Positions 1 through 64,000 of a stretch of DNA of 64,000 nucleotides are shown here, piece by piece. The DNA is from Physcomitrium patens (lineage: Eukaryota > Streptophyta > Bryopsida > Funariales > Funariaceae). The stretch's first letter is position 1, and every line of letters starts with the position of its first letter. Location: positions 14,286,182-14,350,181 of the forward strand of contig NC_037272.1 of the NCBI RefSeq assembly GCF_000002425.4. The letters run 5' to 3'. The notes beneath the pieces are model-generated. The model made no database searches. It was not told where the DNA came from and saw nothing but the letters and a program-made list of their open reading frames with translations. Made by a program: the position numbers and the translations under genes.

Positions 1-3000
1 CCCATTCCTGAGGATGAAGTGGGCTTCTTCTGAGCCTGTTTCGGATTGTCAGCACCCCATAGCTCGTTCTTTAGCGTAGGGTCCGTCAACTGGATCCCAA
101 GGTCGTTGAGAGGATTCACTTTAGCTGCACAACCAAAAGTAACCCCAGTGAAACTCAAGAATGTGGACTGTGAAGGAAAACTAATGTCTATTCAAGTCAA
201 TAGAAGCTCAGTGAAGCGAGAACAGAGAGGACCTCCACATGGTAGCAAGGGATACGAGAATAAAGAAAAGGAATCTCCCGGCCGGATAGAAGTGAGCGAG
301 CCAGACAAAAAAAATAATGTGAACGAAGTGAAAAAGCTTACGTCCAGCAATGTTAAGATCAACAAGTCCCATGCTGAGCGTGTCTCCCCAAATGGCGGAC
401 TTCACTGGTCCGAACTCTTTCCTCGCTGGTTGCTGTGGTCTTGGTGGTTGTGGTTGTGGTTGATGCAATTCGTGTGGCGCTGAAGCGGATCTATGCAAGC
501 CGCCCATGTTCTGCTGTACTCCGTAAGGGGATTGATTTGCGCTGGACGCTTGAGGCATGCCGCTGAAAGACTGCTGACGAGGAAAACCCTGATTGTTTCC
601 ATATCCTAGCCCAGATGCCTGGGAGAATCCAGTGTTGTGAGCAGCTGTATCAAATGGAGTTGGTGACTGCCCGAAGGTAGTTCCATTCGTACCAGTGCCA
701 TTGGACACTCCTGGTGCACCAAAACCATGCATGGAGTTACCACCAAAGTTGCTTGGAGGAGCAGTTGGGGGCTGATAAGCGACAGGTGGTGGAGGTGGAG
801 GAGCCAAATGGAAGGACGAGCTGCCAAAGGGGTCTGACGCTGCAGGGGCAGTAGAAGAAGCCGTTTGAAAAGGTGAAGGACCGGGAGTGGCTTGGAAAGC
901 TGAAACCTCAAACCCATCAGATGCAGTAGACGGAGTTGCTGAAAATGAATCTCCAAATAAATCATTCGTTTGCACCTGCATCACCACATAACCGTCCAAT
1001 TGAATGCAAACCAAATCTACGTTTCTAATAATCAAATGTAAAACATCACAAACTAAAATGCTACACACATTCGACGTCTTTGCCACATGACGTACCATGT
1101 GAGACAATACGTACACCCCTCTAAGAGGTAGAAGTGTAGGACGGGATGCGTACAAGGAATTAAATAAAAGTACATAATTCTAGCTACCTGATGATTCGAG
1201 AGGTTATTGGCAGGAGTGGAAGCAGCAGCGGGGGCAAATGCAGGAGCAGGAGCAGGAGCTGAAACAGGAGCTGGAGCTGGAATAAAACTATCACCAAAGA
1301 GATCCTCAAGTCCACCTAAGCTTTTCTGCACCGCTGGAGGCGGTGGAGGCGGTGGAGCCTGTGCAATGGGAGCAGGAGCTGGTTCTGGAAATAAATTAGT
1401 TGTTGATTCCGGGAAGAAATTCTCAGTTGGCTGACTTGGTGCAGAGGCTACAAACGCAAACGCAGAGGTGTCAAAATTAAAACCGCATTTTTAAGTCTAA
1501 GAATAATCCAAGCAAAAACCTCGACTGCAATACCCACAATCCCAAATTACAGAGTAAAAACTTGATGCCCTCTCAGAACACATTTCTAAGCAGAGAGAGA
1601 AGAACCGATGATTTGACATTATTTTCAAAGTATTCTATCAGCGAAACAAATCAAGAGACAGAAAAAGTTTCACACACATATTGAACAAGTATCCAAATGC
1701 ATTACAGTTAACATGAGTTACTTTTGCTTTCTACCCCTTCCCATCCAGATAGGGAACATGTGTACATCATAATAAACAATCAGAAACTCACCAGAAGCTG
1801 AGAAGCCCGATCCGCGAGGATCAAAATCATCAAAACCGTCGTCTGCGGTTTGACTAGCAACATATGAGCCACCTGCACTAGGTTGAGATACAGTCTCTGG
1901 TGCTGCACTGACAGGAGCCTCTACCTTGCTGGTTTGAGTTTTGGCCACAGGTGCGGCTACACGTCGACTATCATTGCTGCACATGAAACCGCTTTCGATT
2001 AATTCGAATAACGAATTAACTACAGACGAGGTTCAGCAGGTGTAGGAGATTTGGGAAGAAAGGGGATGTTTGAAGTCAAAAATAGAGAAACAAAGCAGGC
2101 AGTAAAACCATTCCAGAACGGGATGTTGCTTCTGAAATTGGACCCACCTATCTTCATCGGCAGCAGGCCTCTGAACCGCTTCTTCGTAGGCAGGAGGTGG
2201 CGTGGATCCACCTTTGGACTTGCCATTCCTGCTGTCAAAACAGCAAAGATGAGTTATGAGATGATATGAATACTTCTGGAAAATATCCACAACTTGGATC
2301 ATTTACAAGATCCATTAATAAAAACCAACTTAATCACAAGCCTCCGGTCGAGCAACTTCATCGCCCAAAAGCTGAAACAATGCAGGGAAAAGGCATTTGT
2401 GGAGAACATTACATCAACGGCTACCTCCCTGAAACATCAAAAACCATTGGAATAATATCGTGATATTGGGTGTTAAAAGTAGCCTGGTTGCACAGAATAT
2501 CACATAACCAGCTCGCCCTGTCTCTCACCTGGAAGAATAACTGTCGTCGTCATCGTACCCTCTATCACGGTCGCGGTCACTTACAGATCCACTCTCGTAC
2601 TTCTCATAACGATCACCTCCCTTTGAGGCATAACCATCTCGATCACCTCCTTTTGACGGATAACTGTCATTTCCCTTCGATCCATAAGCATCACGTTCCT
2701 TAGATGCATCACGACCATCGTAACTACTATTCCTGCTTCGCTCTCTACCTCCTCCGTAAGGATCATCATCCCTGTACCGATCAGCATCTCGGCCGCCGCC
2801 TCTCCCACTGTAATCATATTCATCTCTTCCTCCACGGCTTCCTCCATACCGGTCATCGTCCCTATCACCATAACCTCCTCCGGTGCTTGAATAGGAACTA
2901 GAACGATGTGTCATTCCAGTGCTGGAGACGCCACGATATCTGAATTGATGGGCCACATCGATAAAACGGCACGTTAAATCCTTGACACTTGAGACTTGTG

Positions 3001-5062
3001 CAATTCTACTCCTTGAAAGAATGACTTGAAATGAAGTTATTGCATAACGGCATCCGTAACCACTTTTGCTACAGATTGTCCGCTGTTGCCTCTGAGTAGA
3101 GTTCATAAAAACAAATAAATGCTTCGCCATCCAGAAACTGAATCGAGTTTAAAACTCTCAAATTAAAAAGGCGTTCGAGTCTATACTTGTCTCGGTTGGC
3201 TGCTGCCTTGCTTCTCACTTCACGAATCTTATCTTTATCCTTGATTAAGGCAACCAAAGTTTGTGCCTTCTTCCGTACATTGATTCCCTGATCCTTGCCA
3301 CTTTGCTCTAAGTACTGAAATTCACACAACGTCTGAAACCACAAAAACGAGATTGTTAGAGAAGATCCAACATACAAAACTGCGACGAGTGAAAATTTTG
3401 GACAGAATACGTTCATTATGAAGTGAACAGAAGAGACACAGGGTTGCAAATTGCGGCGGATATTTACCTGAATCTGATAAGTATGCTCTTGAAGTTCATC
3501 AATGACCCTCTCAGAGCCGTTTGCAACCAAATACTCCAAAACCGTCAAAGCCTGCCACACGCAAGGTCTCAACACAGTTACATTATGAAGTGTAGTTCGA
3601 TCAATTCCTTCACGGAAAGGAGGAAAATCATGCCCATGGCTAAAATCTATTCAACTCGAGTACTGATCTTATTTTTTAAACGTTGCCTGACAATGCAAGC
3701 CACAACTCTACGCCGCCTGTAATGAAAAAATATTGTGAAGCATACAATTATTCACTTATCGCTAGGTACAAAATGACTAGATGCAAGTCGTAACACGACA
3801 CTACTCAGGTTGGTACAATTTCAAATTTACCTTGTAGACATGGCGCCAATTCCTCCCAGTGTCATTCAAGCGTTTGTAAAGGACGGTCATTATCATTTGG
3901 TAGTCGTTGCTGCACAATGCAGACCAGAACAAAAGATCAAAATTTCTATGAATCCAAAGTCTCATACAAAAGGAGTGACATTCGTCTAAACCAATCGAAC
4001 AAGATAACGGAATGTACAAGATTAGAGTAAGAGCGTACTGGTTCCGAGTAGCCTGTGCAATGTCACCCATTATCGTTCCGTGCGGACCCCATGGCTCGTT
4101 ACTGGTCGCCTCCAGTATCTAAGATAAAAATAATAAAACAAAGAAAACAAATAAATAATTAGCTTATTGCTTAAATCCTCTGTCTCATCCCGCTTCGATT
4201 GCGCATGTTCCACTGCAAGAATTCTATACAGAAAAACCTAAATCAAGGTTAGCTGTGCATGCCTATTTTTCCATCTACCTCAGAAAATCCTAGAACACAT
4301 AATCGTAGTATTAAACTCTAAGTGACCACCCAATGAGCAGAAAATTGTTGGCTACTTTTACCAACCCATCTTCAGAGGTTTCTTCAGATCCGTAAGTAGA
4401 GCATGCATTTATTTTAGAGTGGGCCGGCAGTTTCACTAAGATGCCACGCCCTTCGGATGCAGCGATCAACCTCGGATCCCATGAGTACTGAAGCCGAAAA
4501 CTTTTACTCAACCAACCAAGCGCCCTGCCGTGGGATCTTCAGAAAAGAAATACCCTCTCCTCTCACACAACACAGACATCCAATTCTAGATATGAATCCT
4601 TACCTTCACTTCAATCTCGGGAACCTTAAGCACCTTCTTGTTGACCTCCCGCTTCCTGCACACGTAGAACACCCCATTCTCAAAACCTTCGCTCTTGATC
4701 ACTCACAGTGCTCCACATGAGATCAGACCTCCTAATGCACTACTCCATATGAGAAACCCACCACTAGACATAACCATACCCAATGAGCCTCATCCTGCAC
4801 CACATACCCCAGCTAGCCTTCCCAATCTCGTCACCCACGAAAAACGAAGAAAAAAGCTAACATCCCCGCGAAGAACTAATCCCTCGAAGAGAAACTAACA
4901 AAAACACAGATCGCCACCGCTGAGCACAGGGGTCCCCACAATGCGCTCTCATATCAGATGCACAGGCCACTATGACCAAAGTCCCAAAAGCTAGCGCGCG
5001 AGAACTCAAGCTCAAACTTACAGCTCGCGGACAGTCTGATCGAACACCTTCTTCAGATCCAT
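1..5062 (-). CDS. Epsin-type ENTH-domain clathrin adaptor (EPSIN2/3-like), 3' end beyond window
   Basis: Endocytic/trans-Golgi adaptor that binds phosphoinositides through its ENTH domain and recruits clathrin and adaptor complexes. Exons on the minus strand, in coding order: 5062-5022, 4655-4604, 4118-4039, 3909-3831, 3551-3468, 3332-3187, 2939-2529, 2228-2148, 1976-1792, 1447-1188, 975-342, 124-1. Phases agree across every junction, giving at least 725 residues. The protein starts [14 protein letters not shown]. The ENTH core (about residues 14-145) shows [40 protein letters not shown] and [11 protein letters not shown] charged, disordered RD/YGG-rich segment follows, then [32 protein letters not shown] and [10 protein letters not shown] (DPF/DLF-type adaptor motifs), and a C-terminal [12 protein letters not shown] segment typical of plant epsins. 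No stops or frameshifts were found. The exact paralogue (EPSIN2 versus EPSIN3) cannot be settled here. Confidence 0.93.
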
Positions 5063-7258
5063 AGCTGCTCAGCCGAGCTCGGCTATGGCGCTCCGCGTCG
5101 CAAACCCTCTCCACTCCGGTACTACTACCACTACTACTACTACTGCCTGATCAACCCAACCTCCAAATTCTTCCGATTTCAAAGCTCCCTCAAACCCCAC
5201 GCGAAATAAATTATAAAAAAAATAAAAAATAAAAAAACAAAAACTTCCTTCCAACTCGTGGCGACGGTGCGCCCAAAGGGAAAGGGCGGAGGTGCTGGTG
5301 CTGGTGGGGAGAGGGGGGGATCGATGAGCAGTAGCATTCAATCAATGATGAGGCCGATGAATCAGTCCATCGCTGTGCCCTGCCTGCCGAGGTGCCAAGC
5401 TCACTTGCTCATCTCCCTCACTCACTCACTCCCAACGAAGGGCCCCGATAGACAGATAGATAATTTCAGCCCAGCCCAGCCCAGCCCAGCCCAACACCGT
5501 CCTCGCGTCTCTCCCTCGCTCTCTCGCTTCTTTCTTTGCGTCGCGCGCGGGCTCGTGGCTGCACTCCACCGGGAGAGCGTTTCTCGCCGCTAACCACAGC
5601 CCCTCTTCGTGGCTATCGGTGACCGTGTCTCTCTGGCGTAAGACCGTGGATTGTGACCGTGGCGCGCGAGACACGGGCATGGGTCTGGTTCGAGGGGCGG
5701 AGACCGGGGCGGGTACGTAGAGGGGACGCGCTTCGAGGATGACCGCGAAGCCAGTAGAGGTCCTGTGAAATTGCTTCTTCGTCCTGAGTAGCCCTAAAAC
5801 ACAGAAACCCTTGTTTACTTTGTTGAACTACCACTTGTCTACCATGGTCGGGGGGTCTTCATTCTTTGGACGCTTTATTTGTATTTTATTTTCATTTTTT
5901 TTATCCTAGTCTATGTGATGGGTTCTCCCCAGTTTTCATTTGAAAAAAATCTTTGAAATAAGTTAATAAATTAATACAAAACACGGTCACAGAGAACCTT
6001 GTTTCACACCTGTGATCGTGGGTATTTGCACCACCCTGCTTCTTAGTTCTCCTTATTATGCATACGTCTCTTTTGCAATGTGTAGTACAAAATTCAAGTC
6101 CTTTTGAAAATCCAATTGGTGTACTTAAAAGTTTCATTCCATTCAAATCAGCCATGATAGTTTTGTGAGAATCGAATTGGCAACAAAAAAAAATTACCAC
6201 TTTGTAAAATAAATAAATAAATTCTTTTAGAGTCAAGCTTTTGTATTTTAATAAATCAATGATGACAATACATGCATAAGATGACGTGCAAGTACATAAA
6301 AGCATGAAAAAAACTGGAATTTAATACAAATAAAAGAAAAACAATAATGATAATAATAGTACATGCACAATACATTTGTTACATTCTCTTTTTTTTATCA
6401 AATAATCGTAGATCTCTTCTGTTTTTTAATTACAAAACATAAAATAAAACATGTCATCATCCCATATTCACAATAAATTATGCACATATATAAACAAATA
6501 TCAATCATATATAATGATTGATAAACAACCATATAAAGAAATAGGTAAAAAAAATGACATTTTTTATGATAGTATATATTAGCAATTTGGTTATTGCTCT
6601 CAATACAACTTTTTTTTAATTCTTTAATTCTTTTTCCTTTTTTCACTTTTTCTTCTTCCAAAAAAAAAAAAAAAAAAATTACTAAACAAAAAATCAAACT
6701 TTTGATACTAATAATAACCATATTATTTTATTTGCATTGTTGAGTTCCAATCTGTATCAATCTATTCTTAGATTGTGATGACAGTATGGTTCATGCTGAC
6801 AACAATTCCTCATAATATGTTCACTGATGCCTTGAAAACATAGCAACCTACATATTACTAGAGAGAGAGTGTGTAAAATGTATTAAATCCTGGTAAAATT
6901 AACAAATAAGCATGAGTGCAAGGATTGGAAACAATGTAAAGAGCTAAAATGTAAAATAAGCATTTTTCCTAGGAATTATTAATTTGCATAGAGGTTGTGG
7001 AATAATATGGTGACATCAATTGTTGAAGTTCGAGGAGACGAATCAAAGTGGTCAAAGGGTGAAAACTTTATTTTTGTTAATATCACGGTAATGCAAAAAT
7101 GAAGGAAATCACATATAAATATATATTTGATACTGAAATGATGTAATAAATTAATACAAATATAAAATTATCAGCCCCTAAATGCATTAAAATTTGAATA
7201 CGAATAATAAAATATTGTCACTAATGAAAAAATGGATTAAGAAAGCTCAAACATAATT
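5063..7258. other. Intergenic: epsin 5' flank, then AT-rich spacer
   Basis: The first few hundred bases upstream of the epsin start are GC-rich and pyrimidine-rich, with CT-rich and CCCAG repeats, and presumably hold its promoter and 5' UTR. From about 5880 the sequence turns strongly AT-rich with long A and T runs. I see no supported gene: the open frames here are short, unspliced and unlike known families. Confidence 0.6.
5467..5492. repeat. (CCCAG)n microsatellite
   Basis: Five tandem copies of a 5-bp CCCAG unit lie in the GC-rich flank upstream of the epsin gene. Confidence 0.9.
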
Positions 7259-7376
7259 GGACCACACAGTTTTGTAAACATGGAAAGCCACACTGACAAA
7301 ACTGTGTATCAGTTTTGTGGCTTTAGAAAGTGTGGCTTTGCATGTTTACAAAACTATATTTAGAAAGCCACACTGA
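7259..7376. repeat. Nested inverted repeat / foldback (MITE-like)
   Basis: A 25-bp arm at 7270-7294 is complementary, with one mismatch, to 7329-7353. Inside it a second stem pairs 7296-7304 with 7310-7318 around a 5-base loop. A copy of the GAAAGCCACACTGAC stretch (7283-7297) recurs in direct orientation near 7362-7376. Such compact foldbacks are usually MITE remnants. It lies about 1.1 kb upstream of the dihydropyrimidine dehydrogenase start. No clear target-site duplication was seen. Confidence 0.7.
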
Positions 7377-7490
7377 CAAGCAACAGCGAAAAAGCCAAAA
7401 AGGTAGTTCGAAAAAAGATTTGACTTTTTTTCCTCCTGCCCGAAATAACTACACACTAGGGATCGGACCAAAAAGTACACACTTCAAGGG

Positions 7491-7508
7491 ATGGATGGAT
7501 GGATGGAT
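7491..7508. repeat. (ATGG)n microsatellite
   Basis: Four and a half tandem copies of ATGG. Confidence 0.9.
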
Positions 7509-8454
7509 AACCGCGCTCAGAAAACCTGGTTCCGCTCGCGAGCTTCTCCCGCGCAGTCTTGAACGAGAATTCATTCATCCACAACATGACAGACGCACGA
7601 GTTCATTCATCGATGATGATCGCGCGCGTTCATCCCACTGGGGGTCGAGGGAGGCGGCGAGGCTTGCGAATGTAAGGAATTGGGTCAGGGACGGGGCGGT
7701 TGCCAATGCCTCGCTGCAGGGGAGGGGTGGATGCCAATCCCGTCTGACTCATCCTGCCTTGCTATCGACTTGGCCACACCGTTTTCAGGAGCTCGTTCGA
7801 ATCATCTCCACATGTGCAACGCGCGGGACCCGTCACGTTCCCCCGTCCACCTCTCTCGTTAGACCTTTTTGCTCCGCTTCTGTGCATGATTTCGAGACTG
7901 GGTGATGAGAACTTAAAGCGTGTAGACTTACTTTTGTTCGAGGTCGTGCGCAGAGGAGTGTCTCATCCTTGAGGAGCTTGCACTTTGCTGTATGATAGGT
8001 GCGTGCGCTACCGTGAATTTTTGGGTAATTCAGTGGTGGGTTGCGTTTGTGTGCGTCCGCATGATCTGGTAGCTCTGAGGTTTTTTTTGGGTCATGCTTG
8101 TCGGGAAGAGGTAAGGCTGTGTGTTGAGGTGGAATTGTTTTGGCGAAATTTGGGCTGTTCCAGTTGTGGGTGGCGCCTGCCGTGTTGTTTTACGTCGGAT
8201 CGTTAAGCTGCGACGTGATTGAGACTTTGTGGTTTGGTGATGGTTTTGTGATGTAGTTATTCGGGTTACCGTATGAGTTTGCCTTATGAGCTGACCGGAA
8301 GTTCTTCGCTTCCAGAGGGCTTACATGTGATCCTTACGCAGGTTTGAAATTTTAGGTTATGTTCAGCATTGCTTTAGATCGATCCGGGTCTTGCTAAATT
8401 GAGGAATTCCAAGTTATACGTTCCGTGTACCCTGGGAGTCTGGTGGGAGTATTG
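7509..8454 (+). promoter_or_regulatory. Upstream region of the dihydropyrimidine dehydrogenase gene
   Basis: About 950 bases of moderate GC content with no supported coding sequence. It presumably contains the promoter and 5' UTR of the gene starting at 8455. I could not place a TATA box or transcription start with confidence. Confidence 0.5.
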
Positions 8455-11400
8455 ATGGCGGGCCTTACCAACACCTTGCGTCTAGGTGCTCTGGATCAGG
8501 CATTATCAGCTTCCTCGGAGCTTCGCAATCATGCCCCGCGACGTGACCACAGGTACATCCTCGTCCTCTTCTCTGCCTTCGTTTTTCTTGTCCGCGCATA
8601 ATTGGAGTCCAGATGCTTTAGGTAATTCCACAGTATGGTTACAAAGAACTTGTGACTTTGAAACTTTGCACTACTCGCCAGCATTAGAATTGTTAGTAAT
8701 TGGGATGTTTGTGTTTAGATTTTTCAGCAATAGGCCTCAGACTGAACGAGTTGGTCAGTTTCCGAGTATCATAATCTAACATTCTTAAGGTCTAAACTAA
8801 TAGAAGGATACATCACTTATGCCTCATCTCTTTGAGCTCAGGTAACGACATTGTATGTTTGGCCTTGTATTCTCTATTGATGGTATTCACGAGATCTATC
8901 CGTGCTGCAGTCCAGCATTTTCCCTATTAGCTATCCAGATCGGTTACTTCACAAGTAGGACAACAAAGAGACTCGCTTATTTGCATCAGTGAATACATCA
9001 TGATGGTGAAGATTATATACGTGGTTTCTGCTGGTCTCTTGTGCAGGCTGCCGCGCAGTCAGCGGGTAATGGTGCGAGCTGCAGCCGAGGGTCCAGATTT
9101 GAGTGTCACCGTAAATGGTCTGAAATTACCAAACCCGTTTGTTATTGGATCAGGGCCCCCGGGCACCAATTATACTGTCATGAAGCGTGCCTTCGACGAA
9201 GGATGGGGTGGTGTTATTGCTAAAACAGTATGCCTTCTTCACTGATACATGGAACTTCATATCTGCAAGAGCTTACGATGATGGTATTGTATGTTCAGTA
9301 ATTATTACGTCTCGCTTGCTTGTTATTTGGAAGTCCAATAAAATGTACACAGTGCTTTTAACGATCTTTGTAGCTTACTTCTCAATGTATGTACTTTATA
9401 CTTAAGAACTACGCTATTACTCCAGCGCCCTTCTGGCGAATAAGATTTGTGAAACGTGGGGATTGCGTAGAGTTGAACCTAGGTGCGGTGATTTCGTGAC
9501 TTGTTTTCCTAATGGAGCTCGTGACCTCAGGTGTCATTGGATTCGTCGAAGGTGGTGAATGTCACCCCTCGCTACGCAAGATTAAAGGCATCCGCACTTT
9601 CTGGGAAAAAGCCCGAGGTTATTGGGTGGGAAAACATTGAGCTGATCAGTGATCGCCCATTTGAGACCATGCTCGCAGAGATGAAACAGTTGAAGGAGGA
9701 GTACCCTGATCGTATCCTTATCGCATCCATTATGGAGGAATATAATCGTGATGCTTGGGAGGAGATCATTGAGCGAGTTGAAGAAACGGGTGTGGTAAGT
9801 CGGAAACATTACAGTGTTCTTTTTTTGAAGTACTTATTACAATATCGTTCATCTCGCACCTAAATTCCGGTCTTAGCACAGTGAATGAGGGGAAACACCC
9901 GGAAGGATTTGGAGTAGGATTGAAGTCTATTAAACTTCAAACGGTTGAGGCTTGAATCTCCTATTAAATGCTGCTTTGCAAGTTTTTCAGGGTCATTTCC
10001 TGGTCTAGCAATCTAATATTTAGAGTGGCAAGCATGCTCAATATGACGTGACACTAAAAAAAGCATTTCTGTGAACGAGTATATAACAGGACGCTTTTGA
10101 GGTAAATTTTTCATGTCCACATGGGATGCCGGAGAGAAAGATGGGTATGGCCATGGGACAAGATTGCTCAGTGCTGGATGAAGTTTGCGGCTGGATCAAC
10201 GCCAAGGCTACTATACCTGTTTGGGCTAAGATGACGCCTAACATCACAGACATCACCCAGGTTTGTTGCCCATACCTCGTCCCATTTCTGAGCATTCAAT
10301 TCACGTCTAGCGCAGCAGGGTTGGGGCATCTGTCTAAGCTTAATATACTTTTTGGAGTTAAATGATCGCATGGCTATATGGCTTGGACAGCCGGCACGTG
10401 TGGCCTTGAATGCAGGTTGCGAAGGAGTAGCTGCCATAAATACAATCACGAGTGTCATGGGAATCAACCTTGACACCTTGCGACCTGAGCCTTGTGTTGA
10501 AGGGTGAGTATTGTTCTGTTTGAATCACTTCCTCATTACCCTGTCTCCCTTGTTTTTGTTTACCATGCATGCCTCTGGGAAGTAGAGTACTTTCATGCAT
10601 CAATATTTTACGCAAAGCTATATTAGCGAGCTTGCTATATTTTTTCTAACTTCAAGCAAAATGTAAAGAGGTCTTAGAAACTGGCATGATCAATAAATTT
10701 GTATTGCCAGGTACTCAACACCTGGAGGTTATTCGTCCAAAGCCGTACGGCCAATTGCGTTGGCGAAGGTTATGTCAATTGCCCAAATGATGAAGGCTGA
10801 GTTTCCTGGCCAAAATAAATCTCTGTCCGGCATTGGAGGAATTGAGACTGGCGATCATGCCGCTGAGTTTATACTGCTTGGAGCCGATACAGTGCAAGTT
10901 AGTTTTGAACGACATTCTTCCATAACTGTACACATTATTAGTGTACTAATAGTAATGTCGAATGTAGAATGTGTGTGATTATCTCCTGGCTTTCCAGAAC
11001 ATAGTGCACTAACTCATATCTATATGATGACCATCAATGAATTGCTTATACTTAACGATCTGTACTTCACGTGGGCAGGTATGTACTGGTGTGATGCTGC
11101 ACGGTTATGGCCACGTCAAGCACTTGTGTACGGATTTACAAGCTTTTATGGACAAACATGGATTCACTTCAATTGAAGATTTTCGGGGGTATGATAATTA
11201 ACGATCTCTTTAAAGAACTGTTCAGAAGAGTATAGGTGCAGAATATCTTTGGTCTTGTGGTGGGAGGTGGGGGATCGTGATTAATAGATGAAGTGACGTA
11301 GCCATTTTGTTGCCTTTCATGTTCATTTGTCTAATATGTCGATTGTCATGGCCATAGAGCGTCTCTGGGGTACTTCACGACGCATGCAGATTTGGTACGA

Positions 11401-11514
11401 CGACAAAATGAGGCCATCCAGCACAAAAAGAAGGAGCGCAAAGGTTTGGCCTCAGATAAGGACTGGACTGGAGAGGGCTTCGTGAAAGAGACCGAAACCA
11501 TGGTATCTAACTAA
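8455..11514 (+). CDS. PYD1: Dihydropyrimidine dehydrogenase (NADP+), plastid, plant type
   Basis: Catalyses the first step of pyrimidine catabolism, reducing uracil and thymine with NADPH; FMN-dependent and plastid-located in plants. Exons 8455-8552, 9047-9227, 9531-9794, 10090-10260, 10391-10503, 10711-10897, 11079-11188 and 11358-11514 all have GT-AG junctions and join in frame to 426 residues, which matches my memory of the Arabidopsis enzyme length. Residues 1-45 look like a transit peptide (Ser/Arg/Ala-rich, ending near VMVRAAAEG). The core contains NPFVIGSGPPGTNYTVMK, VNFSCPHGMPER with the catalytic Cys at about 190, WAKMTPNITDI, YSTPGGYS and VCTGVMLHGYGHVK, and the C terminus reads DKDWTGEGFVKETE. 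This is the short plant form, without the iron-sulphur domains of the animal enzyme. The ATG at 8455 was chosen because its exon supplies the transit peptide and the right phase. Confidence 0.96.
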
Positions 11515-12439
11515 CTTGGTTTCTGTCGAAGCTGCTGATGGGCGCGTCAAATTGTTAATGCCGTTCAAAAAGCAACTGGTGAAGCATTATCTTCTCATTT
11601 CAACGCTAGTAAAAACTGTGAATTAGTGCATATATTCTTGTCATGTTTAGGGCCCAGGAAGAAGAACCATGTATAGTCATGCGCACTCAGGATGTCATTA
11701 GCAATTCATCACTGTTTATTGGAATGATGTTGTTTATTGTAATATTATGAATGTAAAGATAGGCCTCCGACAATGCGTGTCTCGTCTGTGCACCTGTTAT
11801 TCGTGTAGCAGATGTATCAACATGGATATGATCATTGAGATGTGGGCTAAATTCTACTCCCTTTATTGTGGCAGTAAAGATTGTTGTGGCAATAGAGATG
11901 ATATAACTATCACGGACCTGAAAATTTGCTTTCCCTTGCTCACCCTCTATAACCAACATCAGTTCACCTGAATGATGAAATGTTAATTTTATGGACAAAT
12001 GAAATAACTATTTTTTCTGATCGTCGACTTCAATTTCTCTTTTGTGCATTCATTACGTGCAAATATGTAAAATTTCTTGAAGTGGCAAGAATAGCTAACC
12101 ATGATAGTAGGCTTGTTGAAGCAATGGTTGCTTTGTATGCATATGTAATTGATCAATTAATTTGAATTTATCATTTATTTCATTGATATTAATTTAAATA
12201 TATTTTTTTAAAACAATGGATAGAGTATTATATTTTTTATGACTGTGTTTGTTTGTTTATTTGTTTGTGGACTGGTAGTGGTTTGTATGCTAAAGATATA
12301 AATAAAAGTTAGCAATCTTAAAAAGATTTTTGTAATCAAATCAACAAGCTAATTGAAGTTAAATTGACAAATAGCTAACTTAAAAGATTGTAATTAAATT
12401 GTTAACATAAATCTAAAAGATGATGCATTCATGTATTAT

Positions 12440-12640
12440 TCAAGAAGATAAAAAAAAGAGAAAGTTAAAAGATATAAAATCATTAGAATAGCTATTTCTA
12501 AATATAAAGAAACTAGAGAATCTTGAATCAAGATTAGAATATAAAAAGATGTTGACAAGTTTGAAGATGATATTGATCTTGTCTCTATATATATTAGTTG
12601 TAAAGAAGGTCTTGTAGAAGTTGCCTAAGGATTGAAAGAC
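12440..12640 (-). mobile_element. Fragment of the 548-bp gypsy LTR family, inverted
   Basis: Reading GAATAGCTATTTCTAAATAT and the following ~110 bases gives an imperfect match to the reverse complement of the LTRs at 37162-37708 and 57773-58320. The matching part includes the segment before and after AAGATGTTGACAAG (AAAGGTGTTGATAAG in the LTR reverse complement). Only part of the LTR is visible, with many substitutions, so it is an old fragment. The ends are approximate. Confidence 0.55.
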
Positions 12641-14666
12641 TTAAGGCTCAAGTGTCTAATTGTATGTTGCTTCCAACACAGCTTTTTAAAAGTAAAAAAA
12701 TTATGAATAAAATTTTAATAGAAATTTGACATATATATTAAAGTCTAAATATCTAATTTGTATTTGAAAAACTTCTTCAAAGTCTAAGATCCATCTGATT
12801 GTATTAGTAACAAACTCTAATCAATGTTCTACACAAATATGGTTGATAGATTCCTTAAACCATTGTTTATATTTTGTACCAAAGTAAGAAGATCATCTAA
12901 TTATTTGATCATTCTTGGGGTCCTTATAACTACCTTCAAATAACACATTTTGCATTCCATTAGGTGTAATATCAACCTCTATTAGTTTTACTAAGCATCA
13001 AGAGTCACTTCTAAAATTATGATACCAAACAAGTTGTATTTTACCATCTATTTGGAGAATGACATGTCTCATGAGGATCTTTATTGCAATTTTGATATTG
13101 GATATGTTAAGACAACCTAAGTGTTTCATTTGGCAATTTTGCAAATGACAAATTTTAAAATAAATTTACTTGTTGTTGGTTCTTTATGTTTCTTAAGCAT
13201 TTTAAATAGATTTAATCTTTGTAATAATTATCATTATACACTTAGGCTTAAAATAATTTTTATATGATATAATATCTGTATGCAATAATTTTTTTCTATA
13301 AAAACATAAGGTACATAAAAGTAGAGCTAAAGAACTAAATTTATGCATAAAAATAAAAATTATTTATTTAAAAGATTCAAGGATCTATTTCAAATCAAGT
13401 CATAAAATTCTACTAATTATTTTGTAAAAGATAATCTACTTAAAGACCTAGAAATGAAATAAAAATAATTGAAAATTTGAAAAATTACACAAAAATTTGT
13501 AGTCAAATCTACAAATAGAAAAAATTCAAAATTCTCTGAAATTCAAAATTATAAAACTTGATACATAGACATAAGGTCAAAAATTGTATTTAAGAAATAG
13601 ATACATGACATATGGCAATAGGTGTTCTAAAGAGTTTTCTTTTGTAGTAATAGCAAAAAGATAACTAAAATTGTATATTTTAAATTTCTATAGTTATTAG
13701 AAGAATCATAAATGAGATTATATATATTTTAAAATAATATGTTATAACTTCTATTAATAATATTATAAAAATAATTATAGTTATTTTAAGCAACTAAAGC
13801 CCTGAAATCTTATATAAAAATAGTCTAGCATAAGGTCACAAATCAAATAGTTTTGTTTCTAACTGAACCATTAGCACTCCATAAACTCAAGCTTTTAGTT
13901 TGAAATACAGCAAATAAGAAGACTTTGGATCTAAATAAAATGAGTGTACAATTATTGAAAGTATTAATTTTTTCTTTTTTATAGAAAATATTAACTAAAT
14001 GCAGCAAACCAGATAATAGCCAAAGTAGATTTTTTGCAAAATATAATAAGAAAAGTTTTAGTACTTCTGATCTGAAATAAGGAATAGATCTGGTACAGAC
14101 CCATTTTTTATTAATAAATTATATTTAATATATAATTATATTTTAAAAATAAATTTTATATTAAAAATTGATGTAGTACATTCAAATAAAGTAGCATTTT
14201 TACTTCTAATGTTCATCTTAGATGATAAATATGTAATCCACAAAATCATTGTATAGACTAAAATATTCAAAATAATCTCAATAATTATTTTAAATAGATT
14301 CATTTAATGCCTATGACAAGGTTTTATAAAAAACATATTTTGTAGCTATTGAAAATTTGACTTTTTTAAAAATATATAATAAAATTTAATTAAATAATTA
14401 ATTGATAGAATAGCAGTAACAATAAAATTAATGAATCTTCTACTAGATTATTTATTGTATGCCAAAGAGTATGACAAGGTTGCCTCTCGGCCCACTATTT
14501 ATTCTTAGTTTTTCTAAAAAATAAACAAAACTATCTAAAAAAACTATAGTAAATCAAAATACTTATGCAATTAAGATTCTAAGAAGAATCTTATGACAAA
14601 TATAGAATCAATATAAAAAATACTCTACTTTTGTTATTGGATAATATAAAGAAAAAAATACAACAA

Positions 14667-14671
<5 letters not shown>

Positions 14672-14701
<30 letters not shown>
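14672..14701. repeat. (TA)n microsatellite
   Basis: Pure TA dinucleotide tract of about 30 bases. Confidence 0.95.
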
Positions 14702-14704
<3 letters not shown>

Positions 14705-17237
14705 TTGAAAATAATTATTAAAATTATAAATTATTCAATATAAGTTAATAATATATTTGAACAAGAATAAAACATCTAGAAGTTACAAAGCACAATTAGA
14801 TTTAGATAGGCAAAGACAAAACTTAATAATAAAATATCATTTTAAAAATAATTAATAAAAAGCTTTCTTAACTAAAAATATTGATTAATTTCTAATTAAA
14901 AAAAAATTCAAGTCAAATTATTAATTTGTTTCATATCATACATGGCCTAGAAAAAATAAATGATTTTATACATATCTTGTAAGTGACATGAAATATGCAT
15001 ATCATATTTAATATTGAGTCAAATTAAATTTTTATCTATTTCAAAACAATGAAAGTTTTAAAAGATTTTTTTTATAACAATAAGTTATTTTTCTAAGATT
15101 TAAAAGTTTTTGTACAATATGATATATAATTAGAAGACTTTTTTTTTATTTAATTTATAGATATAAGTTTTTTTTTATTTAAGAAAAAGAAAATATAATG
15201 GCTTATACATACACAAAAAATTGATTTGCTCATATATATTAGAATATGATCAAGTATTGTAGAAGGTTACATGTTATAAAATGGAAAAATAATAAAATAG
15301 CTGTGACACATTTCTTGGACGATTGAACATATCATAGATAACCAAAAACATTAAATGTTAAAACAAGTATAGAAAATTTAATAAAACTCATGAGTTTTAC
15401 AAAATAGCCAAGTAATTTATGATAAAAAAATAGTTACAGTAAGTAAAATCAGATTTTTGAATGTTTTTTTTGTAATAGATCTTAAATGTGTAGGTCTAAC
15501 TTATACCTATGGTGATAGGACCTGAAACATTATGTAATTCTTAATATATATATTAAATTTATCTTATTTTATATCACATATATATTATATATATCTAAGA
15601 TAACTTGGATATAACACAAAGAAACAAAGAAGTCTTTTGATTAGTTGTGAAGAAGAGAACTTGGAAAACATGGGGAATGTGGAGAAGACGAAAATGAGGG
15701 AACATAGGAATGTGAAAACATAGGAACTAGAGAACATAGGAATGAGGAAATCCATAAACTAGGGAACAATGGAGCATAGATAAATTAAAGAATGGATGAA
15801 TGTGCCAGAGATCATAGTGTCTAACAACACGGGTTTTCTGCTAGCATATATATACACACACACAAAAATAATACAAATACTATATGCTTAAAAACAAAAT
15901 GCTTGTTTTATGACTAAGATACTTGTTATATAATTTTCATGCTTATCTCTCTCACTTTGTCCAAATTTTCAAATGATGAACAACTAAAAGAAAAGAAAAC
16001 CAAAATACACAAGAAGGGATGAATGAAAAAGTGTCAAAAGCAAAGGACAGATTGTCTGAGAACTATGCTTAACACAAAAAGATCCATAAAAGACCATGTT
16101 GTGGCCAACTCATAGCTTGGTTTCAAGTCAATGGTAAATTTTCATTGAGAGTTGAAATTTAATAGAAGTTTTGTGTGCGTGCACTCAACACACATTTGAT
16201 AGCAAGTTTTGTGGAGAAGTGATGTCAATGGGCAAAATTACACAGTTGCAAAAAGATTCTCGTAGAGAATGAGCGCAGTCATGATCGATCGCACGTCCTT
16301 TAGTTCATAAACAGAATCTAGATTTATTCCAGTTCAATTTAGTATCCTCAAATGAATTGAAGCTTTGGTCATTTTCACAGGAATTTGTGCGTTTGCACCT
16401 CTCATCTCCGGAGCGACGACCACCTTGTTGCTGTGAACTCCGTGTTTGAGGCGTGTTCATTGAGCTATCAATCTCAGAACATCACCAGTTGTAACTTAAG
16501 CATATTCCTATCTAGTCAGATCGCAGTGAAGATGGGTTCAACTCGATGAGTATTCGGCACTTCTGGGTGGAAAGAAGACGCATGATTCGGTACTGCACAT
16601 GAGGATCACATGAGAAAACATCACTTCCTACTCAGTTTTGGACACTGTCCGAAGTCTGAGTTTGTCTGAAAAGTTAAGTTAAACTTGTACATTCATGTTT
16701 CTTAACGAGAGATTTACAAAAATTATGAAATCCGTATCAGGGAAGAGTGGGAAATATTTGCTGAAATGGAAGCGCGAAACTCTTGCTTACAGAAGCAATG
16801 AAGAGAAATGTAAAATATAAAAAGAAGATCTTCTGTGGAAGTGCTTTTCTTTTTGTTGCAATGATGCATACTCATTCATGTATATGCTGGCCTCACTATT
16901 TGTTTGTTTGTTTGTTTTTTTTTAACAACTATCAGTAACTGCAAGAATGTAGATGCAAAATGTAGAAAGCTTTATAATTGGAATAGATCAGATGAGATGG
17001 ACTTTCATGACAACTTAGATTGCTACCGTGCTACAGTCTGAGCAGCATCAATTCTATCAGATCTGAGAGTGGAAGGTAACAAGAGCTATTTTCTTACTTA
17101 AATCATGACATTTACATTTCTAGACTAATTGGCTACGTTACATGATGCTTACTAGCTGCAGTTGGCAAATGTTTCCTCTTTATATGCAAAAGCATCAAAT
17201 CTAAGCATGTCGAGCAAGTGGATTATGCGGTAGAACT

Positions 17238-20200
17238 CTATTCTGGTACTGGCTCGAAGAGCACCTTCTTCACAAACCCCGCCATGGCTGTCAGTGACGA
17301 AAACCTGTCAGTGTCCTTGTAGAACGCGTGCATGATCTTCGCCATGTTTAAGTGGATTCTCTTACAGGACTTCGGGACTGCGATGAAGCGTAGCACTTCG
17401 TAAGTCAGTTGTTGCATGGAATTATCCACCAATTCCTGCAGGTGAGCGATGGCCATGGCCTCTGAAGGCACACATGGGTGCTCCTCCATGTACATCTGCA
17501 CGCATAATTTCTTCCCTTGGTTAGCTTCTCTCTGGAAAGAGACATTGGCATTGATGTTTCCTTGTCAGTTCATGATGGAAACTTAGCAATGTGACTCTTT
17601 CGAGGGTTTAAAGGTTTCGAAGATAGGATTTCAGGTTATTGGAGTTGTGGAGAGAGAGACGATTACCTTCCTCCCTTGGATGTCGTTGAGGATTCGACCT
17701 ATGCGGTTGACGAGATGCATGACGTTATGGTAGTCATAACTGTCCAGCACATCCTCATCGAGCCTCTGGCCGACGAAGAAGAGTGCTACGTACAATGGGC
17801 TCTACTGCGATGAAGATTTCGGCGACTTCCATATACTCGTCGAAGGTGGGAACGTAGCCGGACGCTGCTCATTCGGCCTCTTTCAAACAGGAGGTGAGCC
17901 ATCTGTTCCACTACAGAAAACAAGTCATATCACAGGAAAATCACGTTAGAGAAGTCTATCCCAACCTTGTTCAATCGATAGAGGCACAAAACAAACACGT
18001 TTGTACTGAAGAGATGTGTAGGCAGAAAGACTCACGTAATGCTTGAAATGATGATGTACGTCTCGTTTCTGTGCCACGAATGCCTCCTCGGCGATGGTGT
18101 TCACAGTCTTGTACAGTCCCATGAAGAGAATCTTGGCTTGGTCAGGTAGTCCGTTGATGAGCTTGGGATTCCACGTCCTCACGGCCTACACAAAAACCCG
18201 AAGCTCTTCCACAGGTGTACCGACATCGAAGTAGTCGTCTAGAACGGTGGTGAGCACGCAACAGGGCGCCCAAACGCGCCTCGCCTGCACCATTTCGGGC
18301 TAAAACATTGTTGCAGGGCCTGCGAAGTAGCACTCCACGGATTTCTGTCTAGCAAAGTCGAGGTCTTTGAAATGGCAGCTAGCATTCCATTTGATGACAC
18401 GCTCGAGCTCCTTCTTTTGAAGAGCTTGGCACATGTTGAAGTCGGCTTTGGCCAATTTGAGAAACACTTTGTTGGTGACGGCCGGCATTCTATAGAGCGA
18501 CTTGTCGATCCAGATATCACAGGATCCTTTTGGTCCAAGTAGGTGCGATGCTCAAGACGAGGAAGGCTGGCGTACCAGGGGAATGTGAGATTGTACTCCA
18601 CCTCGTCCGCTAGATCCTTTGTGAGTATCTACTTATCGAAGCATTCATTGTTTTCATGCTTAGTTTTCAAAAAGCTTCTGGAAAAGCTTCTGGCCTATTG
18701 AAGGAGTGTTTCCCCTGGGTAGAGCGTTTGCTATGCTCGGCTTAGGTTGAACATCCCCGTGACGGCTTAGCTGGACTAGCCGGCGAAGCAAAAGAACTCA
18801 CCATCTTTGAAAAACTGTCTTAAGCAGTCTTCCTTGACGTCGAATCCGTGTGTGCGGAGAAGGCGGAAGGCCATCGCCGTGTCATCCACATCCTGCACAG
18901 TCGAATTGCTGGCCCTGCCAATACCACAATCCTTCCAGTATCTGCACGCAGAAAGAGTCGTGGAAAAGAATAAGTTCAAGACAAATTTTCAATCGTTGAG
19001 TCCGAACATCACAAGATGAAGGCGTCGAGTGGCACACTCCAATTCAAGTCTCTCATGGATACAAGGCATACTGGATTACATACTGTAGGCACTGTCTGAC
19101 TTCTCGCTCAAAGTAGCGGGATATTCGCAGCCTTTGTTGGCAGTCTACTATCCACAGTCGCTCGAAGAGTTCAACGGGGTACACGTTCGGACAAGCGTGG
19201 TCAAACTTGATGAGGAGCTGGTTCAAGTAGTCGAAGCACTTGGCATCTTTTGTGTACATGAGGGCGCATGCAGTGGATGCTGGTGAATACAGGAAGGAGC
19301 CATTCTCGGACTGTAGCTGGAGGAGCTAGTTCCAGTCCACTTCCTGGTGCAGGCTTTCCAGAGAATGCAGCAAAGTGGTGGGGTACTTATGCACCATCGC
19401 CATTGGAATCCTGCTCAAATTAATCACAAAAAATTATCAATGCCCCCAATTCATTGAATGCAAATGAGAACACGTTTTGCAGTCGTAGCAGATTTGCTCA
19501 TTCAGCAGTACTTCTAGAGTTACCTGGACATTCACTGTAGTTCTGTGATGACATTTCGAAAGTGAGGAGTTGGTGAAGCAAGACTGCTCACTCTTTCAAC
19601 TTCTCTCTTTCAGCCGCGATCTGTTGCAAGATAGTGGCATCGTATGGTAAATCCAGTTCCAGTGCCTTGGCATCTTCCATCATCGCTGGGAAGACTATCT
19701 CGAATCCAATGGGCATGTGATTGTCGTCATCTTCCTCCAGTTTCTAGATGTTGGATTGCAGAAACTGGACTCCTGGATAGAGTCCAAACCCACTATAGTT
19801 CAGAGGTGCGAAAACAGTGTCTTAATGTGTGGACGAAAGAGCAAGTATGTTGGAGGATTGTGAGAGAGACAGAGAACTCAAGTTTGTATTCTTACCACGC
19901 TCCATGTTCTGAGCCCCAACTTCCCAAGTTTTCAGGGCAACTACGCAGGCGAGAGTGTTGCAAACGCGATCGTGTCCAAGGAATAGAGACGGTTCACCCC
20001 AATCGCCGTCCGAGAGCTGGTTATCCATAATCCACTGCAAAGAGAGAGGGAACTGAGGGCTGTGGGAGCCATCCAGCGCTGGCACTCGCGCCACCCAAGC
20101 TGTGTCGCATGGAGACATGGATATTTCCCCCAATGTCATATTTCGGAAGTAATTGCTGATTTCCTCGATCCATTCGTTCATCTGTGCCTTCTCAGTCGCC

Positions 20201-21539
20201 TTTCGTGGCGTGGATCACACGCCATGCACAACACGTCAATCTCTAAACCCTTAGGATGAAGAACGCGAGTAAAATAAGGTTGTGATTATAATCATCTTGG
20301 TTATCAAATTCTGCAATGAGTCACTAAACGTTTGGGATTATGTCTTCACATAAAACACCATTTCATGAGGTGACATGGTTTTATAAAGCATTGCACATCC
20401 TTGGTGAAAAAAAAAAAAAAACAAAACAAAACAAAACAAAACAAACCAAAACAAAGTTCAATAAGAGACTTGCAAATTATCGCGTCTGGTACCTGTAACA
20501 GCCATTCCGTTATTTGTAAGGTTTCTGACCATATATCTGGTGCGTAAAAAGTGGACTGGATGTTAAGTTTCCATAGATACTGCATCATTAGCCAACGAAC
20601 ATGATTAGAAGCACTGATGAAGTGCAAAATGTGTTTTTCTTCAAGACTGCTAACTGTAACATTCATGCGATCACATATCAAATTGTTCACTACTTGCGGC
20701 TCTTTCTTACCCTTGTCTTTTAATTTTTAATTTTTGCCGAGTCGGTAGGAAGAAAAAATGACAGCCAATATGGAGACACACGACATCTTCATTTTCCCGT
20801 CTTTGTTCAGACATCTACGACATATTAAAGTGAAATGAAATTGTATACCTGAATCAATGACGCACTGCTGTAAGACTGCTTGCTTCTCACTCGGAAGCTT
20901 GTGAGTAAGGGACCCCTCCTGCAAGTGATCGTTTGAAGGAGGATTGATGCCCGAGGGTTCAGTTACAATACTGTAAGATCCGCTACCTGGTGAAGAAAGC
21001 CAAAACTGTTTAGTTGGTGAGAGTTGGGTAAACGCGCGCAAAAGATGAACCCAAAAGACGGAATTATTAGACTCAGAGATGCTACGCAAGTAGTTTAGAT
21101 TCATTTATTCCGTTTTTTCGCCTGTATTGTGTTCGAATCAAAAGGGTATGAAATGTCAGAAGACTTTGTGAAACAATTAAACGTGATTGAAGTAGTACCC
21201 AAACGTGTTTCATTGTGTCTAACGAGTGTGAAAATTACATTTTTGAAGCAAACCTAGCAAACTATTCTGGTCCAAGTGTAGGTGAATTACACAGTAACAA
21301 TGACTCATTCATGTACCCCTCACTCAGTTCAGCTTGTTCTTATGGTTTTAAAGATTACCAGGAGAGCGCTGGAGGACAGATTCAGTAGCTCGCAAATATA
21401 GACGTTTCTTCAGGCATTGAACTGCAGCATGAATACTAGCGCCTGGAAAACGTAGAGATTGCCCTCGAAAATTCTGAAAGGAAGACAGGCTTGACGTACC
21501 GCCAGAAGAGTGATTCTGTATCAAGGTGCTGGAAGCCAT
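17238..21539 (-). pseudogene. Bifunctional ent-copalyl diphosphate / ent-kaurene synthase (CPS/KS) pseudogene
   Basis: The intact moss enzyme cyclises geranylgeranyl diphosphate to ent-CPP (class II site) and then to ent-kaurene and 16-hydroxy-ent-kaurane (class I site). Nine exons are recognisable: 21539-21359, 20986-20891, 20579-20493, 20199-19896, 19772-19592, 19410-19072, 18941-18036, 17910-17667, 17531-17238, all with usable GT-AG signals. The start MASSTLIQN, the class II motif DVDD (VQDVDDTAMAF), the class I motif DDYFD and the end VKKVLFEPVPE are still readable. It is broken by in-frame stops at 19744, 19326, 18776, 18767, 18731, 18695, 18629, 18300, 18186 and 17869 (lowest coordinate of each codon). 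Exon 20579-20493 has a length that breaks the frame, and there are indels near 18525 and 17780. From memory it closely resembles P. patens CPS/KS. Intact splice sites with many stops suggest relatively recent loss. Confidence 0.93.
20411..20455. repeat. Poly-A plus (AAAAC)n microsatellite
   Basis: An A run followed by about seven AAAAC-type units, inside the intron between the third and fourth exons of the CPS/KS pseudogene. Confidence 0.9.
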
Positions 21540-23817
21540 CTCTTTCAGTCTTAATAATTCTTCTTTCGACGTTGAGACTTCTGATATAGTCTTCCCTGGA
21601 TATAAGAGTCTGATGATTCGGTTTCACTCCCTTCTCCTACTTGTGTTACTCGATGAGTCGGAAACGCCACCCCCGTACCTGAACGGCTCCCCACCCAATT
21701 AAAATCACTTAAAAGATCACATGAAACGCCAAGGAGTTCGTTCAGCATCTTCAGCAAACCGGTAGCAAGAATAGCGCGAACATCACCACCTGCAATGACA
21801 AAAAAGTGCAACCGCAAAACAAACAAGACGTCATACCCATGACAACGTAGACTGTGAAACCTAGAGACGAACACCACCTTGAGAACCCACCAGTTTGGCA
21901 GAACACAGCTGAGCTCGGTCACCAAGCATGCATTACCTGCATCAAGTTTCGGAAGGATTCAAACTAGCACCCAGTCATCAGCAAAGATGAATGTGCCGAA
22001 CGACCAGCACGTTCGTGACACAAGCCTTGTACCTGATCACAAGAGCATGTCGAACATTGCTGTCTTCAGCACTGTTTGAGGCTGTGGAAACCAATCATCC
22101 AGTGATTGGTTGCAATTCTGATCTGCAATTCGTGAGAGTCAGCCGGTGATTGAGGTCACTGAATCGAAATCATGTAATGGTCTAAATCAACGTCGCTGAA
22201 TTTAACCCGTGGGCAGCTATGAAACCAAATGCTTTCCAGTCTCAAGTTGCAAGTTTGGAGACCGGGCGGATCTACCTGATTCTCAAAAGGATCGGTAGAT
22301 GCTTTTGAGGAACCACCTGTCTCTTCTTTCCAACAAGATTCCTTTGAACCAATGTTAAATTTCCAAGTGCAAATTCATTAATTTCTTCATTTATTTATTC
22401 CATTTGTTGAAATCACGACAGGCTTGACCATCTTTAGCTATCCCAAGAATTATGATGTATGGGGCTCACGTGGATATATAGGGAAGGGTGGATACATGTA
22501 TACTTTGCTACATTTCCCATTTATCCATGCCATATGAACTCCTACAAATCAGAGAAACTACTCAAAGATAAGTTCATTGAATAAAAGACCACTTCATTGA
22601 ATAATAGAAAACATTTCAAAAGGACTTTAAACTACACAAAGAATAGAATAGCACACTGCACTAAAAACTAAATGTCTATTACTAGATTGAAATCCCTATT
22701 GTGTGGAATCCTAACCTTGACTTATGGATCCCCCTCACGCGCTACAACAATTGGAACAGAGCATGTGTTGAGACAAACAAGATGGAGCTGGGCTTGATGG
22801 GAGGGGGGGGGGGGATGAGCGACATGGCATTCGATGCAGGGCCAGGGGTGCCTTCCGATGGGGGCGGCAGCGAGAATGTTGGCGGTGGGTGAGAGCCTCC
22901 AAAATCTGGGCCATATTTAGGTGCTCGGCTAAACTGGTCCCCCTCGCTAATCTTCTCCATCGCACAATGTGGCGTCTGATTTGCTGGCACACATACACCC
23001 CACTCGCCATGGAATGCTTCTGAGCAGGTGGGTCTCACTCTGAAACCACTTTCCTTTCAGATGCTCTCGCTCAATCTCCTGTTGATTTGTTAGAAGCTGG
23101 AGTCATGGAATGTAATTCATTGTTGCTGTGCAGATGGACTGCATAGGTGGCTTTCTGATGTGGTTATGGTTTCTGTTAGGTCAGGGTCGTTGGTTGGTGA
23201 ATGAATCCAAGTGCCGAGGTTGTTGCCATGGCAGCAGAACCGGCGAGTGATTTTCTTTTTCAAGGCAGATCTCTCTTTTATGTGAGAGTGGGAAATAACT
23301 TGAGCAGGGGGTGTAGAGATCAGTTGTCATCTTCTTTGTGTAGGTTTGATGCGTGAGAATGACCATCGAATCGTATGTTCTATCTCTTGCACTCAGCTGG
23401 AGGGGGGGATTTTTGTGGCTAAGAGCTAGTGAGATTGTGCGAAGGATTTGGAATGTTTGCTCTCAGTGGGAGCCTTTGTGTTGAAGGTGTTCTGAATTGT
23501 TGTTTGGTGAATGAAACATCCGTTTGTGTACTTGAACCGTGCACTGCTAAATCAATGCGAAGACATATGGAGCGAGTTTATGGAACTTTCTGAACTGGGT
23601 CTCTCTGTTTAGTATCCCAGGTTCCAGCTCCAGCTGAATCGAATCACCGAGTTTAGGGTTTAACACTAACTTGATCATCCGTCAACAGCGATAACAGTGT
23701 TCATACACATGGTGTGGAGGTAGCCACGGAAAAGGGGGGAAGAGTTGCAGAGCAGTGACTTTCATGTTCAAGTTGGCGCCGAGATTCCTTGGTGTAGCGA
23801 AGTTGGGATGTTAAAGA
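21540..23817. other. Intergenic between divergent CPS/KS pseudogene and apyrase-like gene
   Basis: Serves as a shared upstream region for two genes transcribed away from each other. The first ~400 bases (to about 21950) keep moderate GC and probably include the old CPS/KS leader. A 12-base G run sits near 22803-22814. No open frame here shows homology I recognise or convincing splice support. Confidence 0.55.
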
Positions 23818-26722
23818 ATGATAGGAGATGGATGGGAGATTGGGCCTCATTCTTCTCGTAGGCAGAGTGGGGTGAACAGTCCTCGGAGACTGTCTCGCAC
23901 TCTAGACGCCTCTCGTGACTTCGACTCTTTTATGGAGTTTCCGAAGCTCCTGCAGAGGGGAGCATCTCTCAAGGTCCTTTCTCCAGCCAGATATCAACAG
24001 TACTCAAATGCGCAAAATGTCCGATCTACCTGCCAGAAAACGGCCTGGATGTCCCTTGGTCTCTGTCTGAGCTCCCTCCTCCTCCTCTACTTTCTCTTGC
24101 TGAGAAGGAGCCAATATGTATCACACCGTCAAAGTAAGGGTTATGGGGTGATCATAGACATCGGCCAGCGACAACAATCTCAATACAGTTCAAACATTGA
24201 GGCAAGGGTCCACATATTTACATTTGAGGATACCAATGCACTGACAGTAAAGGTTTTAGGTGAAAAGCCAAGCCGTGTTCTTTTTGATGAATCTAGCGGT
24301 GAATATGATGCATCTACTTCTTTCGGTGAACTTCTCGTGTTTGCCAAGGAGCTCGTACCTGAGCTCGAAAGGCTCCAAACCAGGCTTTATGTTCTTGGAA
24401 CTGGAGGTTTACAATGGGCGCCTATTGCTAAGTGGTTTGAGCTACTTCAACAGTGTCGAAACGTTTTTCGTGAATCAGGATTCCAGTTTCACGATGATTG
24501 GGCTTTGGTTGTGAACGGTGTGTTTCAAGGCTTATGATGATAGGTTTTGGTGAAAAACCATGCGTTCTTATTTGACTATCAGCAGGGTTTAATTGAGGAT
24601 TTTCTGTGACAGGCAGGGACCAAGGTGTCTATGAATGGGTGGCAGCTAATTACGCTCACGATACGCTAAAAAGTGATTCCGCAGACACAATTGGGGTCCT
24701 CTCCTTGGGCAGTGAATCAGCACAGGTCCCACACTCTGCACCTCAACCCAATCTCGTATCACTAGAACAGTTTGTATATCTGCATGAATTGGTCCTAATG
24801 CTGGTGTTGAACAAATTGAGTGCATGTTTCAAATTGTTGGTGAGAGGCTTAACAACAATTTGAACTCTGAGGTTCCTTGTGAAGAGACGGAAAGTAAATA
24901 GAGTTTGCAGTGTTTGCACATTGTTTGCAGGTCACTTTCATTGCAGAAGTAACACCTCCTCCTGCATATCTTTACAAAATTGAGCTATGGGGAACAACTC
25001 ACGAACTGTATTCCTACAACTTTGAGAAACTTGGTCTGGTAAGGACCCTTCTTGTTGAGATATCCTAGTGCAGCTGTTTATATCTGACAATAAAGTATAT
25101 GTACAGTACCTCGTGGATTTGCTGAAGGCAGGATTGTTGAAGGATACAATGAGTCACATTTAAGTCATCGCATTAAGTAGTTACACCATTCTACTGGAAC
25201 CGCCAGTGTGATCATAGAAAGATGTTATTTAAACCACTTTCCTTGGATTTTTATGTGCAGGAATCAGCATCAGACGGCTTACTGAAGTTATTGCACGCAA
25301 AAGAAGTTGCATCATGTGCGTCATTGACCGAAAATGTGTTTGTAATTCGCAGCTAGTACTTCAGCAGTTTGTACTTAATTTAAATAACAACGCTGACCTC
25401 GCAATTTTGATTTCATTTTGCAGCGGTAGGCCCTACAGATAACATAGTCGTGGTAGATCCTTGCCAACCAACAGGGTTCGAAGCCGATGCCAACTACTTG
25501 AAAACGCCAGCCAGAGATTTTCTTATAATGCCCACAGGCAATTTCACTGCTTGCCGAGCAGAATCTCATGCGCTGCTTCATCAGGGTCGAGGTATATTGG
25601 TGCATGATGAAGCCATAGACTCAAATCAGTTGCTATGGCAACTTTTCAAGTTTGGAGGTGTTGATTCCATTTGTTTAGCTCCTTTACGAGAGGTTTTCTG
25701 GACTGTCACGCTGTTCTATCCATTTGTAGCTTACAATTTTTCCAGTCCTAACGTTAAGAATGAATGCTCATAGCTTGGTGCTATGCCTCTCTTTGGTTCT
25801 TGTAGATGCTTGTCTGGACAGTAACTGTCCCATTGAAACCACTTTTGTTCCCGACCTTCGTGGAAACTTCATAGCGACTGGATACTTTTATCAAACATCA
25901 AAGGTGTAGTTTCATGAGCTATTTTTTGCTTTCCATAGGTTTCAGAGATTCGCTTGCATTAGCTTACGTGTTATCCTCTTGCTTCCTTTGTGACGTCTTC
26001 AAGCCTAGATGTTTGGAATAGAGGCCAAGTTACTAATACTCAGTTTGCCTCACTTCTTGCTCTGTCAATCATTAGAAATGGTTAATCTTAACCCTCGTGT
26101 GCTTAGAAAAGCTACGATCAATTCTCTCAGTTTTATAAACTCATCAGGATGTTCGGTTACACTTGCGTTTCATTGGAACAGCTGTTGGAAGCTACGGGAT
26201 CATTAGCTGAACTTGTAGTTGCCGGAGAGAGATACTGTTCAGCAGGTCAGAATAGCAAGCGAAATATCTGCTTCTCAGCTGCATACATCGTGGCATTCCT
26301 ACATGACAGTTTAGGTCTTCCAGACCACGGCAATAAGTAAGATCTCTCATCCATTTTAATCATGTTTTTGTTTGCGTGGAATTGATCAACTGCAATTACC
26401 TCTGTATTTGTCTAAGTTCTACGATCTGGACACTTCTAATGAGATTATCTGCGGCAGAGTCTTGTTCACTGATTCAGTGAACAGCGTGCCAGTGGAGTGG
26501 ACTCTTGGATTCTTTATATCACGCCTTTCAGAGGACAAGGCTGCGTACTCTCCATTGATCTTGTTTGAAGGGTTTTTCGGCATCGTTCTCTTATTTCTGG
26601 GCCTTTTAGCTACAGGGTCCTTGATATTTTGGTTTGTGACAAGGTTGCGAAGGCCTCAGCACAAAACCATTTACGACTTAGAAAAAGGTAGATATTTTAC
26701 GACTGCTGCTCGCGGTCGGTGA
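23818..26722 (+). CDS. Apyrase-like (GDA1/CD39 family, APY7-like) membrane protein with degenerate catalytic motifs
   Basis: Family members hydrolyse nucleoside tri- and diphosphates. Exons 23818-24517, 24613-24725, 24931-25038, 25261-25315, 25424-25591, 25806-25905, 26148-26336, 26458-26722 join to 565 residues; the 25905 donor is the least certain. An N-terminal basic tail is followed by a membrane segment at about 77-95 and a second one near the C terminus (about 514-539), the usual two-anchor layout. Family features include the GFQFHDDWALVVNG stretch, VYEWVAANYA, SAQVTF, ELYSYNF, DPCQPTGF, CRAESHALL, GNFIATGYFYQTSK, RNICFSAAYIVAFLHDSLG and VPVEWTLGFFI, most like plant apyrase 7. Conserved regions are altered: ACR1 lacks the Gly-Ser-Thr-Gly-Thr-Arg loop (VIIDIGQRQQ...ARVHIF); ACR2 reads GTGGLQ; ACR3 has Gln237 where the catalytic Glu is expected; ACR4 reads LGSESAQ. 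The frame is open, so it is probably expressed, but catalysis is doubtful. Confidence 0.85.
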
Positions 26723-27349
26723 TATACAAGTTGGGATATTCCATCTACATCCTCATCTATGTATTTTATCCACTTGAAGACAGTTTCTCACTCATCTCAG
26801 ATTACATTTTTCTTTTGCTTGCGGCTTATGTGGTTTGGGTATGTTCTATTAATTTGCTTTCAACTCTAATATGGTCTCCAGGAAGTGTAAATATTCGTGG
26901 CAGAAGTTAAATCAAGTATTTATATGAAGAAAAGCCTTCACATCACTCCAGAAAGTTCTTAAAATAATTCAAATTGCTCCAAAATAAAGTAGTTGCTCAT
27001 GACTATTTAACGGACCTATCCTTCCATCAAACAGCAGATGTTCTGAAGGAAATCGCGAGCACTGATTCTCAAAAGAATCAATCGACCTATAAAATCACAC
27101 GCAGTGATGACAAATATAACTGTTGCCAAAACCTACGTATCTATTAAATTTAAAAATAAAAATAAAATAAAAAAAAGCTCGTAAAGAATTTGCATTCATG
27201 ACAGTGAAGGTATCAGTGCACAGCGACAAACCCATATAGCATGAGCCCAGCATTTCTGTAAGCAGGGCCTTTCGTCCTCTCTTTCATTTTTTCTACCAAA
27301 CAGATTACGTCTATATACTTTACACTCAAAGGTCTACCCTAACAAGTGA
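26723..27349. other. Convergent intergenic spacer
   Basis: Holds the two 3' UTRs of the convergent apyrase-like (plus) and ClpS (minus) genes. AT-rich, no open frame of note; polyadenylation signals could not be assigned reliably. Confidence 0.6.
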
Positions 27350-28175
27350 TTAACAAGTATCGGGTTCAATAGAACTTAGGAGGCCGTTCGTCCTCAGCTG
27401 CATACAATAGTCCTCGGCATCTTCTTGAGGGCACACTATAACAACTGCAATACCGTTGATGTGAGCCTCATTCATGACATTCACAGCAATGTCAACGGTC
27501 ATTCCGGGGATAGCCTTCAGCAGAACTTGGACAACATATTCACGCTTATTGAAGTTGTCGTTGTGGAGCATGACACGATATGGAGGTGACATTTTCTTCT
27601 TCTTCCTATGGTACACGAAGACAGCCAGAAAAATTCAGAAAATGCCACCTGAAAATTGAAACTGCAAATGTAAATGCTGAAACATGTTGATAAGAGGCAT
27701 GAATAGACGCTCTTCACATGTAAGACTTGATTGAACCAAGACATAGGAAGAGCAGTGAAGGACCCACTTTAGATCAAACTCGCTCTCACGACCTGGAGTG
27801 GGCTTATCAATGGTTGGTCTGTCCATTACACCCCCTCCTTGGCCAGGAGCTGCAGCATCACGAATTGCGTATCTTCCATTTACTTTATCACAGACTCTTT
27901 GCACCTTCTCCACAACTGCACAAACGACAACTCTTTGTGACCCACATCGAAAATTCTTCAAACCGTGCTCCAGTTCTCTTCCTGTATTGTGACGGTGGCA
28001 TATAAAAAGATCATCATGAGGCTTCACCCATAAGCACGTCATGCCAAAGAAGAGCTCAATTGGCAATTTATGATATTCCATTATCAATTCCCGTGTCGAA
28101 AAATGTCATACCTTTAATTCCAGTGTGGCTTGTTACAGGAGGAACAGTGATAAACAGGCGAAGGCTCGCCGCCAT
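27350..28175 (-). CDS. CLPS1: ATP-dependent Clp protease adaptor ClpS, plastid
   Basis: Substrate-selecting adaptor that docks on the ClpC chaperone and delivers proteins to the plastid Clp protease. Exons 28175-28112, 27981-27768 and 27605-27350 join in frame to 177 residues. The first exon (MAASLRLFITVPPVTS) and part of the second form a transit-peptide-like leader. The junction region GGGVMDRPTIDKPTPGRE followed by SEFDLKKKK is typical of plant CLPS1. The core reads PPYRVMLHNDNFNKREYVV, then VLLKAIPGMT, AVNVMNEAHINGIAVVIVCP and EDAEDYCMQLRTNGL, which covers the substrate pocket (His-Asn-Asp) and the conserved acidic segment. The end is LLSSIEPDTC. The start at 28175 was chosen from the leader sequence and phase. 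Confidence 0.94.
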
Positions 28176-29547
28176 CCCTGCGGGTAGGCTGTAGAAGCAG
28201 AGAGAAAAAAAAAAGAGATAGGAAGCATCATGCCTCTTTAGAAACTGGAAAACGTTGGAAATTTTACCAAGAGAGAAGGCGACAGAAGCTAAGGTTGCAA
28301 TTTCGCGACAAAAATGTATCACTCTGACCACTATATTGAGCAATTCGAGAAATAATACATTGAAGAGAAAAAGCCACGAGAAACGGCGGTTAAAGGAGAA
28401 CCGAGGTCCTTGACAATGAATCCCTACCAGATACCTCAACAACTAGTAATCCAATCAAATTCAACACAAGGGAGGTTCTTCACGGGACAAGAGATGGACA
28501 AACCTCAATGTCTTTTCCAAAGCACCAAGCAGCATAAGCCCTCGAACTTCGAATTAGAGACAGCTACGACAACATAGCCTCAATTACAGGTAGGTCGCCG
28601 CCTCAAACCGACTTGTTCCTCTGTAAAACATTTCCGACACGCTAAGAATGTGTTCAACATTCACAATCCAACTTGCGAATTCCCACCACAGAGAGTTCCC
28701 ACTTGGGAATTCTCCTGAAACCATGCATGAAACCTCTCAGCAACGACTCATTCTTCCAGTGTATCAGGACACCGCACCCAAATACCCAAAATCACCAATC
28801 CGAAAAGAGGGATACACTAAAAGAAGTCGTGAGAAATTCCACCGCTATCACGCCACTCATGATCTCGCCCCCAATTGTTCTACTCTCAACCTCGATCATT
28901 CAACACAATGCTCCGCAAAAATTCTGTCATCAACCAATTACAAGCATGCATGGAAACCACCTGCTAAACCCCTCGGATCTTCTGCGTCACAGTAACCCAG
29001 GTGACGAAGTTGGGCGCCAGCGCGACACGAGCACAATGCAGGCGGAGGTGGTGATCCCCTTGTACGGGAGGTGGTGAAGAAATCACGAAGAGCGGCATTG
29101 CAAAAGTGGGATGCACAGCAAAAGGCGCTCGTGGTGGACGAAGAAGCGGAAGTGTGTGGTTGCGAGGGCAGCGGGTTGTCCCCTGGAGGATTCCATCGTC
29201 GGAATGGGCCTGCGCACGGCGACCATTCTGCTATGGAATGTGCGTGCGGGGGAGGATTATCTACGATAGATTGAGCTTGCGGAGGGCGACCATTCTGGAG
29301 AGGAATCCGCGGGGGTGTGACTTCCTTGAGCACTGTGGGAACAGGACCTGTCACATGATACAAGTTACGCTTTGATGCATATTTGTTGGTGTGAACTCAA
29401 ATGCTTGGTGATTTTTATGGTGCAAATAAACTGAAGTGTTGTGAAATACTATTTTTTGTCTGAATTGAAAAAATAAAAGAGATCAAACATTGAAATTGAA
29501 GATTTATATTTCAAAAAAAACAAATTTACATGTTTGTATACAAACAT
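28176..29547. other. Intergenic upstream of ClpS
   Basis: Presumed ClpS promoter and leader, followed by a GC-rich patch at about 28985-29350 and then AT-rich sequence at the edge of the copia element. Several open frames on both strands overlap here, but none has recognisable domains or splice support. A 16-bp perfect palindrome, TGTTTGTATACAAACA, lies at 29531-29546, immediately before the LTR. Confidence 0.55.
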
Positions 29548-29920
29548 TGTTGAAGTAAACGTCTTGAAACACCTTGTTAATAGTTGTTTGTAATATCATC
29601 TTGAGAATGTCACTAAAAGATCATCATACATTTTGTGGATGAACAGATCACAAAATTTGGAAGTAATAGGTAGTGCCATTCGACTCCAAAGCCTTGTAAC
29701 AACAAGACTCACATATACTTAAAGTTACTTAGTATTTCTCAATAAAAGGTATGAGTTTGATTATTCAAACTCATTAGGGTAGCATTAGAATCATGATAAT
29801 TACTACTGAAGGTTGCTCCTAAATTAGCTTTATTGCACTCATTAGAACAAGTTCATAGTAGTGAGCTCCATTAGTATAGCACTACTTTCAAGGCTTGTAG
29901 TTCTTTCTTCTTATATTACA
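29548..29920 (+). repeat. Copia element 5' LTR
   Basis: Starts TG and probably ends CA at 29920, giving about 373 bp. The first ~218 bases match the 38068-38292 copy. The 3' limit is inferred from the following primer-binding site (29928-29939), which looks like a decayed TGGTATCAGAGC. Confidence 0.65.
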
Positions 29921-29944
29921 TAGTCAATGATATTAAGCAATAGT

Positions 29945-30780
29945 CATCTATGATTATGATTGAAGTGGATAACAAACTAGAAGATGTCAAAAACTACAAT
30001 ATGTGGAAATAAAAATGAAAGCAATATTGAAGAAAAAAACTTGTGAGATTTAGTAGAGAAGAAGATGGTACTATCATCATTTCTCATCATTATTAGAGCA
30101 TCAATATTTATGGCTAAGCAATTCAAGATCCATAAAGTCAAGGCCCATTAATTATAATGGCAATAAAAGATGAATTTATAGAAAGAACTTTTAAAAATAA
30201 TGATCTTATTTATATTTAGGAAGTATTAAAAAACATCTTTGAAACAAAAGTTTTATCACAAATTCTTTTATTATCCTTAAGACTGCATAATATGAGAATA
30301 GTAGAAAGGAAGTTCAATTGAGGAATATCTACAAACTACTTAAGATCTAAGGAGCATCTTGTTTACACTAAGATACAAAGTAGTAGACAAAACCTTTATT
30401 CAACTCACATTGAATGGCTTCTTTTGAGTTCCAAAAAGATAATAGAAAATATGATTCTTTTAGATAAACTACCAAGTTTTGTGTCTATTAATTTGAAATT
30501 ATTAAATAAATTACATTGCCTTGAAGTACACAAGAACATGTTGAAAGTAGAAGAAGTATTAGCTATGTAATTCTCACAAAGTTACTCTTTTCTTTGTAAT
30601 TAAAAGCGTAGAAGATCACAAAATTAGTATAGAGTAAATAACTTATATGAACTAAGTAATTAATTGGAAAAAAGACAAAACCACACCATTGGCAAAGTGT
30701 ATATTAATGATTGTTTCAAATCAATCTATGTTGTCAGAGTAGAGAGAGTTTGCCTCAAGAAAGCACTAGGCTCCTTGATG
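29945..30780 (+). pseudogene. Copia gag remnant
   Basis: Begins near ATGATTGAAGTGGATAAC. The stretch at about 29977-30026 reads NKLEDVKNYNMWK, a stop, then KMKAILK, matching the usual copia Gag N-terminal region in which a Trp-Lys pair sits in this context. Many stops and frameshifts follow, and the coding signal fades after about 30750. Confidence 0.6.
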
Positions 30781-31770
30781 TCACTAATTGCTCAATCAAG
30801 CTTCAAAAAAAAGAAGCTCTAAGTTAATATATAAAATTTTTCTTTTCGAGAAATTACACCAAATATACAAGCCTCAAGTAACCAACAACACCCAAAATAT
30901 GATAAAATTTCTACTTCCTTGTATATCCTTTTGTAAAAAAATTTCCAAACTTCAATACCTCATAACTCCTGATTCGACTATCCAAACTTACTCAAATTTT
31001 ATATGAAATATTGATGTATTCTTATCAACTTCTACAACAAATTTCAATTACAAATTTATTGAAGATCTTGAGATATCTTGAAAATCCTAACAATCACTTC
31101 AAACCCTTATTTTTATACACCCGCTGTCGTATTACGTGCTTTCCTGCTCGAGAACGCGTCGGGCGTCTGGCTGTAGAAGGTAGTATAGAGATTCGCCAAT
31201 ATTCAAGCAGTCTATCAGTTTTTGACTATTGGAATATAAACGATTACAAGAATACACCGTAAATCTATACGGATACCCTTCGACTGCTCGCCGAAGTCCT
31301 TTTTTGCCCCAGCCGGTAGGTCTCTAGACGTTACAGAGAACCCCGAACAACCCAAACTGCTAATCTTCGATGCCGCTTTATACTCACGATCTTGTATCCA
31401 CTAACTATCTCATTAGAGTAACCCAATAAATTTCATTCACTCCACATACTCAATCATATAGACACCCTTTTAATCCTTCAATCACAGACGTAACCTCGAT
31501 TTCACAAAATAGTGAAGAGTAATCACACCCGCTTCATTAAAACCATGATTCACTAGTACAGCACTGACTTCAGCAATGATTGCCTCAGTCTTCCCAAAAC
31601 CCTATGAAAAAAAACCCAATTCTTTGTCTTTTTTCTCCTTCCTGAAGCATGAAGCTCCCTCTCTGATCCTTTTCAAAACTTCCCCAATTCTCTTAACCTA
31701 TCCTCTACTTTAACCCTAATTCTCTCCTCTTTCAAATCCTAGCCTCTGAATTTCTTCAATCTTCCATCGT

Positions 31771-31851
31771 GGATCCGGAATTGGCTCCTTCTGTCCTGGA
31801 TCCAGAATTGGCTCCTTCCGTCTTGGATCCAGAATTGGCTCCGTCGTCAGA
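31771..31851. repeat. 27-bp minisatellite, three copies
   Basis: Three head-to-tail units beginning GGATCC(G/A)GAATTGGCTCC. Because 27 is a multiple of three, the array is open on both strands; on the plus strand each unit encodes the peptide DPELAPSVL. Confidence 0.9.
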
Positions 31852-31949
31852 GCTTTCTCCTCCGTTTTTACATTTAAGAGATCCTTTTATCGAAAGGACG
31901 TTATTGGAACGGCACAAAGAACAAAACAGCCTGAAACGGAATCGGAACC

Positions 31950-32109
31950 CCCGTAATCGGGACCACATTGAGTCGCCCGACCAATTCAGGTCTCATATTG
32001 GCTAAGAGGCCCGTAGCAAGACCTGGATGTTCCCGTAGTTGGACCGCATTGGGTTGCCCGACCAATTTAGGTCTCATATTGGCTAAGAGACACGTAGTAA
32101 GATCTGGAT
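31950..32109. repeat. Tandem duplication, 78-bp copies with period 82
   Basis: Copies at 31950-32027 and 32032-32109 share CCCGTA at the start, then GACCAATT(C/T)AGGTCTC and ATATTGGCTAAGAG, and end in CTGGAT. Confidence 0.88.
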
Positions 32110-33066
32110 TGGATGTCTTGAAATTGGATCCAATTGGCTCTTCGAACCAGGCTCACCCGTCGTTGAATTGGTCCTTTCCCTTTCTGCTGACTCTCGTTAT
32201 TGGAATCGAACGGAGCATTTCAGTATGCCCCGACTGACTGTAACGGGATGACCGAACCTGGCCTCCCAGTATTTGCATTGGAATTGGTCGTTGCTCCCAA
32301 TATTCGAGGTAACTGAACATTAATAAAAGTCTCCTTTCTTTATATTTTCACGGTATACTCGTGTTACAACACGACACCGCATACAATTTTTTTTATATCT
32401 CACAAAATAAAAGCTCAAGTACCACCATATTTGTATGTATAGCTTTATAATACAAAATTTTTCATACTCCGAAAGTTTGAGCCAAAAATTCATGTGAAAA
32501 CTCAAGTTATGGCTCCAACTATTACTATAAACAAAATTGCTCACTTATTGCCTTTGATTTCAAAGCATTGCCTTCAACTCCTTATATCTCCTTTATATGA
32601 ATTCCAAAAGTAAAAATTCTTTTATAAAAGATATAGGCCTTAAAATCATCAGTCTAGCCGCATCTTTTGATCTTCAAAAACTATCGTACAATTCCTCATA
32701 TTCACAAAAGAGTAACAATATGTCTTAAATTGACACCTTAACTTCAAACGTCTATAACTTCTTCATCCTAACTTCAAATCCTCTAATTTTTGCACACAAA
32801 TTGTAGTCCAAATCCTAAATATTATAACACTAGCTTCTAATTTCCGAATGCCTTCTTTGAAGTCACTCAAATCTTTATTAAGGTCATGGACAGCCTTCTC
32901 AAAGTCCATTGGGCATAGTATTCGACCAACAGGGATGAAGTTCCCCATTCCTTGCCTTTATCTGACCATGCCTTACTTTCATTCCTCCCAATTAGCCTCC
33001 CACTATTTTGGATTTTCTTTCTTAGGCTTCCACCTTCTTTCAAGGCTTCATATTAAATATTTAGGT

Positions 33067-33068
<2 letters not shown>

Positions 33069-33106
<38 letters not shown>
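33069..33106. repeat. (TA)n microsatellite
   Basis: About 38 bases of pure TA. Confidence 0.95.
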
Positions 33107-33108
<2 letters not shown>

Positions 33109-33936
33109 GCCAAAATCAAAAAAAGTAAAAAAAACAAAGTAAGGTTTTTTATACCAACTCCTTTTAATTCAATCTATTAACCACTCTAACACACATCTAG
33201 ATTTGTCAACATATAATATGTTTTAACTATATTTTACATACTATAAGCATTTATAGTATGACAATGTGTGGAATTCAGATACTTTGTATGTGGATCATTT
33301 AATCACCTTGCTTTTCTCTGCTACATCAAATATTCTATATAAAAAGAAAATACCAATATCAATATAGTAATCAATAAGCATCACAATGTTTTGAATGTTG
33401 TTGTTATTCTCATTGTGTTCAAGCTTCAATATACCAAAGCAATTGAACTAATAGAGGTGGATTCGAAGACGGAGAAAGACTGGTTATAGGAATTGGATCC
33501 GTTAGTATCACAATTGATTGTACTCTGGCTATCTGAAATCAATTATCAAACTACAAAACACCAAGGCTTACTACTTCCGTCTTAATTCAACACATAATCC
33601 ATTCTACGACTATCAATTCAATAATACTTCCGTATTTTTATCTGTTCATCTCCCAGTTACTCTCTTTGCGGTTTATATATATTCAATTACTGATCTCCAG
33701 CTTACTTATTATATTCAGTTTCTCAATTCATCACACAGAATTCAATATCTTCACTTAACACAACACAATTTGATAATCTCAATTCTCAAGGTCATAGATT
33801 TTTTCCCAAATGGTCAGTCCAAAGTCATGTTCGACAATATTCTAATCACAGTTTCAAGAATACTTCTCTCAATCACAATTCTTCATAAGCAAATAATAAA
33901 AGCAAAGAAAATAAAGAGGTAGCACCAAGCTTACCC

Positions 33937-34083
33937 CGGTTTACGACTCTCACAGTCTGGCTCCCTAGCTTATGACTCTCACAATCTGGCTCTCCGGCTT
34001 ATGACTCTCACAGTTTGGCTCCCCGACTTACGACTCTCACAGTTTGTCCCCCCCCGGCTTATGACTCTCACAGTCTGGTCCCG
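33937..34083. repeat. ~29-bp minisatellite, five copies
   Basis: Five imperfect units built on GGCTTATGACTCTCACAGT followed by CTGGCTCCC. Unit length varies slightly because of a C run in the fourth unit. Confidence 0.9.
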
Positions 34084-34339
34084 ATGTTCCACTTCTCAAC
34101 TTCTTTATCCTACTAAAAGATGGACCATTGGTCAGCAGATTCCAAAGATTATGATCTTTTGAATTCTTAACCATTTGTTCTACTAACATCCTACTGTTAT
34201 CAACTAAACTCCCTAACCATAAGTCTAATTCTCAAGGTTGTCAATAATCAACCAGTAACTTATTATAAAATTTATTTACCTATTCTACAATTGTCAAAGA
34301 TATAAACATTATACTTATTGAAATAACACAAGAGCTAGA

Positions 34340-36960
34340 AAAAAAAAACAATCTTGGTATCTTGACTTTGGAGCAACTTGCTATATCAGAGAAAATAAGA
34401 ACTACTTAGAATTATATGCACCAAAATATCATAGAAAAATATTAATAGTAAGAGAAAAAAACATCCAATAGTAAAAATTAGCAATGTCATACTTTATACT
34501 ACTAATGGTGAAATAAAATTCAATAAGATTTTCTACATGTTTAATCTAAAAAAACTTAATTTCAATAGGATGTTTAGTTGAAATTGAAGAGATAGTAGTA
34601 TTTTCTAACAACCAATGTTGGATCATAAATCAAAACAATAAGCTAACTATGATAGGTCATTATGATCAAAAAAATAGTCTATATATGATGAATAATATTC
34701 TCTTTATACAAGCTAACCAGACAATCGACAGTTTACGAAGAACCACAAGATTAAGTAGGAATATGAAATATATTGAGTTGTGGCATTAAAATTAGACACC
34801 TAAATTACAACAACTTCAACTATCTCTCATGACATAATAAAGTATTAGATATACCACTACTTAATTTAATAAAAACTCTATGTGAACAATGTATGGTTAG
34901 AAAATAATATTGTGAGTGGTTTCTAAAGAAATATATTACTTGAACTATAAAAATATTTGGACATATAGCTTTTATTCATATATAAAAAATACAACAAAAA
35001 AAACTAGAATAAAAAATCAAGAAGTGCATACTTGTAGGCTTTGACAAACAAACCAAAGCATACAAGTTGTTAGATCCACTTACCTGAAAAAATATTAATT
35101 TCTAGAGATGTTATATGCAATAAAATTAAATTTGGCCTTTAGTATCTTACAATTCCAATGGATGCATGCAAAGATAATATAGTCTTTTAAAATTCAAAAA
35201 ACAATGAATCCAATGTAATTGACTTAGACCATCTATAGTTCATACAGATAAATACACCAACATATGAGTACAACAAAGAAGTAAATACTCTAATTGAATC
35301 CAACATTGAAATTGAAACTGACAATAAAATGGAAACAATAGGTAATAAGACATACCAAAGATAATTTTTTTGGAGTAGAAGGCTAAGTATTAGGTTCAAA
35401 GACTACTTTATATTTTTTTGTAGAAAATACAACTAAAATAACTTTGTAGAAAATTACATAGTTAAAAATAAGCTATTGGATATAAGAGATGGAAGAAAGC
35501 TATATAGGTGGAAATTAATTTAATTACTAAAAACAACACTTAAAAAATCATAGGTTTATTAGAAGAAAAACTTGCAATCACATTAAAGTGGATTTTCAAG
35601 ATAAAAGATAGAAACAATGACAAATCAAATAGATTAAAGACAAGATTAGTCACTAGAAGGTTTGAACAAATACAAAGAGCTAACTACTTCAATACATACA
35701 CTTTAGTTATTCAATGGAGCACCATCAAATCCTTATTGATATTTGTAGCTTAAAAGAATTATAATTTACAATAACTAGATATAAAAATTTCCTACTTAAA
35801 TGGTATTTTAGATGAAGAGATCTATTTGCATAAACCTTTAGGTTTCAAACCTTGATATAAGAAAAGAAAGTGTGGAAATTGATTCAAGCCTTATATGAAC
35901 TTAAATAATTACCATTAGCATGGTATTCACAAATAGATGCATATTTTATAAACAAAATACTTATTAAGAATTTAGCGGAATACAACATGTATTACTCAGT
36001 TAATAATACTTAATATACAATCATACTATTATTCATGGATGATCTTATTGTTATAAGGAAAAATTCAAAAATATTTTAGAATTTATTATCACTATTGCTA
36101 AAAATCTTTGAGATAATTGAATTGATAAAAGCCATTACTTATCTTTGAGAAAAAAATTAATGGGATTCATTTCTTAAATAGATACATGAAGAAAATTATA
36201 TCAACAAATTATTACATAAATTTGATATAAAAAATTGTAATCCAATCTAAACTCCTATTTGCTCCAATACTTACCTTTAAGCCAATATGAAAAAAAAATT
36301 GTTGACAAATTTATTTACCAATCGTTGATAGGAGGATTATTATATATCATTGTGATTTTTAGGTCTAATATTAGATTTTCTATTAGTATTCTAATAAAAT
36401 ATATTCAACACCAATAAGAAAAATATATAACCGTTATAAAACAAGTATTGAGATACTTCAAAAGAGTTGATAATGTTGGAATTTTCTTTCCACAAATGAA
36501 AAAATTATACTAGGAAGCTTTATAGATGTCAAATATAGTAGAGATCTAGATACTAGATGATCCATTTCTAGGATAATATATAAGATTAATGAGGCACCAA
36601 TTAAATGGTCCAGCAAGAGACAAGCAATAATAGCCAAAGCACTATTGATGCCAATTATAAAGTATTTTTATAAGCCACAAAAGATGCCATATATTTATAA
36701 TAGATGTTACAAGAATTGCAAATTTGTAGTACCAACTCATTCCTAGTTCTTAACAACAATCAAAGTTATATCAAACTTATAGATAATTTAATATTATATT
36801 CTCAAATACAATATATAGAAATCTAGTTTTATTTTATTAAAAAATGTATACATGATTGAGGACATATTCGTCAACTATATGCCTACATCTAAGTAAAAAG
36901 CCAATATTTTGACTAATTCTTTAGAAACATTTACATACAGTTATCTATATAAAGCAATAG
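34340..36960 (+). pseudogene. Copia pol remnant (protease, integrase, RT, RNase H)
   Basis: Recognisable pieces in order: protease WYLDFGATC at about 34355 (Ser of the usual DSGAT motif is Phe); the Leu-Trp-His pre-integrase motif at about 34778; integrase zinc-finger half LCEQCMVRK near 34878; RT KTRLVTRRFEQ near 35640, SYLNGILDEEIYLHKPLGF near 35790, the Tyr/Phe-x-Asp-Asp box as FMDDLIVI near 36032; RNase H start near 36595 (APIKWSSKRQ). Numerous stops, mostly TAA/TAG at Gln or Trp positions, and frame changes make it non-functional. Confidence 0.8.
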
Positions 36961-37161
36961 GCATCCTACCAACTCCGTACAAATTACACAATCTACATTC
37001 ATTCTTTCAATAACTATCAATTGATTCAAGATTTTTGAAGGACTTAAACCTAGCTCCCTTGACTCCATCTATCTATATAGAGCATTTGCTCTAGGATCTA
37101 TAAATTCCAAGCCAAACTCCACCTTAAACCACAAAAAACTTATCAAATCTATTTCTAGCAG

Positions 37162-37708
37162 TGTCACGAATAATATTTATTGTAATTATTACCTAGTTAA
37201 TATGAATAGGTAGAAGTAGATAAAAGTAGATTAATTTCATAATACCTTCTAAAAAAGCTTTCTAAAAGCTTTTTAGATGCTATTTTAACTTTAAATGTAT
37301 TTTTAGATGATTAATAGGTTAAAAACTTGGTCAATAAGTCAACCACATGCCATATGTATTGGTAGCTTATAAATCAAGCTAACTATGTGGCGCCTATATA
37401 GAAAATTTGCCTTGTAAATTAAGATATGTATCATGCAAAGTCAACATGTTTTTAGAGGTCTTATAGAATGTCGCCACAAAGATTCTAGGTGGATAGTATA
37501 TATGGAGGCAAGAGTGAAGCCTTCTTCACTCTTATCAACACCTTTCTTACTTCTAGTCTAGTTTCAAGAGTCTTTAATTTCCTTGTCTTTTAGCAATAGC
37601 CATTCTAGTTTCTTTTTAGTATACATACTTCTGTATTTCTATTTTTTCATATTTTTTTGAGAGAGTTTCACTTGTGTATTTACTTTTATTGAGTTCTTGT
37701 CCTTAACA
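37162..37708 (+). mobile_element. Solo LTR of the gypsy family seen at 57773-58320
   Basis: 547 bp starting TGTCA and ending TTAACA, colinear over its full length with the 548-bp LTR at 57773-58320. Its flanks are AGCAG on the left and AGAAG on the right, a 4-of-5 match to a target-site duplication. No primer-binding site or gypsy coding sequence follows, so it is a solo LTR left by recombination inside the copia element. Confidence 0.82.
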
Positions 37709-38067
37709 AGAAGAAATAAATTCCTTTGCTTTAAAATCTAATTGATGTAATACCAATTCAAAGCAAGTTTCTCATACATTTCTACTTCTTGCTATAGATT
37801 GGAGCAAATGCTTTATTAAATCCACAACCAAAGAAAAGAAACTTGAACAAACTTTGTGAAATGCTACTACAATCAACTACAATCTTAATGAAACTACTTC
37901 CAATTACAATAATATTAACACAATATTACCAAAAAAATTCAAATCATTTTAAAAAGAGGTATCAAGTAGTTTCTTACAATATACATTTCATCAAGCTCCA
38001 ACTACAATCGATCCATTTCTATCAAACATCCAAAAACAAAGCAAGAGAGTTTTGGTACAACACAAAG

Positions 38068-38292
38068 TGTTGAAATAAATGCCTCAAAATACCTTGTTAA
38101 TAGCTATTGTGATATCATCTTGAGAATGTCACCTAAAAATCATCATACATTCTATGGATGAAAAAACCACAAAATTCAGGAGTGAGAAGTAGTGTTGTTT
38201 GTCTCTTTGAAGCATTGTAACAACAAGACTCACATATAGTTAAAATTACTTAGTATTTTTTAATAATAAGTATGAGTTTGATTATTTAACAA
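38068..38292 (+). repeat. Copia element 3' LTR, truncated
   Basis: Colinear with 29548-29765, sharing for example AACAACAAGACTCACATAT and ATCATCTTGAGAATGTCAC. Similarity ends at about 38292, so roughly the last 150 bp of the LTR are missing. Confidence 0.78.
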
Positions 38293-38909
38293 ACATTTGA
38301 AAAGTTTTATTTTTTTTTACCTAAGATTGTGCAATAGAATTCTTGTGTTCTTATTATGATTAAGGTATCAAAATAAAATCGTACCATTAATTATAAACAT
38401 TTTCATTATTATTATTTAGTGAATTTTGTTGCCATTTAGTTAAATCTTAAAATCAATATCTTGAAAAAAAGTATGTATCAAATCTTAAGAGGTCGTTAGA
38501 ACGATGCTACACTACTAAACCAATTATAAACCAATTACTATTTTGAAATCAATTCTCCTCAGCTTCAAAATAGAATCTTCCAGATTCGTTGTTGCACTTT
38601 GTAAAAGCTTTGAGCCAAGCCAAGTTGAACGGAAGCGCTACGAGAAAGGAAAAATCCGATGAACGAACACGAGTTTTCGTCCGCATGCGAGGCAGCTCCA
38701 TCGTCATCGCCGTGAATCCAATTCTTCCGTGGCCCACCTTCCCCTTCCATCAACATTGTCGTGCCAATTTTGTGAGTTGGGAGCTTACATTGCATATTTG
38801 TACAATCGCTGAGGACGACACTTTGAGTTTTGTGTTTCCTGACTAGTGAAAATCGTTGAGAATAGTGAGAGTTTAGTTGGCGTTGCCATTTGAATTTGAA
38901 GCCCTGGCG
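38293..38909. other. Upstream region of the dienoyl-CoA reductase gene
   Basis: AT-rich to about 38560, then moderate GC up to the start codon; the latter half is the likely promoter and 5' UTR. An in-frame ATG at 38877 precedes the chosen start, but the 38910 ATG fits family N termini better. Confidence 0.5.
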
Positions 38910-41039
38910 ATGGCCGACGAGTCGCCGTTCAGGAATACGGTGCTGAAGGGCAAGGTTGCTCTGATCACAGGAGGGGGCTCAGGGATATGCTTTGAAATTG
39001 CCACCCAGTTTGGCCTCCATGGCGCAATGGTGGCCATTATGGGCCGCCGGAAGCACGTCCTTGACGCGGCGGTGGCGTCGTTAGAGAGCCTCGGCATCAG
39101 GGTAACTTTTCTTCTGTTCTAAGGTTTTGGTAGTGTTTTTGTGGGGCCGATTGTGTGGATGTCTGCGTCGAGTGCAATTGCTAGTTGGGTCCTACCAATT
39201 TGCACAGATGTAGAATTTATCGTACAACTATGTGTATTACCTCCTCCCTGAGGATTGGACATTTTGTAAATGGTGTTATGTTTGTGTGTGAAGAGAATGA
39301 CGGGTGGATTTTGGGGGTCTTAATGGTAAGATTTCTGGGTTAGGATTGATTTACAAGCTCAGAAACGTCGGTAAAAGTATGCCCTCCTCTGTTTAGCGCT
39401 GACCCCGAGGTGCCGCTTAATAATCGTAAGTTCTTTTTCGTTAGGTTAGATGGTGATACTGTGAAATTAGCTAGCCCTTGTAGCTTACAATCAAATTATG
39501 TATGCCTTGTGTCCTTACCAATATTTTGTTTTTCTAGAATTATTCTGTAGCTGCTCTTGTACGTTTTGAGATGGGAATGTTGTACAAGGTGTGGTCAGAA
39601 TTTAGACTTAACTACTGCCACTGACTTTCCACTGACTTGACGTTTTGTCGAGAAGGCTGTAGGCGTGCAGGGTGATGTGCGCAAGAAGGAGGATGCCAGC
39701 CGTGTTGTTGAGACGGTAGTCGAAGAGCTGGGTAGACTTGATATCCTTATAAATGGGGCTGCTGGGAACTTCCTCTCTGCAGCCGAGGACCTCTCTCCCA
39801 ATGGCTTCAAAACTGGTGAGGTTTTTTACTTGCTTGTTTCTTTGATTTGGAAATTGAACTTTGGAGTGTAATGAGTAAAGTTGGTATATTTTGTCCTTCG
39901 ATGCGATTTGCCGTGTATGATCGTTATTTTAGTGAAATCTTAATACGTGGGTATGGAATGGATCTTGTGCAATTTCTTTTGAAGAGTGTCCTCACCGACT
40001 CTTGAACTGTTGAAAATGGTGCAGTTATGGACATAGACACCGTTGGAACATTTACGATGAGCCATGCAGCCGTGAACTATCTAAAGCAGGGAGGCAAAGG
40101 GAAGGGTCCAAACGAAGGTGGGGTCATTATCAGCATTAGTGCTACATTGCATTACAGTGCAAATTGGTATCAAATTCATGTTTCCGCTGCGAAGGTATAA
40201 CTCTTGTTTCTTTATTCAACTTCGCTGTCTCCAGTGATGGAGGAGGATTTATTTTATTATTTTTGTGCCCTATAAGCATGAAATTATTGATGTTTGACGT
40301 AGCACCTTAGTTTTCTTCCACCTCCAATTATGCACGCTGCATACAGCTTCTTCGTTGGATTGCACCTTACAAATTACAGGATCATATTGCTCGGCACTTG
40401 CGGGGTTGTTGTGAAGCATTTTTTATTTAATAAAATTTTAAGTTAAAAATTAAAAATGATTTTTTTGTTTTGTGATGCAGGCTGCAGTTGACAGCCTTAC
40501 TAGAAGTTTAGCTTTGGAGTGGGGTACAGACTACAAGATTCGATGCAATGGTATCGCTCCAGGTCCCATATCTGGCACGCCAGGCATGGAGAAATTAAAT
40601 CCGGAGGAAGCTGGAATTTCCTCAGGAGATGCAGTCCCTCTTGGAAAGATGGGGGAGAAGTGGGATATAGCTATGGCTGCCATTTTTCTTGCTTCTGAAT
40701 CAGGTCACCCTTATTTCGCTAACTGTTAGGTTTTGTGATGGCTTTCACTGTGCGGCATGTGCTGGGGAAGTCCCAAGTGTATGTTCATGTTGAAGCTGAA
40801 TACTAGAGAGTCGTAGGGAAACATATCAACAGTCAAAGATACTGTACTTCAGCAGTGATTTAAATGATTTTTTTTGTGGTCTCGCAGGTAAGTACATCAA
40901 TGGTGCGGTCCTTCCTGTAGACGGTGGCTCATGGTTAGCGAAACCGCGTTACATTTCGAAGGAGCAACTGCGCCAGTTCGGTCGTGCAGTTGAACAAAGG
41001 TCAAGGAGTAAAACCCAGTTACCAAACAGCAAACTCTAA
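38910..41039 (+). CDS. SDRB: Peroxisomal 2,4-dienoyl-CoA reductase (short-chain dehydrogenase/reductase)
   Basis: NADPH-dependent reduction of 2,4-dienoyl-CoA, an auxiliary step for beta-oxidation of polyunsaturated fatty acids. Exons 38910-39101, 39656-39815, 40025-40194, 40481-40703 and 40888-41039 join to 298 residues, the family's plant length as I recall it. Visible elements: nucleotide-binding VALITGGGSGICFEI (residues 16-30), MGRRKHVLDAAV, DVRKKEDASRVVE, INGAAGNFLSAAEDLSPNG, ISATLHYSANWYQIHVSAAK, LALEWGTDYKIRCNGIAPGP, VDGGSW, and the C-terminal tripeptide SKL, a type 1 peroxisomal targeting signal. An oddity is Cys27 where the TGxxxGxG fold normally has its last Gly. An alternative start at 38877 would add 11 residues. 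Confidence 0.95.
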
Positions 41040-42361
41040 CTATTTTTCTGAGACTAAATGATTATTATGATACGGCGGGGTTTGTGCAAGTCAATGTAGG
41101 CAGCGGAGGTTAGTGAGCACTGAGAAGGGATATGGTCTGCTTTTGAACAAATGGCCTTGTGCAAGGGGCTAGGACAATTTCATTGGTGATCAGCTTCAAT
41201 ACATTCGTATAGAAATTTTTAGACTTAACTCTGGACGGTTAAGATGATTCAACAGCAAAGGATTCATACAGAGTCAACAGTGCTCTACGTTCCAAATAAC
41301 AGATTAGTATAACCTAATAAGTACGGCAATGTTGATCCAAAGGGCCAGGTGGATCCTAAACCCTAAAACCTTCTGTAGGAGGAGAGCTGTCTTAGAAGGA
41401 ATGAAACCACAATACAGAAGAGGATAAAATTAAAGTGTGACTGTGGAGCTGTATGCGGTAGCTCTGGTTCTGACTGGTTCTCATGTTCATAAACGAGATG
41501 CTTCGATATTGGGTGGTATCGATGTCTTTATCTATTTTGGTCCACTTGCTGGTGCTTCACCCACAATGACATTTTACGATGTATTGTGTGTTTATCTTAG
41601 AACTAAGAAACCAGATTCTCAACTGTCTGATAACAGCATGGTCTTGTTCCAGTTACTTGATGTAAAACAGATTAATTAAGAGAAAGTCAACTTTTTTCTT
41701 GTACTATGTACAATTCTATCATTTTAGCATGAGGGATACAACTGTCAAATTATCTTAAATTTGATTTTAAAAAATAATGATATACAAGTGTATAAAAAAT
41801 TCTTTTTAGAAATTATTTTAGTTTTATAACATAATTTATTATAATTTTCAGAATTAGTTTTTTTCTAAGTTTCAAAAGACCCTTAAAGTTTGTTATACAA
41901 AACTTAGGTCGTTATCCTAGAAGAAAAGTTTTTATAGAAGATAGAAAGTTAATTGTACATAAAAGCAAAAAAAAGAATTAACTTATTTAAACATAAAAAT
42001 AAATGACGCTACTTTTACATACATATAAGCTTGTGTAAATCTATGTTCTTAGTACAAAGAAGTAACATTGTTTTATTATGAGGTTGAAGATACAAAATTT
42101 TATCAAATTTTATTACATATTTTATTTTAATTTATTTTTTTAATTAGTTTTGACTTGACTTGTTATAATTTTTGTTGGTGGCTTTAAACCATGACATAAT
42201 ATCTTTAGAAACTTATTATGTAACTTTTAAAAAATTTAATGATAAAAATTGATATTAGTGATGGTTAATATTTCAAGAGGTTGATATGTATAATGCCAAT
42301 TTCAAAATAACTTTGGCTAATAACTTCAATTAAATAACTTTGATTAAATATTTTATTGAGA

Positions 42362-42386
42362 ATATATATATATATATATATATATA
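42362..42386. repeat. (TA)n microsatellite
   Basis: TA dinucleotide tract of about 25 bases. Confidence 0.93.
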
Positions 42387-45300
42387 CATACATATTAACA
42401 TAAATAAATATACAGAATAAATACGTAAATTTTACTCAAATTAACATCCTTAAAGTGTTAATAAATGTATATTAAGCTAAATAAAATATATTGTGTCTAC
42501 CAAAGCTTTTGTTTTAAAAAGATCCTAAACCAAAAATATATATCTGAATTTTTTCTTTCTTTTATCTTAATATATATATCAAAGTTTACAACTTCTAATA
42601 GATTGTTTTAAAATAGTAATAGGTCATGTTATTTAATCCACGACCTGTTCTTGTCTCCAAATTGTCACGTTTACCGCGTTTGTGCGTGATCATCTGCTGC
42701 ATTTAAGCATCAGGAAGTATTTTTGAGTGAATTTTCTTATGCAAAAACCATTATCTTCGATGCTGTGGGTTCAAATCCCAATGTCGGCAAGGCATGGTCT
42801 TGACACTTTGTAAAGCTTTCTGTACTAATCTGCTCATGGGTTCTTGCGTGCTTTGAATACGCCCTTGAATTGTATTTGCTTCGATATGGAGATTGTTGAA
42901 TAGGGTTTTTGGTTGCAACAGGAGACTGTTGTGGATTGTTGTGGGCTATTGTTGTTTTTTAAGCTGAGAGAGTTCACAGAGAGCTGGACATAGCGATGTG
43001 ATGAAAGTGGAAGGAGATTTTGAAGGAAGTGTAAAATTGGAGATGTGTGAAGTAGTGATTCTTATGAGTGTTTGGTTCAAAATCCTCTCAAGATTTGGAT
43101 TGTAAGTGGAAAAGGTTGGATTAGTTGACTCGTTAGAGCATTGTTTATAGCGGAAGATTTAGACATGACAACATTAGTAGAATAAAAGAATATCAATTGT
43201 TGGCTCTTTCAGCGTAAGTATCCTCTAACTGAGAAATGCTTTGGAGCTTCGGCGCAAAGTTGTATGGATAAATCAGAGGATTAGGGTTTCAGCACTGCAG
43301 AAAATCAGGGTGTTAGGATTCAACTTCTTGATAATTTCGTTCTAACTCCGGGTCACCGATCATCAACGTAATATGTAAGACAGGGTGCTGTAAAAGATCG
43401 TTGAGCAGAATCGTAGTTTACACTCATGTTAGAGAAGTGCTTTGAATTTGTTGACATCTATGCTGAAGTCATCAATGTCTATTGTACAAGTTTGCAACGT
43501 TATGTCAATTAATTCTTTTCATCATATTTGACCTACACGTTGTTGGGTAATTGATATTTTTTTCCTGATAGATATTCCATGGATTATGTGAACTTCAAAG
43601 CCACTAATTGTTGGTAGTGTGTACAGTTCAACAAACACTGCTTCTTCAATAGGACTTTTGGTCCATCTAGTCTTACAAGAAGTTGTGCCATGTTCATCCC
43701 TCCAGCATGGCTTTGCCATTCCTTGCACAGCAGATATGGTTCACATTGCAAGTTTTGCTACAGTGTTAAGGTTGAAGTCATGGTTATTGGTGGTAAGTGA
43801 ACAAGCTCATCAAATATTTGTCACAATTGTGATTTCACATACTCTGGTTAGTACTTACAGAGGAAAATATCATATAGTTTGCTTCTGATGCACAATGCAG
43901 TGTTGGTGCATCAAGCTAAATATTGTATGGAACTAAAAGATGTGAAAAATCATGGATAAATATTATAATAATATCAAATTAATAATGGCATCTTACAATT
44001 TTGTAATAAATAGAAAAATCATCAATAAATTAAGAGACTATTTTTGAATTTATTGTTATAATAATAGTTATCTAATATATTAAAAAATTAAAATCAAATC
44101 AGATAGATAGTCAAGTTATTCCATCTTAAATATTTTTTTATTATTAAAAAAATATATTGTCAACTTGATTTAAGATTTCTAATATACTATCATTTATATA
44201 ATAAAATAAGGAAAATGATAGAGTGACCTAAATTTTTACTAAATTGACCCACATGTTTAAACCATCATTGTATCCTTTTCAACCCCATCTCTATTTCCAA
44301 TTGTTCTTTTGTTCCCAATTGTCGCCTCTATTCCTAGCCATTCCCATGTTCTCAACCATTGTTCCTATTCTCAACATTTTCAATCCCCCTCTCTGTCCTT
44401 AGCAATGGTTGGGAATGGAGAAAAGCTAGGAACAAAGATGGAAGCTGTAAGGATGCAATGATGGTTAAGATGGAATGGATTGCTTTAGTAAAAATTTGGA
44501 TTGCATTATCATTCTCTACAAATAAATGTCTACTATATATCTATATATATATAAACATACATATATCTATGTATAAGTAGTATATTTGAGGTGGTCAAAC
44601 TTGGTTAAGACTTCATATATGATATTACTTATATAATAAAATAAAGGTATTACTACTACCACCATAATTTTTGCTACTACAACCGATCACCCACTTGACA
44701 TATTTTTTTGGTTATTATTTTCTATTTGTTTTTATATTCTATAAAAAAACTATCAACGTTTTCAATAAATTATCTTATTTTAAAATTATGTGAAAAATAA
44801 TTAAAACTTTAATAAAAATAAGTCGTGTTGACAATTGTAATAATTGTAGAAACATTAACAACACCCTGTGATAAACACCTAATATATATCTATACACACA
44901 TACAAATATAATACAAATGAGATTGCGTTGTGATCCAAACCCCGTATTATTCAATGAAACGGGGGGGGGGGTTGGACAAGTCGCGAGGGAGTGAATGAGC
45001 CCACCGCGATTCCACTCGCCGTCATTCATGGGATGGATGGATGGCGAGACGACGCCGAGGCTTCACTTGGCCCCGCACACTTTGCTCCATCCCCTCCAAA
45101 TAGGACCCTAAAATCAAGCAAGCAAGCCCCTCTTGAGCTGCGTTTCCTTTCGGATTGATTATCCTCCCCTGCCTAGAAAACAATACAATACGAAACAGAA
45201 GCACCTCTCGATAAGCTTCTCATTCCGCGACGCAGCTGGCGTGGGCTGTTTCCTCCGCCTAGCTCCGCAGACAACTGGTCCATTCTCCAAGCTAGAGCCC

Positions 45301-45696
45301 TCGATCGCGAATATTCGTGTTCATGGATTCTTCTTCGAGGTGGGTCCTCGGTGCCTTGATCTCAACCTGGCCTGAAGTCTGTGAAACCTTAAATTACTAT
45401 GGGTTGCAATGGAACCCGTGATTCCATGCTATAGTCACTGTGCACCACTTTCATTCTTTTCTTTGTTGTTTGAAAGAAAGCTGTTTCGTCCTCTTAGGTA
45501 CTACTACCGTTTGTTCCTTTTTATACGAATCCCGGACCAGTGTTTAATTGAAATTTGATAGCAATCGGATGTTGTCAGGGAAGTGGATGGCAGCAGTGGA
45601 GCGAACTTTTCACTGATTTAACGTGTTGCCGATTTTTGGTCTATTTGAGTGAAATTACTCGATTTTGGCTAGCTGGAAAGACGAATCTGTACACCG

Positions 45697-46020
45697 CTAG
45701 GAAATTTCCTCGTTGACCTCGAACAGTTCTGCTTCTGAGAAGGATCTGAGGTTCTGGATTGTATGGTCGTTGACCTTGACCCACGGAGGAAGTTGAAGCC
45801 CCCAGTCTAGGCTTTTGCTTGTGCAAGCGTGAGAAGTCGCCGCACGCGGACAATCGGGACCCTCAGTGTCTGCAATCGCGGTACAGAAAAGCCTTTCCAC
45901 TTCGAAATTGGGCAAAAATTTGCCGAGATTGTTCTTCTTCACTACTAGAGCTAAGCTGTGTCCATTTTGGCTGATCAACTTCAAGGTTTGATGGATTTCA
46001 TGGCCAGGGGTCATTGACAT
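45697..46020 (-). CDS. Uncharacterised open frame, 107 aa
   Basis: Single open frame starting MSMTPGHEIHQTLKLI and ending FEVNEEIS. The composition is ordinary and protein-like, without low-complexity sequence, but I recognise no domain, signal peptide or membrane segment. It has moderate GC in an otherwise gene-free interval and no obvious partner exons. It could be a chance frame or an exon of an unrecognised gene. Confidence 0.2.
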   Translation of the reverse strand: MSMTPGHEIHQTLKLISQNGHSLALVVKKNNLGKFLPNFEVERLFCTAIADTEGPDCPRAATSHACTSKSLDWGLQLPPWVKVNDHTIQNLRSFSEAELFEVNEEIS

Positions 46021-46460
46021 GAGTTGAGGAATCTAGCTCCATCTGCCTCAGGGTTGCTGCGACAAATGCCTGGAGAGCGAGGATAAGGGCACCAATATCC
46101 GTCACTTTGAACAGTAAATTTGGTTGTTGCTTTCAAAAGCATGTAGATACTGTGTACAAGCGTATCGTGCGGAGATTTGAAAAGTTGAAAATACTTACAT
46201 GGAAATCTGTATATATTGCAGTCACATACATACATGATGTGTAATTTCCGTCGCTAATACATCGGACGATTTTGATGAGAAAAATAGAAAAACTCGAGAC
46301 CTTCCGAGGTCGTAAATGAACATAGGTTTAGAAAGTGCATTTCCAGCAAGACGTAGTCAGTGCATTCACTCCACTACTTTGCAAAACATATCTCACAGAA
46401 GCAGAGAATGATAATTCAACCACTATGTGCAGTTCACTCCATACAAGAAAGATAAAGGCA

Positions 46461-47105
46461 CTAAAGTAACAAAACCACCAGCAGCGGCAGCAGTGAAAGA
46501 GATCGAAGATAAAGATAGAGAAGAAATATGTATATTAATAATAACATGTATATATAGAAAATGAATAAAGACGGCAGTGAAGAGCGGAGACAAAGCGGAA
46601 TGATGCTATAATCAGTGCCCATGAGCCTCACCCAGCGTTGGCTTTGGCGTTGGCGGATGGAAGAGTTGTGGCGCGCTGGATTGTCACGCGTGGGCACGCG
46701 CAGTGGCACAGCCGAGCTGGGTAGCTTAGTTGCACCATGGACTATCTGCGTGCCGGGGAGCGGCCAGCACGTGCTGGCCCCACTGGAGCGTGTATATTGG
46801 CTGCACGGCCTTGGCAACCGCTGCTGGTACCTCTCCTGGCCTGTTCTAATATGAGATCCTATAAAATGCGCTTCGTGAGATGGAAATTCCACTGGCCTGG
46901 TGCCAATCCGTATGGAGATTGTACAAGTGAAGGTACTCTGAAAGCTGGACTGATTTCGGCCGCGGCAGTTGTGGTTTGTCAGCACCGGGAACAGGAGGGA
47001 CGTCACTTGCAGGTACCGTTGATGGATCCCAGCTCTACGTGCAAAGAGCTTTCTGACGGTGTCGCAGAAGTATATCCAGTCGTCCACATCATTAATGTTG
47101 TACAT
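46461..47105 (-). CDS. Uncharacterised open frame, 214 aa
   Basis: The longest unassigned frame in the window; starts MYNINDVDDWIYFCDTVRK and ends in a hydrophobic stretch of low complexity. Overlapping frames on the plus strand (46615-46854 and 46737-47138) are also open, which suggests a GC-rich stretch depleted of stops rather than selection. No domain recognised. Confidence 0.18.
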   Translation of the reverse strand: MYNINDVDDWIYFCDTVRKLFARRAGIHQRYLQVTSLLFPVLTNHNCRGRNQSSFQSTFTCTISIRIGTRPVEFPSHEAHFIGSHIRTGQERYQQRLPRPCSQYTRSSGASTCWPLPGTQIVHGATKLPSSAVPLRVPTRDNPARHNSSIRQRQSQRWVRLMGTDYSIIPLCLRSSLPSLFIFYIYMLLLIYIFLLYLYLRSLSLLPLLVVLLL

Positions 47106-47460
47106 GAGATGCTGTTGCGTTCATTATTGAGGACATGAGCTCACTGGTCTTGAACCAGGCGTGTAATGCCAGTGACCTGTTTTGGTTCAGCAGTCAGGGT
47201 GCTCGTTTTGCTGCGAACTCTTCTCTAATTGAACTTGTAAGGTCAACAGTACGTTAAGTGTTGAACACCAGGGGTTGAATCGAGAACTTTAGCTTTTAAA
47301 CTTTTCGGTCCTTTGAGAGACCATCATGATTCCAGTAGCATAGTGGAGATCTTTACTGGGTAAGAGTTTGTAGAGGGTGACCTTTAATTTTTTAAAAAAG
47401 GTGCTCATGGGTTGGATGTTGGCTTAAAAAACTTGTGCGTGTGGTCTTGTTTTAGATGCA

Positions 47461-48080
47461 GTGAAAAACTGGTATCTCGCAGAAGCTAGCTTTCCCGAGC
47501 AGCAAAGAAGCGAGACACATTGTCTGTCGTTTTGCCCACTGCCGGTTTTCTTCGTAATTTAAGTCTTGATTTGCTGGAACTGTTCGAAATGTGTCAAACA
47601 TTTCATCACGCAATTCCTTAGTAGCTATTTAAATCCATCGAAATTAATACGGTCATTACGACGAGAGATACTCGCAGCTGCGGCTGGTCGGTTGTACCAG
47701 AGACAGTGCTACCGCGTCGTGGTTAAACCCTAACATGTATACCCACGACTGTCTATCACATACAGTTGGGCATTCTGGAAACGTCTCATACTACGTTTTG
47801 CAATAATCTGATTTTTATGGTCTTAATTTTGATGTAATATGCAAGTACACTGAAAGTAGGTAGCTTGTAGATAATCCAGCTTTACCGAGCAGCGTAAACG
47901 TGAGGTACATTGTCTACCTTTTGCTCGCTGTTGGTTATCTTTGTGGACTAAGTCTCGATTTGATGCAATTGGTCGTAGCGTGTCTTAAAGTTTCGGAAAC
48001 AGCCCGTTCGAGAATTGGCTCATGAATTGTTTTAAAACAATCTGATTTCAATGATTTTAATTTTAATATGCGTCCAATGA
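47461..48080. repeat. Diverged tandem duplication upstream of the ferroxidase gene
   Basis: A ~150-bp block at about 47461-47610 recurs, imperfectly, at about 47852-48000; shared landmarks include CGAGCAGC, ACATTGTCT and AAGTCT(T/C)GATTTG. A shorter block (CAATAATCTGATTTTTATGG at 47801) recurs near 48037. The copies end within 150-220 bp of the start codon at 48223. Confidence 0.7.
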
Positions 48081-48222
48081 GAACTGTCCTCTTGCAATTT
48101 ACATATTCTACGTCAAAAACATTTCTTTGCTGGAATTGTTTTGCATCGTGATTGTAGATTTAACATGTTGCCAATGCCCTGATGACATCTGAATCTGAAA
48201 TTGAGCAGCTGTAGGTGCAACG

Positions 48223-50093
48223 ATGGATTTTTTCCGGGTTTGCGTCTTGGTTCTAGCATGGACCTGTTGCCTTTTTCACCCGCGATTGGTCCTCGCCGAT
48301 GCAGACGATTCCAATAGTACTAACTCAATCTGCCAGGCTATGGTGCCCTCCCCGAAGCTTGAAATGTTTGTTGATAAGTTGCCGAAACTCAGGAAAATTT
48401 CTTTTGCAAATGGCAAGAAGTTGACCATCGGAGTCTACAAAATCAAGCAGGTAAGACACAAAATTAGTGAATTTCACTCGCACTTTCAATTCACGCTCAC
48501 ATGTAGACCTTCAGCGTGCCCTCGAACTTCCAATGATCGATTCTGACAATTCCAAATCTATTGTTCAATCCACAGAAATTGCACAGAGACCTGCCACCGA
48601 CAACGCTGTATGCATACGGCACAACGGCACGGACAGCCTCCTACCCGGGGCCAACCCTGGAGGCAATCCAGAATGTGACATCCCATATTCGCTGGGAGAA
48701 TCACATTCATGATAAGGAGCACATGTTCACTGTTGATCCCACTGTAATGTGGGCCAATCCTAAGAAAGGGGGAGTTCCAATGGTCGTCCACCTTCACGGT
48801 GCCGAGACTGCGGCTGTATCTGATGGTTACCCTGACGCATGGTACACTGCCTTCGGAGATACGGGACACGCTTACACCACCAAGGATTACCAATATCCCA
48901 ACCAGCAGTCACCCACCATGCTCTGGTATCATGACCACACGTTCGGCATCACGAGGCTGAACATCTTGTCTGGAATGGCTGGGCTCTACATCATCCGGCC
49001 GAAGGAGAAGCTGCCGGCATGGATACCTCACAAGAACTACGAGGTGACGCTCTTTCTGCAGGACAAGGCCTTGTACAATGACGGCAGAATCAACTTCCCC
49101 ACCGTGGGACTGTCCCTGAGAAATCACCCTCACTGGTGCCCGGAGTATTTCGGCGACGTGATCCTCGTGAACGGCAAAGCATGGCCTTACCTCGTCGTCA
49201 AGCCTCGCAAGTACCGCTTCCGTCTCGTGAATGGTGGCAATGCGAGAGTTTTCGAGCTTTCTCTGAGCACCCACAAAACCGGCTTCATTCAAATTGGTAC
49301 CGACGGAGGACTCCTCGAAAAGCCGATGTATGTGAGCAGCTTAATCGCTGCTCCAGCGGAGAGGCTGGACTTCATCATCGATTTCTCCCTTGTCGCCGGG
49401 GAAGACATTATTCTCAAAAACTCAGCACTTGTGCCCTATCCCGACGGGGATCCAGCGTTCACCCCTCCCAGCACTCAAAGCATCATGAAGTTCAAGGTAA
49501 AGAAGTTTGACAAAGACGATGCGCCGAACTCTCCAGCCATCCCTGCAATGCTCCGGAAGCCAGACCCCGTGATCAGCTTAGAAAATGCCACATGGAGAAC
49601 AAACACGATGATCGAAATCGCCGACGAGGACGATTTTCCCACTGGTTCCCTCCTTTCCAACCTCACCTGGATGGACCCAGTGACCGATATCCCTTACCTC
49701 GGCTCCACCGAGATCTGGGAGTTCATCAATCTTACCCCAGACGCGCACCCCATGCACATCCACCTGATTAAATTCAAGGTGCTCAACATCCAACCCTTCA
49801 ACCTCACACTCTACGAGGAGAAGGGCTGCCATCGCTTCGAGCACTCCTACCGCGGCCCGGGGAGCTGCATCACGGAGGACCCTGTGGAGCCCAAGGCGTA
49901 CCACGCAGGATGGAAAGATACCGTGATTGCACTTCCTGGTTACATAACCAGGCTGGTGTTGCACTGGAGCCCGGAATACGGCGGCGAGTTCCCGTTCGAC
50001 GCGACTGCAAAGCCTGGGTACCTCTGGCATTGCCACATCCTGGACCACGAGGATAACGACATGATGCGCCCTATTCAGATGCTGAGGAGATAG
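48223..50093 (+). CDS. LPR-type multicopper oxidase (ferroxidase), secreted
   Basis: Homologue of Arabidopsis LPR1/LPR2, apoplastic ferroxidases that control root growth under low phosphate through iron redox. Exons 48223-48450 and 48576-50093 give 581 residues, the length I recall for LPR1. A signal peptide covers roughly residues 1-25 (hydrophobic VCVLVLAWTCCLF). Copper ligands are complete: HLHG (148-151), WYHDH (194-198 region), HPMHIH (467-472) and HCHILDHEDNDMM (561-573), which covers the type 1 and trinuclear sites. The early segment MFVDKLPKLRKI and HRDLPPTTLYAYG are characteristic of the LPR/bilirubin-oxidase-like branch rather than of laccases. The single large second exon and fairly high GC set it apart from the many-exon genes nearby. 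No defects seen. Confidence 0.95.
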
Positions 50094-51675
50094 CGACCCC
50101 AGTGGCCTGATCGACGCGGTGTGAGCTGGGAAGAGGCAATGCATGTGTTTTGGTATCGATGTGTTCGTCGATGAGCTTGTTAGATAGACTTAGTTGTGTA
50201 CATCACAAAAAGATATAAAAGAAAAAAGGCTGTGACTGGTGATCGCCAAAATCACTCAACCGTAATAAACTTCCCCTGTGGTCTACAATCACCGCAATCT
50301 ACAATCACATCTGCTAGCGTTTCAGCCTTCAATCTGTCTTCGTCATACGCCGGCACCGTCACACCTGATCAGCGTCCAATCCATGTTCCTCTCTCCCAGA
50401 GATCCAGTGTCTGTATCGTGTATGGATTGTGTGCACTGTGTCTGTATTGTGTATGTATTGTGAATTCTCCACGTATACTGAAGAGACGGTGTACGTTCTA
50501 GCCATAAATTGATCGAGCTCCATCGCAGGGGTCTTCAGACTCTGGGTGGAGTATAGACAAAAGATTACACAAACTATCTCAGGAGCTTGAATATTAATTT
50601 GTTGCATATTATACATAGTTAATTCGGTTTGAATGAGGGAGGGGAAAACATTGAAGTTTAAACATTTTTGAAAAACATTCTTCATAATATTAGAGGTGGA
50701 TTTTGATATCAATGGAACAAGTTTAGAGAAGTATATAAAAGATTTTTTTATACTAGTATACATCACATAGCAAGAGAAAAGATAGGAGCACACATAGTAA
50801 AAGGAAATACAGCATCATTTGATCACCTTTCAAACAAACTAAGTGTATTTCTTTCCCTACAACCACCTTGGTCTTTAAAATACTTAATGTGTAAAACATT
50901 TTTAAGAATAATATTGTTTGAGTAGAAGTCTAGAATATCTGGATAAATAAAGACGAAGAAGAAAATTTCAATGAAGACAAACATTTTATCAGATTTTAGA
51001 GGAGCTTTTGTACAGACAAAGTTTCTCGAAGGATATAAAATAAGTTGGAATGTAAGGAACAATTAGTAAAGGGCCAAACTCTACTCCATGAAAATCCTTG
51101 GTTATGTTTATATCAAAAAAGATTTGTAGTAGTTATTCCAATTAGTTAGGGACAAACAACTTTAGACCAAAGTAATTAAATTAAACAACATTTAAAGGTA
51201 AAAATTCTACAATTATTACAAAATTAAGTAAAAGTGTCTTAATTATTATTTCAATTTTTATAATGGGATACTTGACAAGCCAAAAATTAAAACAATAACA
51301 AAGTTTATGTCTAAAATTCTTAAGAAAAAAATGCCAAATTAATTAAATAGTGGCTTGTTAGATTATTAATCTCAGAAAAGTTAGAAGATGTTATTTTGAA
51401 AGGGATATAGGAAAAAAACCAAATGGCATAGATGGAATGATAATAAAACATTTCAAGTATTTTTGGAGTATATTATATTAATACAATCTCAATGTTATAA
51501 AATTTGATCTAAAAATAAATATATTTTCTCAAAATATTATTTGTAGAAATATTATCTAATTACAAAAAATAAGGAATGGAATATCTTATATAAATAAAGG
51601 CTTTTCATACCACTAAACTTTTCTTAAAATAAATATATAATTTTCTATTTTTTAAAAAATAATTTAATTATATAG

Positions 51676-51678
<3 letters not shown>

Positions 51679-51717
<39 letters not shown>
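51679..51717. repeat. (TA)n microsatellite
   Basis: About 39 bases of TA. Confidence 0.95.
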
Positions 51718-51720
<3 letters not shown>

Positions 51721-51892
51721 CTATTTGTTTTATTTTAGATAATATTTTGGTTATCCAAGAAACTATCTATTAGAAAAATGTCTTTTAAAACTATTCATAA
51801 AAATTTACCTAATTACTTATATTAAAATTAGACTTCTCAATAATTCTTAATAAAGTTTTATAGAAATTTCTATTTGAGGTATTATAAAAACT

Positions 51893-51894
<2 letters not shown>

Positions 51895-51926
<32 letters not shown>
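51895..51926. repeat. Poly-T tract (32 bases)
   Basis: Uninterrupted T run followed by a pyrimidine-rich stretch; on the minus strand it reads as a long poly-A. Confidence 0.95.
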
Positions 51927-53631
51927 CCTTCTTCTTTTACTTTTTTTCTTTACTTTTATTTCTATAATGAGATTATTATTAAGCAACATGGATGTCACAA
52001 TCTTATGTAATAAAAATAAGGCAAAGAATTATTTTTACAAAAAAATAGAAGTCAAGAATGTTTATTGGTTCTCTATCTTTTTAATTTACCAACTCCTCTT
52101 GCTAAATAGATTATTATTAAGTTTCAACTACAAGAAGCTTAAATTAGATTTAAAAAAAAATAGATGTTGAAGATATCTATACATAAATCAAGAAAAATTT
52201 AGCCAGATTGTTCTAAGATCTTTTATTTTTAAAAATAATATTAATTTTTTAATTTTTTAATAAAATAAATAGATCTAATTCTAAAATTTGGATTACAATT
52301 GGTAAAATATGGCAATCTATGATTCAACAACTCTATTTATATATATTTTCTATAGACCTTTGGTACAATATGAAAAATATTATTTTAGTGAAACTCACAC
52401 TATTTGTTTCTAAGAGATATTATTAATTCTATCAATTCTATAGAAGTTGTATTAAATATAAACAAATTTATGCAATATATACATAAATTTTAAAATCTAG
52501 AAGAAAAAATAATCAGAATTTTTAAAAAAGTCAAATTAGAGACAATTATAGAAAAGTCTAATAATAATTTTTAAACCATTTCAAAAGATTCTTTCTTCTA
52601 AATTGGTTCAAAATATTAGATATTTAACACCAAACAAATGGATTGAACTTTAGATTTATATGATACATTAATACTCTTCACTAGTCTCTAATTGCAAGAG
52701 GTAAATCTAATTCTAAACATTGATGTTTTTATTGTTTTATTACAACCATTTCACTTAAAAATTCTTTAGATAGGAATCTAGTCTCAAGTTTTCTCTTGCA
52801 ATCAAAGAAAACATCCAATAAATGCATAATATTCTCTTTGTCTTTCTATTTACTTACAAATCCATGTATGGATGTAATTAAAATTAGACTTAGTCATTTA
52901 GTATTGATAAAAGAGTTGTCACCTTGAATGTGTACAAAAATTATAGGCTATAAAGTTAGTTATAAAGTTAGTTATATTTATTGCTAGGAATAAAAGATTT
53001 TGTTGTTTTGTCATTGTTTCAAGGAAATAGAATAAAAATTGGTATAATAAATTACTTTCTTTCTTCTGCATTTATTTGACATTGATATAGTAAAAAAAAT
53101 ATTTATCTTTTGTTCATTTTATTAAAAAAATATTCAAAAATATATATTTAAAAAAGAAATAAAAAGAGTCCAGAATTAATTAATATTTAATATTAATTAA
53201 TATAATAAAATAAGAATAATTGATTTATCTATTTTTAATTATATATATTTCTGTATTTAATTATTTTCTTTAATATATTATATTTATAAGATATTTGAAG
53301 ATGTTAAAAAACCCAACTATAAGATGTAGACATCTATAAGATAATATAAAATTAAAATTATAATTTAATATAATATTAAAATCTATTACATTTTATTTTA
53401 TCAATAAAGATATATTTTCAAATATCTTATCATTTTTATAGAAGTTTCTATCTTAAGTAAAATGACTACAAAATATTTAGTTATTCCTTGAATTTTTTGT
53501 ATGTAAGAGTGTGTTTTCTATATAATTCTTTGATAAATTCATATATGTTATAAAAAATCCTCAAAAGAATATTAAATTAATGAAAATCAAGCTCTTTATG
53601 GTTCTATACTATGTATTCTATAGTACACATC

Positions 53632-53654
53632 TATATATATATATATATATATAT
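53632..53654. repeat. (TA)n microsatellite
   Basis: TA dinucleotide tract. Confidence 0.93.
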
Positions 53655-54225
53655 TTCTATACATTTGATACTATGTAGAGCATATTGCTTAAGAATTTAT
53701 GTATGGGTAATTAATTTTGCTATTAAATTTTTTGATGATGGTTAGGATGGGTGGGTAAATTTAGTAAATATTTAGTTGAATTTAAAGATTTGTTAAAAAA
53801 ATAGACGTCATTAATGCCCAAAGTTAATGTCAAAATATCACCTAACAAAAGAAAATAATAAGCATTCATCAACGTCTTGACAAGAACTAAATCCTACATG
53901 TCAGATGAAATCTCTACGGCACGTATCATTCATTCAAACTAGTTTTAAATTAACCAATACCAAAACAGAGTATGATTATCATCCGAATCATGCAGAAATT
54001 TCATTCATCCATTTTATTTATCCATATATTGATACGCGCATCATTGTTTTTGGTTGTATTCTTTGTTTACTGTTGTTGATGGAGATCTGGGTTCACTGAA
54101 GAATGGTGCAGTGTCTGCATGCTGTGTGTATGTTTCCAAGGATGGGTTGCTGCAGATTTGATCTTGATTGATTGAGCAAGCTCCCAGGATATATATTCCT
54201 TATGGGAAATTTTATGATAAAAAGG

Positions 54226-54258
<33 letters not shown>
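54226..54258. repeat. Compound (CT)n(TA)n microsatellite
   Basis: About 15 bases of CT directly followed by about 18 of TA. Confidence 0.93.
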
Positions 54259-55693
54259 AGTAAAAAGCCAGTTAGAAACATGATAGAAATTACATACGTA
54301 ACAGCAAAAATTTCAGTAAAAAATAAGATCATTTTTAAAATACAAGCTTTTTTCATATCTTTACTTGTAATTTATATCATGGTTGTTCAATGATGAAAAC
54401 ATACAAAATGATTGATAAATTATTAATAAAAATTTCATTATAAAAGATTTCAAATATTAGGAATCTCTGTGTTATTACGATTGTTAAAAGATAATAACCT
54501 GGTTTTTAAATTTGTTGAAGGTATCATGTTTAAATTTCAAGGTTTTAACAGAAGTATATATATATATATTATGTTATTTTATTAGTGTCTTTTAACAAAT
54601 GGGATCATGTTGTTTTCTAAAATAATTATACATCAATGTTCCATGTGCAGTTAAATTTATAAGTAGATATATACTTACTTTGATGCACATAATTACGTAT
54701 AGTACCCATATTTCATCCCTTTGAACAGTCCATGATAAACCACTCGTACCTTGAATTTAGCCAATGAACATTTTGAGCAAAATAGTTTATCTTGATAACT
54801 ATTAAATTTAACACTATAATGCTCATCATGACACCATATTATAATCATGTTGGCCATCCTGACAAAAGCCGGATTGATAACAACACTAAATCTCTAAAAC
54901 CATCATCTAGCAAACTTGTCAGCACAAATTTTACAAAATCATCACATGAGCATGAAACAAACTTAACTATTCTATCGTAATTTGTTTTTTGTATAAAAGT
55001 CAAACATTTGCATTGAAACGGTGATCATTAACAAACAACACAATGCTTTCCAAGCAAGACATGGTTTCTGAACAACCTAAGAAACATCCATTTCATCTAC
55101 TTTGATAGTATCTTACGATGTAATTGAAAGAATGAAAGAAAGAAACAACACTGCAATGCTTGCGAAATAGTGATAAATCACGCTTGATGTTGCCGAAATT
55201 GGAATTGCTTGAACTTCGACAGCTGAAAACAGCGACAGAAACTTATATTATATGCATAAGATTTAGCATGCACCGTGGACCTCAATCGCAGAGGTAAGCA
55301 CCACCACCACAACAGGTGGCAAATGGGATTAGAGTCGCAGGTAGGTGGGATATCCGGATTAAACGAGGCAAGAGGCAACAATTCAAGGTAGTCGCGAAGA
55401 TCAGGACCCGTCAACAAGTCGACAACGCAATTCAATCTGCAAATGGTATCTTGGTATTTCATAAAACGTCGACATGAACACACCGCAAACCTCAGTGGTC
55501 CGACTACGAGCTACATTGCATAGACATCAGTGCTCTACGATTTTTTCACTCCAGCAGCTGCAGCTCCTGCAGTCGGCCAACTCCCTAGACTCCGACACAA
55601 ACATGCAGCTACGGAACTGCTCAACCTAAGCCATAAGATATTTGATCGAGTATCGGAGAGTCTTGGCTTGCTGACCATTGTGAACGAATCCAC

Positions 55694-56164
55694 TTAGCTT
55701 CCAGGCACCAACCTCCCTGAACAGTAACCGATCAAATACAAAATCAGCACTAGGATACGAACAACTTGGGAAGGAAACGCATACTACATGATTGGAAGAG
55801 TCTCGGAGGAAATGCGAAGAAGGGGAGAGATTCCTGTACCCTGGCAGTAAAATCTCTGTTCGAATTTGATGCCGCACTTCTGGGGAATAGCAATAGCGGC
55901 ACTCAGGTTGATTTTAAGTGCGACAGCCTCCTTGCTTGTGGCCAGTCTACACAAGCAGTCGATTGCGCTCTTCTGCTTTCTGGGCGGAAGAAATTGACGG
56001 ATGGCATCGCAACAACGCTTGTCGGGCTTGACGCGGGGGTCCCTGCTAGCATTCAAGCAGGGCAAGAGGAGGTCGATGTCGCAGCCAGCTGCAGCAGTGG
56101 TGACGACCATCGCGGACGCCACGATAAGAACTAAACACATCGCAGCGACGATGCGGAGCTTCAT
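55694..56164 (-). CDS. Non-specific lipid-transfer protein, secreted
   Basis: Small secreted protein that carries lipids, commonly linked to cuticle formation or defence. Exons 56164-55840 and 55716-55694 give 115 residues. A signal peptide (about 1-27, MKLRIVAAMCLVLIVAS) is followed by the complete eight-cysteine motif at residues 28, 36, 51-52, 70, 72, 97 and 107: C-x7-C-x14-CC-x17-CxC-x24-C-x9-C. The second exon is only 23 bases and supplies the end GRLVPGS, which resembles the C terminus of known moss and type-D LTPs; without it the frame would run into an unrelated tail. No GPI-attachment tail is present. Spacing does not exactly fit the classical type 1 or type 2 patterns. Confidence 0.9.
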
Positions 56165-56275
56165 GGTGCCGGCTAAAAGTTGGAACAGAACACTCTATAT
56201 AAACAGAAGCACGATGCTAGAACCAGCTGCTGAAGAGGCATAGATGGGATGAGAAATGACGGGACCCGGCATGGG

Positions 56276-56282
56276 ATTTATA
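56276..56282 (-). promoter_or_regulatory. Probable TATA box of the lipid-transfer protein gene
   Basis: Minus strand reads TATAAAT in a GC-rich setting, about 112 bp upstream of the start codon, which would leave an 80-base leader. A weaker TATATAG lies at about 56196-56202 but is too close to the ATG. Confidence 0.5.
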
Positions 56283-56867
56283 CCACGGACTCGCCGACGG
56301 ATGCGCTGAATCATGCATGCAACGCCGCGACGTCAGCTGCTCGTTAAGATCTACAATCTGACCCTTCGAGTCCAGCATCCAGCTCTGAATCCTCACGTTC
56401 GTTTTTTGCTGTGTGGGTGTTGTTCACCGGACTGCGTGGATGCGTGCACGACCATAAGCACGAGGTGGGCTGCGATGTGATTCAGTGCAGTCGTTGACGT
56501 TGCGGAGCTGCGAATTGATTGAAAATTGCAGCTCCAGGAATTTGATCTGCTCGTCCCCCTCTCTTTGTTTTCCTCTTCCTGACGCAGTTGTTCACTTTCT
56601 CCGCCCTCACGTTTGCTGATTTAATTATTTTTATTTGTTTCATTTATGTTTGCCTTCCACTATCACTATTACTGCCACTTGGCTACGTCGTTGCTGACAC
56701 ATTGGATTGATACCCCCTTTGCAACTTGCTGGCGCGTCTGTTGTGCGTCTGCCACTTGGTGCCTTGTTGTACCGACTGGGTGCTTTGGTGTTGCAGATGT
56801 TTTGCATTACTAAGAAAAACAAGAAAGAAGGAAGGAATGCTTTTGATAGTTATTTATAGTTGTATTA
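56283..56867. other. Upstream flank of the lipid-transfer protein gene
   Basis: Moderate GC sequence to about 56600, then AT-rich. No coding frame supported. Confidence 0.5.
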
Positions 56868-57223
56868 GAGGGTTTCAAACATGGCACTATTGCAAAATCA
56901 AATAACTTGGATTTAGCACTTGATATTTCTAGAATGTCAAATCTAAAACATCACCATTTATATTTTATTACTTCTTAATATTATTTCATAATTCAAACTT
57001 TATTACCCCTTAGTATGGAGTCAAAAAGGGGAGAGAGCTGAGGCAAGCAACATGATTTTTGATATTTGACTTGTTCTTCTTTTGATATTTTGATTTCAAA
57101 ATCATCGACCTCACAAGGTGGGTGATTTGGTGAAGTATCAAGTGATATTCCAAAATATCACAAAATACTTTGGATTTGCATCATAGGTGAAATATCATCC
57201 AAAAAGGTCATGTTTGAAACTCC
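56868..57223. mobile_element. PIF/Harbinger-like (Tourist-type) MITE
   Basis: About 356 bp with terminal inverted repeats sharing GTTTCAAACATG: left end GAGGGTTTCAAACATGGC, right end (reverse complement) GGAGTTTCAAACATGAC. It is flanked by TTA on both sides (56865-56867 and 57224-57226), the target duplication expected of this superfamily. Subterminal CACTTGATA motifs are also inverted. Non-coding. Confidence 0.72.
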
Positions 57224-57599
57224 TTATTGTATAGATGTCATAATGTTAAAAAATAGGCAAGAAAAAAAATAAAAAATATTTTTTAAATGATGTATATTGT
57301 TGATAACATTAGAAAGAATGTTTGCCTATTTAAAATCACTATTTAATGATGATTTTTTTTAAATAAAAAAAATTACATCTCAAATAAACATTAAGATGCA
57401 TAGAATGTGGTTGACATTTAGTCTTTTGAATGAATATAAAATTAATTTTTATTACAAAATTTAGATTTATATAATTTCTTATATATCTTTTTTAAAATTT
57501 TATTTAATTTGAGCATGTAAAGTTTAAGATAGTATTTTTAATAATTAAAATATTATTATTAAGTTTGATTTATTTCCATTAAAGATATAAATCTTAGAA

Positions 57600-57772
57600 A
57601 ACTAAAAGATCAATACACTCTTGTGTCACTCAAAAAGACTAAAGAATCACTCAAAGATGGTTTAATATTAAATGAGAATGGTTGTTAGTAAAGATAAGAA
57701 GACTAGAAAGTCTTGAAACAAGATTAAGGATTAGAAAGGCATTGACAAGAGTGAAGAAGGCTTCACTCTTAT
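57600..57772 (-). mobile_element. Inverted fragment of the same 548-bp LTR family
   Basis: From about 57690 to 57772 the sequence matches the reverse complement of the neighbouring LTR, including GAGTGAAGAAGGCTTCACTCTT. The match stops exactly where the next LTR begins, as if that element had inserted into this older copy. The left limit is uncertain. Confidence 0.62.
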
Positions 57773-58320
57773 TGTCATGGATATATATTTATTGTAATTA
57801 TTATTTAGGTAATATGAATAGGTAGAAGTAGGTAAAGATAGATTAAGTTCATAATATCTTCTAAACTACCTTCTTAGAAGCTTTATAGATGGTGCTTTGA
57901 CTTTACATGTATTTGTAGTTGATTAATAGGTTAGAAATTTAGTTAACAAATTAACCACGTGCCATATATGTAAGTAGCTTATGAAACTAATTAACTATAT
58001 GGCATCCATATAAAAAACTTGTCTTCCAATTTAAGCTATGTATTGTGCAAAGTCAACATGTTTTGGAGATTCTATTGAATATTGCCACATAGCTCCTAAA
58101 TAGATAGTATATGTAGGGACAAGAATAAAGCCTTCTTCACACTTTTTTAATTCTTTTCTTGCTTCTAGTTTAATTTCTGAAGTCTATAGTTTTCTTGTCT
58201 TTTAGCAATAGCCATTCTAGTTTCCTTTTAATATACATACTTTCTTATTTCTATTTTTCCATATTTCTTTGAAAAAGTTTTACTTGTTTATTTGATTTCA
58301 TTAAGTTCTTGTTCTTGACA
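57773..58320 (+). repeat. 5' LTR of the outer gypsy element
   Basis: 548 bp, TGTCA...TTGACA, colinear with the solo LTR at 37162-37708. Contains a palindromic AAGCCTTCTTCAC region. Confidence 0.85.
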
Positions 58321-58340
58321 GATTGACAATAGTATACTTA

Positions 58341-58352
58341 GAATATTAGAGC
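58341..58352 (+). other. Primer-binding site of the outer gypsy element
   Basis: GAATATTAGAGC, 20 bases after the LTR, is a decayed form of the TGGTATCAGAGC site complementary to initiator tRNA-Met. Confidence 0.6.
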
Positions 58353-58568
58353 TTTATCTTTTCTTGATTAAGAATAGATTATTTCTTTTTCTTAATAAGA
58401 CATAAGCATATTAGAAGTTCTAAACTAATATTATTTTGAGTATTTTTTTTATTCTTAATTTCTTTTTTTTACTTATTTTAATTGATATTAGACATTTCTT
58501 TTCTTTTAAGTTTTATTATAGTAGAGTTTATTAAAATAAAGAGTGCAATGGCATAAATGTAAGAAAAA

Positions 58569-59902
58569 TTGAGAAAATTAATGCTTATGATGCATCAACT
58601 CAATTTACCACTACAAGAAAGAATAAGAATGACAAAAAATAGAGATATAGAGATGATTAGAGTTGCTTCAACATCTACACCAAATCATATTTCTTCTCCT
58701 ATAGTAGAACATCATTCAAGCACTAGAAAACCAAAAATTGCCTTAGTTAAGAAGTTTGATGGTACAAAATCAAAATTTCAGTGATTTATTAATTAAGTAC
58801 AATTGGCAATTGAACTTCAATTCTAAAGCTATCCAATTCGAAGATCAAAAGTCAAGTTTATTGAAATACTATTTTTTGATTCTATATTATTTTAGTTTTC
58901 ATCTTTTTTTAAACAACATGATCCAATATTAGATAATTTGAATTTTTTTTAAATAAAGTTTTGATCTACCTATGAAAAATATAATGTAATTTATGTTGCA
59001 ACAAACAAGATCTATATTTTGTAACAAAAAAATCAATTTGTAACATTGTATGTTTCATAATTTTGATAACTTGTGATTGATATTAACTGAGATGATGTTG
59101 CACTTGTTAGCTAATTTTTTTATAGATTACAATATGAAATAAAGAAATTATTGCTCAATTTAACTGATCTTCAAACATTGAATTAAGTAATTAATTTTGT
59201 TGTAAAATGTGACAATTGATTTTTTGAATTTTGATTTAAGAATTATATAAGTAGGCCTTAGCATTATTATAATTCAATAGTGATACCAACGTCTTCTAAA
59301 CACATACCTTCAAAAGTAGAAGATATGCAAATTGATGTGGTACATTTTAAACCTCTTGCTAAGCAAGAAAAGACTCCTTGTCATCAAGAAGGATTGTGTT
59401 TATATTATGGAGAATCAAAGTAAACTACTCAATATTATTCAAAGAAACAATACAATCATAAAATAAAAAATATAATTATTAAAGAAGACAATATATCAAA
59501 AAATGAGTTTGTCCAACTACAATAGGAATCATGCACCCAAAACCTTGTATAATACCTAATGAAGGTTCAATTTTTTCCTCAAAACCCCTCTCTTTGTTTT
59601 ACAATAGATATTAATTTAGGACCTAAACATCGCAAAGTCTTTGCTTTGCTAGATTCAAGAGCCTCAACTTATTTTTTAGATGAAAAATTTATTAATAAAG
59701 AAAATTAAATTTGTTCATGTAATAATCATAGGTAGTTATTTGTTGTCATTTGAAGATATTATTCATGAAACATTTCTTCTGAAAGAAGTAACTAATGGTC
59801 ATAGTAGTAATGTAATATTTAATATGATTGGATTTCTTTTCAATCCAATTATTTTAGGTTTATCATAGTTAAAAAATCATAATTCCTAAATAGATTGGAT
59901 TT
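58569..59902 (+). pseudogene. Outer gypsy gag-protease remnant
   Basis: Gag reads PKIALVKKFDGTKSKF near 58728, a typical retrotransposon-gag N-terminal motif. The zinc knuckle near 59394 survives as LCLYYGESK with two cysteines turned to Tyr. The protease motif near 59647 reads LLDSRAST. The protease tail (GFLFNPIILGLS) runs to the insertion point of the inner element. Confidence 0.75.
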
Positions 59903-59907
59903 CTTAT
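59903..59907. repeat. Left target-site duplication of the inner element (CTTAT)
   Basis: CTTAT immediately before the inner element's LTR. Identical to 63496-63500. Confidence 0.85.
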
Positions 59908-60438
59908 TGTAATAAGATATAGATAAGATATTTGTATTAATGACATGTAGAAATAGATAGTTGGAACCATGCTTGAAAAGTTATGGAAGTTTTTAGAATT
60001 GGCACTAGATTAGTGGACCATGTAAGATCCATTGTAGAACATTCTAGAAAGAGCTTAGGGTTGTTATCTAGATAGGGCCTATGATAGAATCTTCTAAAAG
60101 GAATTTAAAATGATTATTTAAAAAAGACCTATCATCTAGAAATATTTTAGAAAGTCCAAGGTGGTAGAATAAAATATAAATAGGAATAACGAGGGCCTTC
60201 TAGGTACCTAGTTAGGTATAGCTTTGAACCTTCTCTCTTAATAAAGTTTGGTTTTGCATCATCCTATTTAATTATGTTTTGTTCTATTTCCATTTACATA
60301 GTTTTATCTTTTGTATCCTATTTTTTTAAACTTTGTTTAGTTTTATTTTGGTCTATTTTTTCCTACTTTGTGATGAGGTTTTATGCGGCTCTGGATTAGA
60401 AGAGTCTTAGACTCTCAAAATAGACTGGTCCTATTTCA
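59908..60438 (+). repeat. 5' LTR of the inner element
   Basis: 531 bp from TGTAATAAG to CTATTTCA. Its last ~247 bp match 63264-63495. Primer-binding site TGGTATGAGAGT follows at 60440-60451. Confidence 0.83.
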
Positions 60439-60629
60439 TTGGTATGAGAGTAAGTATTAGACTATTCTTTGGTAGTATATAGATAGCCATCATCTAGTTT
60501 GTGGTCAATTGTTGTGGTCACACTAGATACTATGTTAAGGCTATCACGACTTATTTCTAAAAAGTCAATTAGAAAGTGAGAAGGCATTATAATAGTGAAG
60601 TCCAGTAAGGAAAATACAACATAGGAGAT

Positions 60630-63263
60630 ATGGCAAAGCAATTCCAAATGGAGGTTCATATATAACATCTTTTAGGCCTAATGGCTACTTTACAAGGGCA
60701 AATAGAAGCTTCTATGACAAAGGAGTCATCATGTACTAGACTAAAATTGAGTAAGCCTAGTACATACTATAGGACTTCAAGACAAGAAGATATATGTTAA
60801 TATTTCTTTAACATGCAATAATACATCCAACTATCCAAGGCAAATATCAGTGAAGGAATTACGTATGAAGCAAACTATTTGAAAGATACGATAGCCATTT
60901 GGTGGCGACATCAAGTTCAAAGCTATGGAGTTCATGGTGGATTTTGTGATTGAGAGGAGTTTGAGATCGAGTTTAGGAATCAATTTTGGTCCATCAATAC
61001 AAAGAAGATAGTACACAATTAATTAGTAAATCTTATACAATTTAGATTAATACAAGATTATATTTTTTGATTCAAGTCCCTATATCTTTAAATTGGCCAT
61101 GTTTTTGAGGTAAAGATAATAGATCCATTTTTAAGAGATTTGAAACCTGAGATCGAACAAGAAGTGGAATTAAGAGATCCATAAATATTTGAAGAGTCAA
61201 TTAGGATTGCAGGGAAGGTCGATGCTATAGATTTTAGAAATTGTAAAGCACGACCTATAGTATGAAGTTCTATACTACTATTTAATACTATGGCACAAAA
61301 ACCAATGCCAATGGAGATTAATACCCTACAAGGATCATTGATACAACAAAGACAACAAATATTGGTACAAAAGAGATTATGTTCCTATTGTCAGGAGTCA
61401 GGCCATGTAATTGGAGATTGTCTAAAACTTCAAAATTCAATTACTAACAAAACAAGGCACATTATAGTATCAAAACTCACTAAGTGAATAATGAAATAGA
61501 GTAGAAAAATGAAGCTCCCTAGTAAAGGCACCAAAGACTAATATTGGGCATAACTATTGTCTCTTAGAGACAAATGGCATGGCCTCAAGCAACTATAAAA
61601 AAAGTTAACTGGTGCATCTAATGGGACTAATAAGAGGATAGCCATGTAGAGTGCTTGTAGATTATGGCTCTATGAAAAATTGCATCTTAATTGAAATTGT
61701 CGATGGACTTGGGATTAAAATTAATGTAATCAAGGGAGAGAGTATATATCTTACAAATGATTGAGAGAACATATTAAGTGAGATATGTAAAGAAAAAACC
61801 TTGAGGTTGATTGACACATACGTCCTAAGAAAAAAGTTTAAGATAAAAAAGCTAAGATATGATATTATCCTTGATATGCCATTGTTGAAGGTAAAAAATT
61901 AGCAAATTGATTGAATAGCAACGACAATCTCTTTCAAAGATGGTGGATATAAGGTGGCTCTTTGTACCTTTACATCAGGTGAAGAGGGAAAATAATCTAC
62001 AACTAAAGACTCATCTGTAGGAATGTCCTTTAAATATATATATATATATATATATATAGCATAAGCAATCGGTGTATATGATGGTTCCAAATCTTGTATC
62101 AATGGTTGGAAAGACAGTCGAAAGAATAGAACGGGCAAAGAAGTTTATATAAAAATATTGAGATGTCTTCCCAACCAACCTACCTAGTGGCATGCTTCTT
62201 GATTGATGTGCCCCCTTTCAAATAGTATTATTGCTTGGAGCCAAACCAACAAGTTGGTCAATTTATTGTCTAGTATTAAATAAACTTAAAGAGATGCAAA
62301 AAAATGTTGGATGAATTCTTGGAAAAAGGCCTCATTCAAGAATACACATCATTATAGAGAACACTTGTAGTCTTTGTACCGAAGAAAGATGGTAGTCTTC
62401 AGCTTTGCATTGACCAACGAGGCATCAATAAACAAACTATTAAAAATGCATTTCGACTTCTACTTGTGGATGATCTTCTTGATCAATTTTGAGGTGCTAT
62501 TATCTTTAGCAAATTAGATCTTTGGAGTGGATATTGGTAGATACCTATTGCAAGAGAGGATATTAAAAAGACATCATTTTTTATGTACTATGGATATTTT
62601 GAATGATTTGTTTTATCTTTCAGTCTCACCAATGCTCTAGCCTCTTTCATAGGTCATATGAATAGATTATTTTGGAACCTTTTGGATAAGTATGTAGTTG
62701 TTTTCATTGATGATATTCTTGTATATACTAAAATTTCTAAGGAGCATAAGCAATAGCTATGAGAAGTGCTATGCCAATTACAAGATAGTGGTTTCTATTG
62801 CAAGCAATCAAAATATGAACTTTGAAAGTCAAAAGTCACCTTTTTGGAGCATGTGGTGTCCTCTAAATATATGCATATAGAACAGAAGAAGGTGAAAGTA
62901 GTAGAAGATTGGCCAATCCTCGAGAATGCTTTTAAAGTTTATTCTTTTTAAGGCCTTGTTGGATATTATTGCTATTTAGTTTTGTGATTTGCACACATTG
63001 CTGCCTTATTAGCAAACCTATTGGAAAAAGGTGCCGCATTTGAATAGAAACTAGAGCAGTAAAGTACCTCTAATAAGTTAAAAGAAGCATTCAATATTGT
63101 TCAAATATTGCAATCATATGATTCCAATCTTCCTTGTATACTTGACATTGATGCTTCTGACTTTGCTATTGGAGTAGTCCTTCAACAAGACTTTAGTAAA
63201 GGCCTTCAACATGTAGCATATAAATTGCACAAGCTCAAAATGGTAGAGTACAATTACTCTGTC
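60630..63263 (+). pseudogene. Inner gypsy gag-pol remnant
   Basis: Gag begins near MAKQFQMEVHI. An intact CCHC knuckle, CSYCQESGHVIGDC, is at 61380-61421. The protease motif near 61651 reads VLVDYGS. RT shows VFVPKKDG near 62368, [15 protein letters not shown] near 62404 and FIDDILVYTK near 62701. RNase H starts with DIDASDFAIGVVLQQ near 63141 and ends at EYNYSVR, where the 3' LTR fragment is joined. Stops occur throughout. Confidence 0.82.
62034..62058. repeat. (TA)n microsatellite
   Basis: TA tract inside the inner gypsy element. Confidence 0.92.
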
Positions 63264-63495
63264 AGGGCTTTCTAGGCACTTGGTTAGGTATGGGTTTGGA
63301 CTTTTTTTCTTAATAAAATTTGGTTTTAGAACTTTTTGTTCAGTTATATTTTTTTCTATTTTTATTTACTCAATTTTGTCTTTTGTGTCCTATTCTATTT
63401 AGTTCTATTTAGTTTTGTTTTGATCTATTTTGCTTTATTTTATAGTTGTGGATTATAAAAGTCTTAGATTCTCAAAATAGATTGGTCATATTTCA
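63264..63495 (+). repeat. 3' LTR remnant of the inner element
   Basis: Matches 60192-60438 from AGGGC(C/T)TTCTAGG to the terminal CA; the first ~285 bp of the LTR are deleted. Confidence 0.82.
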
Positions 63496-63500
63496 CTTAT
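63496..63500. repeat. Right target-site duplication of the inner element (CTTAT)
   Basis: CTTAT immediately after the inner element; matches 59903-59907. Confidence 0.85.
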
Positions 63501-64000
63501 AATCTTAATTTTTCTAAAAGCATAATTAAGATTATACTTAATCAAGTAAAAAGACATAAGTCTAGTAAAATCAAACATGTATTTGTAAGTGTAAGAGCTT
63601 TCTTACATGTTGCAAAAGAAAGATCATCTTGTATCATTTATGCCACACTTATTTTTAATTTTGGAAAGACTTCAAATAGAATTTTTAGCCAATATTAAGA
63701 TTTTTAAGATATATTTGAGAAGAAGAATGTTGATACTTTTTTAAAGCATTGTCCTTATGACTACTCAATTGATCTTCAAGAAGAAGCTCAATTGCCATTT
63801 TGACCAATTTATAATTTATCATAGTATAAGTTGGCTGAGCTCAAAGAGTATATTGAAAAAAATCTTGCTAAAAACTTCATACACCATTCTAAATCTCTAA
63901 TAGGAGCTCCAATTTTATTTTTGAAGAAAAAAAATAGATCATTTTGGATATATGTGAATTATTGAAGATTCAATAAGATCACCATTAAAAATAAGTACTT
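63501..64000 (+). pseudogene. Outer gypsy reverse transcriptase remnant (resumes after the insertion)
   Basis: Resumes the outer element's pol: SIDLQEEAQLPF near 63769, LAELKEYIEKNLAKNFIHHS near 63835, then GAPILFLKKKN near 63905, a gypsy RT N terminus. Continues off the window. Confidence 0.75.

Follow-up and report, generated by a model that had tools for sequence, protein, structure and literature searches.

The bifunctional diterpene synthase of the moss Physcomitrium patens, PpCPS/KS, makes ent-kaurene from GGPP, and Ile741 of the enzyme is named in the same work (PMC5118566, excerpt). Additionally, excerpts of two further papers name the motifs DVDD and DDYFD for terpene synthases (TPS) of P. 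patens (PMC6681836) and write the residue controlling the hydroxylated product as A610 (PMC13098426); the former cites one TPS survey of this moss and itself finds three TPS-c members. In P. patens with the native CPS/KS replaced, no ent-kaurene diterpenes were detectable, the two major wild-type diterpenoids being written 16-ent-kaurene and 16-OH-ent-kaurene in the excerpted text (PMC4850407). Among seed plants, 18 terpene synthase pseudogenes are recorded for tomato (PMC7422722, excerpt).

The window analysed here, a stretch of 64,000 nucleotides of P. patens DNA (C20:14286182-14350181), carries a relative of this gene at window positions 17238-21539 on the minus strand (C20:14303419-14307720). 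We put at roughly 0.9 the probability that it is a non-processed CPS/KS pseudogene, a dead duplicate whose history would have comprised duplication, capture of a segment by a transposable element, amplification of that segment and decay. Its exons and stops were called by exon-by-exon alignment to an intact gene on C7, whose alignment columns define the codons at which the stops were called, and the nine exons are 83-92% identical to it. The features, in window coordinates, are:

21359-21539, minus strand: exon 1; 90.1% identity to the intact C7 gene; GT donor kept
20891-20986, minus strand: exon 2; 90.6% identity to the intact C7 gene; AG/GT kept
20493-20579, minus strand: exon 3; 82.8%; AG/GT kept; 8-bp frameshift deletion near 20567
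19896-20199, minus strand: exon 4; 90.5%; AG/GT kept; match to abietadiene synthase 3s9v, E 8.5e-29
19592-19772, minus strand: exon 5; 92.3%; AG/GT kept; stop at 19746; 3-bp in-frame deletion near 19599
19072-19410, minus strand: exon 6; 90.9%; AG/GT kept; stop at 19328; open piece slightly under the PF01397 cut-off
18036-18941, minus strand: exon 7; 92.1%; AG/GT kept; 1-bp deletion at 18529
18778, 18769, 18733, 18697, 18631, 18302 and 18188, minus strand: stops in exon 7, from the alignment to the intact C7 gene
17667-17910, minus strand: exon 8; 89.3%; AG/GT kept; TGA at 17871; 2-bp deletion near 17783
17238-17531, minus strand: exon 9, up to the normal stop codon; 91.2%; AG kept

All 16 splice dinucleotides are kept, with GT at 8/8 donors and AG at 8/8 acceptors; the sequence-only reading of the locus as nine exons with GT-AG junctions encoding a bifunctional CPS/KS, interrupted by ten in-frame stops and three frame disruptions, is borne out by the alignment. 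Measured against the intact gene, the stops comprise eight TAG, one TAA and one TGA, and three deletions break the frame, exon 3 having lost 8 bp, exon 7 a single base pair and exon 8 2 bp; the 3-bp deletion in exon 5 leaves it unbroken. Loss of a CPS/KS copy through point mutations and these small deletions is, thus, the correct description. TAG is over-represented among the stops (8/10 versus 44-47% expected), with a post hoc p of 0.03; there is no rise in TAG gains out of frame, and we treat the preponderance as chance.

The window copy lacks an open frame able to make the enzyme, whereas the intact C7 gene has one. The class II motif DVDD and the class I motif DDYFD are still readable in its exon 7, and residue 710 is Cys, as opposed to Ala in the intact gene. 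When eight open pieces were compared with Pfam, one scored above the cut-off for Terpene_synth (PF01397) and one above that for Terpene_synth_C (PF03936); three of the remainder match one or other of these families below cut-off, and the others neither. A six-frame search of the locus places both PF03936 and PF01397 above cut-off and, among known structures, the piece at 19822-20214 matches abietadiene synthase (E 8.5e-29) and ent-copalyl diphosphate synthase (E 1.5e-24). Judged by these matches, the homology of the feature to diterpene synthases is far beyond chance.

Further open frames in the window lie on the plus strand. That at 23815-24537 encodes a probable apyrase (GDA1_CD39); its strand is opposite to that of the pseudogene, from whose 5' end it is separated by ~2.3 kb. 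That at 48537-50093 is a 518-codon multicopper oxidase frame, intronless over this stretch, with PF07731 and PF07732 above cut-off; presumably, it resembles the CotA/bilirubin-oxidase type, and it is possibly of bacterial origin.

Two outcomes had been envisaged for this lineage from the sequence alone: a second, functional copy elsewhere, or the loss of ent-kaurene synthesis. Queried with the window DNA and with the two Pfam families Terpene_synth_C and Terpene_synth, the genome (470,438,890 bases, 470 Mb, in 101 contigs) yielded seven TPS-like loci: two on C7 and one each on C20 (the window), C3, C16, C21 and C11. The first outcome is the one that emerged, as an intact CPS/KS (L009) occupies C7:1153913-1158157 on the minus strand. 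It splices, with GT-AG at 8/8 introns, to 2646 bases (881 codons plus stop, no premature stop), and its protein matches PF01397 (E 8.7e-44) and PF03936 (E 2.8e-69), with DVDD at 417-420, DDYFD at 635-639, Ala710 and Ile741. In the gene model, positions 610 and 710 are both occupied by Ala, and it is Ala710 that we take to govern formation of the hydroxylated product. From its sequence, the intact C7 gene is taken to be PpCPS/KS.

The second outcome is not borne out for this genome: the intact gene is present and, since replacement of CPS/KS leaves no diterpenes detectable (PMC4850407, excerpt), the pathway is not lost in P. patens and is independent of the window copy. A potentially surprising claim, that ent-kaurene synthesis had been lost in a moss, is thereby removed. 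Among the seven TPS-like loci, only the intact C7 gene looks able to work. A review reportedly credits P. patens with a single functional TPS out of a small number of sequences. The description of mosses as having a single CPS/KS fits as regards function and fails as a count of sequences, given seven TPS-like loci; the decayed loci may explain the differing TPS counts between surveys of this species.

The second C7 copy (L010, at ~0.96 Mb) is inverted and lies ~190 kb from the intact gene (~1.155 Mb), to which it is 94% identical over ~7 kb. It is damaged by two stops, by a 10-bp and a 16-bp insertion and by DVDS replacing DVDD; one of the stops falls in exon 1, where the alignment is uncertain owing to the 10-bp insertion. 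Changes unique to this copy are spread evenly over codon positions 1, 2 and 3 (11/336, 9/360 and 11/325, respectively). Any CPS/KS primer design must separate the intact C7 gene from this inverted duplicate. The C11 relic (L032 4380-5109, corresponding to C11:16741380-16742109) is an older TPS, with 67% and 54% identity in two stretches; it has DVDE replacing DVDD and one stop, and its exon-7 sequence is joined almost directly to exon-8/9 sequence.

The window and both C7 loci have a block in common:

15846-22175 (~6.3 kb), minus strand: duplicated block (blastn, 85-87%)

Divergence between the window and C7 is 13.8% at third positions and 14.5% in introns, and that between the two C7 copies is 4.9 and 4.6%, respectively. 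The moss rate is near 9e-9 per site per year, by which the window/C7 split would date to roughly 8 million years ago and the C7/C7 split to roughly 2.5. An excerpt of PMC13120521 describes two genome duplications in the history of P. patens, and the C20 copy might, in principle, have been separated from the C7 gene by one of them instead of arising as a small dispersed duplicate. We consider this highly unlikely: the intron and third-position divergence, at only ~14%, is too young for those events, judged by their Ks values. Moreover, the apyrase neighbour has no match on C7, its further matches being on C23 and on C9, and the C20 and C7 copies, therefore, do not have the look of a pair left by whole-genome duplication; beyond ~15.1-22.2 kb, comparison of the window with 100 kb of C7 returns only matches of 70-78%, many of them multi-place. 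A dispersed duplicate is the reading that we retain.

Part of the pseudogene recurs in the genome on three further contigs:

18151-19861, minus strand: segment from inside intron 4 to inside exon 7, re-found in inverted-repeat elements on C21 (L012) and C16 (L013) (blastn, 88-90%)
18151-19152, minus strand: segment re-found on C3 (L011) (blastn, 88-90%)

The fragment is flanked by inverted repeats within the element, of 423 bp (93%) on C21 and 431 bp (86%) on C16; these repeats (~425 bp) begin near GGGAAAATATCAC. The C3 copy has the 5' repeat only, the 3' repeat being missing. At the exon-7 side, the inner junction is common to all three fragments, and at the intron-4 side to those on C21 and C16; these common junctions argue for one capture. 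With up to one mismatch allowed, the genome contains 35 occurrences of the end motif, GGRAAAATATCACACATGCCC (reversed control, 0), and the full inverted repeat has at least 42 genome matches (40 of 357 candidates scored). Target-site duplications are indicated for most of the elements with both ends, seven of nine agreeing at 7 or more of 9 flank bases and one (L034) perfectly (9/9). For the carriers, against the target-site duplication of 8-11 bp expected of a Pack-MULE, the flanks agree at 8 of 9 bases on C16 and at 4 of 9 on C21, and there is one end only on C3. L038 likewise shows no target-site duplication, its flanks agreeing at 5 of 9 bases; L015, which is young as judged by its 99% identical repeats, shows agreement at only 7 of 9. 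In controls based on the first six elements, agreement at 7 or more bases was seen in 6/30 swapped pairs and 96/5000 random pairs.

In the open reading frame lists of individual repeat elements, no transposase was recognised by eye, and two open reading frames had no match in Pfam; the question was settled by a six-frame search for the MULE transposase domain (PF10551), which gave at least 115 matches with 150 of 239 candidates scored. These were compared with 60 repeat pieces, namely, the 42 full-repeat matches and the 18 of the 35 end-motif matches that do not overlap them: PF10551 lies within 3.5 kb inward of six of the 60 pieces and outward of none, with ~0.05 expected per side. Four distinct elements combine the domain with the carriers' repeats (two on C2, one on C10 and one on C17), and stops are present in all four domain copies. 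Thus, long terminal inverted repeats surround a host-gene fragment on C21 and C16, with the 5' repeat alone on C3, and related elements hold the MULE domain, albeit in copies with stops; from their sequences, the carriers on C21, C16 and C3 are probably Pack-MULEs. Same-type inverted repeats are also found at L035 202-2241 (C26:6285294-6287333), where a 232-codon open frame lacking a Pfam match lies in the interior; no parent gene was identified for this interior, which has 18 other genome matches.

The order of events can be read from the segment common to these copies. Its tree sets the two C7 copies apart, with support of 100, from a group made up of the window and the fragments, in the form (L009,L010) versus (window,(L013,(L011,L012))); this split is backed by 76 sites when the C3 fragment is left out (other patterns, at most 7) and by 37 when it is included. 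Rooted with the C11 relic, the window and the fragments again form a group (support 86). Only a short stem (0.0036, support 83) joins the fragments, and the case for a single capture, therefore, rests mainly on the shared inner junctions. At the window stops that they cover, the C21 and C16 fragments have sense codons throughout (9/9), and the C3 fragment shares one of seven, at codon 455 (CAG to TAG). Common decay of the window copy and the fragments is rejected on these grounds for C21 and C16; C3 has the single shared stop. The distribution indicates that capture from the C20 lineage preceded most of the decay, and perhaps all of it if the codon-455 stop arose twice.

We propose the following sequence of events. 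A dispersed duplication would have placed a second CPS/KS on C20, after which a Mutator-like element would have copied the stretch from inside intron 4 to inside exon 7 of the C20-lineage gene, the resulting Pack-MULE spreading to C21, C16 and C3. The redundant C20 gene would then have lost constraint, and most or all of its stops and indels would have accumulated once the capture had taken place. Finally, the C7 gene would have been duplicated again, inverted and ~190 kb away, and that copy would have decayed too.

Loss of constraint was gauged from changes unique to each copy, counting only sites that are covered by the C21 and C16 fragments and at which the other copies agree. For the intact C7 gene, these number 2/327, 0/351 and 7/321 at codon positions 1, 2 and 3, respectively, and 4/259 in introns; for the window copy, they number 15/340, 9/360 and 17/331, and 8/263 in introns. 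The window copy, hence, has the attributes of a non-processed pseudogene (introns kept, disabling changes, codon-position constraint lost), with the qualification that its unique changes are still somewhat fewer at second (9/360) than at third positions (17/331); part of the window branch may have been under constraint. That the stops are merely errors of assembly or sequencing is extremely improbable, as the damage is accompanied by ~14% intron divergence, three frameshifts and this relaxed codon-position pattern, and the 881-codon C7 gene in the same assembly is clean. We also give very little credence to the idea that the C20 copy still works by giving rise to regulatory RNA, such as antisense or small RNA, directed at the C7 gene: its exons are still 83-92% identical to the intact gene and truncated copies reside in transposable elements, as such a role might favour, whereas its unique changes are similar across the codon positions (0.044, 0.025 and 0.051) and introns (0.030).

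The reading from sequence alone had stressed that the splice sites stay intact. Neutral decay of the window gene was simulated (400 runs per divergence level; 32 splice bases tracked), and all 32 bases survived in 28% of runs at 4% divergence and in 19% at 5%; given the former figure, the splice sites of the window copy are unremarkable, and the stress laid on them finds no support. The stops are a different matter. At 4% divergence, the simulated decay yields a mean of 4.3, and the share of runs reaching 10 or more is 0.25% at this level, rising to 4% when divergence is 5% and to 19% when it is 7%. The ten stops exceed what is predicted from the ~4% unique changes on the window branch, and accounting for them would call for decay that was older or faster, or for chance.

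Methylation-driven decay of the window copy is rejected: C>T and G>A account for only 13/49 of its unique changes, compared with 28/65 on C21 and 58/97 on C16, so the deamination bias sits in the transposon copies. This location of the bias also speaks against a scheme in which small RNAs from the Pack-MULEs silenced the homologous C20 gene in trans, helped to kill it and perhaps still tune the C7 gene. We regard this scheme as very unlikely; were it true, a duplicate of a hormone-precursor gene would have been lost through transposon capture. The reading that we prefer remains decay of a redundant duplicate.

The locus serves as a documented example, outside the seed plants, of a hormone-pathway gene copied by a Mutator-like element, in which duplication, capture, amplification and donor decay can be read in order. 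Among the matches listed in searches of the literature on TPS or CPS/KS pseudogenes and on Pack-MULE or transposon capture in moss (mostly open papers, by title or the start of the abstract), neither this pseudogene nor a moss Pack-MULE is described and, tentatively, we found no earlier description of Pack-MULE carriage of a diterpene synthase fragment.

Compared with PpCPS/KS (BAF61135, cited in the excerpt of PMC5118566), the window copy has the same nine-exon layout, exon identities of 83-92% and readable DVDD and DDYFD motifs; it differs in its ten stops, its three frameshifts, Cys710 in place of Ala and the absence of clear constraint. Its transposon-borne relatives resemble Pack-MULEs (excerpts: PMC6446971 for the features of MULEs, PMC8277862 for Pack-MULE/Pack-TIR models) in their long terminal inverted repeats, in target-site duplications of ~9 bp in most members of the family, in the multicopy host fragment with introns kept and in having relatives with the MULE transposase domain. 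They depart from known Pack-MULEs in that the host is a moss, the donor gene is now a pseudogene and the C21 carrier is without a target-site duplication. Lastly, decayed duplicates beside working family members recall the terpene synthase pseudogenes of seed plants (PMC7422722, excerpt), although in the moss only one of the seven loci found looks intact.
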